Assembly (NCBI GenBank): GCA_003150615.1
Contig: QALN01000005.1
Location: 1-64,000 of the forward strand
Origin: Flavobacteriales bacterium
GTDB lineage: Bacteria; Bacteroidota; Bacteroidia; Flavobacteriales; UBA1820
DNA: 64,000 nt
Direction: 5' to 3'
The stretch's first letter is position 1; each line of letters starts with the position of its first letter. Both the position numbers and the translations under genes were made by a program. Positions 1 to 64,000 of this stretch are shown here, one piece after another. The notes beneath the pieces are model-generated. The model saw nothing but the letters and a program-made list of their open reading frames with translations, was not told where the DNA came from and searched no databases.

Positions 1-395
<395 letters not shown>

Positions 396-507
396 GCTCA
401 GAAGAACAACAACAAAAATACGTTTCAGCCAGTCTGCTCTAGTAGTGTTATCTCCTTATCGCTCAATATGTCAATAAAATAACGCCTTAAGCGGCGGTAA
501 ACAGCTT

Positions 508-616
<109 letters not shown>

Positions 617-628
617 TTTTAGATAACG

Positions 629-660
629 AAAGCCACGCTCGTCATGCGTGGCTTTTGGCG
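629..660 (+). terminator. rRNA operon terminator
   Basis: Hairpin with arms AAAGCCACGC (629-638) and GCGTGGCTTT (645-654) directly after 5S, followed by a T-rich stretch. It faces the end of the minus-strand gene at 707, so it may also act in the other direction. Confidence 0.8.
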
Positions 661-706
661 TTTTATATACTTTTTGTATCTGGAGAAGAAAATGGGGGAG
701 AGATCG

Positions 707-1309
707 TCATTCCATCCTCAAACTGAAAAATACGAATCGTGGTATTTTGTGTTCTTTTTGCCAAGTGGAGGGATGGGATTTTTTGTATCTCAAGTCGCAG
801 AAACTGTATGAAGACCGGCCGGTGCGTATACCGGATGTGTATGCCGCGAGGTTTATCTCGTCGGCCGTTGTGTACGGTTTTTCCGGAAATGTTTCCATCA
901 GTATGTATGGTGTAGGGTATTCTGTTTCATTTTTAGTATCTATCGCGTATTTCACGCTGTTACCTCCGTAACGCGGCGTATTGCAGCTTATACGTACGGT
1001 ATCCGGTCCGTCGTTCTTGGCAAAGAATGTAAAAGTGGCGGTGGTGTCTGAAAATTCGAACGCGTAGGGAAATACCGGTTTGGTCACCACGCTGTCGCCT
1101 TCGCACCGGTGGGAATAGAGTAGCCATTTTTTGCCTTTGATATCGCCATGTACGGTAGCTTTCAGATAGTATACATCCAGAAATGCCATCAGTTCACGTG
1201 TCAGGGTGTCTCGTACGGTTATATCGTAATCAACGGTTACACGCCCCTGTGCTGCGGCGTTAAAAGACAATGCGAATGATGCTGCGATAGTAAAGATTAT
1301 CTTCTTCAT
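707..1309 (-). CDS. secreted protein of unknown function
   Basis: A 200-residue protein with a typical Sec signal peptide: Lys-Lys near the N-terminus, a hydrophobic stretch to about residue 18 and an AAAQ-like cleavage site near 20. The rest has the alternating polar/hydrophobic pattern of beta-sheet and no motif I recognise. No lipobox Cys is present, so a periplasmic or exported soluble protein is inferred. It stands alone between the rRNA operon and the dehydrogenase gene, with its own -7 element 29 bp upstream of the ATG. The coding assignment rests on the signal peptide, the promoter and the absence of a competing frame; function is unknown. Confidence 0.75.
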   Translation of the reverse strand: MKKIIFTIAASFALSFNAAAQGRVTVDYDITVRDTLTRELMAFLDVYYLKATVHGDIKGKKWLLYSHRCEGDSVVTKPVFPYAFEFSDTTATFTFFAKNDGPDTVRISCNTPRYGGNSVKYAIDTKNETEYPTPYILMETFPEKPYTTADEINLAAYTSGIRTGRSSYSFCDLRYKKSHPSTWQKEHKIPRFVFFSLRME

Positions 1310-1337
1310 GATAGTTTTTTATTATATAGACGTAATG

Positions 1338-1345
1338 CAAATGTA
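1338..1345 (-). promoter_or_regulatory. -7 promoter element for the gene at 707-1309
   Basis: TACATTTG on the minus strand, a full match to TAnnTTTG, 29 bp before the start codon. No clear TTTG at the -33 position. Confidence 0.55.
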
Positions 1346-1420
1346 TAGCATCCCTGTTTTTTGAATGCTTTGTAATCGTATTTTTATAAAGTAATTAACA
1401 GAGGGCGGAATTTATATGAT

Positions 1421-1428
1421 TAACTTTG
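1421..1428 (+). promoter_or_regulatory. -7 promoter element for the dehydrogenase gene
   Basis: TAACTTTG, a full match to TAnnTTTG, 45 bp before the ATG at 1473. No convincing -33 element. Confidence 0.5.
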
Positions 1429-1472
1429 TAAAAAGCATTTTTTTCGCATTAACCCCAAACATTTGAAATACG

Positions 1473-2477
1473 ATGAACTATAAGATAGCTTTTTTTGGTA
1501 CCAAGCCTTATGACAGGGAATCTTTCGAATCCCTTAATGGCAAATACGGATATGAAATAAAATATTTCAAAGGCAATCTCAATGCGGATAATGTGCCGCT
1601 TACAAAAGGGATGGATGCCGTGTGCATATTTGTCAATGATACGGCGGATGAAGCGGTAATAAAGAGTATGGCCGAAAACGGAGTTAAATTGCTGGCCCTT
1701 CGCTGTGCCGGTTTCAACAATGTCGATTTGAATGCTGCGGCCAAATACGGTATAAAAGTCGTGCGCGTACCGGCGTATTCTCCGTATGCTGTGGCGGAAT
1801 ACGCTCTGGCCCTGATGCTTACCCTTAACCGCAAGATACACCGCGCCGTGGTGAGAACCCGTGACGGGAATTTCGCGTTGCACGGACTGGAAGGCTTCGA
1901 TATGTACGGAAAAACGGCGGGGATAATAGGAACCGGTAAAATAGCAAGGATATTGATACATATACTGCGCGGGCTAGGCATGGAAGTGCTGGCTTACGAT
2001 CCTTATCCGGATGAAAATTTCGCGCGTGAGGAAGGCATAAAATACGTCGCTCTGGATGAACTCTATGCATCTTCCGATATCATTTCGCTGCATTGTCCGC
2101 TCACGCCCCAGACCAAATATATGATAAACGCCGAATCCATTTCAAAGATGAAGGACGGCGTTATGATAATAAATACGGGCCGTGGGCTGCTTATACACAC
2201 CAACGACCTTATCGAGGGACTCAAATGCAAGAAAGTGGGTTCCGCAGGGCTGGACGTGTACGAGGAGGAGAGTGATTATTTTTATGAAGACCGTTCGGAT
2301 TCGCTCATAGGCGACGATATGCTGGCCCGTTTGTTGTTGTTTCCCAATGTGGCAGTCACTTCCCACCAGGCGTTTTTCACCAAAGAGGCAATGCACAATA
2401 TCGCCGAAACGACACTCGATAACGTCGGGGATTTTTTCTCAGGTAATATACGTAACGAGGTGCGTGCCGGCCAGTAA
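1473..2477 (+). CDS. ldhA: D-2-hydroxyacid dehydrogenase (D-lactate dehydrogenase type)
   Basis: NAD-dependent reduction of a 2-oxo acid, most likely pyruvate to D-lactate, in the cytoplasm. The 334 residues match the usual length. The Rossmann dinucleotide motif GxGxxA lies at 153-158. Catalytic residues of the family are in place: Arg237 in the NTGRG segment, Glu near 264-265 and His298 in the TSHQAF segment. The loop near 268-285, rich in Tyr, Asp and Glu, is typical of D-lactate dehydrogenases rather than glycerate or phosphoglycerate enzymes. It has its own promoter and no operon partner. A lactate-forming fermentative role is inferred. Another 2-hydroxyacid substrate cannot be excluded. 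Confidence 0.88.
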   Translation: MNYKIAFFGTKPYDRESFESLNGKYGYEIKYFKGNLNADNVPLTKGMDAVCIFVNDTADEAVIKSMAENGVKLLALRCAGFNNVDLNAAAKYGIKVVRVPAYSPYAVAEYALALMLTLNRKIHRAVVRTRDGNFALHGLEGFDMYGKTAGIIGTGKIARILIHILRGLGMEVLAYDPYPDENFAREEGIKYVALDELYASSDIISLHCPLTPQTKYMINAESISKMKDGVMIINTGRGLLIHTNDLIEGLKCKKVGSAGLDVYEEESDYFYEDRSDSLIGDDMLARLLLFPNVAVTSHQAFFTKEAMHNIAETTLDNVGDFFSGNIRNEVRAGQ

Positions 2478-2520
2478 CTTAAATAAAATATAAAATACGG
2501 CCTCTTGCCGCCATTATTGT

Positions 2521-2528
2521 TACCTTTG
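2521..2528 (+). promoter_or_regulatory. -7 promoter element for the deacetylase-fold gene
   Basis: TACCTTTG, a full match to TAnnTTTG, 34 bp before the ATG at 2563. No TTTG at the normal -33 spacing. Confidence 0.5.
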
Positions 2529-2562
2529 CGCGGACGGAAATGTTTCGCCGGCTCCGCATATT

Positions 2563-3507
2563 ATGGACATACGAAGGTATTTACACGCATTTGCTTTTTT
2601 GGCTTTTATGGCCTGTCCGGTTTTTCTTGCCGCTCAGGTTACGATAAAGCACGTGGCTGTAACATTGGATAATATGCCGGTTGCAGGAAAAGAGGTTAAC
2701 CTGATGTGGACGCAGGGGTTCAATTTCGCCGGAGCCAAAGCGTTGAAAGAGGCGAAAATACCTCTCGTTGGTTTTGTCAATGAAAAAAATGTTATATCCC
2801 CCAAGGAAAAGGATATAAGGACCGCCATACTCGGCACTTGGATAGATGCCGGTGCGGAATTGGGCAATGGCACGTTTTCGGATATCCCGATCGGCAAGTC
2901 CGCCGGAGTCCAATGGTTTGAGGACGATGCCATGTATGGCGAACGTATCATAAAGGAGCTGATAAGGAATTACGGCGATACGCTGCGCTATTTCCGTTTT
3001 CCAGGAATGGACCTTTCGGCAGTATCGGCCCAGGAACTTACCCGCGTGGGATCGTTCCTTAAAAACAGGGGGTATATTCCCGTAACGGCTACCATACGTT
3101 TCGAGGATGAGTATTTCAATACTCCGTATATAAACTCCAAGATAGAGCGCGATACGATGCTTGTACGGTATATAGGCGAGCGTTATCTTGACTATTTCAA
3201 ATCTACGTTAGATTATTACGAGCGTTTGTCACAGGATAATTTCTCGCGTCAGATAACTCATATATTGTCGCTTCGTTGCAGTGAGATAAACAACGATTTT
3301 TTTGGGTATCTGATGTATATCCTGTGGCAGAAAGGCTATCGTTTTGTGACGCTGGAAGAGGCGCTGGCCGATCCTTTGTACAAAAAACACCTCCCCGAAC
3401 CGTATAAAGGCGGATTTTTTTGGGATTATGCCACAGGTGTTTCCAAATCGGATCCTGTACAGCCGCAGCAAATGATAAAAGCCCTTTACAATTACCAGAC
3501 TTATTGA
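2563..3507 (+). CDS. exported polysaccharide-deacetylase-fold protein, probably inactive
   Basis: 314 residues with an N-terminal signal peptide (hydrophobic to about 22, AAQ cleavage near 25). The layout follows the NodB-type carbohydrate esterase family 4: a first strand ending TLDNMP (34-39), an LGNGTFSD segment (100-107), FRFPG (144-148) and a late LSLRCSEIN segment (235-243). In active relatives these read T(F/L)DDxP, LGNHTFSH, a similar FRxPxG, and a late LLLHxxELN. Here the second Asp is Asn37, both metal-binding His are Gly103 and Asp107, and the late His is Arg238. Loss of deacetylase chemistry is therefore inferred, while the fold and export seem kept. A binding or structural role in the envelope is possible. 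It is transcribed alone. Confidence 0.78.
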   Translation: MDIRRYLHAFAFLAFMACPVFLAAQVTIKHVAVTLDNMPVAGKEVNLMWTQGFNFAGAKALKEAKIPLVGFVNEKNVISPKEKDIRTAILGTWIDAGAELGNGTFSDIPIGKSAGVQWFEDDAMYGERIIKELIRNYGDTLRYFRFPGMDLSAVSAQELTRVGSFLKNRGYIPVTATIRFEDEYFNTPYINSKIERDTMLVRYIGERYLDYFKSTLDYYERLSQDNFSRQITHILSLRCSEINNDFFGYLMYILWQKGYRFVTLEEALADPLYKKHLPEPYKGGFFWDYATGVSKSDPVQPQQMIKALYNYQTY

Positions 3508-3611
3508 ACCTGCTTTTTTTTTGGAGTCCATTGGTGTCGGTGAATTGAAATAAATGCTTGGCGGCCGGTAACCGCCGACTGTCGAAGTAAGATTAAATAA
3601 ATCCTATAAAA

Positions 3612-3642
3612 AACCGGCGTTGCCTTATTGGCAACGCCGGTT
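3612..3642. terminator. bidirectional terminator between the deacetylase-like gene and rpsU
   Basis: Perfect 13-bp arms AACCGGCGTTGCC (3612-3624) and GGCAACGCCGGTT (3630-3642) with a 5-base loop. A-run before and T-run after make it usable on both strands; it lies 22 bp past the rpsU stop codon. Confidence 0.88.
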
Positions 3643-3664
3643 TTCGATATATGTGGAAAACGTA

Positions 3665-3859
3665 CTATTCGTCTTCTTTGTTTCTGAGAGCCTGCACATA
3701 TACGGCTTTTACTTTCTGCTGGCGTTTAACAACCGAAGGTTTGTTGAACTGCTGGCGCGAACGCAGCTGTTTCATAGTGCCGGTCTTGTCGAATTTTCTT
3801 TTAAAACGTTTGAGAGCCCTTTCAATGGCTTCTCCTTCTTTTACAGGAATGATTAACAT
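3665..3859 (-). CDS. rpsU: 30S ribosomal protein S21
   Basis: 64 residues, the usual bS21 length in this phylum. The N-terminal MLIIPVKEGE, the central run of basic residues (ALKRFKRKFDKTG) and the C-terminal Lys/Arg-rich helix are typical of S21. It binds the 30S platform near the anti-Shine-Dalgarno region of 16S rRNA. It sits at the downstream end of the long minus-strand gene run but has its own near-consensus promoter at 4044-4074, leaving an mRNA leader of about 180 nt. A strong bidirectional terminator follows. Confidence 0.95.
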   Translation of the reverse strand: MLIIPVKEGEAIERALKRFKRKFDKTGTMKQLRSRQQFNKPSVVKRQQKVKAVYVQALRNKEDE

Positions 3860-4038
3860 TTTTATTGTTCTTTTTTAAGGTTAAAAAATAGTCTTGTTTA
3901 AAATTCCGGAACATGCGAAACATACGGCCTTGCAGGCTTTTTTGTCATGATACCGGTAAAAAAATCATAATTTACTCTTTTAAACAACGACCTCCTTTAA
4001 ACCTTAGCTTTAATCCGTTAATAATGTTTTAATTGACA
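3860..4038 (-). other. rpsU 5' leader, about 180 nt
   Basis: Between the predicted start point (near 4038) and the rpsU ATG there is no ORF. The stretch is A/T-rich near the start codon and shows no strong hairpin that I could pick out by eye. Its length is notable for a 64-codon gene. Confidence 0.4.
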
Positions 4039-4043
4039 GGTTG

Positions 4044-4074
4044 CAAATGTACTACATTTTGTTTTAAATGCAAA
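4044..4074 (-). promoter_or_regulatory. near-consensus promoter for rpsU
   Basis: On the minus strand TTTG (4071-4074), 19 bp spacer, then TACATTTG (4044-4051). Both elements and the spacing match the Bacteroidota housekeeping promoter. It lies downstream of the nitroreductase stop at 4089, so it separates rpsU from the upstream genes. Confidence 0.8.
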
Positions 4075-4088
4075 ACAAAAAAGAGAGG

Positions 4089-4610
4089 TTAAAAAACCTC
4101 TCGGTGAATTTTTTCGGGATCGTATTTTTCCCTTGGTTTGTAGTCGCGAGCCGGATAGCCGAGCGGTATCACGCACAGTGAATCTATGCCCTGTGGAAAT
4201 CCGCATTCTTTCTTTACCACGTCCATACGTTCGCGGTAAGGGTAAGTGGCTGTCCATACGGCGCCGAGCCCGAGTGCTTCTGCCGCCAGAAGGATATTTT
4301 CCGTCACGGCCGAGCAATCTACGTACCAATACGGGGATTTTCTGGTGTCGGCTGCCACAACTATGGCTACCGGGGCATCTTTTAACATCTTGGCGTAGGG
4401 GAGAGCCTCGGCCATCGCTTCAAGCCGTGCCCGGTCGGACACTACCACAAGTTCCCACGGCTGCACGTTTTTTCCCGACGGTGCTGCCATGCCGGCCCTG
4501 AGTATCGCATCTATTTTTTCTTCTTCTACCGTACGGGAGTCGTAACTGCGAACGCTTTTGCGTTCCATTATGTTGCGTATGGCCGGAAGCGCCATATATT
4601 CGTTTTCCAT
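4089..4610 (-). CDS. nitroreductase family flavoprotein
   Basis: FMN-dependent NAD(P)H oxidoreductase of the nitroreductase fold; substrate not predictable. From the ATG at 4610 the protein has 173 residues. The N-terminal RKSVRSYD segment and the APSGKNVQPWEL segment form the FMN phosphate-binding and pocket residues of the family. The C-terminal part has the usual LGAVW and GYP segments. The frame is open further upstream to 4739, but that part would overlap the preceding gene by over 100 bp and has no family similarity, so 4610 is preferred. The gene follows the helix-hairpin-helix gene by 22 bp, so co-transcription is likely. Confidence 0.85.
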   Translation of the reverse strand: MENEYMALPAIRNIMERKSVRSYDSRTVEEEKIDAILRAGMAAPSGKNVQPWELVVVSDRARLEAMAEALPYAKMLKDAPVAIVVAADTRKSPYWYVDCSAVTENILLAAEALGLGAVWTATYPYRERMDVVKKECGFPQGIDSLCVIPLGYPARDYKPREKYDPEKIHREVF

Positions 4611-4632
4611 TGTATTTGTCGTGTTTTGTTTT

Positions 4633-5472
4633 TTATCGCCTGTCAAAATTAAGGTAAAAACGCAGATATTTTTCCTTGCTGGCAGGAAAATATTTAAGTG
4701 TGCGCAGTGTGTCGAAATTTTCGATATGTCCGTGGGCATCCCTGTATCCTGTTATGGTACGGGCGAAAGGACGGGAAATGTATGGGTGCTGTGCCAAAAG
4801 CGGTTCGTTATCCACGTTTACATCGTATTTTACTATCGCCGAAGTGTCTATTTTCATGTATTGAGACAGGGCGCATAACCGTGCCGAGTCCGCCTTGAAG
4901 ACGCCGCACATTTGCTCCAGACATACGAATCCGCCGTAACGTACCCGCGCCCGGAATATCTTTTCGGACAAGGTGTCGCCAAAAGCGCTGTGGGCTTTAA
5001 GGCGTTTGAGCGAAGCCCTGTTTATATCGACAACGGAGTAATCGGTAGGTTTGTTATCGTTTGTCTTTTCCTGTATGCGGATGTATGGGCGTAACCTCTC
5101 GAACATGCTGTCCGATACGGCATAGGATTTCGAGAACTGTTCCGCCGAGCGAAACCTCCCGCCCAGACTCGTGCGGTAATTTATTATGGTTCTTGCCTGG
5201 CGCGGTGAAAATCCCAGCGATACGAAAACGGCGGAATCCGCAGTGGACGGGTCGAACGGAAAGACGGTGTCCTTGCGGGCGTCTTTCAGGTAACTTTCCG
5301 GGCGGGAAACGTCGGCATGCTCAAACGTTACTACCGGCGGTGTGTTTGCCGAAAAGAAAGTTTCCTTGACGTATAAAACCGCTACAAGTACTGCCAATAG
5401 TACCGTTAAAGCAACCAGTCCCCTGTGTTGGGAGGCGGTGACCCTGAAAAAATCCCTGATACGCCCTGACAT
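4633..5472 (-). CDS. membrane-anchored helix-hairpin-helix protein (ComEA-like)
   Basis: 279 residues. One transmembrane segment lies at about 18-37 after a short basic cytoplasmic tail; the remainder would be in the periplasm. Three ComEA-type helix-hairpin-helix units can be seen: about 72-130 (LGFSPRQARTIINYR), about 145-205 (INRASLKRLK ... LSEKIFRARVRYGGF) and about 220-275 (RPFARTITGYRDAHG). Each has the pattern of a hairpin that binds DNA backbone. ComEA proteins bind incoming DNA in natural competence, but similar proteins in this phylum have no proven role, so DNA uptake is only a possibility. It lies 69 bp after riboflavin synthase. Confidence 0.8.
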   Translation of the reverse strand: MSGRIRDFFRVTASQHRGLVALTVLLAVLVAVLYVKETFFSANTPPVVTFEHADVSRPESYLKDARKDTVFPFDPSTADSAVFVSLGFSPRQARTIINYRTSLGGRFRSAEQFSKSYAVSDSMFERLRPYIRIQEKTNDNKPTDYSVVDINRASLKRLKAHSAFGDTLSEKIFRARVRYGGFVCLEQMCGVFKADSARLCALSQYMKIDTSAIVKYDVNVDNEPLLAQHPYISRPFARTITGYRDAHGHIENFDTLRTLKYFPASKEKYLRFYLNFDRR

Positions 5473-5541
5473 TATCTTCGATGTTTTCCCCGGTAATGAT
5501 GATGACGGATTACGGTCCGTATGGTTGTATTATGTCGGCAT

Positions 5542-6141
5542 TTATAGGCCGGTTTTCACTCCGAGAAGCCGAGCGGCATATTTTCCTATGACGTCGAATT
5601 CCAGGTTTACTTTCGTTCCAGGACGGAATGTATGGAAATTCGTGTTTTCGTATGTGTAAGGTATGATAGCTACGGAAAATTCCCCGTCGAGGCTGTCAAC
5701 GACCGTCAGGCTCGTGCCGTTGACGGATATGGAACCCTTGGGTATGGTCACATTGCCGTAAAGCCCTTGGTCGTATGTGAAACGGTATATGTAGCTCCCG
5801 TCCTGTTTTTCCACCGCCGTACAAACGGCTGTCTGGTCCACATGCCCCTGTACGATGTGCCCGTCCAGACGGTCGCCAAGGCGCATGGAGCGTTCGACGT
5901 TTACTTTGGAGCCTATCTCCAGTTCTCCGAGGTTGGACTTTTTCAGCGTTTCGTCTATTGCCGTTACGGTGTACACATCGTCGTCGATATCGACAACCGT
6001 CAGGCACACACCGTTGTGGGCCACGCTCTGGTCTATTTTCAATTCGCGCGCAAATGGGTTGCGCATGCTTATATGCAGATTGCCTCCTTCTTTTCTAAGT
6101 CCGACAACTTCGGACATTCCTTCCACGATTCCTGTAAACAT
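5542..6141 (-). CDS. ribE: riboflavin synthase, alpha chain
   Basis: Dismutates two molecules of 6,7-dimethyl-8-ribityllumazine to riboflavin plus the pyrimidinedione. 199 residues, the usual length. The start MFTGIVEG is the family signature, with the first substrate-binding barrel at about 1-97 and the second at about 98-190. The two halves repeat each other, as in all members: the DGHIVQGHVD segment near 95 opens the second barrel and TSLTV at about 145 matches GVCLTVV at about 45. Other riboflavin genes are not in the window. It lies 67 bp downstream of mpl. Confidence 0.95.
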   Translation of the reverse strand: MFTGIVEGMSEVVGLRKEGGNLHISMRNPFARELKIDQSVAHNGVCLTVVDIDDDVYTVTAIDETLKKSNLGELEIGSKVNVERSMRLGDRLDGHIVQGHVDQTAVCTAVEKQDGSYIYRFTYDQGLYGNVTIPKGSISVNGTSLTVVDSLDGEFSVAIIPYTYENTNFHTFRPGTKVNLEFDVIGKYAARLLGVKTGL

Positions 6142-6208
6142 TTATATGGTATTTTTTTTCGGATTATACTTCGATTCGTTCGAGATTATGGTATTGTCGT
6201 TAAATGCG

Positions 6209-7576
6209 TCAATTTCCGGTCAGTTCGCTTACCCAGTCCACACCGTCCCAGCTGCCTGAACTCATCATCAGGAATACCGTTCCCTCGCGCGGTATTTTCT
6301 TTACCGCATCGCGCAAAGGGCCTATTTCGGTAAATACCTGCATGTCGGGATGCGCAAATTCGGCCTTTACCCATTGTGGGTCCAGCGGAGGCATGCGTTT
6401 TATTTCCATAGCGTGGTGCGAATAGAACACGAAAGCCTTGTCCGCAGGGTTCATGGAGCCTTTATACTGCGGCAGGAAATCCTTGTTAAGGCTGGAATAA
6501 GTGTGAAGTTCCATACATGCCACTACATTCCAATCGTGGTATACTTCTTTTACAGCCGCGACCGTAGCCCTGACTTTGGACGGTGCGTGGGCGAAGTCGC
6601 GGAAAATGACCGTACGATTGTCGTCGTACATTTTTTCCAGCCGGTTTTTGGCGCCTTTGAAGCCGGAGAGGCTGCGGTAGAATTCCTCGGCCTTCACGCC
6701 GGCGCAACCGGCAGCTTTTTTTGCCGCGTCGATATTGGACATGTTGTGCCGGCCGAAGAGTGTGACAGGATATTTTTTGCATCCGTAAACGAGTTTTACG
6801 GCATTGTCGTTTACCTGATACTGGTGTGTCGAATACGGAACTTTTTTCACGTCGAGTCCCGGATTGGCGGCGAACGTTTTTTCCACTATCCGCACTACTT
6901 CGGGGTCTTCGCTGTTGTAAATGAGCGTCCCTCCTTTTTCCATGCTTTCGATGAAGCGTTCGAAAGTATCGGTGTAGCTCTCGTATGTTTTGAATACGTT
7001 CATGTGATCCCAGGCTATGCCTGAAATGACGGCTACGTGCGGACGGTAATGTAGGAATTTCGAGCGCATATCCAGCGGCGAACTGAGGTATTCGTCGCCT
7101 TCTATCACTATCACCGGGTTTTCTTCTGAGAGTTCGACCATGCGGTCGAAGCCGTCGATAGAGGCCCCTACCAGATAGTCTGTCTTTATACCTGCAGAAC
7201 GCATCGCATGCAGTATCATGGACGTTATGGTAGTTTTTCCGTGCGAGCCGGCCACCACTATGCGTTTTTTGTTTTCGGATTCGTGGTACACGAATTCGGG
7301 ATAAGAGTAAATGGGAATGTTCAGTTCCCGCGCGCGCGCCAGTTCCGGGTTGTCACTGCGTGCGTGCATACCGAGTATCACGGCGTCCAGTTCGGGGGTT
7401 ATCTTTTCGGGAAACCAGCCTTCTTCGGCGGGCAGTATACCGGCTTCGAGCAAGCGCGTGCGAGACGGTTCGTATATCACGTCGTCCGAACCGGTAATCG
7501 TATGGCCTTTGCGCTGGAGCGTGAGGGCCAGATTGTGCATTGCCGCGCCTCCTATGGCTATAAAGTGTATTCTCAT
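6209..7576 (-). CDS. mpl: UDP-N-acetylmuramate tripeptide ligase (Mpl, peptidoglycan recycling)
   Basis: Mur-ligase family protein of 455 residues, the length of Mpl. Mpl joins the recycled tripeptide L-Ala-gamma-D-Glu-meso-DAP to UDP-MurNAc in the cytoplasm. The N-terminal Rossmann domain starts HFIAIGGAAM. The ATP loop GSHGKTT is at 110-116. Glu at about 165-170 in the EGDEYLSS segment and the central NxxNxxAA-like NMSNIDAAKKAAG segment are Mur-ligase hallmarks. The FRDFAHAPSK segment replaces the DYAHxP of MurC-F and is typical of Mpl. MurC is the main alternative but is usually shorter in the N-domain and carries a DDYGHHP segment. Confidence 0.88.
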   Translation of the reverse strand: MRIHFIAIGGAAMHNLALTLQRKGHTITGSDDVIYEPSRTRLLEAGILPAEEGWFPEKITPELDAVILGMHARSDNPELARARELNIPIYSYPEFVYHESENKKRIVVAGSHGKTTITSMILHAMRSAGIKTDYLVGASIDGFDRMVELSEENPVIVIEGDEYLSSPLDMRSKFLHYRPHVAVISGIAWDHMNVFKTYESYTDTFERFIESMEKGGTLIYNSEDPEVVRIVEKTFAANPGLDVKKVPYSTHQYQVNDNAVKLVYGCKKYPVTLFGRHNMSNIDAAKKAAGCAGVKAEEFYRSLSGFKGAKNRLEKMYDDNRTVIFRDFAHAPSKVRATVAAVKEVYHDWNVVACMELHTYSSLNKDFLPQYKGSMNPADKAFVFYSHHAMEIKRMPPLDPQWVKAEFAHPDMQVFTEIGPLRDAVKKIPREGTVFLMMSSGSWDGVDWVSELTGN

Positions 7577-7651
7577 GTTTTTTTATCGCGGTTAATATTT
7601 ACATGCTGTTTTTTATATTCTAAAATACCGATAGGCTGATCGGGAGCGGGT

Positions 7652-8380
7652 TTAGAAAATGCCGGCCAGTTCCTCCAGTGATTTGACGACCGATATGCGG
7701 CTGTCGGAGACATCGCCCTGACTCCCCGAAGGATTGAACCACACGGCTCGTGCGAAACCGGCGGCCAATGCCGCATGTACGTCGTTTTCCAGGTCGTCGC
7801 CTATCATCGCGCTGCTCGACGCTTCGGCTCCGGCGCGTTTTACGGCGTAATCGAATATTTCACGCGACGGTTTTTTTGCCCCGGCCTCTTCGGATGTCAC
7901 CATGCCGCTAATGTACGGCTTTATGCCCGGATTTTCTATCTTGACGGCCTGTACTTCGGAAAAGCCGTTTGTAAGCAGCCATACCGGATAACGAGCCGAA
8001 AGATTTTCAAGAACGTCCTGCGCACCGGGGAAAAGGTTTTTTTTAACCGGACACAGCGAGAGGTACATGTCGGCAAAGCGTTCGGCAAGGCCATTCTCGC
8101 GTATGGAAAACAGCGCCAGCGCCTCATCGAAACGGCGGCTGCGGAGTGCGCTTTTCTCTATTTTGCCCCGGCGGTACTGGTCCCACATGCGGTCGTTTAT
8201 GACATGATAGCGCTTTATGAAATTTTCGGCCGTCAGTCCGTTACGCCCCACCAGAGACAGGTTTTCAAGCGTCTCTTCGAGAGCCAGTGAGGAATTTAGT
8301 TCGAAATCCCACAGCGTGTGGTCCAGGTCGAAGAACAGCGTCGATATGCCACTGTCGTTGATGTTTTTGTCTTGTGCCAT
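7652..8380 (-). CDS. HAD-superfamily nucleotidase, YjjG type
   Basis: Cytoplasmic phosphatase that probably removes the 5' phosphate from pyrimidine nucleotides, including damaged ones. All four HAD motifs are present: DLDHT near 18-22, LLTNG near 134, KKP near 165, and GDDLENDV near 190. The cap region resembles YjjG/YfnB enzymes. The frame opens with TTG at 8386, two codons earlier; the ATG at 8380 is preferred and lies 14 bp after the dut stop. The neighbour dUTPase also cleans up the nucleotide pool, which fits a house-cleaning role. Confidence 0.82.
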   Translation of the reverse strand: MAQDKNINDSGISTLFFDLDHTLWDFELNSSLALEETLENLSLVGRNGLTAENFIKRYHVINDRMWDQYRRGKIEKSALRSRRFDEALALFSIRENGLAERFADMYLSLCPVKKNLFPGAQDVLENLSARYPVWLLTNGFSEVQAVKIENPGIKPYISGMVTSEEAGAKKPSREIFDYAVKRAGAEASSSAMIGDDLENDVHAALAAGFARAVWFNPSGSQGDVSDSRISVVKSLEELAGIF

Positions 8381-8394
8381 TTTCAATTATTCTT

Positions 8395-8838
8395 TCATAA
8401 GGAAGACGAGCCGCCGGTGGAGCCGAATCCGCCGGCACCGCGTTGTGTTTGATCCAACGAGTCGGATGGGATCCATACGGCTTTCTCATGCCGTGCAACG
8501 ACCATCTGCGCTATGCGGTCCCCGTCATTGATTACGAAATCTTCCGTCGAAAGGTTTACGAGTATCACGCCTATCTCGCCACGGTAATCGGCATCTATCG
8601 TTCCCGGTGAATTAAGACACGTTATGCCTTTTTTTATAGCCAGACCGCTACGCGGGCGCACCTGGGCCTCGTAGCCTTCGGGCAGCGCTATGTAAAGTCC
8701 TGTTTTCACTATTGCGCGTTCCATAGGACGGAGAGTCATCGGTTCGTCGATATTTGCCCGCAGGTCCATGCCGGCGGAAAGCGGCGTTTCGTACGATGGC
8801 AGCGGATGTTTCGATTTGTTTACTATTTTTATTTCCAT
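8395..8838 (-). CDS. dut: dUTP diphosphatase
   Basis: Hydrolyses dUTP to dUMP and pyrophosphate, keeping uracil out of DNA and feeding dTMP synthesis. 147 residues, a standard trimeric dUTPase. The five motifs are in order: SAGMDLRA (about 21-28), [10 protein letters not shown] (about 62-71), [15 protein letters not shown] (about 76-90), GDRIAQM (about 107-113) and the C-terminal [10 protein letters not shown] (about 133-142) that closes over the active site. It lies 17 bp downstream of the flippase gene and 14 bp before the HAD gene. Confidence 0.97.
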
Positions 8839-8855
8839 CGGTTATCGTGTGGGTT

Positions 8856-10292
8856 TTATTTTTTTACATTTAAAAACTGCATAAGGCTTTTTCTCTCCAG
8901 CGCCAGCACTGCCAGACAGAATACTGCGAATATTGCGTTTCCGGCTATAACGTTACCGTCCAGAATATACCACGATATGTAACCTCCTGCCCATCCGAGC
9001 AAAAGATAGGCCAGTATCTTCGGAATGTCGTAAGGTATGGGGTAGTATTTCTGTCCCAGTATATAAGATACCAGCATCATTGACCCGTAGGTGATAAGGT
9101 GTGACCATGCGGCGGCTATGTAACCGTAACGCGGCACTCCGTAAAATATCACGGCCAGTGTCACGATTGCTCCCATTATAGATATGTAGGCTCCCCAGCG
9201 TGTCCTGTCCGTCAGTTTGTACCACATAGACAGGTTGTAGTAAAGTCCTAAGAATATGTTGGCGAAAAGGACTATCGGGACAATATCTATTCCCGAACGG
9301 TATTCGGGGCCGAGGAATTTCGCGCTCAGCCACGACAGGTTGGCCATTATACCTACGTACATTACCGCTACTACGATAGTGAAATAAAGCGAAACACGCG
9401 CATATGTGGCGGGAGCGTTGCGGTCTTTGGCCTGGGAAAAGAAAAAAGGTTCGGCCGCAAAGCGGAACGCCTGTATGAACAGCGTTATGAAGATAGCCAT
9501 CTTGAAACAGTTGCCGTATATGCCCAGAATGTTCTCGGCTATGTCTTCCGGGAACAGTATTTTGAAAAATACGCGGTCCATCGTTTCATTTATCACTCCG
9601 GCAGTACCGGCTATCAGTATCGGCCATCCGTACCGTATCATTTTTTTCCATAGTGAAAAATCGGCTTTAAGACGTATGCCGCGGGCCTGTACCCAGAGAA
9701 TGAGCATAACCAACGCGCTGGACAGTACATTGGACAGGAATATGTTCTCCACCCGGAGTTCGATCACGCCCATACGCGGCAATACGAGTATCAGCAGCAG
9801 GTTGAGCGCTATGTTCAGCGCGATACCCACAAGGCGGATCACGGCATACCTTACCGCTTTATTCTCCAGTCTTAATTGGGCAAACGGGACTATGGCGTAA
9901 GCATCGAAAGCCGTTATCAGCACGAAATAGAGTACGCACAGCGACATGTCGGCATAACCGACAGCCTCTGCAGCCTGGCGGTAGAACAACAATCCAAGTA
10001 CCATGAACAGGGTAGTGGATATGAAAAGGGATGTGAAGGCTGTGGAAGCCACGGTCTTTTTTCCGTATTTCCCGTCACTTGAGTAGCGGAAAAAGGCCGT
10101 TTCCATGCCGTATGACAGAAAAACGTTGAACAGTGCGGCCAGTGCATACAGGAAAGCTACTATCCCCATTCTTGACGGCGGGGTTATCTCGTTCGTGTAT
10201 AATGGGACCAAAAGGAAGTTCAACAATCTGCCAAGCATAGAGGAAAGACCGTAATACGCCGTTTGGCCCGCAAGTTTTTTCAGTATTCCCAT
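8856..10292 (-). CDS. MOP-superfamily polysaccharide flippase (Wzx-like)
   Basis: 478 residues with about 12 to 14 hydrophobic helices spread over the whole length, and the N-terminal GQTAYYGLSSMLGRLLNFLLVPLY pattern of lipopolysaccharide or O-antigen flippases. It should move an undecaprenyl-linked sugar across the inner membrane. No glycosyltransferase genes lie nearby, so the substrate is unknown. The place next to dut, with a TPR protein, a DUF4292 lipoprotein and an M23-type protein upstream, is a gene order I know from other Bacteroidales. It may serve a conserved envelope glycan rather than a variable capsule; that last point is inference. Confidence 0.85.
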   Translation of the reverse strand: MGILKKLAGQTAYYGLSSMLGRLLNFLLVPLYTNEITPPSRMGIVAFLYALAALFNVFLSYGMETAFFRYSSDGKYGKKTVASTAFTSLFISTTLFMVLGLLFYRQAAEAVGYADMSLCVLYFVLITAFDAYAIVPFAQLRLENKAVRYAVIRLVGIALNIALNLLLILVLPRMGVIELRVENIFLSNVLSSALVMLILWVQARGIRLKADFSLWKKMIRYGWPILIAGTAGVINETMDRVFFKILFPEDIAENILGIYGNCFKMAIFITLFIQAFRFAAEPFFFSQAKDRNAPATYARVSLYFTIVVAVMYVGIMANLSWLSAKFLGPEYRSGIDIVPIVLFANIFLGLYYNLSMWYKLTDRTRWGAYISIMGAIVTLAVIFYGVPRYGYIAAAWSHLITYGSMMLVSYILGQKYYPIPYDIPKILAYLLLGWAGGYISWYILDGNVIAGNAIFAVFCLAVLALERKSLMQFLNVKK

Positions 10293-10338
10293 ATATCTCG
10301 TATCCTGTATATTTTATTGTATTGAGCCTTTTGCTAGT

Positions 10339-11292
10339 TCATTTGAAAAAAAACAGGCTGAAACCGGCCAATATAATCAGATACCATCTGATAATACCTT
10401 TTCCTCCTCCGCTTCCGGCGAAAAATTCGGTCGTAACCACTGCGAATGGCATGGAGAAAAATATTGTGAGGTATCTGTATTGCGGCAGTAGAACCGCCGT
10501 AAGTGTCGCTGCGGCCAGCATGGACGATACGGTAAGGAACATTTTTTTCTGGGGGACTGTATCGCTTTGAGCCGTGTTCCAGTATTTTATATACGCATAT
10601 GCCAATGCCAAGGCTAATCCTACGGCGTAAAAATAGAAGTTTTCGGCTTTGAACACTTTTTCGGTGTACGGCATCGAAAACAACTTGAAGGATATGTCTG
10701 GCAGAAAATCCGAACCGCCTAAGAATACGAAATCGTAGGTGATCATCAGAATGTAAGAAGCTCCGGCTCCGGCCAGGGGTATAAACCAGCTTCTTATGTC
10801 GCCCGGAGTGAAAATGAGTATTCCCAGATAAACCGGCAGTATGAATACTGCGGCGGAGGGTACGAACCACAGTGCTATGACTACGAAAAAAGATGCGAAA
10901 AAAATATGCCCTTTTTCCATCCCCTGTCTGTGCAGGTGCATGATATTGTACATCGAAAGTACGACGAGCATGTTCGCCGTCAGGTAATCTCTGAAAAACA
11001 TTATGGTCGGCAGGGTGACGAAAAAAAGGCCGTACATTAATACCACTCTCCGCAGATGTTCAGGGCGCATCATGCCGGAACATGCCAAAGCCGCTGTTAC
11101 CGATGACGCCATTGTCAATGCTATATTGATACACGCATCGAGCATTGGCGCATCGGAAATATTGCACCACAATGTCCATCTGAGGGAAAAGTTTATGATG
11201 CATACAATGCCTAAAAACCCTGCGCAAGCCAGCAGCATGGTTATATGCAAACCTGTAGGCATGGCGCCTGCCGATATGTCCCTTCTTACCAC
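10339..11292 (-). CDS. multi-pass membrane protein of unknown function
   Basis: 317 residues with about eight or nine transmembrane helices from residue 15 to the C-terminus, ending in a Phe-rich helix. No motif was recognised. The general look recalls the DUF6427 membrane proteins of Bacteroidota, but I cannot confirm this. The frame opens at GTG 11292; ATG at 11262 (MPTGLHI...) is an alternative and would still precede the first helix. It follows the possible small gene at 11301-11387 by 8 bp and precedes the flippase by 46 bp, suggesting an envelope function shared with its neighbours. Confidence 0.75.
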   Translation of the reverse strand: MVRRDISAGAMPTGLHITMLLACAGFLGIVCIINFSLRWTLWCNISDAPMLDACINIALTMASSVTAALACSGMMRPEHLRRVVLMYGLFFVTLPTIMFFRDYLTANMLVVLSMYNIMHLHRQGMEKGHIFFASFFVVIALWFVPSAAVFILPVYLGILIFTPGDIRSWFIPLAGAGASYILMITYDFVFLGGSDFLPDISFKLFSMPYTEKVFKAENFYFYAVGLALALAYAYIKYWNTAQSDTVPQKKMFLTVSSMLAAATLTAVLLPQYRYLTIFFSMPFAVVTTEFFAGSGGGKGIIRWYLIILAGFSLFFFK

Positions 11293-11300
11293 TTTAGGTG

Positions 11301-11387
11301 TTACTTATGTTTTAATATTTCCTGTGCCTTGTCCGCCAGGGTTTGGCGGTTTAGCTGTGTTTTTTTATCCGTAGGGCCTACGGCCAT
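11301..11387 (-). CDS. possible small protein, 28 residues
   Basis: ATG at 11387 to TAA at 11301. The predicted peptide starts MAVGPTDKKTQLNRQ and ends in a Lys/Gln/Leu-rich segment that could form one amphipathic helix. It has no membrane segment. It fills the gap between envC (12 bp upstream) and the membrane-protein gene (8 bp downstream), spacing typical of an operon gene. No family is recognised. A chance ORF is the alternative; conservation across relatives would decide. Confidence 0.4.
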   Translation of the reverse strand: MAVGPTDKKTQLNRQTLADKAQEILKHK

Positions 11388-11399
11388 GCTTCACATGTT

Positions 11400-12614
11400 C
11401 TATCTGGCCAGCCATTGCTCTGGGTCCTGCTTGACGCCGCCGTCGTAAATGCAGAACGTGAGGATGGTTTTCCCTTCGAACCTGTCGGTATATATCGTGC
11501 CTATTTTTTGTTTTACGGATATTTTATCTCCGCTTTTTACGTTTACAGCCGAAAGGTTGCTGTATATGGTGTAGTATTTTCCGTGGGAGACGAAAACCAT
11601 ATACAACCCGTCTTTAACCTGTACGCGTGTTACCTGTCCGTCGAATACGGCGCGTGCGTAGGAACCCTGCGGGGCTGATATGTCCAAGCCGGGGACTGTT
11701 ATATAAACGTTGGTCCCTGGGTAAGGCTGGTTTCCGAAACGCATGTAAATATCGCCGCGTTCCACCGGCCATGGCAACCGGCCTTTGTTTTGTGCGAAGT
11801 TGGCCGATAGTATCCTGCCTTCAGGCGTAAGTTCGATTTCGGATGATTTTTTCTTGCCTGCCGCTGCGTTTTTCTTGTTTTGTGCAGCCAGTTCGCGCGC
11901 TATTATATCGTCTATTTCCTTCTGTATGCGCTCGGCTGTTTTCTTTTTTGCCGTCAGTTCCTGTTGGAGCTGTTTCTTATTTTTCTTAAGCGAATTAAGT
12001 ATATTCTGTATCCTTGCCTGGTCTTTTTTGAGCTTTTCCATCTCGGAGGCCTGTTCCGCCAGCAGCTGTCCTTTTTCCTGCCTCAATTTTTTCAACTCCT
12101 CTATAGCCCGCCTGGTTTCTTCGTTTTTGGAGCGTACGTTTTCCCCGCGCTGGCGTATGGCACCGGCATATTCTTCTATATATTTCCCTCTGCGGTAAGC
12201 TTGGAGGAGACTCGATGACGACAGTATGTACATAAGGCGCATGCCGGGTGCTTTGTTACGGTAATAATTGACGCACATTCTGGAATATGAGGCCTTGAGG
12301 GTGTCCAATTCTTTCGACAAACGCTCGGCTTCCCCGGATTTTGAATCGATCTGTACGTCCAACATGCCTATGTCGGTATTGATGTTCTTTATCATTTCCT
12401 CACGCACGCGGGTCCGGTTGCGCAGGCTTTGCAGTTGTACCGTATTGGATTTTTGGTTCTTATCGTTACGGGCTATGGCTTCGTTGAGCCTGGACATCTC
12501 TTTCTGAAGCGCTGTCTTGCGGCTTTGGAGCGAGGCTTTGGAGTTTTGTCCGGCAAGCGGCGCCGCGCACAGGGCAAAAACGGCACATGCTGTTAAAAAA
12601 AACCTTGTATTCAT
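11400..12614 (-). CDS. envC: EnvC-like murein hydrolase activator
   Basis: 404 residues: a signal peptide (to about 23), a long charged coiled coil (about 25-260) and a C-terminal LytM/M23 domain (about 290-404). EnvC proteins activate amidases that split septal peptidoglycan during division. In the LytM domain the first zinc ligand (His of the HxxxD motif) is missing in the GLDIS segment, and the later HxH motif is replaced by the TFCIYDG segment, while the SHGKYYTIYSNL strand is kept. The domain is thus not expected to cut peptidoglycan itself, as in E. coli EnvC. It sits 74 bp after the DUF4292 gene. Confidence 0.85.
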   Translation of the reverse strand: MNTRFFLTACAVFALCAAPLAGQNSKASLQSRKTALQKEMSRLNEAIARNDKNQKSNTVQLQSLRNRTRVREEMIKNINTDIGMLDVQIDSKSGEAERLSKELDTLKASYSRMCVNYYRNKAPGMRLMYILSSSSLLQAYRRGKYIEEYAGAIRQRGENVRSKNEETRRAIEELKKLRQEKGQLLAEQASEMEKLKKDQARIQNILNSLKKNKKQLQQELTAKKKTAERIQKEIDDIIARELAAQNKKNAAAGKKKSSEIELTPEGRILSANFAQNKGRLPWPVERGDIYMRFGNQPYPGTNVYITVPGLDISAPQGSYARAVFDGQVTRVQVKDGLYMVFVSHGKYYTIYSNLSAVNVKSGDKISVKQKIGTIYTDRFEGKTILTFCIYDGGVKQDPEQWLAR

Positions 12615-12688
12615 ATTTTTATAATATACAACACTTTGTCGGTCCGTATTGTCTTACGGTTATCAGGCGGCGGTTCGTTATATGAACG

Positions 12689-13492
12689 TCATATTCTAAC
12701 ACCTATGGCCCGGGCCAGTTCTCGCACGTCGCTGTATCCGGACGGTATCCTGAACGGAAATTCCTCAAGCATCGTTTTTCGTGCGGTAAAATTCAGTTTT
12801 ACACTTATTTCCGTATGCCCTATGGTGGAAAACTTTACCGAAGACGGCATTTTATCGTTTTCGGTATATTCGTATTCGGCTATCAATCCCAGTTTTTCAT
12901 CCGGTGATATAAGCATTTGCCGCGCTATCCTGAATGTACGTTTGTCCACGAAAACGTATCTGCCGAAGCCGCTCGATGCATCCCTCGATGAAAACATATA
13001 TGAACCTTCGGCGGATTCGGCGGAAAAATTGCCTTCGGACAATGCGAACAGGGGGCGCGCGCATATCAGGTCTTCCACAGTATCGTATTTGGCTATGCGG
13101 AGCATCCGGGATATGTCGTAGAGTTCGTTCCAACTGCCGGAAAATGCTGTTTTTTTGGCTTTTTCATAGTACATGAGCGAATCCTTGGTGAAAACCGCCC
13201 GAGCAAACGATATTCCCAGCGCCGATACGTTGAACCAGATCTTTTCCCCGCTTACCAGTCTCATTGTGCCTCCCAATGTCAGTCCGCCAGCCTCTATATT
13301 GATACGGCGTTCGGCATTGACGCCGTCGAATATGTTAGCCGTGGCTTTTTTTGCTACTTCGGCAGGCCTTACCGTTTCGGCTGTGTGTTCGGGAACGACG
13401 CTTTTTTTCGTGCCGCACGAGACGGCAGCAAATGCAAAGACCGCCATAGACGCATATCCGGCGATTTTTAACGCCATATCCCTGGTTTTCAT
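12689..13492 (-). CDS. DUF4292-type lipoprotein
   Basis: 267 residues with a lipoprotein signal peptide; lipobox AVSC places the lipidated Cys near residue 26. The mature part has the long antiparallel beta-strands expected of a LolA/LppX-like half-barrel and matches in pattern the DUF4292 family of Bacteroidota. Family function is not established; an outer-membrane assembly or lipid-handling role is guessed from the fold. It is 12 bp downstream of the TPR gene and upstream of envC, an order repeated in other Bacteroidales. Confidence 0.75.
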   Translation of the reverse strand: MKTRDMALKIAGYASMAVFAFAAVSCGTKKSVVPEHTAETVRPAEVAKKATANIFDGVNAERRINIEAGGLTLGGTMRLVSGEKIWFNVSALGISFARAVFTKDSLMYYEKAKKTAFSGSWNELYDISRMLRIAKYDTVEDLICARPLFALSEGNFSAESAEGSYMFSSRDASSGFGRYVFVDKRTFRIARQMLISPDEKLGLIAEYEYTENDKMPSSVKFSTIGHTEISVKLNFTARKTMLEEFPFRIPSGYSDVRELARAIGVRI

Positions 13493-13504
13493 ATATTGTT
13501 TCGG

Positions 13505-15181
13505 TTATTCGTCTTTTTTATCCGTTTCCCTTTCTGCGGCTTTCTTTTCCAAGTACATCTTGTCGGCTTTACGCGCGCCTTCATCGTCGCCGCAGGCTTT
13601 GAGTATGTCGCGGTAATGTCCCAGTACTTCGGATGACTGATCGGCCTGTATAGATAGTACGCGCTCTATCGTCGTACGTGCTTTTGCGTAATCTTTCTGG
13701 AGGTATAGTATCCATGCATACGTATCGAGGAACGACGGTTGTTCCGGTTCGTGCGACAGCGCTTTTTCTATCATACGCCGCGCTTCAGGCAGTTCTTTGC
13801 CGCGCAGGGCCAGGAAATATGCATAGTTGTTCAGTACGCCCGGATTTTCGGGGTCTATTTTGAGTGCAAGTCCGAAGTTGGCGTCGCTGGCATCGTGATT
13901 GCCGGCGTCGTGGTAATATGAGCCTAAAATTGCGCACACTTCGACATAGAATGCCATGCTGCCGTCTTTTGCCAGGCTTTTGGCCTGTTCCATTGCGCTT
14001 ATGGCAGTAGTAAGATCTCCCAAGGCATGAGCCGCGAAACTATAAAGGTAATAAACCTGGGCATTTTCTCCGTTTTGTTGCAAAACCAGCTGGGCATCGT
14101 CGTAAAGCGACTTGAAATCGCCTTCCTGCGCCTGTGCGTAAAGCAGTTTCAGCGCGGCGTTTTCATCGTCGAAACCCTTGTGTATAGCCTTGCGCAGCAT
14201 TTCCATGCCTTTTTTGTTTTCTCCCCTGGAAAAATAGTAATCCCCGGCGTATGCGTATGCAAACGGGACTTTGTCGGCCGATTCCAGCACTTTGAGGAGG
14301 GATTTTTCAAATACGGGGTAATATTGTGCGTTGGCGGCTGCAATAGGAGCCGTCATGTCGAGTATCTTTATCCTGTCCTGTACTACTATGGAAGTATCCG
14401 CAGCCACCACCTGTAGCGCGGAGAACATGTTGTCGTAATCGTTCAGTTCGTTGTAACGGCTCAAAAGCGTATAGGCCACCATCCCGTCCGAGGGATGTTT
14501 GGAATAGAATTCCTCAAGGTATTTCCACGACGCATCGGAATGTCCCGATGCGTTGAGGACCATTGCGCGCTGTATGGCGTACTGCGAATTGTCGGGCGAC
14601 ATCTTTTGCAGTATTTTTAGTTGTGCCAACGCATTTTTGAAATCTTTTTTCTTCAGGTAAATGTCTTTCCTGTAAACGGCGCTCGTTTCGCTGCGCCCAT
14701 GTTTTTTCTCGTAGGCGGCTACCGCAGATAGAGATTTATCCCAGTCGCCGGTTACGGAATATGCGTCGAGCAACCCGGAGATTACATCCTCACCCCTTGC
14801 AAACCGGCGTTCGAGCACCATTTGCACTGCATCGTATTTTTCATGCCTCGCCGCTGTGGAAAGCAGGTATTCTTCGTACCAGAGGTTGTTCTCGTCCAAT
14901 GCAAAGGCTTTCTTGGCGTAATATACGGCTTGTGTGCCGTCTGCCAGTTTGCCGTACACGCGCGACAGTTCGTAATAGGGTGCAGGTTTGCCGGGTTTGA
15001 GCTTTATACATTCCTTAAGGTACATTATCGAGGACGGATAATTATCGGCAGCCACGTTTTTCATGGCTTCGGACAATGCCGTATTGTACAGGCTGTCCGA
15101 ATTGTCCTGACAAAAAACCTCCTGCGGCATGAACATACATACCGAAGCTAACATGAAACCGAAAAATCCTTTTTTACCCAT
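13505..15181 (-). CDS. exported TPR-repeat protein
   Basis: From the ATG at 15181 the protein has 558 residues: a signal peptide (MGKKGFFGFML..., cleavage near FCQ) and then tetratricopeptide repeats almost to the C-terminus, about ten to twelve, ending in a charged tail. The frame is open to 15250 but a TATCTTTG promoter element sits at 15234-15241, so the upstream 23 codons would not be transcribed in full; 15181 is preferred. TPR arrays act as protein-binding scaffolds. As the first gene of a run with DUF4292, EnvC and the flippase it may help assemble envelope complexes in the periplasm. Confidence 0.85.
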   Translation of the reverse strand: MGKKGFFGFMLASVCMFMPQEVFCQDNSDSLYNTALSEAMKNVAADNYPSSIMYLKECIKLKPGKPAPYYELSRVYGKLADGTQAVYYAKKAFALDENNLWYEEYLLSTAARHEKYDAVQMVLERRFARGEDVISGLLDAYSVTGDWDKSLSAVAAYEKKHGRSETSAVYRKDIYLKKKDFKNALAQLKILQKMSPDNSQYAIQRAMVLNASGHSDASWKYLEEFYSKHPSDGMVAYTLLSRYNELNDYDNMFSALQVVAADTSIVVQDRIKILDMTAPIAAANAQYYPVFEKSLLKVLESADKVPFAYAYAGDYYFSRGENKKGMEMLRKAIHKGFDDENAALKLLYAQAQEGDFKSLYDDAQLVLQQNGENAQVYYLYSFAAHALGDLTTAISAMEQAKSLAKDGSMAFYVEVCAILGSYYHDAGNHDASDANFGLALKIDPENPGVLNNYAYFLALRGKELPEARRMIEKALSHEPEQPSFLDTYAWILYLQKDYAKARTTIERVLSIQADQSSEVLGHYRDILKACGDDEGARKADKMYLEKKAAERETDKKDE

Positions 15182-15233
15182 AGAACTCGTCAAATAAAAG
15201 CCGGGGGCAGGCTCAAATGCACACCCCAGTTTA

Positions 15234-15241
15234 CAAAGATA
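15234..15241 (-). promoter_or_regulatory. promoter element for the long minus-strand run
   Basis: TATCTTTG on the minus strand, 53 bp before the ATG at 15181. It is the only clear promoter-like site upstream of the run TPR to nitroreductase and also rules against the longer ORF start at 15250. Confidence 0.55.
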
Positions 15242-15339
15242 AACATCCATTGGTGTTTTTTACCTATATCTCGGTTTTAATTTTTTCATAAATATGGCAT
15301 CATACGGACCTTAACGATATCCTTTCACGAGAAATTTCG

Positions 15340-15347
15340 TATTTTTG
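15340..15347 (+). promoter_or_regulatory. promoter element for the Bax-inhibitor family gene
   Basis: TATTTTTG, a match to TAnnTTTG, 57 bp before the ATG at 15404. Confidence 0.5.
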
Positions 15348-15403
15348 TATTTGCGGACTTGTGAAACGGTCCGCGAGAAATCAAAAAACAGAAAATAAAG
15401 ATT

Positions 15404-16162
15404 ATGGGACTTTTCAACTCATCCAATCCTGCCCTGAGCGAAAACACGCTCAAGAACATATCCGTGGCGTATGACGGGCAGACTATGACGATCAACGGCA
15501 CTATCTGGAAAACGGTGTTCGGCGTTCTGCTCACGCTGGCCGGAGGCTTTTATGTGGTATATGCCGTTATGCAAAATCCGGCCATATTGAACACGCTGTT
15601 TCTCATAGGAATAATAGGCGGTCTGATAGCGGCCATAGTTACGATAGTAAAACCGCAGGTTGCACGTTTTACGATGCCTCTTTACGCTCTTCTCGAAGGG
15701 CTGGTATTGGGAGCTGCGTCGCTGGCGATACCGGCTTATTTCGGAGCGGAAGTATCGGTTGTAGTGCCACAGGCCGTACTCGGTACGGTGGTGACGTTTC
15801 TGGTTATGCTGTTTTTGTACCGTACGGGCGTGATAAAAGTGACACAGACGTTTATGAGCGTGGTTATAGCCGCCACATTCGGTATTGCGGCGGTCTACCT
15901 GATACTTTTTATCATGAGTCTTTTCGGCGGGACTAATTTCCTGATGGGTACTTCAGCCCTTTCGATAGGTGTTACGGCATTCGCCGCGTTGGTCGCAGCA
16001 TTGAATCTGGCTATGGATTTTGAACTTATAAACCAGATGGAGCAGAGGGGTGCTCCGAAATATATGGAGTGGTACGGTGCGTTCAGCATATTGGTAACGC
16101 TCGTATGGCTTTATCTGGAACTTCTGCGCCTGTTCGCAAAATTGTCGAGCAACCGTAATTAA
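15404..16162 (+). CDS. Bax inhibitor-1/YccA family membrane protein
   Basis: 252 residues. A short soluble N-terminus with the NPALSEN segment and the MTINGTIWKT segment lead into seven hydrophobic helices, the pattern of the bacterial BaxI_1 subgroup. Eukaryotic and some bacterial relatives leak calcium or protons across membranes; the role in Bacteroidota is not known. The gene is single, with its own promoter, and converges on adk across an unusually long palindrome. Confidence 0.88.
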   Translation: MGLFNSSNPALSENTLKNISVAYDGQTMTINGTIWKTVFGVLLTLAGGFYVVYAVMQNPAILNTLFLIGIIGGLIAAIVTIVKPQVARFTMPLYALLEGLVLGAASLAIPAYFGAEVSVVVPQAVLGTVVTFLVMLFLYRTGVIKVTQTFMSVVIAATFGIAAVYLILFIMSLFGGTNFLMGTSALSIGVTAFAALVAALNLAMDFELINQMEQRGAPKYMEWYGAFSILVTLVWLYLELLRLFAKLSSNRN

Positions 16163-16167
16163 CGGTA

Positions 16168-16235
16168 CTGACAAACAGGCTTAATAAAAAAAGCCGCGCT
16201 TATGCGCGGCTTTTTTTATTAAGCCTGTTTGTCAG
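16168..16235. terminator. 68-bp perfect palindrome, bidirectional terminator
   Basis: Two exact 32-base arms (16168-16199 and 16204-16235) around TTAT. The inner part is a standard terminator: A7, GCCGCGC, loop, GCGCGGC, T7. The arms continue for 18 further bases outside the A and T runs. The adk stop codon (16232-16234, minus strand) lies inside the right arm. It separates two convergent genes. Confidence 0.93.
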
Positions 16236-16804
16236 AGCTTGTCCACTATTTCAGCCAGACGTTCGGCTATTTCTGGTATGGAACCAACGCCGTCCACACC
16301 GTGATATTTACCCTGTGCGGAGTAAAAATCTTTCAATATGTTCGTCTTCTGGTAGTATTCGGCTATACGGTTGCGTATGATCGACTCGTCTGCGTCATCA
16401 GCACGGCCTGATACCTTGCCGCGTTCCAGCAGGCGGCCTACCAGTATCTCGTCGCCTACTTCCAGCGCCAGCATGCCCGATACTTTCATTCCTTTTGATG
16501 CCAGAAATTCGTCCAAAGCTTCACCTTGAGCCTGAGTGCGCGGGAATCCGTCGAAAATGAAGCCTTTGGCTCCTGTATTTTTTTCCACCACATCCTTTAG
16601 CATGGCTATCGTAACTTCATCGGGAACCAAAGCTCCTTTTTTGATATACGATTCGGCTAGTTTGCCCAATTCCGTACCGCCTTTTATATTCTCGCGGAAT
16701 ACGTCGCCTGTCGAGATGTGTACCAATCCGTATTTTTCCTTAAGGAACTCAGCCTGGGTTCCTTTTCCGGCACCGGGAGGGCCGAAAAGCACAAGATTTA
16801 TCAT
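16232..16804 (-). CDS. adk: adenylate kinase
   Basis: Interconverts ATP and AMP with two ADP. From the ATG at 16804 the protein has 190 residues; the frame opens nine codons earlier but MINLVLFGPPGAGKGTQ is the conserved N-terminus. The P-loop is at about 7-15, the AMP-binding STGD segment at about 30 and FDGFPRT at about 84-90. The LID is the short form without zinc Cys, which accounts for the length below 215. hpt lies 36 bp upstream and tyrS beyond it, so a nucleotide-related transcription unit is likely. Confidence 0.96.
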   Translation of the reverse strand: MINLVLFGPPGAGKGTQAEFLKEKYGLVHISTGDVFRENIKGGTELGKLAESYIKKGALVPDEVTIAMLKDVVEKNTGAKGFIFDGFPRTQAQGEALDEFLASKGMKVSGMLALEVGDEILVGRLLERGKVSGRADDADESIIRNRIAEYYQKTNILKDFYSAQGKYHGVDGVGSIPEIAERLAEIVDKL

Positions 16805-16840
16805 TTTTATATGTTTTATGAATTTATTCAACGATTGCAG

Positions 16841-17410
16841 TTATTCTGTCTGTCCTTTGAGCTTGTAGATATGCGGGAGATTGCGCCCAAGCCCATCGTA
16901 GTCCAGCCCGTAACCGACTATGAATTTGTTTTCTATCTCCATGCCGACGTAATGTACAGGAAGCTTCTTCGTGTATGCGTCCGGCTTGAAAAAAAGCGTT
17001 GCCACACGGAAATCTTTTACTCCCTGTTTTTCGAACAGACGGTAAAGTTCTTCCAGTGTATTTCCCGTATCGACGATGTCTTCGAGTATCACCACCGTGC
17101 GTCCGGAAAAATCCTCGTTTACGCCCAAAAGTGTCTTTACTTTGCCGGTAGTGCCAGTACCTTGGTACGAGGCCATCTTCAGGAACGATATTTCGCAGTT
17201 GTACGGATAGTGGCGGACAAAATCGGACATAAAAAGGAACGAGCCGTTTAACACGCCTACAAAAATAGGGCATACGTCGCCTATTTCATGGGCTACCTTG
17301 TCAACCATGTCCAGTACGACGGATTCTATCCTTTTTTTCGGAATGTACACTTCGAAAGTCTTGTCGTGAAGTGTTACATCGGGTATCATATTTATCTTTT
17401 TTGCATCCAT
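16841..17410 (-). CDS. hpt: hypoxanthine phosphoribosyltransferase
   Basis: Salvages hypoxanthine (and usually guanine) to the nucleotide using PRPP. 189 residues. The PRPP-binding loop VVILEDIVDTGNTL (about 106-119) is intact with both acidic residues. An early GVLNGSFLFMSD segment (about 53-64) and the late IENKFIVGYGLDYDG segment that forms the base pocket are both present. It stands upstream of adk, which phosphorylates adenine nucleotides. Confidence 0.95.
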   Translation of the reverse strand: MDAKKINMIPDVTLHDKTFEVYIPKKRIESVVLDMVDKVAHEIGDVCPIFVGVLNGSFLFMSDFVRHYPYNCEISFLKMASYQGTGTTGKVKTLLGVNEDFSGRTVVILEDIVDTGNTLEELYRLFEKQGVKDFRVATLFFKPDAYTKKLPVHYVGMEIENKFIVGYGLDYDGLGRNLPHIYKLKGQTE

Positions 17411-17473
17411 ATGTTGTATGCCGTTTTTTGAAGCGGTAATGATTGGTTAATATTTAACTTCACATTTGTCACT

Positions 17474-18793
17474 TTACTTTTTTTCAGGAGAAAGCACTTT
17501 GAGTAAAAAGTAGTTCTTTTTGCCCCTTTGGAGCACGATATACTTGCCTTTTATAAGGTCGGCTGCGGAGGCGACGAAAGCCTCGCCGGTTTTTTCTTTG
17601 TTTACGGAAATGGAATTTTCCTTGAGCGCCCGGCGTGCTTCGGACATAGACGGTAAAAAACCTGATTTTACCAACAGGGAAGCTATATCCACGCCCTGAT
17701 TGAAAAACTCAGCGTCCATTTCCCCGGATGGTACTCCGTCGAATACGGCCAGCAGGTTTTCTTCAGAAATTTTCAGCAGGTTGTCCTTCGTGGCGTTTCC
17801 GAACAGTATCTGCGATGCTTCAACGGCTGCTAGGTAATCTTCCCTGGAATGTACCATAGTGGTTACTTCCTCTGCCAGACGGCTTTGGAGCAGACGCAGA
17901 TGCGGAGCTTCGGCATGCTTTTTCACCAATTCTTCAACCGTTCGCTTGTCGAGCAGAGTGAATATTTTTATGTAACGTTCCGCATCCGAATCGGAGGTGT
18001 TGAGCCAGAACTGGTAAAATTCGTAAGGCGACGTGCGCGCCGCATCGAGCCATATGTTGCCTTTTTCGGTTTTCCCGAATTTACGGCCGTCGGCTTTGGT
18101 TATAAGCGGGCATGTGAGCCCGTAAGCATCGCCTCCTACTTTTCGGCGTATAAGCTCGGCTCCGGTGGTTATATTGCCCCACTGGTCCGAGCCTCCCATT
18201 TGCAGACGGCAGTTCTTGTTTTTATAAAGGTGCAGAAAATCGTATCCTTGGAGTAACTGATATGTGAACTCCGTGAACGACAGACCGTCATTGGCCGTTC
18301 CGTTCAACCGGGATTTTACCGAATCCTTGGCCATCATGTAATTGACGGTTATGTGCTTGCCTATTTCGCGCGCGAAATCGAGGAACGTGAAGTCCTTCAT
18401 CCAGTCGTAGTTGTTGACCATTTCTGCGGCGTTAGGAGCGTCCGAATCGAAATCGAGGAAACGGGACAACTGTTTTTTTATAGCGTCCTGGTTGTGGCGC
18501 AGGGTAGCTTCGTCCAGAAGATTACGCTCGTCGGATTTTCCCGAAGGGTCGCCGATCATTCCGGTGGCTCCGCCTACGAGCATGAGAGGCTTGTGCCCGC
18601 ATTCCTGAAGGTGCTTGAGCATCATTATCGACACCAGATGGCCGATATGTAACGAATCTGCGGTTGGATCCGTGCCAACATATGCGGTTACCATGCCTTC
18701 TTTAAACAAATCCTCTATTCCGGGCATGGACGTATGCAGCATTCCGCGCCAGGTGAGTTCTTCGATAAAATCTTTCTTTTTCTGTTCAGCCAT
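17474..18793 (-). CDS. tyrS: tyrosyl-tRNA synthetase
   Basis: Charges tRNA-Tyr. 439 residues, class I aminoacyl-tRNA synthetase. The HIGH motif is at 49-52 and the second signature reads KFGKT (the usual form in bacterial TyrRS of this type) in the [12 protein letters not shown] segment. The [15 protein letters not shown] segment and the [10 protein letters not shown] segment are tyrosine-specific. An S4 RNA-binding domain covers about 370-430. It is preceded by a promoter element at 18865-18872. Confidence 0.97.
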
Positions 18794-18864
18794 TTTTTTA
18801 TGTTTCTTTTTACCGCGTTCTTGCGGATGGGGTATATTCCGGCGGCTTCCGGTTTTATAATCTG

Positions 18865-18872
18865 CAAAAATA
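18865..18872 (-). promoter_or_regulatory. promoter element for tyrS
   Basis: TATTTTTG on the minus strand, 72 bp before the tyrS ATG and downstream of the exbD terminator. Confidence 0.5.
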
Positions 18873-18909
18873 ACTCATTTTGCATAAACATCCTGTGGGA
18901 ACAAATAAA

Positions 18910-18943
18910 AAATCGGGCGTTGTATAAAAACAACGCCCGATTT
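18910..18943 (-). terminator. terminator of the first exbB/exbD cluster
   Basis: Arms AAATCGGGCGTTGT (18910-18923) and ACAACGCCCGATTT (18930-18943), perfect 14 bp, with a T-rich tail on the minus strand. Lies 20 bp past the exbD stop. Confidence 0.87.
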
Positions 18944-18962
18944 CGGTTATTCTGCGATATAA

Positions 18963-19436
18963 CTATTTTTTATTTACGGGCTGTTTGGCCGAATAGTTTA
19001 TCTTAAGTGCATTCGCTTTACGCAGTTCCTGTTTGATGTCGATAAAAATACCCATTTTGGCATTTTTGTCGCCCTTTATGGAGAAAGTAAGCGCGTCGCG
19101 TTCTTCAGGACGGCGCGATTCTTTTTCAGCGTAAACGAAGTCCTTTATTTTGTCCACCGGTTCGAAAGAGTCGTTGAGCTGGAGGGCGGCTTCGGTTCCG
19201 TATTTTGCACGGTATTCCTTTTTAGGTTCGCCCACGTAGATGTAGCTAACGAGGTTCTTGCGTTCCAGTTTCTGTACTTCTGACGCTTCAGGCATCACCT
19301 GCTCTACTTTAAGGGTGGTTTCGCGCATAACGGTCGAAACCATGAAGAAGAACAAAAGCATGAAGATGATGTCAGGCAAAGAGGCCGTAGATATCTTCGG
19401 CGTCCCTTCTGAATTTTTCTTTTTAAACTTTGACAT
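18963..19436 (-). CDS. exbD: ExbD-family protein, second of the cluster
   Basis: 157 residues. A short cytoplasmic N-terminus, one transmembrane helix at about 20-38 containing the conserved Asp (SLPDIIFMLLFFFM) and a periplasmic domain. ExbD works with ExbB to harness the proton gradient for TonB or a related partner. It follows the other exbD by 11 bp. This cluster has no tonB gene, unlike the one at 53426-56463. Confidence 0.87.
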   Translation of the reverse strand: MSKFKKKNSEGTPKISTASLPDIIFMLLFFFMVSTVMRETTLKVEQVMPEASEVQKLERKNLVSYIYVGEPKKEYRAKYGTEAALQLNDSFEPVDKIKDFVYAEKESRRPEERDALTFSIKGDKNAKMGIFIDIKQELRKANALKINYSAKQPVNKK

Positions 19437-19447
19437 ATGCTCTTGTT

Positions 19448-20053
19448 TTATTTTTTAGAGTAATCTACAGGTTCTGCTTCGGAAATGTTGAGCGGGTAAG
19501 CGTTCTTCACTTCCTTGGTGCGTTCAATGATCTGTTCGTCATTGGGGTTTTCGATTTCCTCCCTTTCGAGTTCCTTCCAGGATTTGCCGAAACGTTCTCT
19601 CGAATAGCGGTCGCGGAGCGTGTTGTAAGCTGCTACCACTTCGTTTTGAACGGCAACATAAAGTCCGTAAGAAGTCGAACGGTCGTTTGTAAGAGAAACC
19701 ACGGCCTTGTTCGGGTTGTCCGAAGAGGTCGGGAGTCGGTTACCACGGCACCATGTGCAGGTCCCGTCACCGTTGTTATCGATGAAGTCTATAACCTTGT
19801 CGCGTATTTCGTCGATTTCGGCTATATTGTCATCGATGAGCATCTGGTCGTAACCGTTTATCACTATCTGGAAAATATTTCTCTTATAAAGCTTCTGTTG
19901 TTCTTCTTGAGGCTCATCTTGTATCTGCGGCAGACGTCTCTGAAGACCGGTATCGACATCCATTGTCGTGGTCACCAGGAAGAATATTAAGAGGAGGAAA
20001 GAGATGTCGGCCATCGAGCCGGCATTTATTTCCGGTGTTTCTCTTCTTGCCAT
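19448..20053 (-). CDS. exbD: ExbD-family protein with Cys-containing periplasmic insert
   Basis: 201 residues. Transmembrane helix at about 14-32 with the conserved Asp in SMADISFLLLIFF. The periplasmic part is longer than in E. coli ExbD and holds a CTWC pair near residue 103-106, followed by an SDNPNKAVVSL segment; I recall similar inserts from other Bacteroidales ExbD proteins. A disulfide or metal site is possible. It lies 2 bp after the membrane-protein gene at 20056, so translation is probably coupled. Confidence 0.87.
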   Translation of the reverse strand: MARRETPEINAGSMADISFLLLIFFLVTTTMDVDTGLQRRLPQIQDEPQEEQQKLYKRNIFQIVINGYDQMLIDDNIAEIDEIRDKVIDFIDNNGDGTCTWCRGNRLPTSSDNPNKAVVSLTNDRSTSYGLYVAVQNEVVAAYNTLRDRYSRERFGKSWKELEREEIENPNDEQIIERTKEVKNAYPLNISEAEPVDYSKK

Positions 20054-20055
20054 AA

Positions 20056-20502
20056 TTACTTAATTGCTTTTAAAAATCCTCCGAAAACGACTGCCAGAAT
20101 CGTGATGCCCGAAAGGATGTATGTCACCCATAGACCGAAATCTGCCAAGCCGGCATCTGCGGCAGAGGAGAAATCGCCTTTGGACAGCATCACTGGGGAA
20201 TTGTCCATAAGAAGGTAGCCTATCAGAACGACCAATACGAACCCTCCTATGTACACGAGCGAGCCCATGAATTCCTTCGGATTTTTAACCCACATGCGGA
20301 TAACAAAGAAGATGATGGTTGCGACCGAAATTACGAACAGTGCATAAGTTATGGTGAACAGCGGTTCTATCGTCATACCCTGCGCAGCGACGTCGGTTTT
20401 GATCACATCGTCTCCTTTGCCCCACATCATGAATATGAATATCATCGAAACAATTCCGATGATAAGGGCAATCATCGTTAATACTTTTGATAATTTTTTC
20501 AT
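20056..20502 (-). CDS. small membrane protein of the exbB/exbD cluster
   Basis: 148 residues with four hydrophobic helices (about 8-28, 45-66, 80-100, 122-143) and no recognised motif. A gene of this kind between exbB and the exbD pair is typical of Bacteroidales, so it is probably an accessory part of the proton-channel complex. Its function is not known. Confidence 0.8.
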   Translation of the reverse strand: MKKLSKVLTMIALIIGIVSMIFIFMMWGKGDDVIKTDVAAQGMTIEPLFTITYALFVISVATIIFFVIRMWVKNPKEFMGSLVYIGGFVLVVLIGYLLMDNSPVMLSKGDFSSAADAGLADFGLWVTYILSGITILAVVFGGFLKAIK

Positions 20503-20616
20503 TTGTCCTTTTTACTTTTTAGTTATCGATTTCAAATAATTACCGGAGCGGCGGACATTCCGCCTCACCGCGTGTCGATCCGCCATCGGATGATGGCGGT
20601 TGCGATTCAAAACCGA

Positions 20617-21420
20617 TTACTTCTTGTATTTAACAAGCATGTCCATCAGGCTGATGGAAGCGTCTTCCATCTTGTTGACTATATCATCGACCAAAGAGAT
20701 GATGTAGTTGTAGAATACCTGGAGGATGATGGCAACGATAAGACCGAAGAGGGTAGTAAGAAGTGCAACCTTGATACCTCCGGCAACCAGAGAAGGCTGG
20801 ATGTCTCCGGCAGCTTCGATGGCGTCGAACGCCTCAACCATACCTACCACAGTTCCGAGGAACCCGAGCATCGGGGCAAGTGCGATGAACAGAGCGAGCC
20901 AGGAGATGTTCTTTTCGAGACGGCCCATTTCGACACCGCCGTAAGATACTACTGATTTTTCAACCTGGTCGATGGATTCGCCGGCTTCTATGCGTTCCAG
21001 ACCCTGGTAGAATATAGAGCCTACAGGTCCGCGAGTGGCGCGTGCTATTTCCTTGGCAGCTTTTACGTTGCCTTTCTTGAGTTCGTCTTCAACAGCTTTG
21101 AGAAGTTTTTCTGTGTTCGTCGAAGCGAGGTTGAGATAGATGATGCGTTCGATGGCTATAGCCAGACCCATTATCAAGCACACGAGAACAGTGGCCATGA
21201 ACCCTGCGCCACCTTCGATGAACTTCTGTTTGAGCACCTGGTGGAAAGTCGCTGACGAGCCTTCCTCTACTACAGCGGCAGGGGCGGCAGCTTCATCGCT
21301 GGCGGCGGTAGCTTCAGTCTGTGCAGGAGCGGCTGCTGCGGCAGTTGAATCAGCGTCCTGAGCGTTTACACCGAGTGTAAACATCATTGCGATAGATAGA
21401 ATTAAAAAAAATCTCTTCAT
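20617..21420 (-). CDS. exbB: MotA/TolQ/ExbB proton-channel protein with Ala-rich exported N-terminus
   Basis: 267 residues. Signal-peptide-like start (about 1-20) followed by a low-complexity Ala/Glu/Thr/Pro stretch (about 21-55). The ExbB core has three transmembrane helices (about 72-92, 170-192, 215-240) with the family segments GFLGTVVGM and the late LLTTLFGLIVAI. It should form a pentameric stator with ExbD. The leader upstream is very A/T-rich. It heads the cluster exbB, membrane protein, exbD, exbD. Confidence 0.9.
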   Translation of the reverse strand: MKRFFLILSIAMMFTLGVNAQDADSTAAAAAPAQTEATAASDEAAAPAAVVEEGSSATFHQVLKQKFIEGGAGFMATVLVCLIMGLAIAIERIIYLNLASTNTEKLLKAVEDELKKGNVKAAKEIARATRGPVGSIFYQGLERIEAGESIDQVEKSVVSYGGVEMGRLEKNISWLALFIALAPMLGFLGTVVGMVEAFDAIEAAGDIQPSLVAGGIKVALLTTLFGLIVAIILQVFYNYIISLVDDIVNKMEDASISLMDMLVKYKK

Positions 21421-21512
21421 TTGTGTTGTTATTAATAATTTAATAATTAATTGAATTTAATCCTTTATCGAGTTTTTAACACACCCTATGGGTGCTTTAT
21501 GAAAAAAACTTG

Positions 21513-21600
21513 CGGAGAAAGGGGGATTCGAACCCCCGATACGCTTTAGGCGTATACACACTTTCCAGGCGTGCGCCTTAAACCACTCGGCCATCTCTCC
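21513..21600 (-). tRNA. tRNA-Ser (GGA)
   Basis: 88 nt with a long variable arm typical of serine tRNA. Anticodon loop CTGGAAA gives anticodon GGA. The acceptor GGAGAGA pairs with TTTCTCC; the T arm GGTTCGAATCC is present. CCA is not encoded. It lies between ansA and the exbB cluster. Confidence 0.95.
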
Positions 21601-21691
21601 TTAAATCAGTACTTTATTTGTATGAGCGTGTAGTTCGTACATCTCTTTGTTCGGGGAGCTAAGTAACGAATTTTTTTTCTCTTTAAAAAAT

Positions 21692-22735
21692 TTATTGGAT
21701 TATTATTGTGCTAATTTCTCCGCGCAGGTCGTTTTCAAACAGCTTTTTGAATTCGTTGTAACCGGCGCCGACGCCCAGAAGATGCATCATTTTTGTGACG
21801 GCGGCTTCTTTGGTCATATCGCGTCCGCTTATTACACCTATGCGTTCCAAACCTTCGCTCACCTGATAATCTCCTTGGGAAACAGCTCCTTTCATACATT
21901 GTGTAATATTTACAACAGGTATCCCGGAGGAAGTTTTCTTTTCCAGGATGTTCAGAAACGACGGTGAGCTCGGTGCGTTTCCGCTGCCGAACGACAACAT
22001 GATGACGCCTTTCAGCCCGTCGTAATCCAAAAGGTGAGATATCAGAGCCTCGTTCATTCCGGGAAAGAGATGCAGCAGCAATATGTCGGTGGCAAGTGAA
22101 GTGTCGAGCGAAAAAACCTTTCCCGTTTCAGGGAGAAGAAATTCCCTGTTTACGGTCAAATGTACCCCGGAATGTGCCAGGGGGGGGTAATTTGGGGAGG
22201 CGAAGGCGTTGAATTGCTCGGCGTTTACCTTGGTCGAACGGTTGCCCCGGTACAGTTCGTGCTGGAAATAAAGGCATACTTCCTTTATAACGGCTTGCCC
22301 GTCGGTATCGCGCAGTGCAGCCAGCTCGACGGCCGTTATAAGGTTTTCTTTTGCGTCGGTACGCAGGTGTCCTATGGGCAGCTGCGAGCCTGTGAATATG
22401 ACCGGCTTGCGGAGACCGGAGAACATGAAACTCAGCGCCGAAGTCGTATAGGCCATCGTGTCGGTGCCGTGAAGGACTACGAATCCGTCATATGCATCGT
22501 AATTGTCCTTTATAACGGATGCTATCTCTGCCCAGTTGCCAGGGTTTATGTTCGATGAGTCGAGCAGTTTCGGGAACGAATATGTGTCCAGACGGCAGTT
22601 TATAGAGCCGGCTTCAGGTAGGTTTGATAGTATGTTGCTGAAATCAAATGGTTTGAGCGCGCCTGAGGAAGAGTCTTTGACCATTCCTATCGTTCCGCCG
22701 GTGTAAACCATCAGTATCTTAGGCTTGTCTCCCAT
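21692..22735 (-). CDS. ansA: L-asparaginase, type I
   Basis: Hydrolyses asparagine to aspartate and ammonia. 347 residues and no signal peptide, so cytoplasmic. The first catalytic Thr lies in VYTGGTIGM (about 10-18) and the second Thr with its Asp in VLHGTDTMAYT (about 87-97), both intact. The plsC-like gene lies 6 bp upstream, so the two are probably co-transcribed from the promoter at 23930. Confidence 0.93.
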   Translation of the reverse strand: MGDKPKILMVYTGGTIGMVKDSSSGALKPFDFSNILSNLPEAGSINCRLDTYSFPKLLDSSNINPGNWAEIASVIKDNYDAYDGFVVLHGTDTMAYTTSALSFMFSGLRKPVIFTGSQLPIGHLRTDAKENLITAVELAALRDTDGQAVIKEVCLYFQHELYRGNRSTKVNAEQFNAFASPNYPPLAHSGVHLTVNREFLLPETGKVFSLDTSLATDILLLHLFPGMNEALISHLLDYDGLKGVIMLSFGSGNAPSSPSFLNILEKKTSSGIPVVNITQCMKGAVSQGDYQVSEGLERIGVISGRDMTKEAAVTKMMHLLGVGAGYNEFKKLFENDLRGEISTIIIQ

Positions 22736-22741
22736 AGGTGT

Positions 22742-23899
22742 CTATTTTTTTTCTTTGTTCAGTACCGGTGCGGCGTACATGGAGAACATTTTTTCCCGTG
22801 CCAGCGGTATGTCGTCCGCCGGTAATCCCATATTTTCTATGCTGTCCGATATGCGTGCGACGAAAGCCTGTCTGTCGGCCTCATCGTAATATCCTTCGCT
22901 GTAATACTTTTCTTTACCTGCCAGAAGATCGCATGCGATATAATTGGTTTTGAATGGTTTGTATAGCGCATGAATGGCTTCGTCCACAATAGAGCATACG
23001 GCGCGTATTTGTTTTACGGGATTGCCGAGGTCGCGCAACGGATCCAGCTCGTCATAGAGGATGTTGCCTACCGATATGTTGACGTGTCCTTTCCGTCCTG
23101 TTATACCGGTAAGTATAGATGAGAGGTCCTCGCCTTTGCATTTGACGTACTTCTGGTGTTTTTCGTTTGCTATCAGCCCGCGCAGTTTGTATGCGTCGTT
23201 GGGGTCGTATTCGTAGGATATGGCCATCGGAACTATCCTCAGTTTTTTGAGGCAGTCCACAACATTTTCGCCTTTGTCCGCTGCCATGCAAAGCATTTTT
23301 ATGACGCCGCTCTGGGTGTTGTCGTTGCCGTCCTTAGCCCGCCCCTCGCGTTGGGCCAACCATACGGATTCTTTCCTGGAATCCATCACGTGGTGTATGT
23401 AAGCTGACAACCGCCGTGAATTTTCCAGCGTTTCGCGGGCGGGAAGCCCACGGTACACTACAAAGTTCTTGCTGAGCGATGCCAGGGCTTTTAGACCTTC
23501 GTCGGGAACGAGATTGTCGCCTATTGCGCTTTGTGCGAAAGGCATGTCGTTTTCCAGGAGTTTCAGATTGAGGATTACCGAATCGAGGACTATGTCGCGG
23601 TGGTTGGACAGGAAAAGATAGGAACCTCCTTTTTCCAGTTTGCCGAAACCTGAAGATGTTATGCTGTCGGTGGTTTTGGCCAGGACTTTCGTTACGGCCG
23701 GGTACGTGACTTTCTCTATGAATTCATTAACTGTGCCGCATGAACATACGAGGTTTTCGGTTTCCTTTTCCGATATGCCGGGATAAGCGTACTCCATGAT
23801 TTTCATAAGGTACGGCGAAGAAGTTATCACAGGGAAAACTTTTCGGGCTTCGGAGTCGGTAAACGGCCGTATGTCTTTAAAATCGTCTGTTTGAGACAT
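22742..23899 (-). CDS. glycerolipid acyltransferase-like protein (PlsC/PlsB superfamily)
   Basis: 385 residues from the ATG at 23899. An acyltransferase core spans about 75-300. It has a SNHRDIVLDS segment, a YRGLPARETLE segment, an AQREGRAKDG segment matching the usual EGT(R/S) block, and a VPMAISYEYDP segment matching the last core block. In the first block His and the next-but-one Asp are followed by a second Asp five residues on, so spacing differs by one from the standard NHX4D. Acyl transfer to a glycerophosphate or lysophospholipid is inferred. The frame opens at 23932, but a TATTTTTG element at 23930-23937 overlaps that start, so the inner ATG is preferred. Confidence 0.75.
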   Translation of the reverse strand: MSQTDDFKDIRPFTDSEARKVFPVITSSPYLMKIMEYAYPGISEKETENLVCSCGTVNEFIEKVTYPAVTKVLAKTTDSITSSGFGKLEKGGSYLFLSNHRDIVLDSVILNLKLLENDMPFAQSAIGDNLVPDEGLKALASLSKNFVVYRGLPARETLENSRRLSAYIHHVMDSRKESVWLAQREGRAKDGNDNTQSGVIKMLCMAADKGENVVDCLKKLRIVPMAISYEYDPNDAYKLRGLIANEKHQKYVKCKGEDLSSILTGITGRKGHVNISVGNILYDELDPLRDLGNPVKQIRAVCSIVDEAIHALYKPFKTNYIACDLLAGKEKYYSEGYYDEADRQAFVARISDSIENMGLPADDIPLAREKMFSMYAAPVLNKEKK

Positions 23900-23929
23900 T
23901 GCTTTCTTCTGGAGATGTTTTTCAACGTG

Positions 23930-23937
23930 CAAAAATA
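23930..23937 (-). promoter_or_regulatory. promoter element for the acyltransferase-ansA pair
   Basis: TATTTTTG on the minus strand, 31 bp before the ATG at 23899. Confidence 0.5.
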
Positions 23938-23988
23938 CGAAATAACATGTTGCTTCCGTACATGCCGGTTTTATTTTGGCGCGGGCTT

Positions 23989-24957
23989 TTAGTTGAAATC
24001 AGAATTCAGGCGCGGGGCGATGAAAGACTTTATGTCGTTTATCGAACTGAAGAATATCACCGGCACGCCGCCCCAGGCTTTGCGTTTGAGGCTTATCTTG
24101 TCGTGTATGTCGCGCAGGAATACGTAGCGTATGCGTCCCGGAAAGTTTTTTATTATTTTTTTATAAATGACGGGATCCCACTGTCCGTTGTCGCCTACAA
24201 GGATGAATTTTTTGTCCGGTTGGGTGCGCAGTATCAGGGATATCACGCGCATCTTGTGTGAAGTCTGCGAACGCTTGGTTTTTTTCTTCCGGTGCAGGAA
24301 ATGGGACAACAGTTTGTTCTTGCGCAAAAAACAAGCCCCCTGCGGAAAATCGTGACGCCGCAGGAATGTCATTATCACCGGGAAAAGATTGGCTTCGCTG
24401 TTGGATACGTAAAATATCTTGGCTCCGTCGCTCGAAAGGAGGCGGAATATTTCGGGCATACTTTCGATACAGCGTCTCTGGTACGGCCGTGTGAATATTA
24501 TCTGTTTCAGGCGGGGCAGTATGGTGGTAGCTCCGGTGTGTATTATCGTGTCGTCTATGTCGGATATCAGCCCGTATTTGTAGTCGCTGATGTATAGCCT
24601 TTGGTGGTACATGTTCGGTACGTACACCGAATAACCGAAGTTTTTCACCACAAGGCGCATGCGTACGTCGTCGATAAGGAATTCTTCGCTGTCTTCGGGC
24701 AGCATTACCACGAAGTTACCTTTGTAGTCGATATTTACCAGTGTGAAAAAGCCTTTGTATTTTACTTCCAGGACCGCATTTTTAAAAAAATGCGGCATGT
24801 ACAGTTTATAAAGGTTTTTTATATGCTGAAAAACCGTATTTTCGTTACCGACATAAAGCATATCCGCCGGGGCGCGCAGTATCGTGCCCGCAAAACGTAT
24901 CTGCCCGCCTACGGACAGATAGTTGAAGTACGACAAAATGGGTATGTGCCTGTCCAA
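23989..24957 (-). CDS. App1-type phosphatidate phosphatase domain protein (DUF2183)
   Basis: 322 residues. A beta-rich N-terminal domain (about 15-130) precedes a HAD-like catalytic domain with the DxDxT signature SDIDDTI (about 135-141). Later segments YVSNSEANLF and LVGDNGQWDP fit HAD motifs II and IV of the App1 family; yeast App1 dephosphorylates phosphatidic acid. The start is TTG at 24957; no ATG is available before the first conserved strand (IRFAGTIL). Only 28 bp separate it from the divergent lipid kinase gene, which makes the reverse reaction class, so a joint role in phosphatidate or diacylglycerol balance is plausible. Confidence 0.78.
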   Translation of the reverse strand: MDRHIPILSYFNYLSVGGQIRFAGTILRAPADMLYVGNENTVFQHIKNLYKLYMPHFFKNAVLEVKYKGFFTLVNIDYKGNFVVMLPEDSEEFLIDDVRMRLVVKNFGYSVYVPNMYHQRLYISDYKYGLISDIDDTIIHTGATTILPRLKQIIFTRPYQRRCIESMPEIFRLLSSDGAKIFYVSNSEANLFPVIMTFLRRHDFPQGACFLRKNKLLSHFLHRKKKTKRSQTSHKMRVISLILRTQPDKKFILVGDNGQWDPVIYKKIIKNFPGRIRYVFLRDIHDKISLKRKAWGGVPVIFFSSINDIKSFIAPRLNSDFN

Positions 24958-24985
24958 AACGATAACTTATATTTTGTTAGAGGCT

Positions 24986-25885
24986 ATGAAAGTTCTGTAT
25001 GTCGTAAACCCCATATCCGGAGGTAAAGATAAAAGTTATTTCGTAAACAACATTAACGATTATTGTTATACTTACGGGATAGACTACGAATTTTTTTATA
25101 CTTCCGGACAAAATGACATCGAGAAAATACGCCGCCGCACGGCAGCCTTCCGCCCCGACAGGGTGTTTTCGATAGGCGGTGACGGCACTTTCCGCACGAT
25201 ATGTTCGGCAATCAAGGGAATGGGTATCCCGGTAGCCTACATCCCGCTCGGTTCGGCTAACGGCATGAGGGAGGATCTGCCGTCCGGCGATTCGCCGTGG
25301 GAAAGTTTCGAGATGCTCATGGCCACGTATTATACCAGGCAGCTGGATGTGATAACGATAAACGGCCAGGATTGCATACATGTGGCCGATGTCGGCATAA
25401 ATGCCCAGTTGGTAAAGGCGTACGACCAGGACAAGAACCGCGGTATACTCACCTATGCCAAATACTTGTTCGGAGCTGTTCGGGCCCAGGAGCGCTACCG
25501 CTTCCATATAACGGTGGACGGGGTTAAATACGAAAAGAAAGGATGCATGCTGGCCATTGCCAACGGTACGCGTTACGGGTCGGGGCTTACATTCAACCTG
25601 AAAGGCAATCCTTTCGACGACAAATTCGAGATAATAGTCGTGGGACGCATAAATCTGGGTACCCTTATCCGTGCCGGGTGGTCGAAGTTCTACGACGAAG
25701 TGCGCTATGAAAATTATTCCAGTATATCCGGACGTGAGGCGCAGATAAGTATTTCGCGCCAGACTACCCTGCAGATAGACGGGGAAATAGGCGGACGGTT
25801 CGATACCCTGGACATCCGTATGTCTTCAGAAAAAGTTCCCGTGCTGATATGCCGCACCCCTCAGCAGGGTGCGGGCCGTAAATAA
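24986..25885 (+). CDS. diacylglycerol/lipid kinase family protein (DagK/YegS)
   Basis: 299 residues from the ATG at 24986. N-terminal VVNPISGG (about 5-12) and the nucleotide-binding IGGDGTF segment (about 59-65) define the family. The next block PLGSANGMRED has Ser where GT(A)N is usual. The late DGE segment (QIDGEIGG) is present. It phosphorylates a lipid hydroxyl, probably diacylglycerol. The frame is open to 24923, but that part lies over the start of the divergent App1-like gene. Its promoter must lie within or next to the App1 coding region. Confidence 0.85.
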   Translation: MKVLYVVNPISGGKDKSYFVNNINDYCYTYGIDYEFFYTSGQNDIEKIRRRTAAFRPDRVFSIGGDGTFRTICSAIKGMGIPVAYIPLGSANGMREDLPSGDSPWESFEMLMATYYTRQLDVITINGQDCIHVADVGINAQLVKAYDQDKNRGILTYAKYLFGAVRAQERYRFHITVDGVKYEKKGCMLAIANGTRYGSGLTFNLKGNPFDDKFEIIVVGRINLGTLIRAGWSKFYDEVRYENYSSISGREAQISISRQTTLQIDGEIGGRFDTLDIRMSSEKVPVLICRTPQQGAGRK

Positions 25886-25934
25886 TGCCTCCGTATGGCT
25901 GGGAATGATTCGGCCAGGGTGTGTGTGGCGAATT

Positions 25935-27974
25935 TTATTTCTGTTTCCCCCCTTTTGCCGGCATTTTTTTCAATATCATGGACATACGCGACGGCATGTA
26001 TACTTTTAAGAAGTCGTTCCCTGACTTTTTGAAGCTGTCGAAACGGAAACCTTTCTTCACGCGGTCATATCCGCCCGTTTGTTGGTCGTCGGAAGAGAAT
26101 ACGATCTCGTAACAGCCTTTCTGCGGGACGAAAAACTCGTATCCTTCGATGGATTCCGAGGGTGAAAATGAGAATACGAATACGTATTCCCCGCGTGAGA
26201 ATACGAGTACTTTGTTGTTTTCGTCCGCATCCAGAAGCTCTGGCCACGGTTGGTTCACTATGTTGTTTTCACGTGCGAAATGTACCATGCGGCGGTCGAA
26301 ACGTTCCAGATATTTGTACTTCAGGTGGTCGGTGTCGGGGAGATCCCACTGACGGCGGGCGTATTTGGTGCTCCATCCGTTGCCCTCGCGCGGGAAGTCA
26401 ACCCATTCTGGGTGTCCGAATTCGTTGCCCATGAAGTTTAGGTAGCCTTCGCCGCCGAGCGAGAGTGTGATAAGGCGAATCATCTTGTGAAGAGCTATGC
26501 CTCGGTCTATTACCGGGTCGGGAGTGAAAACGCTCATTGAAGTGTACATTTGCTTGTCCATCAGCCAGAAAGCTATCGTCTTATCCCCGACGAGCGCCTG
26601 GTCGTGGCTTTCCGCGTAAGCGATGTTCGGTTCCGTGCGCCGGCGGTTCAGCAGTGCGTAGTATATTTGTCCGACATTCCAGTCTTCGTCCTTTACGTCG
26701 CGCAGGAGCTTTATCCAGTAGTCCGGAATACCCATCGCCAGGCGGTGCGTAAATCCGAGTCCTCCGTCAGCAACCGGCACGCATGCGCCGGGCATGCCGC
26801 TCATGTCTTCGGCTATGGAAAGTGCCGTAGGGTATATTTGTCCTATTAGCTCGTTGGCTGTCTGGAGGTATAGAACAGCCGAATTATTGGTATCTTTCCC
26901 GAAATACGAATCGTATGAGTTGAACGCTTCGTTACCGTGGTGGTAATAGAGCATGGATGTTACACCGTCGAAGCGGAAACCGTCGAAGCGGAATTCGTCC
27001 ATCCAGTAAGCGATGTTGGACAAGAGGAACTGCTGGACGTACATTTTTCCGTAGTCGAACAATTTGGAGTCCCATCCAGGATGCCATCCGGCTGGCCCGT
27101 CCACGAAATACAGTTCTTTTTTCCCGTCGAATTCGCTGAGCCCTTCGGCACGGTTTTTCACTGCGTGCGAATGGACCAGGTCCATAACGACGGCTATACC
27201 CATTCCGTGTGCCGTATCGATCAGATAACGCAAGTCGTCCGGCGTACCGAAACGCGAGGAAGGTGCGAAAAAATTGGATACATGGTAACCGAACGAGCCG
27301 TAATACGGGTGTTCCTGTACGGCCATAAGCTGGAGGGTGTTGTAGCCGAGCGAGGCTATGCGTGGCAACACATCGTCCGCCAGTTCGCGCCATGATCCTA
27401 CGTGTCCGTCACGGGTGGCCATACCGGGGTGTGCTTCGTATATGAACGGTGTATAGCCTTCAGGAAGGCGGAATCCTGTGTTTTGCCAGAGATAGGTGCT
27501 TTCCGGTACGAACTGGCCTGAAAAATCGAATGTTTCGGTATTTTGAACCACGCGGCGTATATATGCCGGGATACGGTCCAGAGAGCCGTTATCGGCTGTT
27601 ATGCGCAGTTTTACTTTTGAGAACGGTTCGAGGCGTCCGCCGTAGTCCTTATCGGGGAGGAAAATCTCCCATGTCCCGTCCGGTAATCGGGATAGCGGGT
27701 CGGCATTTATGTCCCACGAGTTGAAATCCCCTATAAGGCTTACGGAAAAAGCGCCGGGTGCATGTTCACGGAACCACCAGCCTTTTTTTTCGGTATCGTA
27801 GTTGAAACCGAAATATTTGTGTCCCGAAGCGAAAAGCCGCAATCCGTTGCAGGATTGGTCGATAAAACGGATGTGTTTGTTGTACCATTCCAGGCGTTTT
27901 TCGAGATATTCTTCGTGCGGGGTCAACCAGGGATCGTCCTGTATTATCTTCAAATGCGTTTTCCCGTTTTCCAT
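25935..27974 (-). CDS. glgB: 1,4-alpha-glucan branching enzyme
   Basis: Adds alpha-1,6 branches to glycogen. 679 residues of the GH13_8 (eukaryote-like) type: an N-terminal helical lead, a CBM48 domain (about 60-165), the barrel (about 190-560) and a C-terminal beta domain. Catalytic sites are intact: DGFRFDGVTSM (nucleophile Asp, about 330-340), AEDMSG (acid Glu, about 395) and ESHDQ (about 458-462, His and Asp). No other glycogen genes are in the window. It converges on the lipid kinase gene. Confidence 0.95.
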   Translation of the reverse strand: MENGKTHLKIIQDDPWLTPHEEYLEKRLEWYNKHIRFIDQSCNGLRLFASGHKYFGFNYDTEKKGWWFREHAPGAFSVSLIGDFNSWDINADPLSRLPDGTWEIFLPDKDYGGRLEPFSKVKLRITADNGSLDRIPAYIRRVVQNTETFDFSGQFVPESTYLWQNTGFRLPEGYTPFIYEAHPGMATRDGHVGSWRELADDVLPRIASLGYNTLQLMAVQEHPYYGSFGYHVSNFFAPSSRFGTPDDLRYLIDTAHGMGIAVVMDLVHSHAVKNRAEGLSEFDGKKELYFVDGPAGWHPGWDSKLFDYGKMYVQQFLLSNIAYWMDEFRFDGFRFDGVTSMLYYHHGNEAFNSYDSYFGKDTNNSAVLYLQTANELIGQIYPTALSIAEDMSGMPGACVPVADGGLGFTHRLAMGIPDYWIKLLRDVKDEDWNVGQIYYALLNRRRTEPNIAYAESHDQALVGDKTIAFWLMDKQMYTSMSVFTPDPVIDRGIALHKMIRLITLSLGGEGYLNFMGNEFGHPEWVDFPREGNGWSTKYARRQWDLPDTDHLKYKYLERFDRRMVHFARENNIVNQPWPELLDADENNKVLVFSRGEYVFVFSFSPSESIEGYEFFVPQKGCYEIVFSSDDQQTGGYDRVKKGFRFDSFKKSGNDFLKVYMPSRMSMILKKMPAKGGKQK

Positions 27975-28069
27975 AGCCGTATCCTTGATGTCGATAAGAT
28001 GTATAAATGTCGTTTTATTACTTATAAAGTAACGACAATTTGACGTGAAAACAAAATATGCCTATAAAA

Positions 28070-28100
28070 AAAGCCGCGCATAATATTTATGCGCGGCTTT
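28070..28100 (-). terminator. terminator of the RND efflux operon
   Basis: Perfect 14-bp arms AAAGCCGCGCATAA (28070-28083) and TTATGCGCGGCTTT (28087-28100). On the minus strand it is followed by a run of T. It lies 20 bp past the outer-membrane factor stop codon. Confidence 0.9.
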
Positions 28101-28119
28101 GAATACTGTGTAAGGCAGA

Positions 28120-29511
28120 TTATTTTTTATCTTCTGCCGGGCGTTCCCAGCCTCCGCCCAAAGCGTGGTACAGATTTACCACGTTGTTGAGCTGGCTCAA
28201 CTGGTCGTTTATGTAGCTAAGTTGTGCCGAGAGAAGGCTTTGTTGCGCGGTAAGCACCTCAAGGTAAGTGGCTTCGCCTGCAATAAGCAACTCGTTGGTA
28301 TAGTCGGACGATTTGAGAAGGGCGTCCACCTGCTGCTTACGGGCTTCGAGTTTCGATGCGGTGGTGGAATAGTTGTATAGCGTGTTCGATACTTCTATTC
28401 CGGCTGTTACCAGCGATTTTTCGAATGCCAGAAGCGCTTCTTCCTGTTGTGCCTTGGCTATGCGCAGGTTGGCGCGGTTGACTCCGGCGTTGAATATCGG
28501 TTGGAGCAGACCTCCTACGAAATTGCCGAAGAATCTGGGGGTATTGCCTACTGTCACTCCGTTTGCATAACCTCCGGTGGCGGTTATCGTGAACTTGGGA
28601 TAAAAAGCGGCGCGGGCCACGTTCGTTTTTGCAAAAGCGTACCTTACGCCGGCTTCTGCCTGTTGTACGTCCGGACGGTTGGCGAGAAGTTGGGACGGTA
28701 TACCTATCTGGAGGTCAACGTCGAGCTTCTGGTCATCGAACGAGCCGCGTGTTATCTCTCCGGCCGGTTTTCCTATAAGCAGGCGAAGTGCGTTTTCCGA
28801 AGCGCGTATGTTGTAACGCAGGTCTTCGATCGATGCTTTGACGCTGTAATAGTTCGCCTGGCTCTGTACTACTGCGGCTTCGTTTACTCCGCCGGTTTCT
28901 TTCAGCGCTTTCATCGTGTTGACGGTTTCTTCCCATATCACGAGAGTCTGTTCCGATATCTGCAACTGTTTGTCGAGGCTGAGCAGGGTATAGTAGCCCG
29001 ATGCTACGCTCGATACCATTTGCGTTTCAACGGCGCGTTTGTATGCGATACTCTGGTATAGGGCTGCCTTGGCGGCGCGTTTTGCCGATCTCAGACGTCC
29101 AAAGATGTCTATTTCCCAGGATGCATTGGCCGAGAGATTGTAATCCTCGGTGTGGTGCATGTCCTGAATGGTCGATATGTTTTCCTGGGCCGAAAGGTTA
29201 AGCGTCGGGAAAAACGATGCGCGGCTTTGCGAGAATGCAGCGTTGGCTTCTGTGACTTTGAGCATTACGGTGCGGTAGTCGAAGTTGTTGGCCAGCGCGG
29301 AGTCTATCAGGGAGCGCAGGGCAGGGTCGGTGAAAAGTTCCTGCCACGGACGCAGGGCCATGTTTACCGTGTCGGCAGGCTGGTCCGTGCGATAGACGTC
29401 GGTGTTGACTTCAGGCGTTTTGTAAGGCTTGTAGATATTGCACGAAGCCAATATCAGTGTCATTGCCAGCACCCCTATTATATTGCGTTTGTTTATCATC
29501 ATATTCTTCAT
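28120..29511 (-). CDS. RND efflux outer-membrane factor lipoprotein (TolC/OprM type)
   Basis: 463 residues. Lipobox LASC gives a lipidated Cys near residue 24, as in OprM. Two repeated outer-membrane-efflux halves (about 60-245 and 265-455), each with long helices, should form a TolC-like trimer. The segment near 55 (PWQELFTDPALRSLIDSAL) and the GLLQPIFNAG segment in the second half are NodT-type landmarks. It is the third gene of a three-gene pump operon. Confidence 0.93.
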   Translation of the reverse strand: MKNMMINKRNIIGVLAMTLILASCNIYKPYKTPEVNTDVYRTDQPADTVNMALRPWQELFTDPALRSLIDSALANNFDYRTVMLKVTEANAAFSQSRASFFPTLNLSAQENISTIQDMHHTEDYNLSANASWEIDIFGRLRSAKRAAKAALYQSIAYKRAVETQMVSSVASGYYTLLSLDKQLQISEQTLVIWEETVNTMKALKETGGVNEAAVVQSQANYYSVKASIEDLRYNIRASENALRLLIGKPAGEITRGSFDDQKLDVDLQIGIPSQLLANRPDVQQAEAGVRYAFAKTNVARAAFYPKFTITATGGYANGVTVGNTPRFFGNFVGGLLQPIFNAGVNRANLRIAKAQQEEALLAFEKSLVTAGIEVSNTLYNYSTTASKLEARKQQVDALLKSSDYTNELLIAGEATYLEVLTAQQSLLSAQLSYINDQLSQLNNVVNLYHALGGGWERPAEDKK

Positions 29512-29529
29512 TTGCTTGAACGTTGGTTT

Positions 29530-32500
29530 TTACATCTCGGCTGCTTCGGGATCTTCTTTCTTAAAGCGCTCCTGCAGGCCTTGGAATATCACGAACAGCG
29601 CCGGTACGATGAATATTTGCAATATCGTACCTATAAGCATACCGCCTACGGCTCCCGTTCCGATCGTCGAGTTACCGTTAGCTCCTACTCCGGATGCGAA
29701 CATCAGTGGCAGAAGTCCGATGACCATTGCGAAAGAAGTCATAAGTATCGGTCGCAGACGCGCGGTGGCGCCGTCGATTGCGGCCTGTACGAGTGTTTCT
29801 CCCTGTTGGCGGCGGGCTACGGCGAACTGAACTATAAGTATGGCGTTCTTTGCCAGAAGTCCGATAAGCATGATGAGCGATATCTGCAGATATATGTCGT
29901 TGCTCACTCCCATCATTTTGGCGAAGATGAACGAACCAGAAAGTCCCAGTGGCACGGACAGTATTACCGCCAGAGGAAGTATGTAGCTCTCGTATTGGGC
30001 GCAGAGGATAAAGTAAACGAACACGATACACAGAACGAGTATGCCGCCGAGCTGGTTGCTGGCAGACTGTTCTTCGCGGGTAATACCGGAGAACTCGTAA
30101 CTGTAACCCATCGGAAGGGTTGCGTCCGCCACTTGTTGTATCGCCTGTATCGCCTCACCCGTGGAGTATCCGGGATTAGGCGCTCCGGTGACGGATATGG
30201 ATGTAAACAAGTTGAAACGAGTTATGTTTTCCGGGCCGTATACTTTTTCCAGTTTTACGAAGTTGGTTATCGGAGCCATTTCGTTGCCGTTGCGGATGAA
30301 GATGCTGTTTAGCGTTTCGGGCGATGTGCGGTACATGTTGTCGCCCTGTATCATTACGCGGTACAGCTTACCGAACTGGTTGAAGTTGGATGCATAAAGA
30401 CCACCGTAGTATCCTTGCAGATAGGACAGTATTTCGCTGGGCGATGTTCCTGCCATTTTCGCTTTCTCTACGTCGATGTTTATCAGGTACTGCGGGAAGT
30501 TGGGGTTGAACGAAGTCATGGCGTACATGATTTCCGGACGTTGGTTGAGGGCGTCCAGGAACGGTCCTACGGACTCGAAGAACTTGTTTATGTCTCCGCC
30601 CGTGCGGTCCTGAAGTGAAAACTCGAAACCACCCGACATACCGAATCCCGAAATGGCCGGCGGTTGCATGACCATGATTTTGGCATCCTTGATCGGGGCG
30701 GCCTTCATCTGTATGTGCTGTATTATCGACGTAAGGTCCGTTCCTTTGGCGGTACGTTCGTTCCAGTGTTTCAGTTTGACGATGAATGCACCGTAGGAGC
30801 TACCGTTACCGGCAATGAGTCCCATACCGTTTATTTTGGTACGGCTCTCAACCATAGGTTCGGCCGCCAGTATCGAGTCCACCTGAGCCAATATTTCACC
30901 CGTGCGTTCGAGCGAGGTTCCGGGTGCCATCGACACGTCTATCATCATAACGCCGTTGTCCTCGTTCGGAACAAGTCCGGTAGGCGTTATTTTCATAAGT
31001 CCGAACAGTATGAACGTAAATACGGCTACGGCTGCCAGGCTGACCCATTTGTGGTTGATTATCCTGTGTACGCCCTTGCGGTATTTTTCTGTGGAAGCGG
31101 CGAAAGCTACATTGAACGCCTTGTGGAAACGCGATGCAAGCGACGTGCCCTGTCCGTGGTGTTCTTTGGCGGAAAGGAATACGGCGCACAATGCCGGACT
31201 GAGGGTAAGGGCGTTAACTGCCGATATGAGGATGGCGATTGCCAGCGTCATACCGAACTGGGTGTAGAATACGCCCGTGGTGCCTCCGACGAATGTCACC
31301 GGGATAAACACGGCCGACATGACGAGGGTTATGGATATGATAGCTCCCGATATTTCGCTCATGGCGTCTATCGATGCTTTGCGCGGTGACTTATAGCCTT
31401 GGTCGAGCTTGGCATGCACCGCCTCGACGACGACTATGGCGTCATCGACCACAATGGCTATGGCCAGCACGAGTGCGAAAAGCGTAAGAAGGTTAAGCGA
31501 GAACCCTGCTACTTTCAGGAAGAAGAAAGTACCTACCAGCGATACGATTACCGCTATGGCCGGGATCAACGTCGAGCGGAAGTCCTGAAGGAACACGTAA
31601 ACCACGATGAACACGAGGATGAATGCTTCGATGATGGTTTCAACAACCTTGTCTATCGAGGCGTATAGGAAGTCCGTCGTGTCGAGCACCGTAACGTACT
31701 TTATGCCTTTCGGGAAGTCTTTGGCCGCTTTTTCGAGTTCGATCTTCACGTCCTTTACGATATCGTTGGCGTTCGATCCCGGAGTCTGGAACACCGCCAC
31801 GGTAACGGCTGGGTATCCCTGGGACTGTGTGGTTATACTGTAATCCAATCCGCCGAGTTCCACTCTGGCGATATCCTTAAGGCGCAGTATGTTGCCGTTC
31901 TGGTCGGCGCGTATTACTATGTTTTCGAATTCCTCGGCGGATTTGAGTCGTCCTTTCCACTTTATAGGATACTGGAACGACTGGTTGGAGTTCTGTCCGA
32001 ATTTACCTGGTGCGGCTTCGATGTTCTGGTCGCCCAGTGCAGCGGTTACCTCGGCAGGAGATACGCCGTATGTGGCCATTACGTCTGGTTTGAGCCATAT
32101 GCGCATCGAGTAGTCTTTCGAACCCCAGGCCATTGCCTCGCCAACGCCTGTAATACGTTTGATAGGCGGTACGACGTTTATCTTGGCATAGTTCTGCACG
32201 AAAGTTTCGTCGAAGTCGGGGTTTTCACTGAATATGGTGAAAACCATAAGCATACTGGTCATACGCTTCTGCGTGGTCACACCCACTTTTGTAACTTCCT
32301 GCGGAAGAAGGCTGGATGCCTGCGACACGCGGTTCTGTACGTTTACCGCCGCCATGTCCGCATTTGTGCCCAGGGCGAAGTAAACGGTTATCGAGGCGCT
32401 TCCGTCGTTGGACGCTGTGGATGTCATGTAGGTCATGCCTTCCACGCCGTTTATCTGCTCCTCCAGAGGAGCTATGACGCTGTTTAGCACCGTTTCGGCA

Positions 32501-32661
32501 TTGGCGCCGGTGTACGTTGCCGATACCTGGATGGTAGGCGGGGCAACGTCCGGGTACTGCGTTATCGGGAGGCTGGAAAGTCCGAGTATACCCAGTATAA
32601 CGAGTATGATGGATATAACCGTTGACAGTACCGGCCTGTTTATAAATGTCTTTAAATTCAT
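29530..32661 (-). CDS. RND-family multidrug efflux pump, HAE1 type
   Basis: 1043 residues, the usual AcrB length. One helix at the N-terminus, a large periplasmic loop, helices TM2-7 with the VDDAIVVVEAVHAKLDQG segment (the two Asp of the proton relay, about 405-410), a second periplasmic loop and TM8-12. It exports small hydrophobic compounds driven by protons. The N-terminal FINRPVLSTVISIILVILG and PDVAPP segments are typical. The pump lies 25 bp after the adaptor gene and 18 bp before the outer-membrane factor. Confidence 0.96.
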   Translation of the reverse strand: MNLKTFINRPVLSTVISIILVILGILGLSSLPITQYPDVAPPTIQVSATYTGANAETVLNSVIAPLEEQINGVEGMTYMTSTASNDGSASITVYFALGTNADMAAVNVQNRVSQASSLLPQEVTKVGVTTQKRMTSMLMVFTIFSENPDFDETFVQNYAKINVVPPIKRITGVGEAMAWGSKDYSMRIWLKPDVMATYGVSPAEVTAALGDQNIEAAPGKFGQNSNQSFQYPIKWKGRLKSAEEFENIVIRADQNGNILRLKDIARVELGGLDYSITTQSQGYPAVTVAVFQTPGSNANDIVKDVKIELEKAAKDFPKGIKYVTVLDTTDFLYASIDKVVETIIEAFILVFIVVYVFLQDFRSTLIPAIAVIVSLVGTFFFLKVAGFSLNLLTLFALVLAIAIVVDDAIVVVEAVHAKLDQGYKSPRKASIDAMSEISGAIISITLVMSAVFIPVTFVGGTTGVFYTQFGMTLAIAILISAVNALTLSPALCAVFLSAKEHHGQGTSLASRFHKAFNVAFAASTEKYRKGVHRIINHKWVSLAAVAVFTFILFGLMKITPTGLVPNEDNGVMMIDVSMAPGTSLERTGEILAQVDSILAAEPMVESRTKINGMGLIAGNGSSYGAFIVKLKHWNERTAKGTDLTSIIQHIQMKAAPIKDAKIMVMQPPAISGFGMSGGFEFSLQDRTGGDINKFFESVGPFLDALNQRPEIMYAMTSFNPNFPQYLINIDVEKAKMAGTSPSEILSYLQGYYGGLYASNFNQFGKLYRVMIQGDNMYRTSPETLNSIFIRNGNEMAPITNFVKLEKVYGPENITRFNLFTSISVTGAPNPGYSTGEAIQAIQQVADATLPMGYSYEFSGITREEQSASNQLGGILVLCIVFVYFILCAQYESYILPLAVILSVPLGLSGSFIFAKMMGVSNDIYLQISLIMLIGLLAKNAILIVQFAVARRQQGETLVQAAIDGATARLRPILMTSFAMVIGLLPLMFASGVGANGNSTIGTGAVGGMLIGTILQIFIVPALFVIFQGLQERFKKEDPEAAEM

Positions 32662-32686
32662 TTCCTTTCTTCTCTAAAATAAAAGA

Positions 32687-33814
32687 TTATTTCTTCTCGA
32701 CGGGGATTATTTTCATGCCGTCCTTTAGCGAGTTTATACCCTCGGCGGCGATTTTCACTCCGGCGGAAACTCCGGAAGTGACTATGTAGTTCTGTCCGTC
32801 GTTGTTGCTCAGTATCTTTATCTCCGTAGCGGCTACGGTGCTGTCCGGCTGAACGGCGTATACGAAGTGTTTGCCCTGGATTTCATAAGTCATCCTTTGC
32901 GGGATAAGTATCACGTTGTTGTCCGTTTCGGGTATCAGCACGTTGGCGCTGGCGCCGCTGCGCAGGATGTTACCCTTGTTGTCGAATTTGGCGCGCAGGG
33001 TTACCGAACCTGTAGTCTGGTTGACAACGCCGCTGACGGTTTCTACTTTGCCCTTGATGGGATATATGCTGCCGTCTGACAGCTGGAGGCCGACTTCGGG
33101 GAAATCCTTGACTACTTCAGCCATGTTGACCGCGTCCGTCTTGCGGGAAATTTCCAGAAGGTCTTTCTCGTTGATGGAAAAATATGCGAATACTTCCGAT
33201 ATGTCGGCTACGGTGGTTATAGGCAGGGCTCCGGCACTGCTGACCAATGCTCCGACACGGTAGTTGATGTCGCCAACCACACCGTCCGACGGGCTTGTAA
33301 CGGATGTGAACCCAAGGTCGTTCCTGGCGCTTATCAACTGTGCGTTTGCCTGTGCCAGGGCTGCTTTCTGCGCGTCGTAAGTGTATTGTGCGACTTTGTA
33401 TTCGGATTCGCTTATGATGCCTTTGTCGAAAAGTTTCTTTTTATTTGCCAGAGTAAGTTCGGCATTGGCAAGGCTGGCTTTAGAGGCCGCCACTGTAGCT
33501 TCGGCTGCGGCTACGGCTTCCTGGTACGTCACTTTGTCTATCTGGAAAAGCACTTGTCCTTTGCGCACGCGGCTGCCTTCGTCCACAAACTGCTCGACTA
33601 TGTAACCTCCTACTTTAGGGCGTATCTCTGTGTCTTTTTTCCCTTTCAGCGATGCAGGGAACGAACTGTTGAGCTCGACCTGCTGGGTAGCGAGCGTGAG
33701 CGTCGATATCTGCTGGGCGCCCATGCCGGGGCCTTGTTGGGATTGTCCGCCGCAGGAAAACAGCAGCAGCGACAACGGGGAGATGAGTAAAACAGAAGTT
33801 AATTTTTTGTTCAT
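32687..33814 (-). CDS. RND efflux periplasmic adaptor lipoprotein
   Basis: 375 residues. Lipobox LFSC places the lipidated Cys near 21. It has the membrane-fusion order: short lipoyl half-motifs (EIRPKVGGYIVEQFVDEGSRVRKGQVLFQID, about 62-93, given only as a range landmark), an alpha-hairpin (about 100-165), the second lipoyl half with SPSDGVVG, then beta-barrel and membrane-proximal domains. It links the inner-membrane pump to the outer-membrane factor. First gene of the operon. Confidence 0.94.
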   Translation of the reverse strand: MNKKLTSVLLISPLSLLLFSCGGQSQQGPGMGAQQISTLTLATQQVELNSSFPASLKGKKDTEIRPKVGGYIVEQFVDEGSRVRKGQVLFQIDKVTYQEAVAAAEATVAASKASLANAELTLANKKKLFDKGIISESEYKVAQYTYDAQKAALAQANAQLISARNDLGFTSVTSPSDGVVGDINYRVGALVSSAGALPITTVADISEVFAYFSINEKDLLEISRKTDAVNMAEVVKDFPEVGLQLSDGSIYPIKGKVETVSGVVNQTTGSVTLRAKFDNKGNILRSGASANVLIPETDNNVILIPQRMTYEIQGKHFVYAVQPDSTVAATEIKILSNNDGQNYIVTSGVSAGVKIAAEGINSLKDGMKIIPVEKK

Positions 33815-33910
33815 CTGATTTTATGTTATTTTGGTTTTTAAACGGATTAATAGCGCGTTTTTCGCATATAGTATTGAGAAAGGGGGTATTATACGAAATA
33901 ATACGGTCAG

Positions 33911-33918
33911 CAAAGATA
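33911..33918 (-). promoter_or_regulatory. promoter element for the RND efflux operon
   Basis: TATCTTTG on the minus strand, 97 bp before the adaptor ATG. The leader between is A/T-rich. No regulator gene lies beside the operon. Confidence 0.5.
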
Positions 33919-34048
33919 GTTATTAATGTTTTACCCGGCTACTTTAAAAATACTTTTTATTGTTCTAAAAGTCGTTTTTAACGAGAATTTAAGCAGTGTG
34001 AAGGTGTCTTTTAGTCCTAATTAACGTTAAAAATATGGAGAAAAGCGT

Positions 34049-34056
34049 TACTTTTG
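34049..34056 (+). promoter_or_regulatory. promoter element for ruvA
   Basis: TACTTTTG, full match to TAnnTTTG, 28 bp before the ruvA ATG. Confidence 0.55.
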
Positions 34057-34084
34057 AATCTGCAACCACAATTCTCTGGACCGA

Positions 34085-34681
34085 ATGATAGAGTACGTAA
34101 AAGGCCGTATGGCAGAAAAGAATCCGGCGTACGCCGTGATAGAATGCGCAGGGGTAGGATATTTTCTGAACATCTCGCTCAATACTTATTCACATCTGGA
34201 CAATTGTCCGGAAGGCGATGCCAAACTTTTCGTCCACCAGGTCATACGCGAGGATGCGCATTTGCTTTTCGGATTCTTTTCCAAAGAGGAACGGAATATT
34301 TTTCGTAAATTGATTTCCGTTTCGGGTATAGGCGCGGGTACGGCCCGTACGATACTTTCGTCGATGGGGCCTGCTCAGGTTGCAGCCGCGGTGGAAAGTG
34401 GTGACGCTTCTCCGTTTAAAAATGTAAAAGGCATAGGTCTGAAAACGGCGCAGCGCATTATTCTCGAACTGAAAGGGAAAATAGATGCGGAAGCGTTGGC
34501 TTCCGTTTCCGGTTCAGCGCAGGGGACGTCAGCATCCGGTATCCGCACCGAAGCTCTCGATGCGCTGGAAATCCTGGGGTTTGTACGCCGTTCGTGTGAA
34601 AAGGCAGTGGACGATATTCTCGCGGACAATCCTTCCATTACTGTTGAAAACCTTATAAAACAGGCCCTGAAAAACCTGTGA
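34085..34681 (+). CDS. ruvA: Holliday junction DNA helicase subunit RuvA
   Basis: 198 residues. N-terminal OB fold (about 1-63), a central domain with two helix-hairpin-helix motifs (about 70-130, ISVSGIGAGTARTIL and NVKGIGLKTAQRII) and a flexible linker before the C-terminal RuvB-binding helices (about 150-198). RuvA tetramers hold the four-way junction while RuvB drives branch migration. ruvB is encoded 26 kb away at 60665-61687 on the other strand, so the pair is split, which is common in this phylum. Confidence 0.96.
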   Translation: MIEYVKGRMAEKNPAYAVIECAGVGYFLNISLNTYSHLDNCPEGDAKLFVHQVIREDAHLLFGFFSKEERNIFRKLISVSGIGAGTARTILSSMGPAQVAAAVESGDASPFKNVKGIGLKTAQRIILELKGKIDAEALASVSGSAQGTSASGIRTEALDALEILGFVRRSCEKAVDDILADNPSITVENLIKQALKNL

Positions 34682-34769
34682 ACTACTCTTTACGGTCTGC
34701 CGTCCGCCCTTGCCGTGTCCAAAACCCGGGACCGTTTCAGCATCAGCTATGATTTGGACGGTTGATTTT

Positions 34770-34800
34770 TTTGGAACTGTATTTTTTTTACCTACATTTG
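34770..34800 (+). promoter_or_regulatory. near-consensus promoter for gcvH
   Basis: TTTG (34770-34773), 19 bp spacer, TACATTTG (34793-34800), 37 bp before the ATG. Both boxes and the spacing are ideal for Bacteroidota. Confidence 0.8.
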
Positions 34801-34836
34801 AGCATTGTTTAACGCTTAAAACTACAATACTGAAAA

Positions 34837-35217
34837 ATGAATATACCTGAGGACCTCAAGTACACCAAGGACCACGAGTGGATACGCGTGGAGGGCAATA
34901 ACGCTACGGTAGGCATAACGGAGTTCGCGCAGGGCGAACTTGGCGACGTGGTTTACGTCGATGTGGAAACGGCAGGCGAATCCCTTGCAAAAGAGGATAT
35001 TTTCGGCTCGATAGAGGCTGTCAAGACCGTTTCCGATTTGTTTATGCCGGCTTCCGGTACGGTTACCGAATTCAACGGCGAACTCGACGGCGGACCGGAA
35101 CTGGTCAACAAAGACCCTTACGGTCAGGGATGGATAATAAAAGTAACGTTGAGCAAGCCGGAAGAGCTGGAAAGTCTTCTCACGGCTGCACAATACAGGG
35201 AAATGATAGGAGCCTAA
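34837..35217 (+). CDS. gcvH: glycine cleavage system H protein
   Basis: Lipoyl carrier protein of the glycine cleavage system. 126 residues, the usual length. The lipoyl-lysine is Lys63 in the IEAVKTVSD segment, and the flanking GSIE and MPASG are standard. It shuttles the aminomethyl group between the P and T proteins in the cytoplasm. The P, T and L genes are not nearby; the gene has its own strong promoter. Confidence 0.97.
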
Positions 35218-35229
35218 AGGCAGTATCGT

Positions 35230-35293
35230 TTTCCGGGACAAATAAAAAAGCCGGCGCCCTTAAGGGCGTCGGCTTTTTTATTTGTCCCGGAAA
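35230..35293. terminator. 64-bp near-perfect palindrome, bidirectional terminator
   Basis: 32-base arms (35230-35261 and 35262-35293) with a single mismatch that can form a G-U pair on one strand. The inner part is A6-GC stem-T6; the arms go on outside the A and T runs, as in the palindrome at 16168-16235. It lies between convergent gcvH and the TlpA-type gene and ends 4 bp before the latter's stop codon. Confidence 0.92.
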
Positions 35294-35296
35294 GAT

Positions 35297-36406
35297 TTAT
35301 TCACCGAAAATCCCTTCGAGGGTTTCCTTGAGAGAAGGGCCCGTTTCGATGAATTTCCCGTCGGGGCCTATCAGGAATGTGCTTGGGACCGCTTTTACTG
35401 CATATTCGCCGGAGCCGGCGGCGGCCCAGCCTTTTGCGTCGGACATTTGCGGCCAGGGGAGCTGAAGATCCGAAATGCCTTTGAGCCATGCTTCTTTCCT
35501 ACTGTCCAGCGACACCCCTATTATTTCAAATCCTTTGTCCTTGTATTTAGCATACAATTCCTTAAGTTCCGGCATGGCGGCCCTGCACGGTCCGCACCAC
35601 GAAGCCCAGAAGTCTATCAACACGTATTTTCCCTTTCCTGCGAAATCGGACAGTTTTACGATATTCCCATCTGGTGCGGGAGCCTGGAAATCGATGAACG
35701 GACGCCCAGGCTGTACGGCCTGTTTGGCTGCGGCGAATCTTATCCTTTCGGCATTGTGCGGTTCGTCGCGCAGGCCGGCAGGTATTGCATCGACAGTCTT
35801 CAGAAGTATAGGAAGTGGCATGAATATGAAGTCGCTGCTTTTGAATGCTGTGCGACCGGCGTCATTGGATATGTTTTCGATGACAAAATCCGACAAAAAA
35901 CGGTAATAAATGTTCGACAGGCTGTCGAGTTCTGCTTTTGCCGAGGCTTTTTCCTTTTCGGTAGCCGATGCGTTGCGCGAGCGTTTTCCGGCGGCGTCCA
36001 TAAGCGGGCAAAGTCTCAGTTTTTCAGAAGACAGAGCATTGTATTTATCATTAAGCGGTGTGCCTGTGACGATGCTTTTAGAGTTGTACCAATCATCGTA
36101 TCCGTCAAGAACTACGTTTATCTTTCCCTCGTCGGTGAATATCGTGGCTACCAGTCCGTTGCGCACTCCTTTTGGGAAAGCCCGGACAATAATCGGCCCG
36201 TTGTCCTCAGCCGTGCCGCTGAAAGTGAATTTTCCGGCAGTAACCGTGGTCTTGCCTACGGTTTCCTGTAGATTGTCTTTTATTTTTGTGATCGTCACTG
36301 TGTCGCCGTCGGCGGCGGCCGGAGCTGTGCCCGAAATAGAGTAAACATGTTGCCCCATGCATGCCGATGCTGTGAACAAGGCGGCGGAAAGCAATAAATT
36401 TTTCAT
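35297..36406 (-). CDS. exported TlpA-type thioredoxin with N-terminal DUF4369-like domain
   Basis: 369 residues from the ATG at 36406: a signal peptide (MKNLLLSAALF..., to about 18), a beta-rich DUF4369-like domain (about 20-120), a helical linker and a C-terminal thioredoxin domain (about 230-369) with the redox pair in WASWCGPCR. Such proteins reduce disulfides in the periplasm. The frame is open to 36478, but a TATATTTG element at 36476-36483 overlaps that start and the extra residues are only an A-rich tandem repeat, so the inner ATG is chosen. Confidence 0.88.
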   Translation of the reverse strand: MKNLLLSAALFTASACMGQHVYSISGTAPAAADGDTVTITKIKDNLQETVGKTTVTAGKFTFSGTAEDNGPIIVRAFPKGVRNGLVATIFTDEGKINVVLDGYDDWYNSKSIVTGTPLNDKYNALSSEKLRLCPLMDAAGKRSRNASATEKEKASAKAELDSLSNIYYRFLSDFVIENISNDAGRTAFKSSDFIFMPLPILLKTVDAIPAGLRDEPHNAERIRFAAAKQAVQPGRPFIDFQAPAPDGNIVKLSDFAGKGKYVLIDFWASWCGPCRAAMPELKELYAKYKDKGFEIIGVSLDSRKEAWLKGISDLQLPWPQMSDAKGWAAAGSGEYAVKAVPSTFLIGPDGKFIETGPSLKETLEGIFGE

Positions 36407-36409
36407 TTG

Positions 36410-36444
36410 TTTTTTTGTTGTGTTTTTTTGTTGTGTTTTTTTTG
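36410..36444. repeat. 13-bp tandem repeat in the leader of the TlpA-type gene
   Basis: Two exact copies of T7GTTGTG (36410-36422 and 36423-36435) followed by T8G. In the mRNA of the minus-strand gene this reads as CACAAC plus A-runs directly before the start codon. Confidence 0.85.
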
Positions 36445-36475
36445 CGGCTCGATCAGTATTTTTCATGTGTGCAGA

Positions 36476-36483
36476 CAAATATA
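36476..36483 (-). promoter_or_regulatory. promoter element for the TlpA-type gene
   Basis: TATATTTG on the minus strand, 70 bp before the ATG at 36406. Confidence 0.55.
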
Positions 36484-36603
36484 TTGTTTAAAGTTTTACT
36501 GCATACGTTTTTTTTTCGTTTTATAATAATTATCCGGAGGTTTTATTAAAATCGTGCTCCGGATATATCTTGAAGGGATTGTTGCAAAAAAGATGAAAAA
36601 ATG

Positions 36604-36635
36604 TTGCAAGTGTCGAAAATTATATCGGAAATTTG
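36604..36635 (+). promoter_or_regulatory. promoter for the B12 locus
   Basis: TTG (36604-36606), 21 bp, then GAAATTTG (36628-36635), one base off TAnnTTTG. Its predicted start point coincides with the beginning of the cobalamin riboswitch, which supports it. Confidence 0.5.
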
Positions 36636-36638
36636 TGG

Positions 36639-36846
36639 CCGCAACGGTTCCCGTTTTTTACGGGATTAAAAGGGAACGCCGTGAAAATCGGCGACAGTTC
36701 CCGCTGCTGTAAACCCCGGCTTTTTTGCGTTGGCCGTATGCCGTGTAAAAAAGTCCGTGCTTTTGGGACGTTAAGTCACTGCGCATTTACCAAAAATGCG
36801 TGGGAAGGCCTCAAAAGCGGGGTGAGTCAGAAGACCTGCCATTGCA
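36639..36846 (+). promoter_or_regulatory. cobalamin riboswitch
   Basis: The conserved B12 core is clear: GGGAAC (36673-36678), GTGAAAATC (36681-36689), the CCCGCTGCTGTAAA block (36700-36713), AAGTCACTGCG near 36774-36784, GGGAAGGC near 36802-36809 and the closing GTCAGAAGACCTGCC (36826-36840). It binds adenosyl- or other cobalamins in the nascent RNA and would lower expression of the downstream uptake genes when B12 is ample. It lies about 265 bp before the first gene of the B12 locus. Confidence 0.95.
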
Positions 36847-36852
36847 TGACGG

Positions 36853-36967
36853 AGATTTTACAGCCTGCGGAGAATGGGCGGTCTTTAGAGTCGATATACG
36901 GGATGTTTTTTCACATCTTCAATGCCGTGCCTTACGGCTTCCCGGATATCCGCCTGCTGTAAAATCT
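36853..36967 (+). promoter_or_regulatory. possible expression platform of the cobalamin riboswitch
   Basis: An inverted repeat joins AGATTTTACAGC (36853-36864) with GCTGTAAAATCT (36956-36967), 12 bp perfect, extended by further near-matches on the inner side. The left arm's TTTACAGC is also complementary to GCTGTAAA inside the conserved aptamer block (36706-36713). The left arm could thus pair with either the aptamer or the downstream arm. No classic terminator with a T-run is seen before the gene at 37110. Confidence 0.5.
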
Positions 36968-37109
36968 TCAACGGACACAGCAGGTACCCGCACCGGGTTT
37001 TACCAATTGCCTGTAATGTTTTCCCTGCGGATTTTATGCCTTGGGGACATTGTTGCCTGTTTGTGCCTTTGTATCGGGAAAATACAAACCATTTACAAAC
37101 ATTCATAAG

Positions 37110-38579
37110 ATGAAAAAAGCATTACTGTTTTTTATTTTCGCCCTTGTCCTGTCTTCGTGCAGCAAGAGCGAGGCTCCTGCCCCCACGCCGCAGGCTATCG
37201 TAACCCTTTCCGACGGAAGCTCAGTTTCCGATAATGTGGAAATGACTGCCGGGAATACCGTGAAATTTTCCGCAAAATGCGATAACGCCCAAATACGCCG
37301 CTGCGACTGGTATATCGACGGACAGCTTAAAAGCGTGGCCGATTATCTGGAATTTTCCCCTGTCCAGCCCGGCACGTACGAAATAAAACTCATCGTAACG
37401 GCTTACGGTGAATCCCAGGCAACCGTAGTGTTCTCCGTCACGGTTTACGGGCCGTATAAAAGCGGCACGTATATCCTTGTCGAGGGCAATATGAGCAGTG
37501 ATAATGGCTCGATATGCTTTGTCGATGAAAACGGTACGTTCTATTCCGACCCGTACGGCCAGGCCAATCTTAACGAAGGCCGTCCGACGTCTCCCGGCAA
37601 CGTATTGCAGGATATGTTCATCTATAAGGATAAAGCGTATTTCGTAACACAGAACGGAACCTCGCAGGGACAGGGCGCGCGCCTTGTAAAATGCGACGCC
37701 CAGACGCTCAAGGCTGAAAAATTCTATACCGGCTCGATAGACGACGAAACCGTATGGCCGCAGCACATAGTGGTCGTAAACGAAAACAAAGCGTACATAC
37801 GCTGGTCACAATCCGGTATGGAAACCACTTCAGGCATACGCGTTATGAACCTGGCCACCGGTCAGTGGAGCCCGGAGAGCATAGAAGGTACCGAAGGCGC
37901 ATTTACCGTGAGCGGTTCGACAAAGGCCCGCATGCTGCTTCAGGGGGATAAAGTTTATGCGCCGTGCGGGCAATATCTGAAAATAATCGACACAAATACC
38001 GACAAAGTGATAAAGACGATAGACTTCGGAGCTACCCGCCAGACCAAGGATATAGCCAAGGGCCATGACGGAAACATTTACATGCTTGTCAGCGGTACGT
38101 TCACGGGAGGTTTTTACTCGCCGACATACGGCTCCGAGGCTACTGTGGTATGCATAAAGCCTTCCGGCGATTCGTACACTGAAAAAGAACTGCCGGCCGA
38201 GATGCAGATGCCTGTGGCTACATGGAGCCCTAACGTGGGGATGTGCGCTTCGTTTACCGAAGACGCCCTGTTTTTCCGCATGGGCACAGGGTATTCCACT
38301 TCGGTGGTTGCGCGTTACGAATACAAGACCGGTACGGCTAAGAAGCTCTTGGACGTGTCGGGCCAGAGCGGACTCGGTTTCCTTGTGTACGGATACCTCG
38401 GAGTCGATAAAAACGATGTGCTTTACGTAGGCACGACCGATTATTCAAATTCCATGATAGGTACGTTCGATGCCAAAACGGGAGCTCGTCTGGAAAAGAC
38501 GTATCAGATAAGAAGCGGCAGCCCTGCGGGTATAGATTTCACGTACAGGTTCTCTGACGAGTACCTCGGAAGGAATTGA
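37110..38579 (+). CDS. BtuG-like cobalamin-binding surface lipoprotein with N-terminal PKD-like domain
   Basis: 489 residues from the ATG at 37110 (the frame opens at 37041 but the MKKALLFF signal and LSSC lipobox mark the true start). An Ig/PKD-like domain (about 30-120, with W-IDG and GTYEIKL landmarks) precedes a seven-bladed-propeller region with DUF5074/YncE-type repeats (about 125-489). BtuG propellers sit on BtuB at the cell surface and hold cobalamin very tightly. It is the first gene after the riboswitch. A second BtuG without the extra domain closes the locus, so this may be a functional variant. B12 binding is inferred from context and family. Confidence 0.82.
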   Translation: MKKALLFFIFALVLSSCSKSEAPAPTPQAIVTLSDGSSVSDNVEMTAGNTVKFSAKCDNAQIRRCDWYIDGQLKSVADYLEFSPVQPGTYEIKLIVTAYGESQATVVFSVTVYGPYKSGTYILVEGNMSSDNGSICFVDENGTFYSDPYGQANLNEGRPTSPGNVLQDMFIYKDKAYFVTQNGTSQGQGARLVKCDAQTLKAEKFYTGSIDDETVWPQHIVVVNENKAYIRWSQSGMETTSGIRVMNLATGQWSPESIEGTEGAFTVSGSTKARMLLQGDKVYAPCGQYLKIIDTNTDKVIKTIDFGATRQTKDIAKGHDGNIYMLVSGTFTGGFYSPTYGSEATVVCIKPSGDSYTEKELPAEMQMPVATWSPNVGMCASFTEDALFFRMGTGYSTSVVARYEYKTGTAKKLLDVSGQSGLGFLVYGYLGVDKNDVLYVGTTDYSNSMIGTFDAKTGARLEKTYQIRSGSPAGIDFTYRFSDEYLGRN

Positions 38580-38635
38580 AAACGCCTGTGCGGGTATGGA
38601 AAAGTATCCTGTTCGCACGGACTCGTAACGGACTG

Positions 38636-38673
38636 ACGGCCGGCAGGATGAAACGGTTGTGACGGCTGTTTTT
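38636..38673 (+). terminator. possible terminator after the first BtuG-like gene
   Basis: Arms ACGGCCG (38636-38642) and CGGCTGT (38663-38669), one G-U pair, followed by TTTTT. Weak; if real it separates the first gene from the btuB part of the locus. Confidence 0.35.
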
Positions 38674-38709
38674 AACTTTCGGCCGATAGGCAGATATTTT
38701 TTTTATACT

Positions 38710-38763
38710 CATCTTTGTTAAATGGTGGCAACCCTTCCGAGAGGCATTGAGGAGGGGATTGCC
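38710..38763 (+). promoter_or_regulatory. possible internal promoter and 5' hairpin in the B12 locus
   Basis: CATCTTTG (38710-38717) differs by one base from TAnnTTTG. Just after the expected start point comes a hairpin between GGCAACCCTTCC (38727-38738) and GGAGGGGATTGCC (38751-38763). It has no B12-box, so it is not a second cobalamin riboswitch. Confidence 0.35.
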
Positions 38764-38838
38764 CCGTTTAAATTTTCAAGGATGTGCGGAAAAATGCCGG
38801 TGATGAAAAATTTGAAATATATAAATAATAGATGCGAT

Positions 38839-40137
38839 ATGAAAAAAATCATCCGTGCTGCACTATTGCCTTTGGTGGTTGTGCTGGCATTCTGTTCGTG
38901 TACCAAGTATGAAAAAGTCGGCGGAGGCGGCAACGACGGGGAAAAAGTCTTCGACATACTCACTGCCGATAATTTCGCAGTGAACGCCGGTGAGAAAAAT
39001 GTTTTCAAAATAGGCCGCAGCCAGGACGGATACAGGTGGTTGCTCGACGGACGCGAGGTTTCCACGGCTTCCACTTATGAATTTACGCCGGTAAAACAGG
39101 GTACGTATGCCATAACCCTGGAAACGTCGGCCGGCAAGTACGAATGTTCGGTGGATGTGTTGAGACCGGTAACCGACAATTCGTCCAAATGGATATCCGA
39201 TATCGTGGAATACCGGCCGGCTCCCGGACAGTTTATAAATGCTTCTTCGTGGGGTACATACGAACGCGCACGTTCGATAATAGGCGAGCAGCCTGAATTA
39301 GGCGAGCGCGGCGGCGTGTCTTTGGGCGGTTTCGGCGGTTATATCATTTTCAAATTCGACCATACGGTGGTCAACCAAAACGGATACGATTTCGTAATAC
39401 GCGGCAACGCTTTCGACGGATCCAGCGAGCCCGGAGCCGTAATGGTGGCTTTCGACCGCAATGGAAACGGCGTGCCTGACGACGACGAATGGTACGAACT
39501 GGCAGGGGAAACATACAATCCCGCTTCCGGCGGATACGAATACACGGTAAAGAAGAATTTCACGGTTACTTACACCAGGCCCGACGATATTTCGAAAGCA
39601 GTGGACGTGTCGTGGAGCGCTTCCGACGGGACTTCCGGATATATTTACGCCAATGTGTTCCACAGCCAGCCTTACTGGCCTCTGTTTGTCGACGGGGATC
39701 CTGCACATATGACATTTACCGGAACATGCCTTAGCAATCTGTCGATAGACCGGAGCGAAGAGATGGGGATGGAGGGCGAATATTGGTACAGTGCCGCCGC
39801 CGGAAAGGGCTATGCCGATAATTACTCGGAAGAGTACGACGATATAGTAAACCTGGATCCGCAGACGGCCAGGAGCAACAAATTCGATATTTCCAACGCA
39901 GTGGACGCACAAGGCAACAAAGTAAGGCTCTCAGGTGCCGATTTTATAAAAGTATATACTTGTATAAACCAATCGTCGGGATGGTTGGGCGAAGGCTCGA
40001 CAGAGGTGTGCGGGGCAATTTCCCTTACATCCGGTCCGTTATCCGGACAGTCGGACCCTTATGCCTCAGGTGAAGGTTCGACGGAGGTATGCGGAGCCAT
40101 TTCGCTCTCGGCTAAAAAAAAGTTTTTATGTTTTTAA
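38839..40137 (+). CDS. surface lipoprotein of the B12 locus, PKD-like N-domain, duplicated C-terminal tail
   Basis: 432 residues from the ATG at 38839; lipobox FCSC near residue 20. An Ig/PKD-like domain (about 40-105) shares W-L-DG, YEFTPV and GTYAI landmarks with the first BtuG-like protein. A second domain (about 115-390) contains an acidic calcium-loop-like segment, DRNGNGVPDDDEW. The tail repeats GEGSTEVCGAISL twice. It overlaps btuB by 10 bp. BtuH is a known extra B12-binding surface protein of such loci, and this protein could play a similar part, but I cannot identify it as BtuH. Surface exposure and B12 handling are inferred from context. Confidence 0.75.
   Translation: MKKIIRAALLPLVVVLAFCSCTKYEKVGGGGNDGEKVFDILTADNFAVNAGEKNVFKIGRSQDGYRWLLDGREVSTASTYEFTPVKQGTYAITLETSAGKYECSVDVLRPVTDNSSKWISDIVEYRPAPGQFINASSWGTYERARSIIGEQPELGERGGVSLGGFGGYIIFKFDHTVVNQNGYDFVIRGNAFDGSSEPGAVMVAFDRNGNGVPDDDEWYELAGETYNPASGGYEYTVKKNFTVTYTRPDDISKAVDVSWSASDGTSGYIYANVFHSQPYWPLFVDGDPAHMTFTGTCLSNLSIDRSEEMGMEGEYWYSAAAGKGYADNYSEEYDDIVNLDPQTARSNKFDISNAVDAQGNKVRLSGADFIKVYTCINQSSGWLGEGSTEVCGAISLTSGPLSGQSDPYASGEGSTEVCGAISLSAKKKFLCF
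39988..40107 (+). repeat. 39-bp coding duplication at the 3' end of the surface lipoprotein gene
   Basis: Copies at 39988-40026 and 40069-40107 encode the same 13 residues. Eight of 13 codons differ, all at third positions, so no amino acid changed. The linker between copies is 14 codons. Confidence 0.9.
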
Positions 40138-42077
40138 AATTAAAAAGAGCATTGCCATGCGCTGTGGCGGCACTGTTGTGTACGGCGGCGCATGCCCAGA
40201 TAAAAACGTTCGACGACGTGGTAATAGTAGGCCGGCGTACGCTTAAGGAAAGCGCCGTTACCAAAACGGTGATAGATTCGGTAAAAATGGCCGAATCGGT
40301 CAATGCCTCGTTTGCCGAGCTTCTGTCCAAACACTCGTCCATTTTTGTCAAAACCTACGGCCAGGGTTCGACGGCTACCGTGTCGTTCCGGGGGACAGCG
40401 GCATCACATACGCAGGTGGAGTGGAATGGTGTAAACATAAACAACCCGATGTTGGGACAGGTGGATTTTTCCCTCATTCCGGTGTGGTTTGTGGATAAGA
40501 CGGAACTTTACCACGGAGGCAGTTCCCTGCAACAGGGCAGCGGCGCACTGGGCGGCGAAGTGAGCATAGGTTCCACGCCGCACTGGGGCGAGAAATTTTA
40601 CGGTGCGCTTATGCAGACGGCCGGAAGTTACGGGACTTACCAGACGTTTCTCTCGGTCGGGGGAGGGAGTGAAAAATTCCAGGCCCGTGTGCGTTATATG
40701 TACGACCAGGCGGAAAACGATTTCGAATACCTTAACAGGGCCGTGCCTCCTTTCGAGACAGTGAAACAAACCAACGCCGATTACAAAAAGCACGGTGGCG
40801 TGTTGGATATGTATTACAACGCGGGGAAAAACAATTTCCTTTCGCTCAACGTGTGGTTCATGCATGCCGACCGCAATCTGCCTACGATAATGTCATATCA
40901 GGGACCGGGCCGCACGGAAAAACAGACGGACAACGATACCCGTATCGTCGGTCGGTGGAACAAATACTGGGGACGTTTCCGTTCGGAATTCACCACCGGT
41001 TTTACCACGTCCAACATAGATTATTATCTGGCCAACAGAACTGATCTGGGCAGCTTCGTCAATTACGACTCCCGAAGTGTGATATACAGTTTTTACAACA
41101 AGTACAATTTCGAATTCAATCTTTCGGAAAAAACGTCGTTTAAAGCTACTGTAAATGGTAATTATCACGCTGTCAATATCTTCGACCGAATAACTGAGGA
41201 AGGATATTCGGCAGAGCGTACCGACTTCGGGCTAAGCGTTTCGGCGCATCACAGATTCAACGACTGGCTGTCTGGCTATGCATTGGTGCGGGAAGACCTT
41301 ACGGATGGAGGTTTTACACCGGTGATGCCTTCCGTCGGACTGGAATTCAAGCCTTTGGACGGGGAGCGGTTTTTCGTTAAGTTCAACGCTACGCGCAACT
41401 ATCACCAGCCGACGCTCAACGACCTCTACTGGCTGCCTGGAGGAAATCCGGACCTGCGTCCCGAGGAAGGCTATACGACCGACATGTCGGTGGAATACTC
41501 GCGCACGATGGGGCGTTTTTTCGCATCGGCGGGAGTTACGGGATACCTTTCGTGGATAGACGACTGGATAATATGGCGTCCGAGCGAATTCCGTTACTGG
41601 ACGGCTGAAAACATAAAAAAAGTGTTCGCGCGCGGGGCGGAAATAAACCTTTCCGGCGGATATTCTCACGGAGGACTGAAAGTGAATGCTTCGGGTAACT
41701 ATGCATATACCCGCACGTCGAACGAGGACCCGGACCTCAAGGACGACCAGTCGAAGGGGCGGCAGCTCATATACATCCCCGTGCACAAGGGAAATATCAT
41801 GCTCGATGCCGCATACAAAGGTTTTTACCTGTATTACGTATGGTCCGCTGTGAGTGAGCGTTATACCACATCGAGCAACGAGTCTACCCGGCACACCCTG
41901 CCTGCCTACGACATACACAATATGACAGTAGGCAAAAAGGTGAACATCGGCGGCGGATATGCGGTAGAGGCTTCGCTGAAGCTGAACAACGTGTTCGACA
42001 GAAAATACCAGGCTATACTCTGGCGGGCAATGCCGGGCCGCAATTATATGTTCTCACTTAAATTTTCGTTCGATTAA
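40128..42077 (+). CDS. btuB: TonB-dependent cobalamin receptor BtuB
   Basis: 649 residues. Signal peptide (to about 23, AHAQ), a TonB-box-like FDDVVIVGRR segment (about 28-37), a plug domain (about 40-155 with VSFRGTAASHTQVEWNGV and the GSGALGGEVSIG segment) and a 22-strand barrel ending in the aromatic FSLKFSFD. Import of cobalamin is inferred from the riboswitch and the two BtuG-type neighbours. The TonB/ExbB/ExbD proteins at 53426-56463 could energise it. The start lies inside the preceding gene, so translation is likely coupled. Confidence 0.9.
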   Translation: MFLKLKRALPCAVAALLCTAAHAQIKTFDDVVIVGRRTLKESAVTKTVIDSVKMAESVNASFAELLSKHSSIFVKTYGQGSTATVSFRGTAASHTQVEWNGVNINNPMLGQVDFSLIPVWFVDKTELYHGGSSLQQGSGALGGEVSIGSTPHWGEKFYGALMQTAGSYGTYQTFLSVGGGSEKFQARVRYMYDQAENDFEYLNRAVPPFETVKQTNADYKKHGGVLDMYYNAGKNNFLSLNVWFMHADRNLPTIMSYQGPGRTEKQTDNDTRIVGRWNKYWGRFRSEFTTGFTTSNIDYYLANRTDLGSFVNYDSRSVIYSFYNKYNFEFNLSEKTSFKATVNGNYHAVNIFDRITEEGYSAERTDFGLSVSAHHRFNDWLSGYALVREDLTDGGFTPVMPSVGLEFKPLDGERFFVKFNATRNYHQPTLNDLYWLPGGNPDLRPEEGYTTDMSVEYSRTMGRFFASAGVTGYLSWIDDWIIWRPSEFRYWTAENIKKVFARGAEINLSGGYSHGGLKVNASGNYAYTRTSNEDPDLKDDQSKGRQLIYIPVHKGNIMLDAAYKGFYLYYVWSAVSERYTTSSNESTRHTLPAYDIHNMTVGKKVNIGGGYAVEASLKLNNVFDRKYQAILWRAMPGRNYMFSLKFSFD

Positions 42078-42089
42078 TACATTCCCGAA

Positions 42090-43196
42090 ATGAAAAAGAG
42101 CATTTTTTTACTGCTGCTGACCTCCCTTGTCGCCTGTTCCTGCGGCGACGACCTTATGACCGGAGGCGTTCAGTACGATCGTCAGGGAGAAGGTGTGTTC
42201 ATATGCAATGAAGGCAATTTCATGTACGGTAACGCATCTCTTTCGTATTACGATCCCGAAAAACGCGAGGCGGACAACCAGGTATTTTACAATGCGAATA
42301 ATTTTCCACTTGGAGATGTATGCCAGTCGATGTCGATAATCGGCGGACGCGGTTTCGTGGTGGTGAACAACTCAGGCAAGGTGTTTGTGATAGATATCAA
42401 CACGTTCAAATACCTCGGGGTTATAAAAGGACTTACTTCCCCTAGGTATATACAGCAGGTAAGCGATGACAAAATATACATTTCCGATATTTACAGCCCG
42501 TTTATTGCCATTGCCGACCCAAAGACGCTGGAGGTTACCGGGCGCGTGTACATGGGTACGAGAAACGGTCCCGGCAAGGTGAACGGCACGGAGCAGATGG
42601 TCATGCACGGCAACTATGTGTACGTATGCAGCTGGTCATACAACAACAAGATATATAAGATAGACACCCGTACCGATGAGGTCGTCGACTCGATAGGCGT
42701 TACCAAGCAACCCAATAGCATGGTGCTGGACAAAAACGGCAAGATATGGGTGCTGTCCGACGGCAGCTATAAGGGCTCGCCCTACGGGCAGGAGCGGGCT
42801 TCTCTGATAAAAATAGACGCAGGGCGTTTTGCCGTTGAAGCGATAATGGATTTTCCGACCATGGAATGTTCGCCTTCGGAACTTTGCATAAACGGCGCTC
42901 GTGACAGGATATATTTTATAAACGGAAGCTGGGCTGGAGAAGGCGTTGCCAATAGCGGAATATATACTATGGGTGTCGAAGAGACTACGTTGCCTTCTGC
43001 ACCGCTGATACCTGAGGACGGCCGGCTGTTCTATGCGCTGGCCATACACCCTAAAACAGGTGAAATATATTTCAGCGATGCGATAGACTACGTGCAGCGC
43101 GGCATCGTGTTCCGCTATTCTGCGGACGGGCGGCGTATCGATGAATTCAAAGTGGATATTATACCGGGGGCTTTCTGCTTTAAGACGGCCGAGTAA
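42090..43196 (+). CDS. btuG: BtuG-type cobalamin-capturing surface lipoprotein
   Basis: 368 residues. Signal peptide with Cys in the VACSCG segment (lipidated Cys near 16-18). The mature part is a DUF5074 seven-bladed propeller starting GEGVFICNEGNFMYGNASLSY, a BtuG hallmark. BtuG forms a lid on BtuB and hands over B12. It begins 12 bp after btuB, as in characterised Bacteroides loci. No extra N-terminal domain is present, unlike the gene at 37110. A perfect-arm terminator follows. Confidence 0.9.
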   Translation: MKKSIFLLLLTSLVACSCGDDLMTGGVQYDRQGEGVFICNEGNFMYGNASLSYYDPEKREADNQVFYNANNFPLGDVCQSMSIIGGRGFVVVNNSGKVFVIDINTFKYLGVIKGLTSPRYIQQVSDDKIYISDIYSPFIAIADPKTLEVTGRVYMGTRNGPGKVNGTEQMVMHGNYVYVCSWSYNNKIYKIDTRTDEVVDSIGVTKQPNSMVLDKNGKIWVLSDGSYKGSPYGQERASLIKIDAGRFAVEAIMDFPTMECSPSELCINGARDRIYFINGSWAGEGVANSGIYTMGVEETTLPSAPLIPEDGRLFYALAIHPKTGEIYFSDAIDYVQRGIVFRYSADGRRIDEFKVDIIPGAFCFKTAE

Positions 43197-43211
43197 AACC
43201 GCATATATTTC

Positions 43212-43270
43212 AAAAACTCCGGTTAAACAAAGCGGGTACGACAACACGTCATTGTTTAACCGGAGTTTTT
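43212..43270. terminator. terminator after btuG
   Basis: Perfect 19-bp arms AAAAACTCCGGTTAAACAA (43212-43230) and its complement (43252-43270) with a 21-base loop, A-run and T-run at the ends. Can serve both convergent genes, though it is 110 bp from the HD gene's stop. Confidence 0.87.
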
Positions 43271-43380
43271 AATTGTCTGTTATGGATAGCAGGGTAATGA
43301 CCGATATGTGCGAGGCCGGCTGTGATGATACGGTTGCGGCAGATAAATGCCTCCGTAGTGATTCTTTCGCCTGTATTATG

Positions 43381-43911
43381 TTATAAGAATTTCTTAAGCG
43401 CTTTTACCATAGGTGTGTAGTCGGCTTCTGGCAGGTCGCTTTTTATGGTTGAAAAGAAATGCGGAGCTTCGTTGCGGTAAACATTCATCATCCTTTCTTC
43501 TCCGAAAACAGCCGAATATTCTACGTTGGCCAATCTGTCGCATAATTTTATGAACGTGGCGTAAGGGGTGTTTCGTATTCCACGGTAGTAGTCTTCGTCG
43601 GCCCGTTCGTCGCGTGTGCGGCCACGGTTGTTGGTCACGGCAAATACCATTTCCGCTATTTCCGCACCGAATACTTTTTTCAGGTCGTTGTATGTTATGC
43701 GGCAGTCTTCTATAGTGTCGTGCAACCATACTGCCGATAATACGTAATCGCGTTTTTCTTCGGGCAACAAGTAAGAAAACATGTCCGCGTAATGCGCCGC
43801 CATGGCCAGATGAACGGAATACGGAGCGCCGTCATAACGGTGCAGTGTCTGTTCGTGTGCCGTTACGGCATATTTTATCGCTTTGGGAAGTATGGGTGCG
43901 GTATCCAGCAT
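43381..43911 (-). CDS. HD-domain phosphohydrolase (SpoT-like hydrolase fold)
   Basis: 176 residues from the ATG at 43911. The HD-type metal site is visible: His in YSVHLAMAAH (about 30-40), the HD pair in AVWLHDTIED (about 70-80) and the later Asp in KLCDRLANVEYS (about 138-150). The RGRTRDERADEDYYRGIR segment lies between. The pattern is that of RelA/SpoT-type ppGpp hydrolases or MazG-like small alarmone hydrolases without synthetase. A (p)ppGpp-degrading role is inferred. The frame opens with TTG at 43944, but a TATTTTTG element covers that place, so the ATG is preferred. Confidence 0.8.
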   Translation of the reverse strand: MLDTAPILPKAIKYAVTAHEQTLHRYDGAPYSVHLAMAAHYADMFSYLLPEEKRDYVLSAVWLHDTIEDCRITYNDLKKVFGAEIAEMVFAVTNNRGRTRDERADEDYYRGIRNTPYATFIKLCDRLANVEYSAVFGEERMMNVYRNEAPHFFSTIKSDLPEADYTPMVKALKKFL

Positions 43912-43941
43912 CGTTTTGTTTGTTTTTGTGTAAATATATGG

Positions 43942-43949
43942 CAAAAATA
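43942..43949 (-). promoter_or_regulatory. promoter element for the HD hydrolase
   Basis: TATTTTTG on the minus strand, 31 bp before the ATG at 43911; partly shares bases with the T-tail of the rpsT terminator. Confidence 0.5.
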
Positions 43950-43950
43950 A

Positions 43951-43980
43951 TCAGCTCCGCATAATGTTATGCGGAGCTGA
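43951..43980 (-). terminator. rpsT terminator
   Basis: Perfect 14-bp arms TCAGCTCCGCATAA (43951-43964) and TTATGCGGAGCTGA (43967-43980) with a TG loop, T-rich tail on the minus strand. Confidence 0.87.
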
Positions 43981-44020
43981 CGTGTATATTTTTTCCGTTT
44001 GCGGGTTTACCGCACGGGAT

Positions 44021-44275
44021 TTAGGCGATGGAAGATACGTGTTTGCTGAGCTTGCTCTTCAGGTTGGCAGCTTTGTTTTTGTGTATCACGTTTTTCTTTG
44101 CCAATTTGTCGATCATCGAAACTACCTTCGGGAACATTTCGCTAGCTTCGGCCTTGTCCGTGGTAAGGCGGAGTTTCTTTATGGCGTTGCGCGTTGTTTT
44201 ATGGTAGTAACGGTTGCGCAGACGTTTCTTGTCGTTGGAACGGATACGCTTGATAGACGATTTATGGTTTGCCAT
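44021..44275 (-). CDS. rpsT: 30S ribosomal protein S20
   Basis: 84 residues, the usual bS20 length. The start [12 protein letters not shown] and the three-helix basic composition ([16 protein letters not shown], then [15 protein letters not shown]) are typical. It binds 16S rRNA early in 30S assembly. It lies 75 bp after the second tRNA-Glu, so it may be read from the same promoter at 44574. Confidence 0.96.
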
Positions 44276-44350
44276 CTCTAAAAAATGTTTTTATTCTTTT
44301 TCAAATGCGGGAAATAATGTCCCGTCTAGCGTTTGTTTGTTTTTCGGTTG

Positions 44351-44422
44351 TAGTCCGTAGGGGAATCGAACCCCTGTTTCAAGAATGAGAATCTTGCGTC
44401 CTAACCGCTAGACGAACAGACC
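44351..44422 (-). tRNA. tRNA-Glu (CTC)
   Basis: 72 nt. Anticodon loop TTCTCAT with anticodon CTC between stems CAAGA and TCTTG. Acceptor GGTCTGT pairs with ACGGACT (two G-U pairs); T loop GGTTCGATTCC. CCA not encoded. Downstream member of a tandem pair. Confidence 0.92.
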
Positions 44423-44449
44423 GCGGTTTTGCGCTCCAGGGGAGCTTTG

Positions 44450-44521
44450 TAGCCCGTAGGGGAATCGAACCCCTGTTACCAGAATGAAAATCTGACGTCC
44501 TAACCGCTAGACGAACGGGCC
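44450..44521 (-). tRNA. tRNA-Glu (TTC)
   Basis: 72 nt. Anticodon loop TTTTCAT with anticodon TTC. Acceptor GGCCCGT pairs with ACGGGCT. D and T arms are almost identical to those of the neighbouring tRNA-Glu (CTC). CCA not encoded. First of the pair, 52 bp from its promoter. Confidence 0.94.
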
Positions 44522-44573
44522 TTGCTTTTTTATGTCCGAGTGTCCGTTTCCGGACCGGGAGCGTTAGCGACTG

Positions 44574-44604
44574 CAAATGTAGGATATTTTTCCGAACCTC
44601 CAAA
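44574..44604 (-). promoter_or_regulatory. near-consensus promoter of the tRNA-Glu pair
   Basis: On the minus strand TTTG (44601-44604), 19 bp, TACATTTG (44574-44581). Same boxes and spacing as the gcvH and rpsU promoters. Confidence 0.8.
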
Positions 44605-45093
44605 TAGGTGGCGAAGATTTTTTTTGTTTTTTTTATTTGCACATTCTTGTGTTAATGTATGTGTTGCATTTTATATAGGAACGCGCGTGCGTAACTTTAA
44701 ATATGCCGATGGTGTGCCTTGGAAAAACGGCGGTAAAAAATAATCTTGTTAAAATCAGTTAAACGTACAGCGCTTTCGGGAACCGTTTCCAATATGGGTA
44801 TTTGTCGGTTAGCCGTGCGCTGTGTTTTCATCGGAAGCAAGTGGTTGCTGCCGGTGTGCCGCAGAGGGTGTCAGAGCGGTGTTTCATGTTAATTTTTTGA
44901 ATATGTGTGATTTTATTGATTTGTTATTTACACAAGCCAAAATTGTAATTATGATGATAAAACTACCTTAAAAATATGGAAAAAATGAAAAAAAATCATT
45001 AAAAAAAGCCGAAAAATGTCTGAAAATTTCGTGTTTCAGGGGTATTAAGGCGTTATTTATAAAAGCGGGAGGTTCAATTTAACTATTTTTTAG
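44605..45093. other. gene-free stretch before susC
   Basis: About 490 bp without an ORF that I can support. The part from 44890 to 45060 is strongly A/T-rich with several A-runs. No hairpin with a T-tail and no riboswitch motif is seen. It probably holds the control region of susC. Confidence 0.5.
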
Positions 45094-45101
45094 TACTTTT
45101 G
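45094..45101 (+). promoter_or_regulatory. promoter element for susC
   Basis: TACTTTTG within TTTAGTACTTTTGTCG, 33 bp before the susC ATG. The alaS promoter at 63335-63342 has the same 16-base context. Confidence 0.55.
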
Positions 45102-45133
45102 TCGTTCCAATAATAAAATAATTAGTTTTAGAG

Positions 45134-48100
45134 ATGAAAGGAAACTTAAGACAATTACTGACGATAGCGTTAGTATTCTTCGCAGTTGTTTTCGCCCAAG
45201 CACAGGTGAAAACCTACTCTGGAGTTGTCGTGTCGGCGGAAGACGGACAGACAATGCCCGGAGTCAACTTGAAAGTCGTAGGTACGGCCATAGGTACTTC
45301 GGCCGACTTCGACGGTAATTTTACCATTTCCGCATCGAAAGGCCAGAAACTGGAATTTTCGTTTGTGGGTTACAAGAACAAAATAGTAGTGCTGGGCGAT
45401 GCCACCACTCTTAAGATAACTCTTGAACAGGACGCTTCCGTTCTGGACGACGTGGTTATCGTTGCATACGGTACGGCCAAGAAGAAAGACGTTACCGGCG
45501 CAATAACGACCATTACTTCAAAAGATATAGAAAATCGTCAGGTATCGACCGTTACCCGCGCCATCGAAGGTCAGGTTCCGGGTATACAGGTTACCAGCAG
45601 CACCGGTCAGCCGGGCTCCGACGCTACTATCCGCATACGTGGCGTAGGTTCGATGTATTCTTCGAATACGGCTATGATAATGCTCGACGGTGTTCCTTAT
45701 CCTTCGAACGTTTCGACGATAAACCCTGACGACGTAGAGTCCGTTACGGTGCTCAAGGACGCTGCTTCGACAGCTCTTTACGGTTCGCGTGCCGCAAACG
45801 GTATCCTTATGATAACTACCAAGAAGGGTAAAAAAGGCGCTGCTCCCAAAGTGTCCCTGAGCGTGAAACTCGGTTCCAACTCGAAGGCTCTTCCCCAATA
45901 CAATTTGATAACCGATCCTCAGGAATATTACGAAACGGCATGGAAAGGGGTACGTAACTATGTTTGGTATAGAAATCCTGGCGCTCCCGATGCTCTTATA
46001 CGCGAGGCAGCATCCTCTATGCTTTGGAACGTGCTTGCTTACAATGCATTCAAACTTCCGCAAGGAGCTCAGTACATTGTGGACCCGGTTACAGGAAAAC
46101 TTACCGAAGGCGCTCAGCTTCTTTACAACGACAGCTGGACCAACGAACTTTACAAATCCAACTTCCGTCAGGAGTACAACATGAGCATAACGGGCGGAGG
46201 CGACAAGACGGACTACTACCTGTCCGTAGGTTACCTTAGCGACCCTTCGTATGTTGTAAACTCCAGCTTCGAACGTATATCTTCGAGGTTCAACATCAAC
46301 TCGCAGGTAAACGACTGGTTCAAAGTGGGAGCTACGTTCTCCTATACCCGTCGCAGCAGCAACAACCCGAGCTACGGTACTACAACCAGCGGTCTTTCTT
46401 CCAACGACCTGTTCACATGGTCCGAACTGATGGGTCCGATATACCCGTTCTATGCTCGTAACGCCGACGGTTCCATAAAACGTGACGACCAAGGAAACGG
46501 TATCTATGACTACGGTAATGGCCAGACTGATGCTGCCATCCAGCCTAGATACGGCCGCCCTTACCGTTCGGGTTACCACCCAATGACATATATGACCAAG
46601 GATAAGTTCCGCGAAATATACGATAACCTGCAGCTCAGCGGCTATGCCGAAGCTAAATTCCTCAGGGATTTCAAGATAAAGGCGACTTTCTCTACCGACC
46701 AGGTATTCGGCGACGAGCTTACTTTCCAGAACAACGAGGAAGGTATCGCATCGCAGCCCACCATCAACGGTCTTTTGGCCAAGGGTAAGAGCCAGAGAAG
46801 CGTTTACAATACCAACCAGATATTGGAATGGGGCCACCAGTACGGCGACCACCGTTTAGATGCAATGGTAGGTCATGAGTTCTACTATCAGAAATACCAG
46901 TACAGCGACGCTGCCATGATAAACATGCTCATACCGGGCGTTATGGACTTCACCAACTTCATAACTCCTTACGGTAACCCGACGAGCTACACCAACCCTA
47001 CGGCGCTCGAATCGTATTTCGCACGCGTATCGTACAACTACAAGAGCAAATACTTCGCTGAAGCCAGCGTTCGTCGTGACGGTTCTTCCAAATACCGTTA
47101 CAACAAATGGGGTACTTTCTGGGCAGTAGGCGCTTCGTGGCGTATGGCCGAGGAGAACTTCATAAAGAACAACTCCAACTGGATAAACGAACTTAAGATA
47201 CGTGCCAACATCGGTAGCACCGGTAACCAGGAACTGACTAAAACTTCGTATCCTTTCTCCAACCTCTGGACGATAGGCGAATCCAACGGCGACTTTACCA
47301 TCACTCAGGCATGGACAGGAAACCGTGATCTTACATGGGAAAAAGTACTTTCTATGGACGCTGGTGTGGATTTCCGTTTCTGGAACAAGTTCCACGGTGC
47401 GATCGACGTATACCGCCGCGTTACTACCGATCTGGTATTCCCTGTTCCCCAGGCTCCGTCGACAGGCCGTACTGAACGTTACGAGAACGACGGTAAACTG
47501 GCAAACCAGGGTATAGAGCTCGACCTTAACTACGACATTTTCAACAATTCGAAAGTGTTCTGGACGGTTAACTTCAACCTGGCTCACAATAAGCAGAAGA
47601 TACTCCGCATGCCGGACGTTATCCAGGATCAGATGGTTAACGGCGGATATGTGAACGGTGCCTACCTGTGGAAAGTCGGCAAAGACCAGTACAATCTCTA
47701 CTGGGGTGAAGCTGCGGGCGTTGACCCTGAAACAGGCTTCATGATGTACTGGAAAGACGTTCTCGATGATGCCGGCAATGTCATAGGCCGTGAAAAGACC
47801 AAGAACAAGGACGAACAGACGTTCTACGAACATGGTAGCGCTATGCCTGACGTAATCGGCGGCTTCAACACCACGGTTCGCTATGCAGGCTTTGACCTGT
47901 CCATCAATACCAACTTCCAGATCGGCGGTTGGGTAAATGACGGTAACTTCGGCAACTATACTTGGTACGGTGCATTGCATAACGGATGGAACCTTAGCAA
48001 GGAACTAGTAGACAATATGTGGACTCCGGACAACCTCAACGGCAAATATTCGTTCATGTACGGTTTTGACACAGATGAAGGTGATAATTTCGATAGGAGT

Positions 48101-48337
48101 TTCGTAAGAGCTTCGTATTTCAACCTTAAGAATGTTACTCTGGGTTACACGCTCCCTTCGCGTGTTACGGATAAGATAGGTCTCAGCTCTGTTCGTGTAT
48201 TCGCCAGCGGTGAAAACCTGTGGTTCTCTTCCGCACGCAGAGGTCTCGACCCTCGTACGTCTGTTTCTGCAGGAAGCCAGTCTTTCATGTACTCCCAGAT
48301 GCGTACGGTTACATTCGGTTTAAATGTTAACTTTTAA
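45134..48337 (+). CDS. SusC/RagA-type TonB-linked outer-membrane transporter
   Basis: 1067 residues. Signal peptide (to about 23, FAQAQ), a CarboxypepD_reg-like beta-sandwich (about 26-100), a TonB-box-like VLDDVVIVAYG segment (about 107-117), a plug (about 120-230 with IEGQVPGIQV and TIRIRGVGS) and a large barrel ending FGLNVNF. It imports a glycan or peptide captured by its SusD partner, using TonB energy. No glycoside hydrolase, anti-sigma factor or hybrid two-component gene lies beside it, so the substrate cannot be inferred; an oligopeptide, as for RagAB, is as likely as a glycan. Confidence 0.95.
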   Translation: MKGNLRQLLTIALVFFAVVFAQAQVKTYSGVVVSAEDGQTMPGVNLKVVGTAIGTSADFDGNFTISASKGQKLEFSFVGYKNKIVVLGDATTLKITLEQDASVLDDVVIVAYGTAKKKDVTGAITTITSKDIENRQVSTVTRAIEGQVPGIQVTSSTGQPGSDATIRIRGVGSMYSSNTAMIMLDGVPYPSNVSTINPDDVESVTVLKDAASTALYGSRAANGILMITTKKGKKGAAPKVSLSVKLGSNSKALPQYNLITDPQEYYETAWKGVRNYVWYRNPGAPDALIREAASSMLWNVLAYNAFKLPQGAQYIVDPVTGKLTEGAQLLYNDSWTNELYKSNFRQEYNMSITGGGDKTDYYLSVGYLSDPSYVVNSSFERISSRFNINSQVNDWFKVGATFSYTRRSSNNPSYGTTTSGLSSNDLFTWSELMGPIYPFYARNADGSIKRDDQGNGIYDYGNGQTDAAIQPRYGRPYRSGYHPMTYMTKDKFREIYDNLQLSGYAEAKFLRDFKIKATFSTDQVFGDELTFQNNEEGIASQPTINGLLAKGKSQRSVYNTNQILEWGHQYGDHRLDAMVGHEFYYQKYQYSDAAMINMLIPGVMDFTNFITPYGNPTSYTNPTALESYFARVSYNYKSKYFAEASVRRDGSSKYRYNKWGTFWAVGASWRMAEENFIKNNSNWINELKIRANIGSTGNQELTKTSYPFSNLWTIGESNGDFTITQAWTGNRDLTWEKVLSMDAGVDFRFWNKFHGAIDVYRRVTTDLVFPVPQAPSTGRTERYENDGKLANQGIELDLNYDIFNNSKVFWTVNFNLAHNKQKILRMPDVIQDQMVNGGYVNGAYLWKVGKDQYNLYWGEAAGVDPETGFMMYWKDVLDDAGNVIGREKTKNKDEQTFYEHGSAMPDVIGGFNTTVRYAGFDLSINTNFQIGGWVNDGNFGNYTWYGALHNGWNLSKELVDNMWTPDNLNGKYSFMYGFDTDEGDNFDRSFVRASYFNLKNVTLGYTLPSRVTDKIGLSSVRVFASGENLWFSSARRGLDPRTSVSAGSQSFMYSQMRTVTFGLNVNF

Positions 48338-48357
48338 CCAATAAGAGAGAGAAGAAA

Positions 48358-49842
48358 ATGAAAAAAATAATATTATCGATATTTGCTGCCCTCGCGGTTA
48401 CCGCATGTACCAATTTCCTGGAGGACAATCCTACCGGTAACTTCACGGACGACGACATGAGTAAAGTCCCTGTGGAGAAGGCAGCTGAAAAAATGCTCGT
48501 ATCCGCAGTTTCTTACATGCACACTATGGGCTCCGGAACAGCCGGTACCAGTTACAAGGTGATCCAGCTCGCTATGGATTTGAAAGGAAACGATATGGTT
48601 TTGCCCCTTGCCGGAGGTGGCGGATGGTTCCTGTCCGATTACAACATGTCCGGTTACCGCGGTTTCCAGGACGGACGCGCAGTTGCTTACTGGAGTAACT
48701 TCTATAACCTCGTGTTCAGGGCAAACCAGGTGCTTGAGTTCCTGCCTGAAGATCCTTCCACCTCGAGCCAGCCGGAAGCTGTTAAGAACATCAAGGCAAA
48801 AGCCTTGACGCTCCGTGCATTCGCTTACTACCATCTGATATGTATCTATCAGGATGCTTATCTCCATGGAGGCAAGGATAAGGCCGGCGTTCCTCTGTAC
48901 GAAAAAACCACTGACCCTGCAGGTCCGCGCGGCACTGCCGAAGGTGTTTACCGTAAGATATTGGACGACTGCTCCACGGCAATAGCTCTTTTCAATGAGT
49001 CTGGAATAGCTCCTACCGGAAAGGATGATGTGTCTGTTTACGTTGCTTACATGGTACAGGCCCGCACGGCTCTTACCATGGGTGAAAATTCTCTGGCCGC
49101 ATCCGCTGCCAAGAACGTGATAGACGGTTTCACTCTTATGTCCGAAGCTCAGGCTCTGGATAACGGTTTCCAGAAACTGGGCAATCCTGAAACGATATGG
49201 GGATATCTGTGGACGCAGAATACTACTCTTAATAACAACGCATTCTCGTCTCATATATCTACAAACGTGGCAGGTGCTTATGCCGGTGAAAACGGAGGTT
49301 ATAAAATGATAGACTCCCGTCTGTACAACCAGATAGAGTCTACCGACTGGAGAAAGAAACTTTACTACGAAGTTCCTACCGATATCTATTATGCTGCTTC
49401 GTCGAACCCGCGTACGATAACGGTTCCGGCATACTGCAACAGTAAGTTCAATGCTCCTACGTTCTATCAGGATGAAATATTCATGCGTGTGGCAGAGGCT
49501 TATTTCATAAGGGCTGAAGCACTCGTTGCTGACAACGTATCTACTGCCCAGCAGGTGCTTTACGATATCGTTTCGACCCGTGATGCCGGTTATACTAAAT
49601 CGACTAAGACAGGTCAGGCTCTGCTCGACGAAATACACCTTCAGAAACGTATAGAAATGTGGGGTGAAGGTCTCGAATATTTCGATAACAAGCGTATCGG
49701 TAAAGGCGTTGACCGCACTGGCGTTACCAACCACACGAACAATCTGGTTGTTCCTGCCGGTAAAGACTTTACGTTCCGCATACCGAAAACTGAAATAGAG
49801 CGTAACCCGAATATTAAGGACGAGGATAACAATCCTATCTGA
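48358..49842 (+). CDS. SusD/RagB-type surface substrate-binding lipoprotein
   Basis: 494 residues. Lipobox VTAC near residue 17. The helical TPR-like scaffold of SusD proteins is seen: FYNLVFRANQVLEFL (about 118-132), KAKALTLRAFAYYHLICIYQDA (about 144-165, landmark only), and the C-terminal LQKRIEMWGEGLEYFDNKRIGKG segment (about 430-452). It forms the hinged lid on the SusC barrel at the cell surface. The gene starts 20 bp after susC and is closed by a terminator at 49868. Confidence 0.95.
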   Translation: MKKIILSIFAALAVTACTNFLEDNPTGNFTDDDMSKVPVEKAAEKMLVSAVSYMHTMGSGTAGTSYKVIQLAMDLKGNDMVLPLAGGGGWFLSDYNMSGYRGFQDGRAVAYWSNFYNLVFRANQVLEFLPEDPSTSSQPEAVKNIKAKALTLRAFAYYHLICIYQDAYLHGGKDKAGVPLYEKTTDPAGPRGTAEGVYRKILDDCSTAIALFNESGIAPTGKDDVSVYVAYMVQARTALTMGENSLAASAAKNVIDGFTLMSEAQALDNGFQKLGNPETIWGYLWTQNTTLNNNAFSSHISTNVAGAYAGENGGYKMIDSRLYNQIESTDWRKKLYYEVPTDIYYAASSNPRTITVPAYCNSKFNAPTFYQDEIFMRVAEAYFIRAEALVADNVSTAQQVLYDIVSTRDAGYTKSTKTGQALLDEIHLQKRIEMWGEGLEYFDNKRIGKGVDRTGVTNHTNNLVVPAGKDFTFRIPKTEIERNPNIKDEDNNPI

Positions 49843-49867
49843 TAATATACGCAAGGTATTTATATGG

Positions 49868-49897
49868 ACCCTCCCGGAAAACACCGGGAGGGTTTTT
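49868..49897 (+). terminator. susCD terminator
   Basis: Arms ACCCTCCCGG (49868-49877) and CCGGGAGGGT (49884-49893), perfect, followed by a T6 run. Confidence 0.9.
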
Positions 49898-49949
49898 TAT
49901 TGTGTCTGCGTTTTTTTTGATGGTGTCAGGCCGGAAGGTGCTTTTTTCT

Positions 49950-49981
49950 TTTGGATATAATTTCTTTTTTGATTATATTTG
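49950..49981 (+). promoter_or_regulatory. near-consensus promoter of the tail-like gene
   Basis: TTTG (49950-49953), 20 bp, TATATTTG (49974-49981), 29 bp before the ATG at 50011. One of the best promoter matches in the window. Confidence 0.8.
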
Positions 49982-50010
49982 TCTAGCGTGAAACCAGAAA
50001 AAATATTGAA

Positions 50011-50436
50011 ATGGAAATTGTGTATAAAATAGACGGGCATGATTTTAAGGATTACGGCGTTTATGTGTCGGCTTCGCATGGTCTTATAGGAGGGCTTAAA
50101 CCCAAGAAACGGGTGGAAGTGGAATGGGACGACTGCAACGGATATCAAACGGACGATACTCCGATGTATTTCGAGGCGAGGAATATTTCGTTGAATTGTT
50201 TTCTGAAAGCATCGGGGGCGGCCGAATGCATAGAAAAGTCAGAGGCTTTTGCCCGGCTTTTTTATACGGCTTCGGCCAATGTGCTGACGGTTTCGGCCGG
50301 AGGGAAGACTCTTTCGTACAATGTGCGCCTGGCCGATGCGATAGATGTGCAGAAAACGTTTGCCGAGGGGACTATGACGGCTGTTTTTACCCTCAGGCTG
50401 GTCGAGCCTGAACCGTCGTTGCCCGTAGTTTCATGA
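50011..50436 (+). CDS. lone phage-tail-like protein (distal-tail/Dit-like N-domain), tentative
   Basis: 141 residues, no signal peptide, no membrane helix. The pattern I-DG-DF-DYGVYVS near the start, a Lys-rich turn, W-D-NG, and MYFEARNISLNCFLKASG in the middle, followed by LTVSAGGKTLSYNVRLADA, resembles the first domain of siphophage distal tail (Dit) proteins, which join tail tube to baseplate. The match is by eye and weak. No other phage gene lies near. The gene has its own strong promoter and a terminator for the facing gene after it, so it seems to be a maintained single unit. A domesticated tail relic, part of a contractile injection system elsewhere, or an unrelated beta-protein are all possible. 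Confidence 0.55.
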   Translation: MEIVYKIDGHDFKDYGVYVSASHGLIGGLKPKKRVEVEWDDCNGYQTDDTPMYFEARNISLNCFLKASGAAECIEKSEAFARLFYTASANVLTVSAGGKTLSYNVRLADAIDVQKTFAEGTMTAVFTLRLVEPEPSLPVVS

Positions 50437-50478
50437 TGTGCTTGCGGCATGGACGATATTCGGTTTTTGATGAAAAAA

Positions 50479-50507
50479 TTAACCCCGGAGAAAATCCCCG
50501 GGGCTAA
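50479..50507 (-). terminator. terminator of the TPR gene at 50542
   Basis: Arms TTAACCCCGG (50479-50488) and CCGGGGCTAA (50498-50507), one mismatch; on the minus strand followed by TTTTTT. Confidence 0.8.
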
Positions 50508-50541
50508 TCAAAAAAAACGCGTACTATGAAAATGAAAGACG

Positions 50542-52164
50542 CTATTTAATGCTCCGAAGAGCCTTGATAGCCGTTTGGTTTTCCGGATCTATTACCAGGA
50601 TTTTATTCCAATACGTTTTTGAAGTTTCCATGTCCTCTTTTAGGTAATAGTAATATGCGAGGTAGCTGTACGCTTCTACCAGTTGTTTCTGGTTCCCTTC
50701 GGAATCTTCGAGTATCGAACATGCTTTCTCGTAATACGGTTTTGCCAATCCCATCGTCGTTTCGGGGTCTTTGACTGAATTTATGCGCGCTCGCCAGAAA
50801 TAACCGAGATAACTGTCCGGCGCTTTTTCACTTAACACAGCGAAAGCGCTGTCGGCCGCATTTATATATTCGTCCTTGTGTTCCGAATAAACCTGTGACG
50901 TGTCGCTGGCGGCATAATAATTACACCTGCCGAGCATGAGATAATCCGAAGGCCGTACTTCGTTGCCGCCCGTTTCTATGAATAGTGCGAAATATTTTGC
51001 GGCATTGTCATAATCTCCTGTCTGTTGGTATATTTCGCCGAGTTCGCGGTATAGTTCCGCTTTTTTATTGCCTGTGGAGAGCGCTTTTTCAAATTGCGCC
51101 TTGGCCCTTTCGCTGTCGCCGTTTTTGAGCAGCAGGCGCCCGTAATAGACGTAGTCGAGGTATATGTGTTTGTCTGCTCCGCCTTTATCCATGAATGCCG
51201 CTCCCTTTTCGGCTCCTAATGCGTATTTTCCGAGTTCGAAACAATTGTACATGTATAATCTTTGCATAACGAAGTTTGCCGGGTCGTTTTTGAGGGCTTC
51301 TTCGGTTACTTCCATGGATTTTTCGTAGTTCTTGTTGTAAAACAGGATGGAGGCGTATTTCTCCCGTTCTTCCGGAGAGTAGTAATCGTCGAGAGAGAGG
51401 TATTTCTCATAAGCTTGTTCTGCTTTAGAGAAACGTCCGTTGACATAGTTTACCTCGGCCAGTTCACGGTAGGCCAATGCCGACGACGGGTCGGATGCTA
51501 TCAACCTGTCGAGCATTTCCACGGCCAGAGCATAATTGGCGGTGGAGTATAGCTGGGAGTATTTTATGTACGCTTCGTGTTTGGAAGGAGTGAAATATAT
51601 CGCCTGTTGGTATTGTTCGGCGGCTTTGCCGTAGTTTTTTTCGGCGGCGAAGATGTCTCCGCGCAGGATATATGCGGCGGAGAGTTTGCCATCTATACCG
51701 AGTGCGTCGGTGGCGTATTTTTCAGCTTGGGCGTAGTCTTTGTTATCGAGGTATGCCCGTCCTGCCAGTACATAAAGTTCCGCGTTCTTTTTGTTTTTCC
51801 CGGACAGGATGTCTTTAAAAGCGCCGGCGGCACCCGTCGGATCGTTTTTTATTTTCAATTTGGCCAGGCCTGTCTTTGCCAAAAATGATGAAGGGTCGGT
51901 TTCGAGGCTTTTGCCGTAGTAGTATGCGGCGGAGTCTGTCTTGCCTTCCCGGAAATATGTTTCACCAAGGTAAAAGTATACGTCGGATTTATTTCCCGTG
52001 TTTTTTCTTAAACCTTCGAGAAGCAAATGTTTTGCCTGGGCATTGAAGCCGGATTTGTAGTATTCCGTTCCTTTGCTTTCCGTTACGTTTTGTGCGGAAA
52101 GCGGAATTGTCATGACCGCAAGGATTACTGCGGCGGCACTTGTTTTTGCGATTGTTGTCTTCAT
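50542..52164 (-). CDS. exported TPR-repeat protein
   Basis: 540 residues: signal peptide (to about 24, LSAQ), then about a dozen tetratricopeptide repeats to the C-terminus (clear units start near 35, 68, 130, 165, 235, 340, 375 and 500, with A-A-Y-YG-SLE-DP patterns). It is the last gene of the group small membrane protein, PstS-like protein, TPR protein, 18 bp after the PstS-like gene. The same group follows tonB in other Bacteroidales as I recall. It probably acts in the periplasm as a scaffold for the TonB system or its neighbour; the exact task is unknown. Confidence 0.83.
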   Translation of the reverse strand: MKTTIAKTSAAAVILAVMTIPLSAQNVTESKGTEYYKSGFNAQAKHLLLEGLRKNTGNKSDVYFYLGETYFREGKTDSAAYYYGKSLETDPSSFLAKTGLAKLKIKNDPTGAAGAFKDILSGKNKKNAELYVLAGRAYLDNKDYAQAEKYATDALGIDGKLSAAYILRGDIFAAEKNYGKAAEQYQQAIYFTPSKHEAYIKYSQLYSTANYALAVEMLDRLIASDPSSALAYRELAEVNYVNGRFSKAEQAYEKYLSLDDYYSPEEREKYASILFYNKNYEKSMEVTEEALKNDPANFVMQRLYMYNCFELGKYALGAEKGAAFMDKGGADKHIYLDYVYYGRLLLKNGDSERAKAQFEKALSTGNKKAELYRELGEIYQQTGDYDNAAKYFALFIETGGNEVRPSDYLMLGRCNYYAASDTSQVYSEHKDEYINAADSAFAVLSEKAPDSYLGYFWRARINSVKDPETTMGLAKPYYEKACSILEDSEGNQKQLVEAYSYLAYYYYLKEDMETSKTYWNKILVIDPENQTAIKALRSIK

Positions 52165-52182
52165 AGCGGCGTTTAATTTATG

Positions 52183-53127
52183 TTATATGTTTTCACGGAC
52201 GTTCACTATTCTAAGCGGCTGGGTGGCAGGGACTAGACCTGCTCGGAGTATTATGCGTTGCCCCCGGTCGGATGTCAGGAACGATGTAAATCCGGAGGCC
52301 AGGCCGCTGCGAGGGTCGGTGAGCAGTGCGTATACGTCGCGCCTAAGGGGATATTCTCCAAGCGCTATGTAGGCCTGGTACGGTTTGACGCTGTTTTCCG
52401 CCGTGGCGTGTTCTTGTTTGGAAACCGCCATCACGCGTATCCTGTGGTCGAACCGGGTATTCGATGAGTCTGTTTCCTGGCGGCTTATCCAACTTACCCC
52501 GATAACTCCGATGGCTCCAGGTGTTTTCTCTACATAGTCTATCACCGACGGATTGTCGTTTTGTGCGTATAATGCTCCTGCTAGCGGCTCTGAGGCACAT
52601 ATGGAGTCGATGGAAAAGCGCACTGTGCTCGAATTTGGATTGTCGAATACGAGCGACAGTGCGCCCAGTTCAGATTTGGGGTTTATTTGTTGCCACGAGG
52701 TGATTTTTCCCGTCAGTATCTTCTTAAGTACGGGTATGCTTATGAGCGTGTCGGGGTTTTCCCGGTTGACGATAAGAGCTATCGCATCGGTGGCTATTTT
52801 TATTTCCTTCGGAAAGAATTTCCTGTCCTCGAGCGATTGGCGTTCCTGTGCGGAAAGCATGCGCGTAGTTATGGCCAGGCGTACGCTGTCCGTAAGAAGA
52901 AGGCTTATCGCTTCCTTTTCGCTCGTGTTTAGAGGTATGATGCCCGCCATTGTGTATATATTTTCGAACACCTCGGCCTGTTGGGCAATTATGGGAGCGA
53001 AACTCTCGTCGGCGCTAATCTCCACTACGCCGGTAGTGGCCGTGTCGGTGTATTTGTCTTTGGGGCCGTTGGAACACGATGTTGCAGCAATAATGGCGGC
53101 TATGCCCAGTGCGTATTTTTTTATCAT
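52183..53127 (-). CDS. PstS-like phosphate-binding-fold lipoprotein
   Basis: 314 residues; lipobox ATSC near residue 18. The mature part is a periplasmic-binding-protein type II fold of the PstS kind: ADESFAPIIAQQAEVFE (about 38-55), LAITTRMLSAQERQ, ALIVNRENPDTLISIPVLKKILTGKITSWQQIN (range about 115-150, landmark only), and the later GAIGVIG block (about 210). The SGT-like Ser/Thr-Arg phosphate site is in SSTVRFSIDS. No pst transporter genes are present. It overlaps the preceding gene by 4 bp (ATGA). Function next to the TonB genes is unclear: phosphate sensing or use of the fold for another anion. Confidence 0.78.
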   Translation of the reverse strand: MIKKYALGIAAIIAATSCSNGPKDKYTDTATTGVVEISADESFAPIIAQQAEVFENIYTMAGIIPLNTSEKEAISLLLTDSVRLAITTRMLSAQERQSLEDRKFFPKEIKIATDAIALIVNRENPDTLISIPVLKKILTGKITSWQQINPKSELGALSLVFDNPNSSTVRFSIDSICASEPLAGALYAQNDNPSVIDYVEKTPGAIGVIGVSWISRQETDSSNTRFDHRIRVMAVSKQEHATAENSVKPYQAYIALGEYPLRRDVYALLTDPRSGLASGFTSFLTSDRGQRIILRAGLVPATQPLRIVNVRENI

Positions 53128-53324
53128 TGTTCGTCCCTGTTTTTAGTTTCTTTTATCAGTCTGTATCCTCTCCATAATGCGTAAAGGAACAGAAGTGCGC
53201 CCGCCGTCAGACGTACGGGGCGGGAAAAATCGCTTGCGAAAAACGGTGAGAACGCTATGGCGTATGCCAGGGCGAAATAGAAAACCACCATTACCGCTGC
53301 GAATATGTATGCAGGTTTTCTCAT
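53124..53324 (-). CDS. small two-helix membrane protein
   Basis: 66 residues with two hydrophobic helices (about 5-27 and 37-57) and a charged C-terminal tail rich in Lys, Glu and Asp. No motif. It overlaps the PstS-like gene by 4 bp, so translation is coupled. A similar small gene at this place is usual after tonB in relatives, which supports it being real. Confidence 0.72.
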   Translation of the reverse strand: MRKPAYIFAAVMVVFYFALAYAIAFSPFFASDFSRPVRLTAGALLFLYALWRGYRLIKETKNRDEQ

Positions 53325-53361
53325 AGTACGTTTGTCTTTCTTTGTAATACGATGTGCGTTT

Positions 53362-53399
53362 TAAAAAAATCCGGCCCTGGCCTTTGTCTAGGGCCGGAT
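53362..53399 (-). terminator. terminator or attenuator after tonB
   Basis: Arms ATCCGGCCCT (53369-53378) and AGGGCCGGAT (53390-53399), perfect; T7 follows on the minus strand. It stands between tonB and the small membrane protein gene, and no promoter element is seen after it, so partial read-through is possible. Confidence 0.8.
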
Positions 53400-53425
53400 C
53401 GGAGGAAACGGTTATCTCTGAGCCG

Positions 53426-54241
53426 TTACCTTTCCGCTATTTGGAACAGGATGGGCACTACGAAATATACCGAAACCGCTCTGCCGTTCTGTTTCCCCGG
53501 AATCCATCGCGGCATGGATTTTACCACGCGCAGCGCTTCCTTGTCGCAGGCGTCGCTTATACCGCGCGCTATCGTCACGTCCGTTATTTCCCCGGTTTTG
53601 GATACGACGAATTGTATGAATACCCGGCCTTGTGTTCCGGTTTCGAGCGCTACGTAAGGATATACCAGGTGTTCGCGTATGTATTTGTACATTGCCTCTT
53701 CACCTCCAGGGAACTGGGGTTTTTCCTCCACCGCATAGGTTTGCATTACCTCTTCCACGTCCTGGGCTATTTCCTTGAGTTCGGCTATGTCTTTACCGTG
53801 TTCCTCGTCGTTGCCTTTTACGTCGGCGATGGAAATAGCTACTTTGGATTCGATTATTTCTTCCTGGGATTTTATCTCATCCTCTTCGCGTACTTCCTCA
53901 TCTTTTTTTATGACGGGCGCGGTGAATTTTATCGAACTTTTAAGGGGCGGCGGCGGTGGGGCGTCAACTTTTTTGATTTCGTCGTTGTTCTTTACCTCAG
54001 GTGGCGGCAGTTTGGAAATGGTTGTCACTTCCGTTATTACAACCTTGTCCTGTTTCGGCGTGACGAATGTCATAACCGCCTTTAGAGATATGAGAAGCAC
54101 GACGATAAGGGCCACTATGATCATGGCCGTAGTGTGTCTTCGGGGAGATGTGCGGCGCATCTGATATGCACCGTACTCTTTGTTTTTATCTTCAAAAACC
54201 AGTTCGCACCAATCTTTTGAAGTCAGATCTATCTTAGCCAT
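53426..54241 (-). CDS. tonB: TonB energy transducer
   Basis: 271 residues. Cytoplasmic start with the DWCELVFEDKNKEYGAYQMRR segment typical of this phylum, one transmembrane helix (about 40-62), a Pro- and charge-rich periplasmic linker (about 75-165) and a C-terminal TonB domain (about 180-271) with PQFPGGEEAMYKYI and the YP-A-GTQGRVFIQFVV core. It passes proton-motive energy from ExbB/ExbD to outer-membrane receptors such as the BtuB and SusC of this window. Last gene before the terminator. Confidence 0.95.
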   Translation of the reverse strand: MAKIDLTSKDWCELVFEDKNKEYGAYQMRRTSPRRHTTAMIIVALIVVLLISLKAVMTFVTPKQDKVVITEVTTISKLPPPEVKNNDEIKKVDAPPPPPLKSSIKFTAPVIKKDEEVREEDEIKSQEEIIESKVAISIADVKGNDEEHGKDIAELKEIAQDVEEVMQTYAVEEKPQFPGGEEAMYKYIREHLVYPYVALETGTQGRVFIQFVVSKTGEITDVTIARGISDACDKEALRVVKSMPRWIPGKQNGRAVSVYFVVPILFQIAER

Positions 54242-54265
54242 TTTTCTTCCGATTGATGATGATTC

Positions 54266-54934
54266 CTATTGTTTTACAGCCTGCTGGGCAGGATCCGCTA
54301 TCTGTTGTGTGAGTTTGCCCGAGGTTTCGAGGTTTTCGATCAGCCATTTATCGCCGGGCGTGATGTCCACTATGGCGTATTTGCTTATGTTGCATATTTG
54401 CATTTCGTCGAGCGCGTCTATCAGATTCTTGTAATTGGCCCCATCGGTGGCTTTTATCATTACCACAGGAGAGGACTTGTCTTTTTTTATCTCAGAAGCC
54501 TGTGTTTTGAACTCTTCGTCGGATAATTTGCGTTCTTCCTTTTGGTGTTTCAGTTCGCGCATTTTTTCCATTACCGTACTGTTGCGCTGAAGCAGCAGGG
54601 CGCGGAGCCCGTCGGCATCGTATGAGGTGCGTTTGAGGGAATTGTAATCCCGGTAATCCGGCTCGCCGGTATAGTAGTACACTTTGCCTTCGTCGCCCAG
54701 AATGAGCGTTATGGCACGTGAAGCCTGTACCTTGGTTTGTTCTTCTTCCGAAACTTTGTCGTTGGTAGGCATGCTTATTTCCATAGTCTGAGGCTTGCTG
54801 AGCGAAGTGCAGAGCATGAAGAAAGTTATAAGAAGCATGTTCATGTCCACCATAGGGGTAAAGTCCAGGCGGGTATTGATTTTCTTCTGTTTGCCTTTCT
54901 TTTTGCCGCTGTCTTTTTCTTGTATATCTGCCAT
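54266..54934 (-). CDS. exbD: ExbD-family protein (second, tonB operon)
   Basis: 222 residues. Transmembrane helix at about 22-42 with the conserved Asp in LDFTPMVDMNMLLITFFM, then a periplasmic domain with a helical insert rich in Lys and Glu (about 110-150). The late VMIKATDGANYKNLIDALDEMQI segment matches the ExbD/TolR C-terminal fold. Works with ExbB and TonB. It lies 24 bp upstream of tonB and 19 bp downstream of the other exbD. Confidence 0.92.
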   Translation of the reverse strand: MADIQEKDSGKKKGKQKKINTRLDFTPMVDMNMLLITFFMLCTSLSKPQTMEISMPTNDKVSEEEQTKVQASRAITLILGDEGKVYYYTGEPDYRDYNSLKRTSYDADGLRALLLQRNSTVMEKMRELKHQKEERKLSDEEFKTQASEIKKDKSSPVVMIKATDGANYKNLIDALDEMQICNISKYAIVDITPGDKWLIENLETSGKLTQQIADPAQQAVKQ

Positions 54935-54953
54935 GATATTTGTTTTTTAGCCT

Positions 54954-55568
54954 TTAAAGGTCGTCGGTGTTGACGGTTTTAAGGGTCGTTATCAGGTTAT
55001 AGCGGTTTTCGCGGAGGTCCTGAAGGGAGTTCATAACACCTCGGATACGGGGGTATGGGGTGTATTGGTCCGCTTTTATGGCTATGGTAAGGTCTTTCCC
55101 GTTTTGCAGGCGGGCTTCCTTTACCCATACTTTGAACTGGTTGTCCAGGCTGTCGCACGGTACGCCGTAGTCTTTCAGACTGGCGTCCTGTATGTCGGCA
55201 GGCAGGGCCAGGAATTGTTTCATGTTTTCGATAGGCACGCCGAAGGAATTCATCAGTTTGAATTTGTTAAGCTCTTCCCGTGTGAATTCTATTCCGTAGT
55301 GCTCGCCTACTTTCTTTAGCACTTCCACCCTGTCTTCCTGTTTGTCGAGTCCTAAAAATACTTTTCCCGTGTGGTCTATGAGTATTTGCAGGACATTCAC
55401 TTCGGGTATCTTTATCTCCGATACCGATGCCGGAGTGGATACTATGACAGGTTCTTTCTGTACGAACGTGGAGGTGAGCATAAAGAAAGTGAGCAATAGT
55501 ACCGTCACGTCGCTCATGGCGGTCATGTCGATAACGGTACTTTTTCTCTTTACTTTTACTTTAGGCAT
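54954..55568 (-). CDS. exbD: ExbD-family protein (first, tonB operon)
   Basis: 204 residues. Transmembrane helix at about 18-36; the conserved Asp lies in STVIDMTAMSDVTVLLLTFFM. Periplasmic domain with the TIAIKADQYTPYPRIRGVMNSLQD segment near the end, as in ExbD/TolR. A second, different exbD follows directly. Two exbD genes per system is normal in Bacteroidales and suggests a mixed ExbD pair in the stator. Confidence 0.92.
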   Translation of the reverse strand: MPKVKVKRKSTVIDMTAMSDVTVLLLTFFMLTSTFVQKEPVIVSTPASVSEIKIPEVNVLQILIDHTGKVFLGLDKQEDRVEVLKKVGEHYGIEFTREELNKFKLMNSFGVPIENMKQFLALPADIQDASLKDYGVPCDSLDNQFKVWVKEARLQNGKDLTIAIKADQYTPYPRIRGVMNSLQDLRENRYNLITTLKTVNTDDL

Positions 55569-55596
55569 GGTTCCTTGCGTTTTTGCTAGGTTCGTA

Positions 55597-56463
55597 TTAG
55601 TTGTGCTTGGCGGCGAATGTCTGTACCAGGCTGAAGCCCACTTCGTCTATGCAATAGGTTATGCTGTCTATCTTGCTGGTAAAGAAGTTGTACGATATTA
55701 CGGCCAGTGCTCCGGTGGCTATACCGAATGCGGTGTTGATAAGCGCTTCGGAAATACCGGTAGAAAGCGCTATCGTATCGGGCGAGCCTGCATTGGCCAG
55801 CGCGGCGAACGAACGTATCATGCCGATGACGGTTCCAAGGAGTCCCATGAGCGTTCCCAGTGTGGTTATCGTGGCTATAACGCCGAGGTTTTGTTCCAGC
55901 ATGGGCAATTCCAGTGCGGTGGCCTCTTCTATTTCTTTCTGTATCGACAGGGTCTTCTGATCCTTGGACATGGTATTGTCGTTCTCCATTTCCTGGTATT
56001 TTCTCAGGGCTGATTTTACGACATTAGCTATCGACCCTTTTTGTTTATCGCACAGGCTGTGCGCCTTTTGCAGATCACCGTGCATAAGGGCTTCTTTGAT
56101 GTTCTGTACGAATTTTGTCATGTTTCCTCGGCCTTTTGCCCGGCTGATGGCAAACCAACGTTCAAAGCTGAGCACCAGTACTGTCAGAAGCAATGTCTGG
56201 ATTACAGGTACGATGATGCCCCCTTTGTAGATGGTTCCCAACAGGTCGCCTGGAAGCGGGTGATTGGCAGGGTCTCCGTTCATAAAGTGCGACGGGTCGC
56301 CGAAGACGTATTTGAACAGCAGGCAGGCTACGATGAAACAGAAAACGATTACTATCGGAGCAGATCCTATGCCTGCGAATGATTTGTTTTTTTTAGTCTT
56401 GGAATTCATAATACAGGTGTTTTTTGATTTGTTTTTTTCTGACGTTTTTTCGGTTGTTTCCAT
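55597..56463 (-). CDS. exbB: MotA/TolQ/ExbB proton-channel protein (tonB operon)
   Basis: About 288 residues from the ATG at 56463; ATG at 56499 and 56409 are alternatives in frame and the start is not certain. Three transmembrane helices (about 35-55, 90-112, 220-245 from 56463) with the family core LGTLMGLLGTVIGMIRSFAALA. It forms the proton channel with ExbD. Unlike the other ExbB at 20617 it has no signal peptide or Ala-rich stretch. First gene of exbB, exbD, exbD, tonB. No promoter element is clear in the 200 bp upstream. Confidence 0.9.
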   Translation of the reverse strand: METTEKTSEKNKSKNTCIMNSKTKKNKSFAGIGSAPIVIVFCFIVACLLFKYVFGDPSHFMNGDPANHPLPGDLLGTIYKGGIIVPVIQTLLLTVLVLSFERWFAISRAKGRGNMTKFVQNIKEALMHGDLQKAHSLCDKQKGSIANVVKSALRKYQEMENDNTMSKDQKTLSIQKEIEEATALELPMLEQNLGVIATITTLGTLMGLLGTVIGMIRSFAALANAGSPDTIALSTGISEALINTAFGIATGALAVISYNFFTSKIDSITYCIDEVGFSLVQTFAAKHN

Positions 56464-56699
56464 AATGCGGATAATACGGCGGTGTATGCGTTTCCCCATT
56501 GAAAGCTTTTGCGCGCAGCGTTAAGGCGTGGTGGTAGGGAGCATGCGCCGGTTTGGTCCGTGCCTGTTCGGGTTTTTTAAGGCGCGGTTGTTGTACGGTC
56601 TGTGTTGAAATAAAATGAGGATGCGCCGGGCATGTGTCGGTTTATCGGCCCGAAGCTGGCAAACCCGTTATGCGCGGTAGGAAATACGTGGCGGATGTA
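56464..56699. other. intergenic stretch upstream of exbB
   Basis: About 235 bp, G/C-rich compared with other spacers, with no gene, terminator or promoter that I can support. Control of the tonB operon presumably lies here. Confidence 0.35.
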
Positions 56700-57116
56700 T
56701 CAGATTATTATTTTCCGCAGATAGTAACAAAACCCGCAGGATGAATAGCGTATGCCCATAAAATCGGCGTAAAAGCTTATCCTGGCGGGTTTTGGGTTAA
56801 ACGAAGAAACTGTTTTTTTTATGATGTGGGTTGGGGTTGTATTTTCATAAAATTCCGTACTTCTCAGATCGTGCCTGGGGTACAGTTCGGATACTGCCAT
56901 TGACAGCATTCTTGTGCCGCTGCCGTTGAAGTTAAGTACTTCGGCAGAGCCGGGATTGTCCGAGCCGGCATCTGAGAAAACGTATGTGTTTTTTTCCGCG
57001 CGAAGAACCATCGGAGCGTAGCCTTTATCGCTTGCCGATGCCAGGCACGATACAAAGCCGACTCCTATCGTAAACAGGAGCATTACAAATGCCGTATATT
57101 TGCCTGATGTTTTCAT
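56700..57116 (-). CDS. small putative lipoprotein of unknown function
   Basis: 138 residues. Signal peptide with lipobox FVSC (lipidated Cys near 24). The rest has no motif; it ends in a Cys/Tyr-rich segment (SSCGFCYYL) and a hydrophobic tip. A TACTTTTG element lies 19 bp before the ATG, which supports the gene. It stands alone between exbB and the MATE gene. Confidence 0.6.
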   Translation of the reverse strand: MKTSGKYTAFVMLLFTIGVGFVSCLASASDKGYAPMVLRAEKNTYVFSDAGSDNPGSAEVLNFNGSGTRMLSMAVSELYPRHDLRSTEFYENTTPTHIIKKTVSSFNPKPARISFYADFMGIRYSSCGFCYYLRKIII

Positions 57117-57134
57117 TGCGCGTTTCTTTTAATT

Positions 57135-57142
57135 CAAAAGTA
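57135..57142 (-). promoter_or_regulatory. promoter element for the small lipoprotein gene
   Basis: TACTTTTG on the minus strand, 19 bp before the ATG at 57116, so the mRNA leader would be very short. Confidence 0.5.
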
Positions 57143-57364
57143 TACATCTTTGACCTGGCTATTGTAAAGTAATCGTTAACTTATGTTTTTATTATTGTTC
57201 ATTTTTGAAGGGTAAACAATAGTTATATGTTTGTAAAACAGTGTGTTGTATTTGTGAGGTGGGTTTTGGTTTCACGACAGGCACTGCATGAGGTGTGCGG
57301 ATAACCGTACATTATGCTGTTTTTTACATGCGCTTAGGCTTTTTTATCACTGTGTGAAAAATAT

Positions 57365-57395
57365 TTTGAATGTTTTATATTAATCGTGACCTTTG
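57365..57395 (+). promoter_or_regulatory. promoter for the MATE and kinase-like genes
   Basis: TTTG (57365-57368), 19 bp, GACCTTTG (57388-57395), one base off consensus, 21 bp before the ATG at 57416. Confidence 0.6.
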
Positions 57396-57415
57396 CCTAA
57401 GGAAAAGAAATAGAT

Positions 57416-58798
57416 ATGCAAGGGAATAACAATCCGCTGACACTCGGTACAGAGAGTGTTAAAAAACTCCTTTTAAGATACGCCATACCCTCCATAGTAG
57501 CTATGTTGTCGTCTTCTCTTTACAATATGATAGACAGCATATTCATCGGTCATGGCGTAGGGGCTATGGCAATATCTGGCTTGGCAATAACAATGCCGAT
57601 AATGAACGTGATAGCCGCGTTGGGTACGCTGGTTAGCGTGGGCGGTGCTACGCTTATGTCTGTGAAAATGGGGCAGGGCGATAAAAAAAGCGCCGAATAC
57701 ATACTCAGCAACGTACTTATGCTCAATGTTATAATAGGTCTTTGTCTTACGGCTGCCGGGGTGATATTTCTGGACGATATATTGTATTTTTTCGGTGCGA
57801 GCGAAAATACCATCCCTTATGCGCGGGAATTCATGCATATAATACTTTCCGGTACGGCCGTAACCCATGTTTATCTCGGACTGAACGATATGTTGCGGGC
57901 TTCCGGTTATCCGGGAAAAGCCATGGGTGTGATACTTACCGCCATAGCTATAAACTGTGTGCTCAATCCGCTGTTTATATTCGGGTTCAAATGGGGTATA
58001 GCCGGTTCGGCATTCGCTACGGTGATAGCTCAGACGGTGGCAATGAGTATAGAATTGGTGCATTTCATGCGGAATAAACATTTCATACATTTTGAAAGAA
58101 AAATGTTCGGGCTGAAGGCTCATATAGTGAAAGGCATTTTTTCGATAGGAGTGTCGCCTTTCCTTATGAACATATGCGCCAGCATAGTGGTAATTTTTAT
58201 CAACAAGAGCCTTATGACATACGGGGGAGACTTCTATGTAGGTGCTTACGGCATCATAAACCGCGTGCTTATGGTGTTCATAATGATTGTGATAGGCCTC
58301 AACCAGGGCATGCAGCCGATAGTGGGCTACAATTTCGGAGCGCGTAAGTTCGACCGTGTGGCCCGTGCATTGAGATATGCCATATTCGCTGCCGTGGCTG
58401 TCACTACCTCCGGTTTCCTTATGGCCGAGATATTCCCTCATCTTTTGGCAAATATGTTTACCGGTGACCAGGAATTGATAGACATAGCTTCGCACGGTAT
58501 GAGGATAGTGCTGATAATGTTCCCGATAGTAGGTTTCCAGATGGTAACGGCAAACTTCTTCCAGTCGATAGGCAAGGTGCGTAAGGCTATCCTGTTGTCG
58601 CTGACAAGGCAGATGCTCTTTTTGGTGCCGCTTCTGATTATCCTGCCGCGTTTTATGGGTACTCTCGGGGTGTGGATAAGCATGCCTATCGCCGACAGTC
58701 TGGCTACGGTGCTTGCCGTGTTCCTGCTCACCCGCCAGATGAAAAAATTCAGGGAAAATAACGACAATGACAATAATTTGAAAACCAAATTGATATAG
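57416..58798 (+). CDS. MATE-family efflux transporter
   Basis: 460 residues with twelve hydrophobic helices in two related halves, as in MATE (NorM/DinF/MepA) transporters. The opening LGTESVKKLLLRYAIPSIVAMLSSSLYNMIDSIFIG pattern and NALFIFG-like NPLFIFGF in the fifth helix are family landmarks; VGLNQGMQPIVGYNFGA in the second half is typical of the MepA type. Sodium- or proton-driven export of cationic drugs or metabolites. Nine base pairs separate it from the kinase-like gene. Confidence 0.93.
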   Translation: MQGNNNPLTLGTESVKKLLLRYAIPSIVAMLSSSLYNMIDSIFIGHGVGAMAISGLAITMPIMNVIAALGTLVSVGGATLMSVKMGQGDKKSAEYILSNVLMLNVIIGLCLTAAGVIFLDDILYFFGASENTIPYAREFMHIILSGTAVTHVYLGLNDMLRASGYPGKAMGVILTAIAINCVLNPLFIFGFKWGIAGSAFATVIAQTVAMSIELVHFMRNKHFIHFERKMFGLKAHIVKGIFSIGVSPFLMNICASIVVIFINKSLMTYGGDFYVGAYGIINRVLMVFIMIVIGLNQGMQPIVGYNFGARKFDRVARALRYAIFAAVAVTTSGFLMAEIFPHLLANMFTGDQELIDIASHGMRIVLIMFPIVGFQMVTANFFQSIGKVRKAILLSLTRQMLFLVPLLIILPRFMGTLGVWISMPIADSLATVLAVFLLTRQMKKFRENNDNDNNLKTKLI

Positions 58799-58806
58799 AA
58801 ATAACT

Positions 58807-59436
58807 ATGGAAGATACCTACGTCATTTGCATAGCCCGTCAGTACGGTTCCGGAGGACATGTTATAGGCAAGATACTTTCGCGCATGCTCGGTCTGGATT
58901 ATTACGACAAGGAACTGATAACGCAGGCGGCCAAGAAAAGCGGTATATGTCCCGAATATTTCGAGCATGCGGATGAAAAAGCTCCCGGTTCGTTGTCGCA
59001 TGCACTCTCTACCGGGCTTTTTTCCGGAGGCGGCATATTCATGTATAATAATTCCCTGTCCAATGAGAGTATATTCAAATACCAGTCAGAGGTAATACGC
59101 AGCGTGTCGCAGGCCGGTTCGTGCATCATCGTAGGCCGGTGTGCTGATTATATTCTGCGGGAGAAGAAAAACTGTTTCAGCATATTCATAACCGCTCCGT
59201 TGGAGGATCGTGCCCGCCGCATAGCGGAAAGGGAAGGTGTCGGAGTGGATAAAGCTGCCGAAAAGGCCAAAAAAGTGGATAAAGTAAGGCGCGAATACTA
59301 CAACTATTATACGAGCAAGCATTGGGGGCATGCTTCGTCGTATGATCTTTCAATAGATTCGTCCATACTCGGTGATGAGCAAACAGCTTGTTTTATACGT
59401 GATTTCGTCTTGCGTGCGCTCGAAGACATGCGGTAG
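58807..59436 (+). CDS. cytidylate kinase-like family protein
   Basis: 209 residues. The N-terminus ICIARQYGSGGHVIGKIL (about 7-24) is a P-loop of the AAA_26/cytidylate-kinase-like family, and YYDKELI (about 33-39), VGRCADYIL (about 110-118) and DKVRREYYNYYTSKHWG (about 160-176) follow the family order. A true Cmk is usually separate, so the substrate is uncertain. Co-transcribed with the MATE gene, a pairing I have seen in other Bacteroidales. Confidence 0.82.
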   Translation: MEDTYVICIARQYGSGGHVIGKILSRMLGLDYYDKELITQAAKKSGICPEYFEHADEKAPGSLSHALSTGLFSGGGIFMYNNSLSNESIFKYQSEVIRSVSQAGSCIIVGRCADYILREKKNCFSIFITAPLEDRARRIAEREGVGVDKAAEKAKKVDKVRREYYNYYTSKHWGHASSYDLSIDSSILGDEQTACFIRDFVLRALEDMR

Positions 59437-59460
59437 GTGATACGCGGCGGTATGAAAAAT

Positions 59461-59500
59461 CAAACAACCCGGCAAACCGGTTGGTTTGCCGGGTTGTTTG
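59461..59500. terminator. bidirectional terminator between the kinase-like gene and tRNA-Gln
   Basis: Perfect 18-bp arms CAAACAACCCGGCAAACC (59461-59478) and its complement (59483-59500) with loop GGTT. It directly abuts the 3' end of tRNA-Gln on the minus strand and lies 25 bp past the stop of the plus-strand gene. Confidence 0.85.
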
Positions 59501-59571
59501 TAGCCTTACCAGGATTCGAACCTAGACTAGATGAACCAAAATCACATGTGCTACCATTACACCATAAGGCT
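59501..59571 (-). tRNA. tRNA-Gln (TTG)
   Basis: 71 nt. Acceptor AGCCTTA pairs with TAAGGCT. Anticodon loop TTTTGGT gives TTG. D arm TGGTGTAATGGTAGCA and T loop GGTTCGAATCC are present. The outermost anticodon-stem pair is mismatched. CCA not encoded. Confidence 0.9.
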
Positions 59572-59605
59572 GTTCGCTCTGGGCGATTTACGTCCTGCGC
59601 AGGGG

Positions 59606-59637
59606 CAAATTTAAGTCAAAATCCCCGCTCCGGCAAA
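59606..59637 (-). promoter_or_regulatory. near-consensus promoter for tRNA-Gln
   Basis: On the minus strand TTTG (59634-59637), 20 bp, TAAATTTG (59606-59613), 35 bp before the tRNA. Confidence 0.78.
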
Positions 59638-59712
59638 TATTTTTATCATGGGAGGAAAAGCGTTTTCTTTTTATAAGCGATGAAACATGCCTGTTAATGC
59701 GTGCCCTACCGG

Positions 59713-60645
59713 TTATAATTTTGCGATAGTCGATTTTATCTTGTCCAGCCCTGTGCGGTAAAAGGCTGTGCGCGAGAATTTTTCGGTAAACGTGTCTTCA
59801 TTCATGTCGAGCCACTCGTTGCATGTGAGGTCCAAAAAATTGCCCTGGGGGGAAAAACGCGGTTGTGAAGACGGTTTGGCAAATTTATTCCACGGGCAGG
59901 CGTCTATACATGCGTCGCATCCGTAGGCACGGCCTCCCAATTTGGATACATAGCTGTCAGGTATTTCGCTTTTCAGTTCTATCGTAAGGTACGAGAGGCA
60001 TCGCGATGCGTCTATCGTGCGCGAACCGTCTATCGCACCGGTAGGGCATGCCATCTGGCATCTTCGGCAAGCTCCGCACCTGTCCTGCATCGTGTCAGGC
60101 GCATCGTATTCGAGCGGAAGGTCGAGTATGATTTCCGATAGAAAAAAATACGAACCGGCCTGCGGAATAATCAAATGGGAGTTTTTACCTATCCAGCCTA
60201 GTCCTGCGCGCCGGGCCCATTCCCTTTCCAGCACAGGGGCGGAATCGGTAAATACGCGGTAGGAAAAATCGCCTGCTTCGCTTTTCAGGGCAGCGCATAT
60301 AGAGTGCATTTTTTCCCGCAGAACTACGTGGTAATCTTCCCCGTACGAATATTTGGCAAAGATAGGCACGTTAGGGCGGCGTTCATGTGGCAATGCGGAG
60401 GAAGGGAAATAGTTCATCAGCAGCGATACGATGCTTTTCGCCCCGGGGACTAACAGGCGTGGGTCGAGGCGTTTGTCGAAGTTACGCTCCATATAACCCA
60501 TCGTACCGTGGTGTCCCTGGGCAAGCCATTTTTCGAGCCTCGGTGCCGATTCCTCCAGAAAACACGCCTCCGATATGCCGCAGGCATCGAATCCGTGTCG
60601 AGCGGCAAGTTCCTTTATACGTGCGCTTAAGTATTTGGAGTCCAA
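59713..60645 (-). CDS. queG: epoxyqueuosine reductase QueG
   Basis: Cobalamin-dependent iron-sulfur enzyme that makes queuosine from epoxyqueuosine in tRNA, the last step of the pathway. 310 residues if it starts at TTG 60645, 19 bp after the ruvB stop. The two 4Fe-4S clusters are visible in CGACRRCQMACPTGAI (about 180-195) and CDACIDACPWNKFA (about 237-250). The frame is open to 60816 but that part overlaps ruvB by 150 bp and has no family similarity; no ATG or GTG exists between the ruvB stop and the first conserved helix. The B12 import locus at 36600-43200 would supply its cofactor. Confidence 0.9.
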   Translation of the reverse strand: MDSKYLSARIKELAARHGFDACGISEACFLEESAPRLEKWLAQGHHGTMGYMERNFDKRLDPRLLVPGAKSIVSLLMNYFPSSALPHERRPNVPIFAKYSYGEDYHVVLREKMHSICAALKSEAGDFSYRVFTDSAPVLEREWARRAGLGWIGKNSHLIIPQAGSYFFLSEIILDLPLEYDAPDTMQDRCGACRRCQMACPTGAIDGSRTIDASRCLSYLTIELKSEIPDSYVSKLGGRAYGCDACIDACPWNKFAKPSSQPRFSPQGNFLDLTCNEWLDMNEDTFTEKFSRTAFYRTGLDKIKSTIAKL

Positions 60646-60664
60646 AAGGTTGTTTCGGAGTTTT

Positions 60665-61687
60665 TTATTCGTCAAAAAGGGATGCGCCTTTGGATGGCGC
60701 TGTGCGTCCCATATGCATGTATGCTTTTTCCGTGGCCTGGCGTCCGCGCGGAGTTCGCACGATAAAACCCTCCTGGATGAGGTACGGTTCGTATACTTCC
60801 TCCAGTGTGCCGGCATTTTCGCCTACGGCCGTGGCAAGGGTGGTTATGCCTACCGGCCCCCCGCGGAATTTGTCTATTATGGCCGAAAGCATGCGGTTGT
60901 CCATTTCGTCCAGCCCGTATTGGTCCACGGCTAAAGCATTCAGCCCTACCAACGCTATTTTTTTGTCGATTATACCGGAGCCTTTTATCTGGGCAAAATC
61001 CCGTATCCGGCGTAAAAGGGCGTTAGCTATGCGCGGAGTCCCGCGTGAACGGCGGGCTATTTCGATGGTAGCGTCATCGGTTATCGGTATGTGCATTATG
61101 CGCGCCGAGCGTTCCACGATGGTGGACAGGAGTTCGGCGTTGTAATATTCCAGACGGCAGTTTATCCCGAAACGCGCGCGCATTGGCGATGTCAGAAGTC
61201 CGGAGCGGGTGGTGGCTCCGATAAGTGTGAACGGAGCCAGGCTTATCTGCACGCTGCGTGCGTTGGGGCCGCTTTCGAGCATGATGTCGAGCTTGTAGTC
61301 CTCCATTGCCGAGTAAAGGTATTCCTCGACCACGGGGCTAAGGCGGTGTATCTCGTCTATGAAAAGCACGTCCCGGTCTTCAAGCGAGGTGAGAAGACCG
61401 GCCAAATCGCCAGGTTTGTCTATTACCGGGCCTGAGGTCGTTCTCAGGTTGACGCCCAGTTCGGAAGCTATTATTCCTGCCAGCGTAGTCTTGCCCAGTC
61501 CGGGAGGACCGTGCAGAAGCACATGGTCAAGGGCTTCTGTGCGTTGGTTGGCGGCCTTTACGAATACCTCCAGGTTCGACAGTATTTGCTCCTGTCCGGC
61601 AAAATCGTCGAACGAGAGCGGGCGGAGGGCTTTTTCGTATTCCCTCTCTTCCGGAGAGTCGTATTGTTCCCGAAGGTTTTCGGCCAT
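60665..61687 (-). CDS. ruvB: Holliday junction branch-migration ATPase RuvB
   Basis: 340 residues. AAA+ domain with Walker [11 protein letters not shown] (about 60-69), Walker B in FIDEIHRL (about 109-116), sensor GATTRSGLL (about 153-161) and arginine finger in the SPMRARFGI segment (about 163-171). A winged-helix domain at the C-terminus (about 260-335) with [11 protein letters not shown] binds DNA. Pumps DNA through the junction together with RuvA (34085-34681). queG follows by 19 bp. Confidence 0.97.
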
Positions 61688-61712
61688 TGTGTGGATTTTT
61701 TTTTACGTCGTA

Positions 61713-61720
61713 CAAAAATA
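61713..61720 (-). promoter_or_regulatory. promoter element for ruvB-queG
   Basis: TATTTTTG on the minus strand, 26 bp before the ruvB ATG. Confidence 0.55.
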
Positions 61721-61858
61721 CGGATTTTTTTCTCCCGTTGGCACATTGCGGGGGCTGCCTTTATTTTTCAGCGGATATTATAATATTAAAAAACGCATCG
61801 GGTGTAATGATTTACCGGTTGCAGTATATCGTATGATATATGAAAAATGATGCCGGAA

Positions 61859-62191
61859 TTATAGGCTTTTGCGGATTTTTTCCAGTTCGGCACGCACGGA
61901 CTTGAGTGTGCGTAAGGCCTCCATACGGTTGGTCAAGGATTTGCGGTTGGCTTTTATCTGGGCTGCTGCGCCTTTGAGAGTAAAGCCCTGTTCTTTTACC
62001 AACGAACGTATAAGGCGTACGGCTTCGATGTCATCGGCGGTATAAAGCCTGTCTCCTTTTTTGTTTTTTCTCGGCGACAGGATGTCGAAGTTGCTTTCCC
62101 AGTGGCGCAGGGTGGCGGGCGTGATGTCGAAATGTTCAGATACCTCGCTTATCGAATAGTAATATTTTCCCTGGTCTAGCTGTCTGCCCAT
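61859..62191 (-). CDS. MerR-family transcriptional regulator
   Basis: 110 residues: a winged helix-turn-helix of MerR type (about 11-80, YSISEVSEHFDITPATLRHWE then DRLYTADDIEAVRLI) and a short C-terminal helix for dimerisation. No effector domain or Cys ligands, so it is not a metal sensor. It follows the M23 gene by 31 bp. A regulator of this minimal form beside an M23 peptidase gene occurs in many Bacteroidales; the target is unknown. Confidence 0.88.
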   Translation of the reverse strand: MGRQLDQGKYYYSISEVSEHFDITPATLRHWESNFDILSPRKNKKGDRLYTADDIEAVRLIRSLVKEQGFTLKGAAAQIKANRKSLTNRMEALRTLKSVRAELEKIRKSL

Positions 62192-62222
62192 GTCGTTAAA
62201 GAGGGTGTCGGTAGAGTTGTAA

Positions 62223-63200
62223 TTAGTCGAATGTCGTGTTATGTTGCGATGCCCGTTCGAGAAGTTCGTTGTACTGATCGGGAGTGAGGTCTTTGTAATA
62301 GTAATTTATCGGGTTGACTTTCTGGCCTCTCAGTATCACTTCATAGTGCAGGTGAGGACCGTTCGAGCGTCCGGAGTTGCCTACTTCGCCTATCAGTTCT
62401 CCGCGAAGCACTTTTTTGCCTTTGGTAGTTCTTATTTTGGACATATGTCCGTAAAGTGTCTTATATCCGAAACCGTGGTCTATTATCACGTAGTTGCCGT
62501 AGCCCGATGCGTCGCGTCCGGCGAATACTACACGACCTTCTCCAGTGGCATATATCGGGGTTCCTATCTTGGCGCCGAAGTCCATGCCCGTGTGCATTTT
62601 CCATACTTTGCTTATCGGGTGCAGGCGCATGCCGTAACTGGACAGATTGGCGCGTTTCATAATGTCTATGGAAACTGGCGATATAGCCGGTAGCGAACGG
62701 AGCATTTCTTCTTTTTTAAGGGCCAGATCGGCCACTTCGTCCAGGGATTTGCTTTCGGCATACAAGCGTTTTGTCAGTTCTTCTACGCGTTTCGAGGTGG
62801 ATATTATCATGTCGGAATAGTTATATCCTTTCATGGAGTCGAAATAACTTTCCGGGCTGATAGTTCCCGTGCGTTTGGATCCTGAGTACGGTTCGCTTTC
62901 AAAGAGCACCCTGTATATGTTGTCGTCCCTGTTTTCTATTTCGGCCAGGCGTTTTTCGTTTTCGTCCAACTGTTTGCGGAGTATTTCGTAGTTGATAGTC
63001 ATATTGTCTATCTCACGTCTGAGGGTCAGTTCTTTCGGCGTAGGAATAAAATTAGCTATCATAAAGTATATGATTATCCATACCGAACCTGTCGTAATGA
63101 ACCACAGAAGAACATTGCGCACGCGTTGGAGGAACGTTATGCGCACTTTCTTGTATGATAAGGTGGCGTGGTCGAAGTAATATTTTATGTTCTTTGCCAT
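62223..63200 (-). CDS. membrane-anchored M23 peptidoglycan endopeptidase
   Basis: 325 residues from the ATG at 63200. One transmembrane helix (about 30-52), a coiled coil (about 60-100) and a C-terminal M23/LytM domain (about 205-305). Zinc ligands are intact: HTGMDFG (His and Asp) and HLHYE, with the DHGFGYKTLYGHM strand between. Cuts peptide cross-links in peptidoglycan, unlike the EnvC-type protein at 11400 which lacks these ligands. The frame opens at 63287, upstream of a TACATTTG element at 63264-63271, so the inner ATG is chosen. It diverges from alaS. Confidence 0.9.
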   Translation of the reverse strand: MAKNIKYYFDHATLSYKKVRITFLQRVRNVLLWFITTGSVWIIIYFMIANFIPTPKELTLRREIDNMTINYEILRKQLDENEKRLAEIENRDDNIYRVLFESEPYSGSKRTGTISPESYFDSMKGYNYSDMIISTSKRVEELTKRLYAESKSLDEVADLALKKEEMLRSLPAISPVSIDIMKRANLSSYGMRLHPISKVWKMHTGMDFGAKIGTPIYATGEGRVVFAGRDASGYGNYVIIDHGFGYKTLYGHMSKIRTTKGKKVLRGELIGEVGNSGRSNGPHLHYEVILRGQKVNPINYYYKDLTPDQYNELLERASQHNTTFD

Positions 63201-63263
63201 TGTTTTTTCCCCGGTCAAAGGTGCCGAAAAGCCGCCGGCTGTCCGGCGGGATCGTAAGCGATA

Positions 63264-63271
63264 CAAATGTA
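63264..63271 (-). promoter_or_regulatory. promoter element for the M23-MerR pair
   Basis: TACATTTG on the minus strand, 64 bp before the ATG at 63200. Confidence 0.55.
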
Positions 63272-63334
63272 AGAAAAAAAATGCCATCCCTTCTGCAGGG
63301 TGTTTTTAAGGTCGGTTATTTAGTAAAATTTTAG

Positions 63335-63342
63335 TACTTTTG
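63335..63342 (+). promoter_or_regulatory. promoter element for alaS
   Basis: TACTTTTG in the context TTTAGTACTTTTGTCG, identical over 16 bases to the susC promoter at 45094; 82 bp before the alaS ATG. Confidence 0.5.
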
Positions 63343-63411
63343 TCGGTTGCAGCGCCATATTGGTGTATAAATACGGATTAATAATACGCGGCCGGCAAGG
63401 CCGTGGTTTAG

Positions 63412-64000
<589 letters not shown>

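What the first reader, a model, noticed from the sequence alone, without database searches (positions are those of the whole stretch)
36600..43270. B12 locus with two BtuG-type proteins around BtuB, one carrying an extra PKD-like domain
A cobalamin riboswitch is followed by a BtuG-like propeller with an N-terminal Ig/PKD-like domain, a lipoprotein sharing a similar PKD-like domain, BtuB, and a plain BtuG. Known loci usually have one BtuG beside BtuB. The shared PKD-like module (W-[I/L]-DG, then YEF/LEF-[S/T]PV and GTY-I-L) in two lipoproteins of different C-terminal fold suggests module exchange within the locus, perhaps to space the propeller from the membrane or dock partners. This arrangement may be an undescribed surface B12-capture complex.
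Basis: partly seen in the sequence, partly recalled or inferred. Interest (0 to 1): 0.75.

Follow-up and report, generated by a model that had tools for sequence, protein, structure and literature searches.

The report
Third propeller lipoprotein in B12 locus
This is a vitamin B12 capture-and-uptake gene block of a Bacteroidota-type bacterium, made mostly of known parts, in which the first gene belongs to a widespread, B12-regulated family of propeller proteins that is related to, but distinct from, two known ones and whose function appears not to have been described.

Summary
The locus is real and is a vitamin B12 uptake block: cobalamin riboswitch, then ORF1 (37110-38579), ORF2 (38839-40137), BtuB (40128-42077) and BtuG (42090-43196). 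ORF1 is a PKD-plus-propeller lipoprotein but not a second BtuG. Its propeller matches BtuG2, BtuG3 and BtuK1 about equally; BT1487 (BtuK2) is the one B12-locus structure that matches it PKD included, so that layout is already known. In a tree of DUF5074 propellers ORF1 falls in a third clade ("X"), apart from BtuG and BtuK. Clade X genes lie near btuB, btuG and btuH in 39 of 55 loci, from Chitinophaga to Bacteroides (less regularly in Rikenellaceae). A cobalamin riboswitch lies upstream in 24 of 29 X loci scanned; the 5 misses all start near a contig end. I found no description of clade X in the papers searched. Recent PKD exchange within the locus is not supported. Most likely X is a stalked surface corrinoid-capture protein feeding BtuH and BtuBG; corrinoid binding is inferred, not shown.

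The parts
36628..36857 (+). Cobalamin riboswitch aptamer (RF00174)
   Evidence: 92.2 bits, E 1.4e-21
37110..38579 (+). ORF1, 489 aa clade-X lipoprotein: signal peptide with Cys17, PKD-like domain, DUF5074 propeller
   Evidence: Pfam, AlphaFold model, Foldseek and VIA-align, trees
37173..37451 (+). PKD-like domain of ORF1 (residues about 22-114)
   Evidence: PKD_3 20.8 bits, below cut-off 26.3; strands between 28 and 113 in the model; PKD_3 listed for 10 of 12 closest relatives
37458..38558 (+). DUF5074 beta-propeller of ORF1 (residues about 117-483)
38839..40137 (+). ORF2, BtuH-type B12-binding lipoprotein, 432 aa, one PKD-like domain
   Evidence: 7BIZ E 2.7e-54, 8BLW_B E 5.1e-41; model top hit 7BIZ
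38938..39168 (+). PKD-like domain of ORF2
   Evidence: PKD_3 30.1 bits, over cut-off 26.3; modelled strands 36-108
39988..40107 (+). C-terminal tail of ORF2 with two copies of GEGSTEVCGAISL (39988-40026 and 40069-40107)
   Evidence: 8 nucleotide differences, all third position, no residue change; tail also in 5 of 8 relatives at 58% identity or more
40128..42077 (+). BtuB, TonB-dependent corrinoid transporter
   Evidence: 8BMX_C (transporter of the complex with a surface lipoprotein) E 3.1e-103; plug and barrel
42090..43196 (+). BtuG, propeller lid lipoprotein
   Evidence: 8P97_B (BtuG3) E 2.1e-102; inside the BtuG clade; 4 of 5 named pocket aromatics kept

Best explanation
A corrinoid-repressed surface uptake block. 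When B12 is scarce the riboswitch lets the genes be expressed, and three lipoproteins and BtuB are made. BtuG sits as the lid on BtuB and hands B12 to it (published mechanism for the Bacteroides proteins, applied here by homology). BtuH on its PKD stalk binds B12 and may load BtuBG. ORF1, a member of an uncharacterised third DUF5074 clade (X), puts a propeller on a stalk about 100 residues from its lipid anchor (BtuG: about 16), an unlikely build for a tight lid; it most likely catches corrinoids, as BtuK1 does, and passes them to BtuH and BtuBG. Shown by computation: gene identities, fold, clade, riboswitch, conserved neighbourhood. Inferred: surface location, corrinoid binding by ORF1, hand-over order, one transcript.
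For: Riboswitch. BtuH, BtuB and BtuG by sequence. Fold of ORF1. Three-clade trees. BtuB, BtuG and BtuH all within 9 kb of the clade-X gene in 39 of 55 loci. Cobalamin riboswitch upstream on the same strand in 24 of 29 X loci scanned, the 5 misses all cut by a contig end; it ends within 300 nt of the X start in 10 of the 29 and in the window, 7 of these 10 having no btuB, btuG or btuH within 9 kb (L021, L025, L026, L043, L127, L159, L160). BtuK1, a related propeller, binds cyanocobalamin (PMC12751083). E125, G126, N127, N153 and G163 of ORF1 are common to X and BtuG (94% or more of the rows of each; N153 also in all 7 K rows).
Against: Three of the five BtuG2 aromatics named in print (194, 272, 316) have no aromatic counterpart in ORF1 in my alignment; the 7 K rows, BtuK1 among them, also mostly lack them, so this is not decisive. 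BtuK2 has the PKD-propeller layout and showed no cobalamin binding. Of 14 Rikenellaceae loci not already in the first set, 1 had all three neighbours and 7 none. In L002 and L005 the riboswitch lies 4-5.5 kb upstream, so the link there is loose. A few X proteins (L033, L054, the 411-aa one of L039) have no room for a stalk.
Confidence: 0.62

Rival explanations
1. ORF1 is a B12-regulon accessory protein that does not itself bind corrinoid, like BtuK2 or BtuL: a scaffold, vesicle-loading factor or partner of BtuH.
For: BtuK2 (same PKD-propeller layout) and BtuL showed no cobalamin binding, and both are enriched in vesicles (PMC12751083). BtuG pocket aromatics are mostly not kept in ORF1.
Against: Polar residues E125, N127, N153, Q167, D168, Q181, Q218 and H219 are invariant in the 31-row family alignment, which suggests a ligand or partner site; ligand and partner cannot be told apart here.
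Confidence: 0.25
2. ORF1 is a second lid (BtuG) that swaps on one BtuB, for instance for different corrinoids.
Against: Separate clade with strong support; anchor-to-propeller distance about 100 residues against about 16 in ORF4, and about 290-400 in a dozen X proteins, some of whose starts are uncertain, whereas the BtuG2 linker is described as a hinge held by BtuB (PMC10404256, passages).
Confidence: 0.07
3. ORF1 binds something other than free corrinoid, such as a B12-protein complex or another nutrient, but is controlled by B12.
For: Propeller lipoproteins are adaptable; a propeller partner in iron-siderophore uptake of Bacteroides is recalled (XusB), and a paper on iron piracy is in the library (PMC13142918, listing with start of abstract only).
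Against: Cobalamin riboswitch control and the btuB-btuG-btuH neighbourhood across several families.
Confidence: 0.06

Closest known systems
BtuK1/BtuK2 (BT_1486/BT_1487) of B. thetaiotaomicron operon 1; structures 9S6C and 4R5O
   Same: Riboswitch-controlled lipoprotein; DUF5074 propeller; N-terminal PKD-like domain (PF16820+PF16819 listed for P0037, identical to the B. faecis BtuK1 ortholog); lies in an operon with btuH, btuB and a BtuG
   Different: Own clade (7 rows, 99/99), 18-19% identity to ORF1 in structural alignment; BtuK1 binds cyanocobalamin and BtuK2 was not seen to (PMC12751083); nothing is known for clade X. The 9S6C construct holds the propeller only
BtuG1/2/3
   Same: Propeller lipoprotein next to BtuB; shared EGN...N...G positions; ORF4 is a true BtuG
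   Different: ORF1 lies outside the BtuG clade, carries a long stalk and keeps few of the named pocket aromatics
BtuH1/BtuH2 (7BIZ) and BtuGH
   Same: ORF2: same B12-binding C-terminal domain, 8 of 8 reported contact residues, PKD stalk
   Different: One PKD in place of the three of BtuH2; a tail repeating the last strand motif
BtuL (BT_1955)
   Same: Lipoprotein of a B12 operon
   Different: Its B. faecis positional counterpart (L127 4648-6855) is a 735-aa protein with no phmmer match to ORF1, ORF4, BtuK1 or BtuK2

Membership tests
BtuG (for ORF1) | Lies in the clade of BtuG among DUF5074 propellers | tested here: not met
   X, G and K each one side of a branch, 99/92, 100/99, 99/99; ORF1 in X (48 of the 105 rows)
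BtuG (for ORF1) | Propeller fold of BtuG type | tested here: met
BtuG (for ORF1) | Pocket aromatics 194/239/272/316/335 of BtuG2 | tested here: inconclusive
   ORF1: gap, F, M, G, Y in a low-identity alignment; the K rows, including the B12 binder BtuK1, also mostly lack them
BtuG (for ORF4) | Clade, sequence and pocket | tested here: met
   E 2.1e-102 to BtuG3; clade; W, Y, C, Y, Y at the five sites
BtuK (for ORF1) | PKD-like domain plus DUF5074 propeller | tested here: met
BtuK (for ORF1) | Lies in the BtuK1/BtuK2 clade | tested here: not met
   K clade of 7 rows excludes ORF1, support 99/99
BtuK or BtuG (for ORF1) | Binds corrinoid | not testable with these tools
   Needs a binding assay
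BtuH (for ORF2) | C-terminal B12-binding domain with reported contact residues | tested here: met
   E 2.7e-54 to 7BIZ; Q333, N399, F401, H476, Y510, W511, W577, L578 all kept (alignment read by hand with offset 100, residues)
BtuB (for ORF3) | Plug and barrel, closest to Bacteroides BtuB | tested here: met
   8BMX_C E 3.1e-103, 8P97_A 1e-93; Plug and barrel
Cobalamin riboswitch | Match to RF00174 over gathering score, full model length | tested here: met
   92.2 bits, positions 1-189

The most novel reading that the evidence does not exclude
Clade X is an undescribed class of surface corrinoid-capture propellers, apart from BtuG and BtuK, conserved as a standing member of the btuB-btuG-btuH block across Bacteroidota. 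Its propeller is kept while its stalk module is replaced (PKD-like, BACON-like, DUF4988-type), so that each lineage sets its own reach from the membrane.
Probability: 0.5. Interest if true: 0.6.

Novelty: new variant of a known kind. Interest (0 to 1): 0.46.

Why it matters
B12 is a contested nutrient in the gut, and known Bacteroides loci already hold BtuG, BtuH, BtuJ and BtuK as corrinoid binders. A further propeller family, riboswitch-controlled and linked to the transporter in Bacteroides, Phocaeicola, Porphyromonas, Dysgonomonas, Chitinophaga and some Rikenellaceae, would mean that the described B. thetaiotaomicron inventory is not the full one. It also gives a clean test of whether extra surface lipoproteins widen ligand range, reach or loading of BtuBG.

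Tried and rejected
Rejected: ORF1 as a BtuG or BtuK ortholog; ORF1 as a BtuL relative (the BtuL position in L127 has no match to these propellers); recent PKD exchange within the locus (no direct or inverted repeat of 20 bases or more with a 12-base seed in 36500-43300).

Led nowhere: promoter-like and terminator-like sites in the block are at the chance level (9 against 8.6, 9 against 8.4), so one transcript is assumed from gene order and spacing alone. A recalled Bacteroidetes promoter pattern gave no site in the block. phmmer of ORF1 alone found no solved structure at E 1 or better. No genome is held for the window, so its species is not known. B. thetaiotaomicron was not recognised among the 158 genus genomes; I used B. 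faecis (G002) and identified its BtuK1/K2 by match to 9S6C and 4R5O. Coordinates of models are not readable here, so no pocket or docking test of ORF1 was made. The BtuG-pocket comparison rests on a sequence alignment at about 20% identity.

Rows dropped: the tree uses 105 of 129 candidate ORFs, the rest being PKD-only hits in BtuH proteins or too short; the tree uses 48 of the 105, picked by hand for spread, without the very long branch L054. In the PKD comparison 12 N-terminal domains, both BtuK1 ones included, were left out by a motif filter. L001 was replaced by L127, the same B. faecis gene with more flank. Six of the 20 Rikenellaceae loci (L153-L158) lie on contigs of the same length as loci already counted (L006, L002, L003, L007, L005, L034) and are taken as the same. 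Two of 57 loci (L056, L057) had no X gene. Riboswitches were sought in 29 of the 69 distinct X loci (55 + 14).
Full report
OBSERVATION. The window carries at 36628-36857 a full-length cobalamin riboswitch (RF00174, 92.2 bits), followed on the same strand by four genes. ORF1, 37110-38579, encodes 489 aa with a lipoprotein signal (Cys17), a small strand-rich domain and a DUF5074 domain. ORF2 most likely starts at 38839 (432 aa, signal peptide ending in a Cys); the open frame runs further upstream to 38722. ORF2 overlaps ORF3 (BtuB, 40128-42077) by 10 bases, and ORF4 (BtuG, 42090-43196) follows after 12 bases; the ORF1-ORF2 gap is 259 bases. Terminator-like and promoter-like matches in the block are no more frequent than in shuffles.

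WHAT THE PARTS ARE. ORF3 is closest to the transporter chain of 8BMX (E 3.1e-103), by title a B. thetaiotaomicron B12 transporter in complex with a surface lipoprotein. ORF4 is a BtuG (8P97_B, E 2.1e-102), in the BtuG clade, and keeps four of the five pocket aromatics that the BtuG2 structure paper names (W, Y, C, Y, Y at 194, 239, 272, 316, 335, residues from PMC10404256, passages; positions transferred through B. faecis BtuG with an offset of 13 that I set by the anchor cysteine). All eight B12-contacting residues listed for BtuH2 (PMC8941943, section read) are kept in ORF2; I read this by hand from the alignment, taking construct index = residue number minus 100. The same paper reports three PKD domains in BtuH2 and notes that BtuH genes come with N-terminal PKD, propeller or other domains, so PKD-BtuH is already known.

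A THIRD CLADE. From 57 loci found in named genomes with the ORF1 family, the window, and B. faecis and G042 regions, 105 DUF5074 propellers were placed in a tree (X is one group there at SH-aLRT 93, below the star level, with one stray row labelled as BtuG-like). A careful tree of 48 of them gives three groups: BtuG (16 rows, 100/99), BtuK (7 rows, 99/99) and X (25 rows, 99/92). ORF1 is in X, in an 11-row subclade (100/99) with Rikenellaceae, Porphyromonas somerae and a B. faecis protein. BtuK1 and BtuK2 were identified in B. faecis by E 8e-188 to 9S6C and E 3.1e-201 to 4R5O. The root is unknown, and the sample was drawn with ORF1-type patterns, so further DUF5074 clades may exist.

NEIGHBOURHOOD AND CONTROL OF CLADE X. 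In the 57 loci (L127 in place of L001), an X gene was recovered in 55; within 9 kb of it (either strand) lay BtuB in 40, BtuH in 47, BtuG in 40, all three in 39, none in 8; of the 39 with 7 kb or more on both sides, 31 had all three. Many of these are Chitinophagaceae, so the loci are not independent. In Rikenellaceae, 22 of 268 genomes had an ORF1 match at E 1e-20 or better, and 2 of 393 genomes drawn from the order did at 1e-40. Riboswitches were sought in 29 loci with X: 24 have a cobalamin riboswitch upstream on the same strand, directly or up to about 7.5 kb away, as a rule at the head of the btu gene block; in L002 and L005 it lies 4-5.5 kb upstream with no btu gene that I detected between. 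The five without (L003, L009, L010, L040, L054) all have X or its block starting within 1.2 kb of a contig end. In 10 of the 29 (L006, L007, L008, L021, L025, L026, L043, L127, L159, L160), and in the window, the riboswitch ends within 300 bases of the X gene. Seven of these ten have none of btuB, btuG or btuH within 9 kb (L021, L025, L026, L043, L127, L159, L160; the L026 and L127 stretches end shortly behind X), so the link to B12 does not rest on the neighbours alone.

STALKS. Among ten X proteins scanned, PKD_3 is over its cut-off in one (L032) and below it in two (L010, L016), PKD_2 gives weak matches in four, DUF4988 is present in three, and L005 and L045 show no credible N-terminal family; by eye several carry a BACON-like sequence (the name BACON is recalled). 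ORF1 has about 100 residues between anchor and propeller, ORF4 about 16; L033, L054 and the 411-aa protein of L039 have too few for a stalk. The two PKD-like domains of the window are homologous (score 83, shuffles 26.1, sd 4.5), but ORF1's PKD is far closer to PKDs of its own family (132-178 for P0003-P0006 and P0008-P0013, which score 42-82 with ORF2's). Over 27 PKD-propeller proteins (24 clade-X ones, the window's, and two BtuK2) and 47 BtuH proteins with a long N-terminus, same-locus pairs score no higher than other pairs (49.2 against 52.8). Against this: for the window itself ORF2 is the best of 47 BtuH partners.

MECHANISM. Published work shows BtuG as a B12-binding lid on BtuB, BtuH as a B12 binder that may load it, and BtuK1 as a B12 binder while BtuK2 was not seen to bind (PMC10404256, passages; PMC8941943, two sections and passages; PMC12751083, two sections and passages). 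By homology BtuB, BtuG and BtuH here work likewise. For X, control, neighbourhood, fold and conserved polar residues point to corrinoid capture on a stalk, with hand-over to BtuH and BtuBG. Binding itself is inferred. Only 2 of 5 named BtuG aromatic positions are aromatic in ORF1 (F, Y), but the K rows differ there as well.

NOVELTY. Searches of the paper library gave one paper naming DUF5074 (PMC9431301, listing only), on antibiotic-induced vesicles of another bacterium by its title. The main texts of five B12 papers contain the word DUF5074 zero times. eLife 2018 (PMC6143338, one section and passages) mentions two operons with a divergent btuG found by fold matching, which could be of clade X; the 2014 operon survey that it cites was not looked up. 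So the claim is limited: I found no description of clade X. The system is a new variant of a known kind. The most novel reading is a separate, phylum-wide class of stalked corrinoid-capture propellers.

Noticed in passing
window 39988-40107 (end of ORF2): The BtuH protein ends with a second copy of its last-strand motif GEGSTEVCGAISL; the copies differ by 8 bases, all synonymous (0 of 20,000 random 8-change sets keep the peptide). The tail is in 5 of 8 relatives at 58% identity or more and is low-confidence in the model (pLDDT under 50, residues 400-432). It may be a spare strand or a docking tag.
   Followed up: partly
L127:17033-19385 (Bacteroides faecis): A clade-X gene (664 aa, DUF4988 plus DUF5074) with its own cobalamin riboswitch, about 3.4 kb beyond genes that look like BtuFCD (by eye) and on the far side of the counterpart of the B. 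thetaiotaomicron J2-H2-L-G2-B2 operon.
   Followed up: partly
L041, L046, L050 (Phocaeicola): BtuG-BtuH fusion proteins, like B. thetaiotaomicron BtuGH, lie between BtuB and the clade-X gene.
   Followed up: no
L028 (Bacteroides congonensis): Four BtuH-type genes lie within 21 kb around one BtuB and one BtuG, with two divergent cobalamin riboswitches.
   Followed up: no
L056 and L057 (Pedobacter): Blocks with two BtuG-like proteins, two BtuH and a BtuK-like propeller without room for a PKD stalk (367 aa).
   Followed up: no
window 53429-56499 and 20620-21420: A TonB C-terminal protein and an ExbB-type protein beside a PBP-superfamily protein (52186-53127), and a second ExbB-type gene: possible energy supply for BtuB, not linked by distance.
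   Followed up: no
window 44351-44521 (-), 1-618 (+): Two tandem tRNA genes near the block, and a 23S end plus 5S rRNA at the left edge of the window.
   Followed up: no
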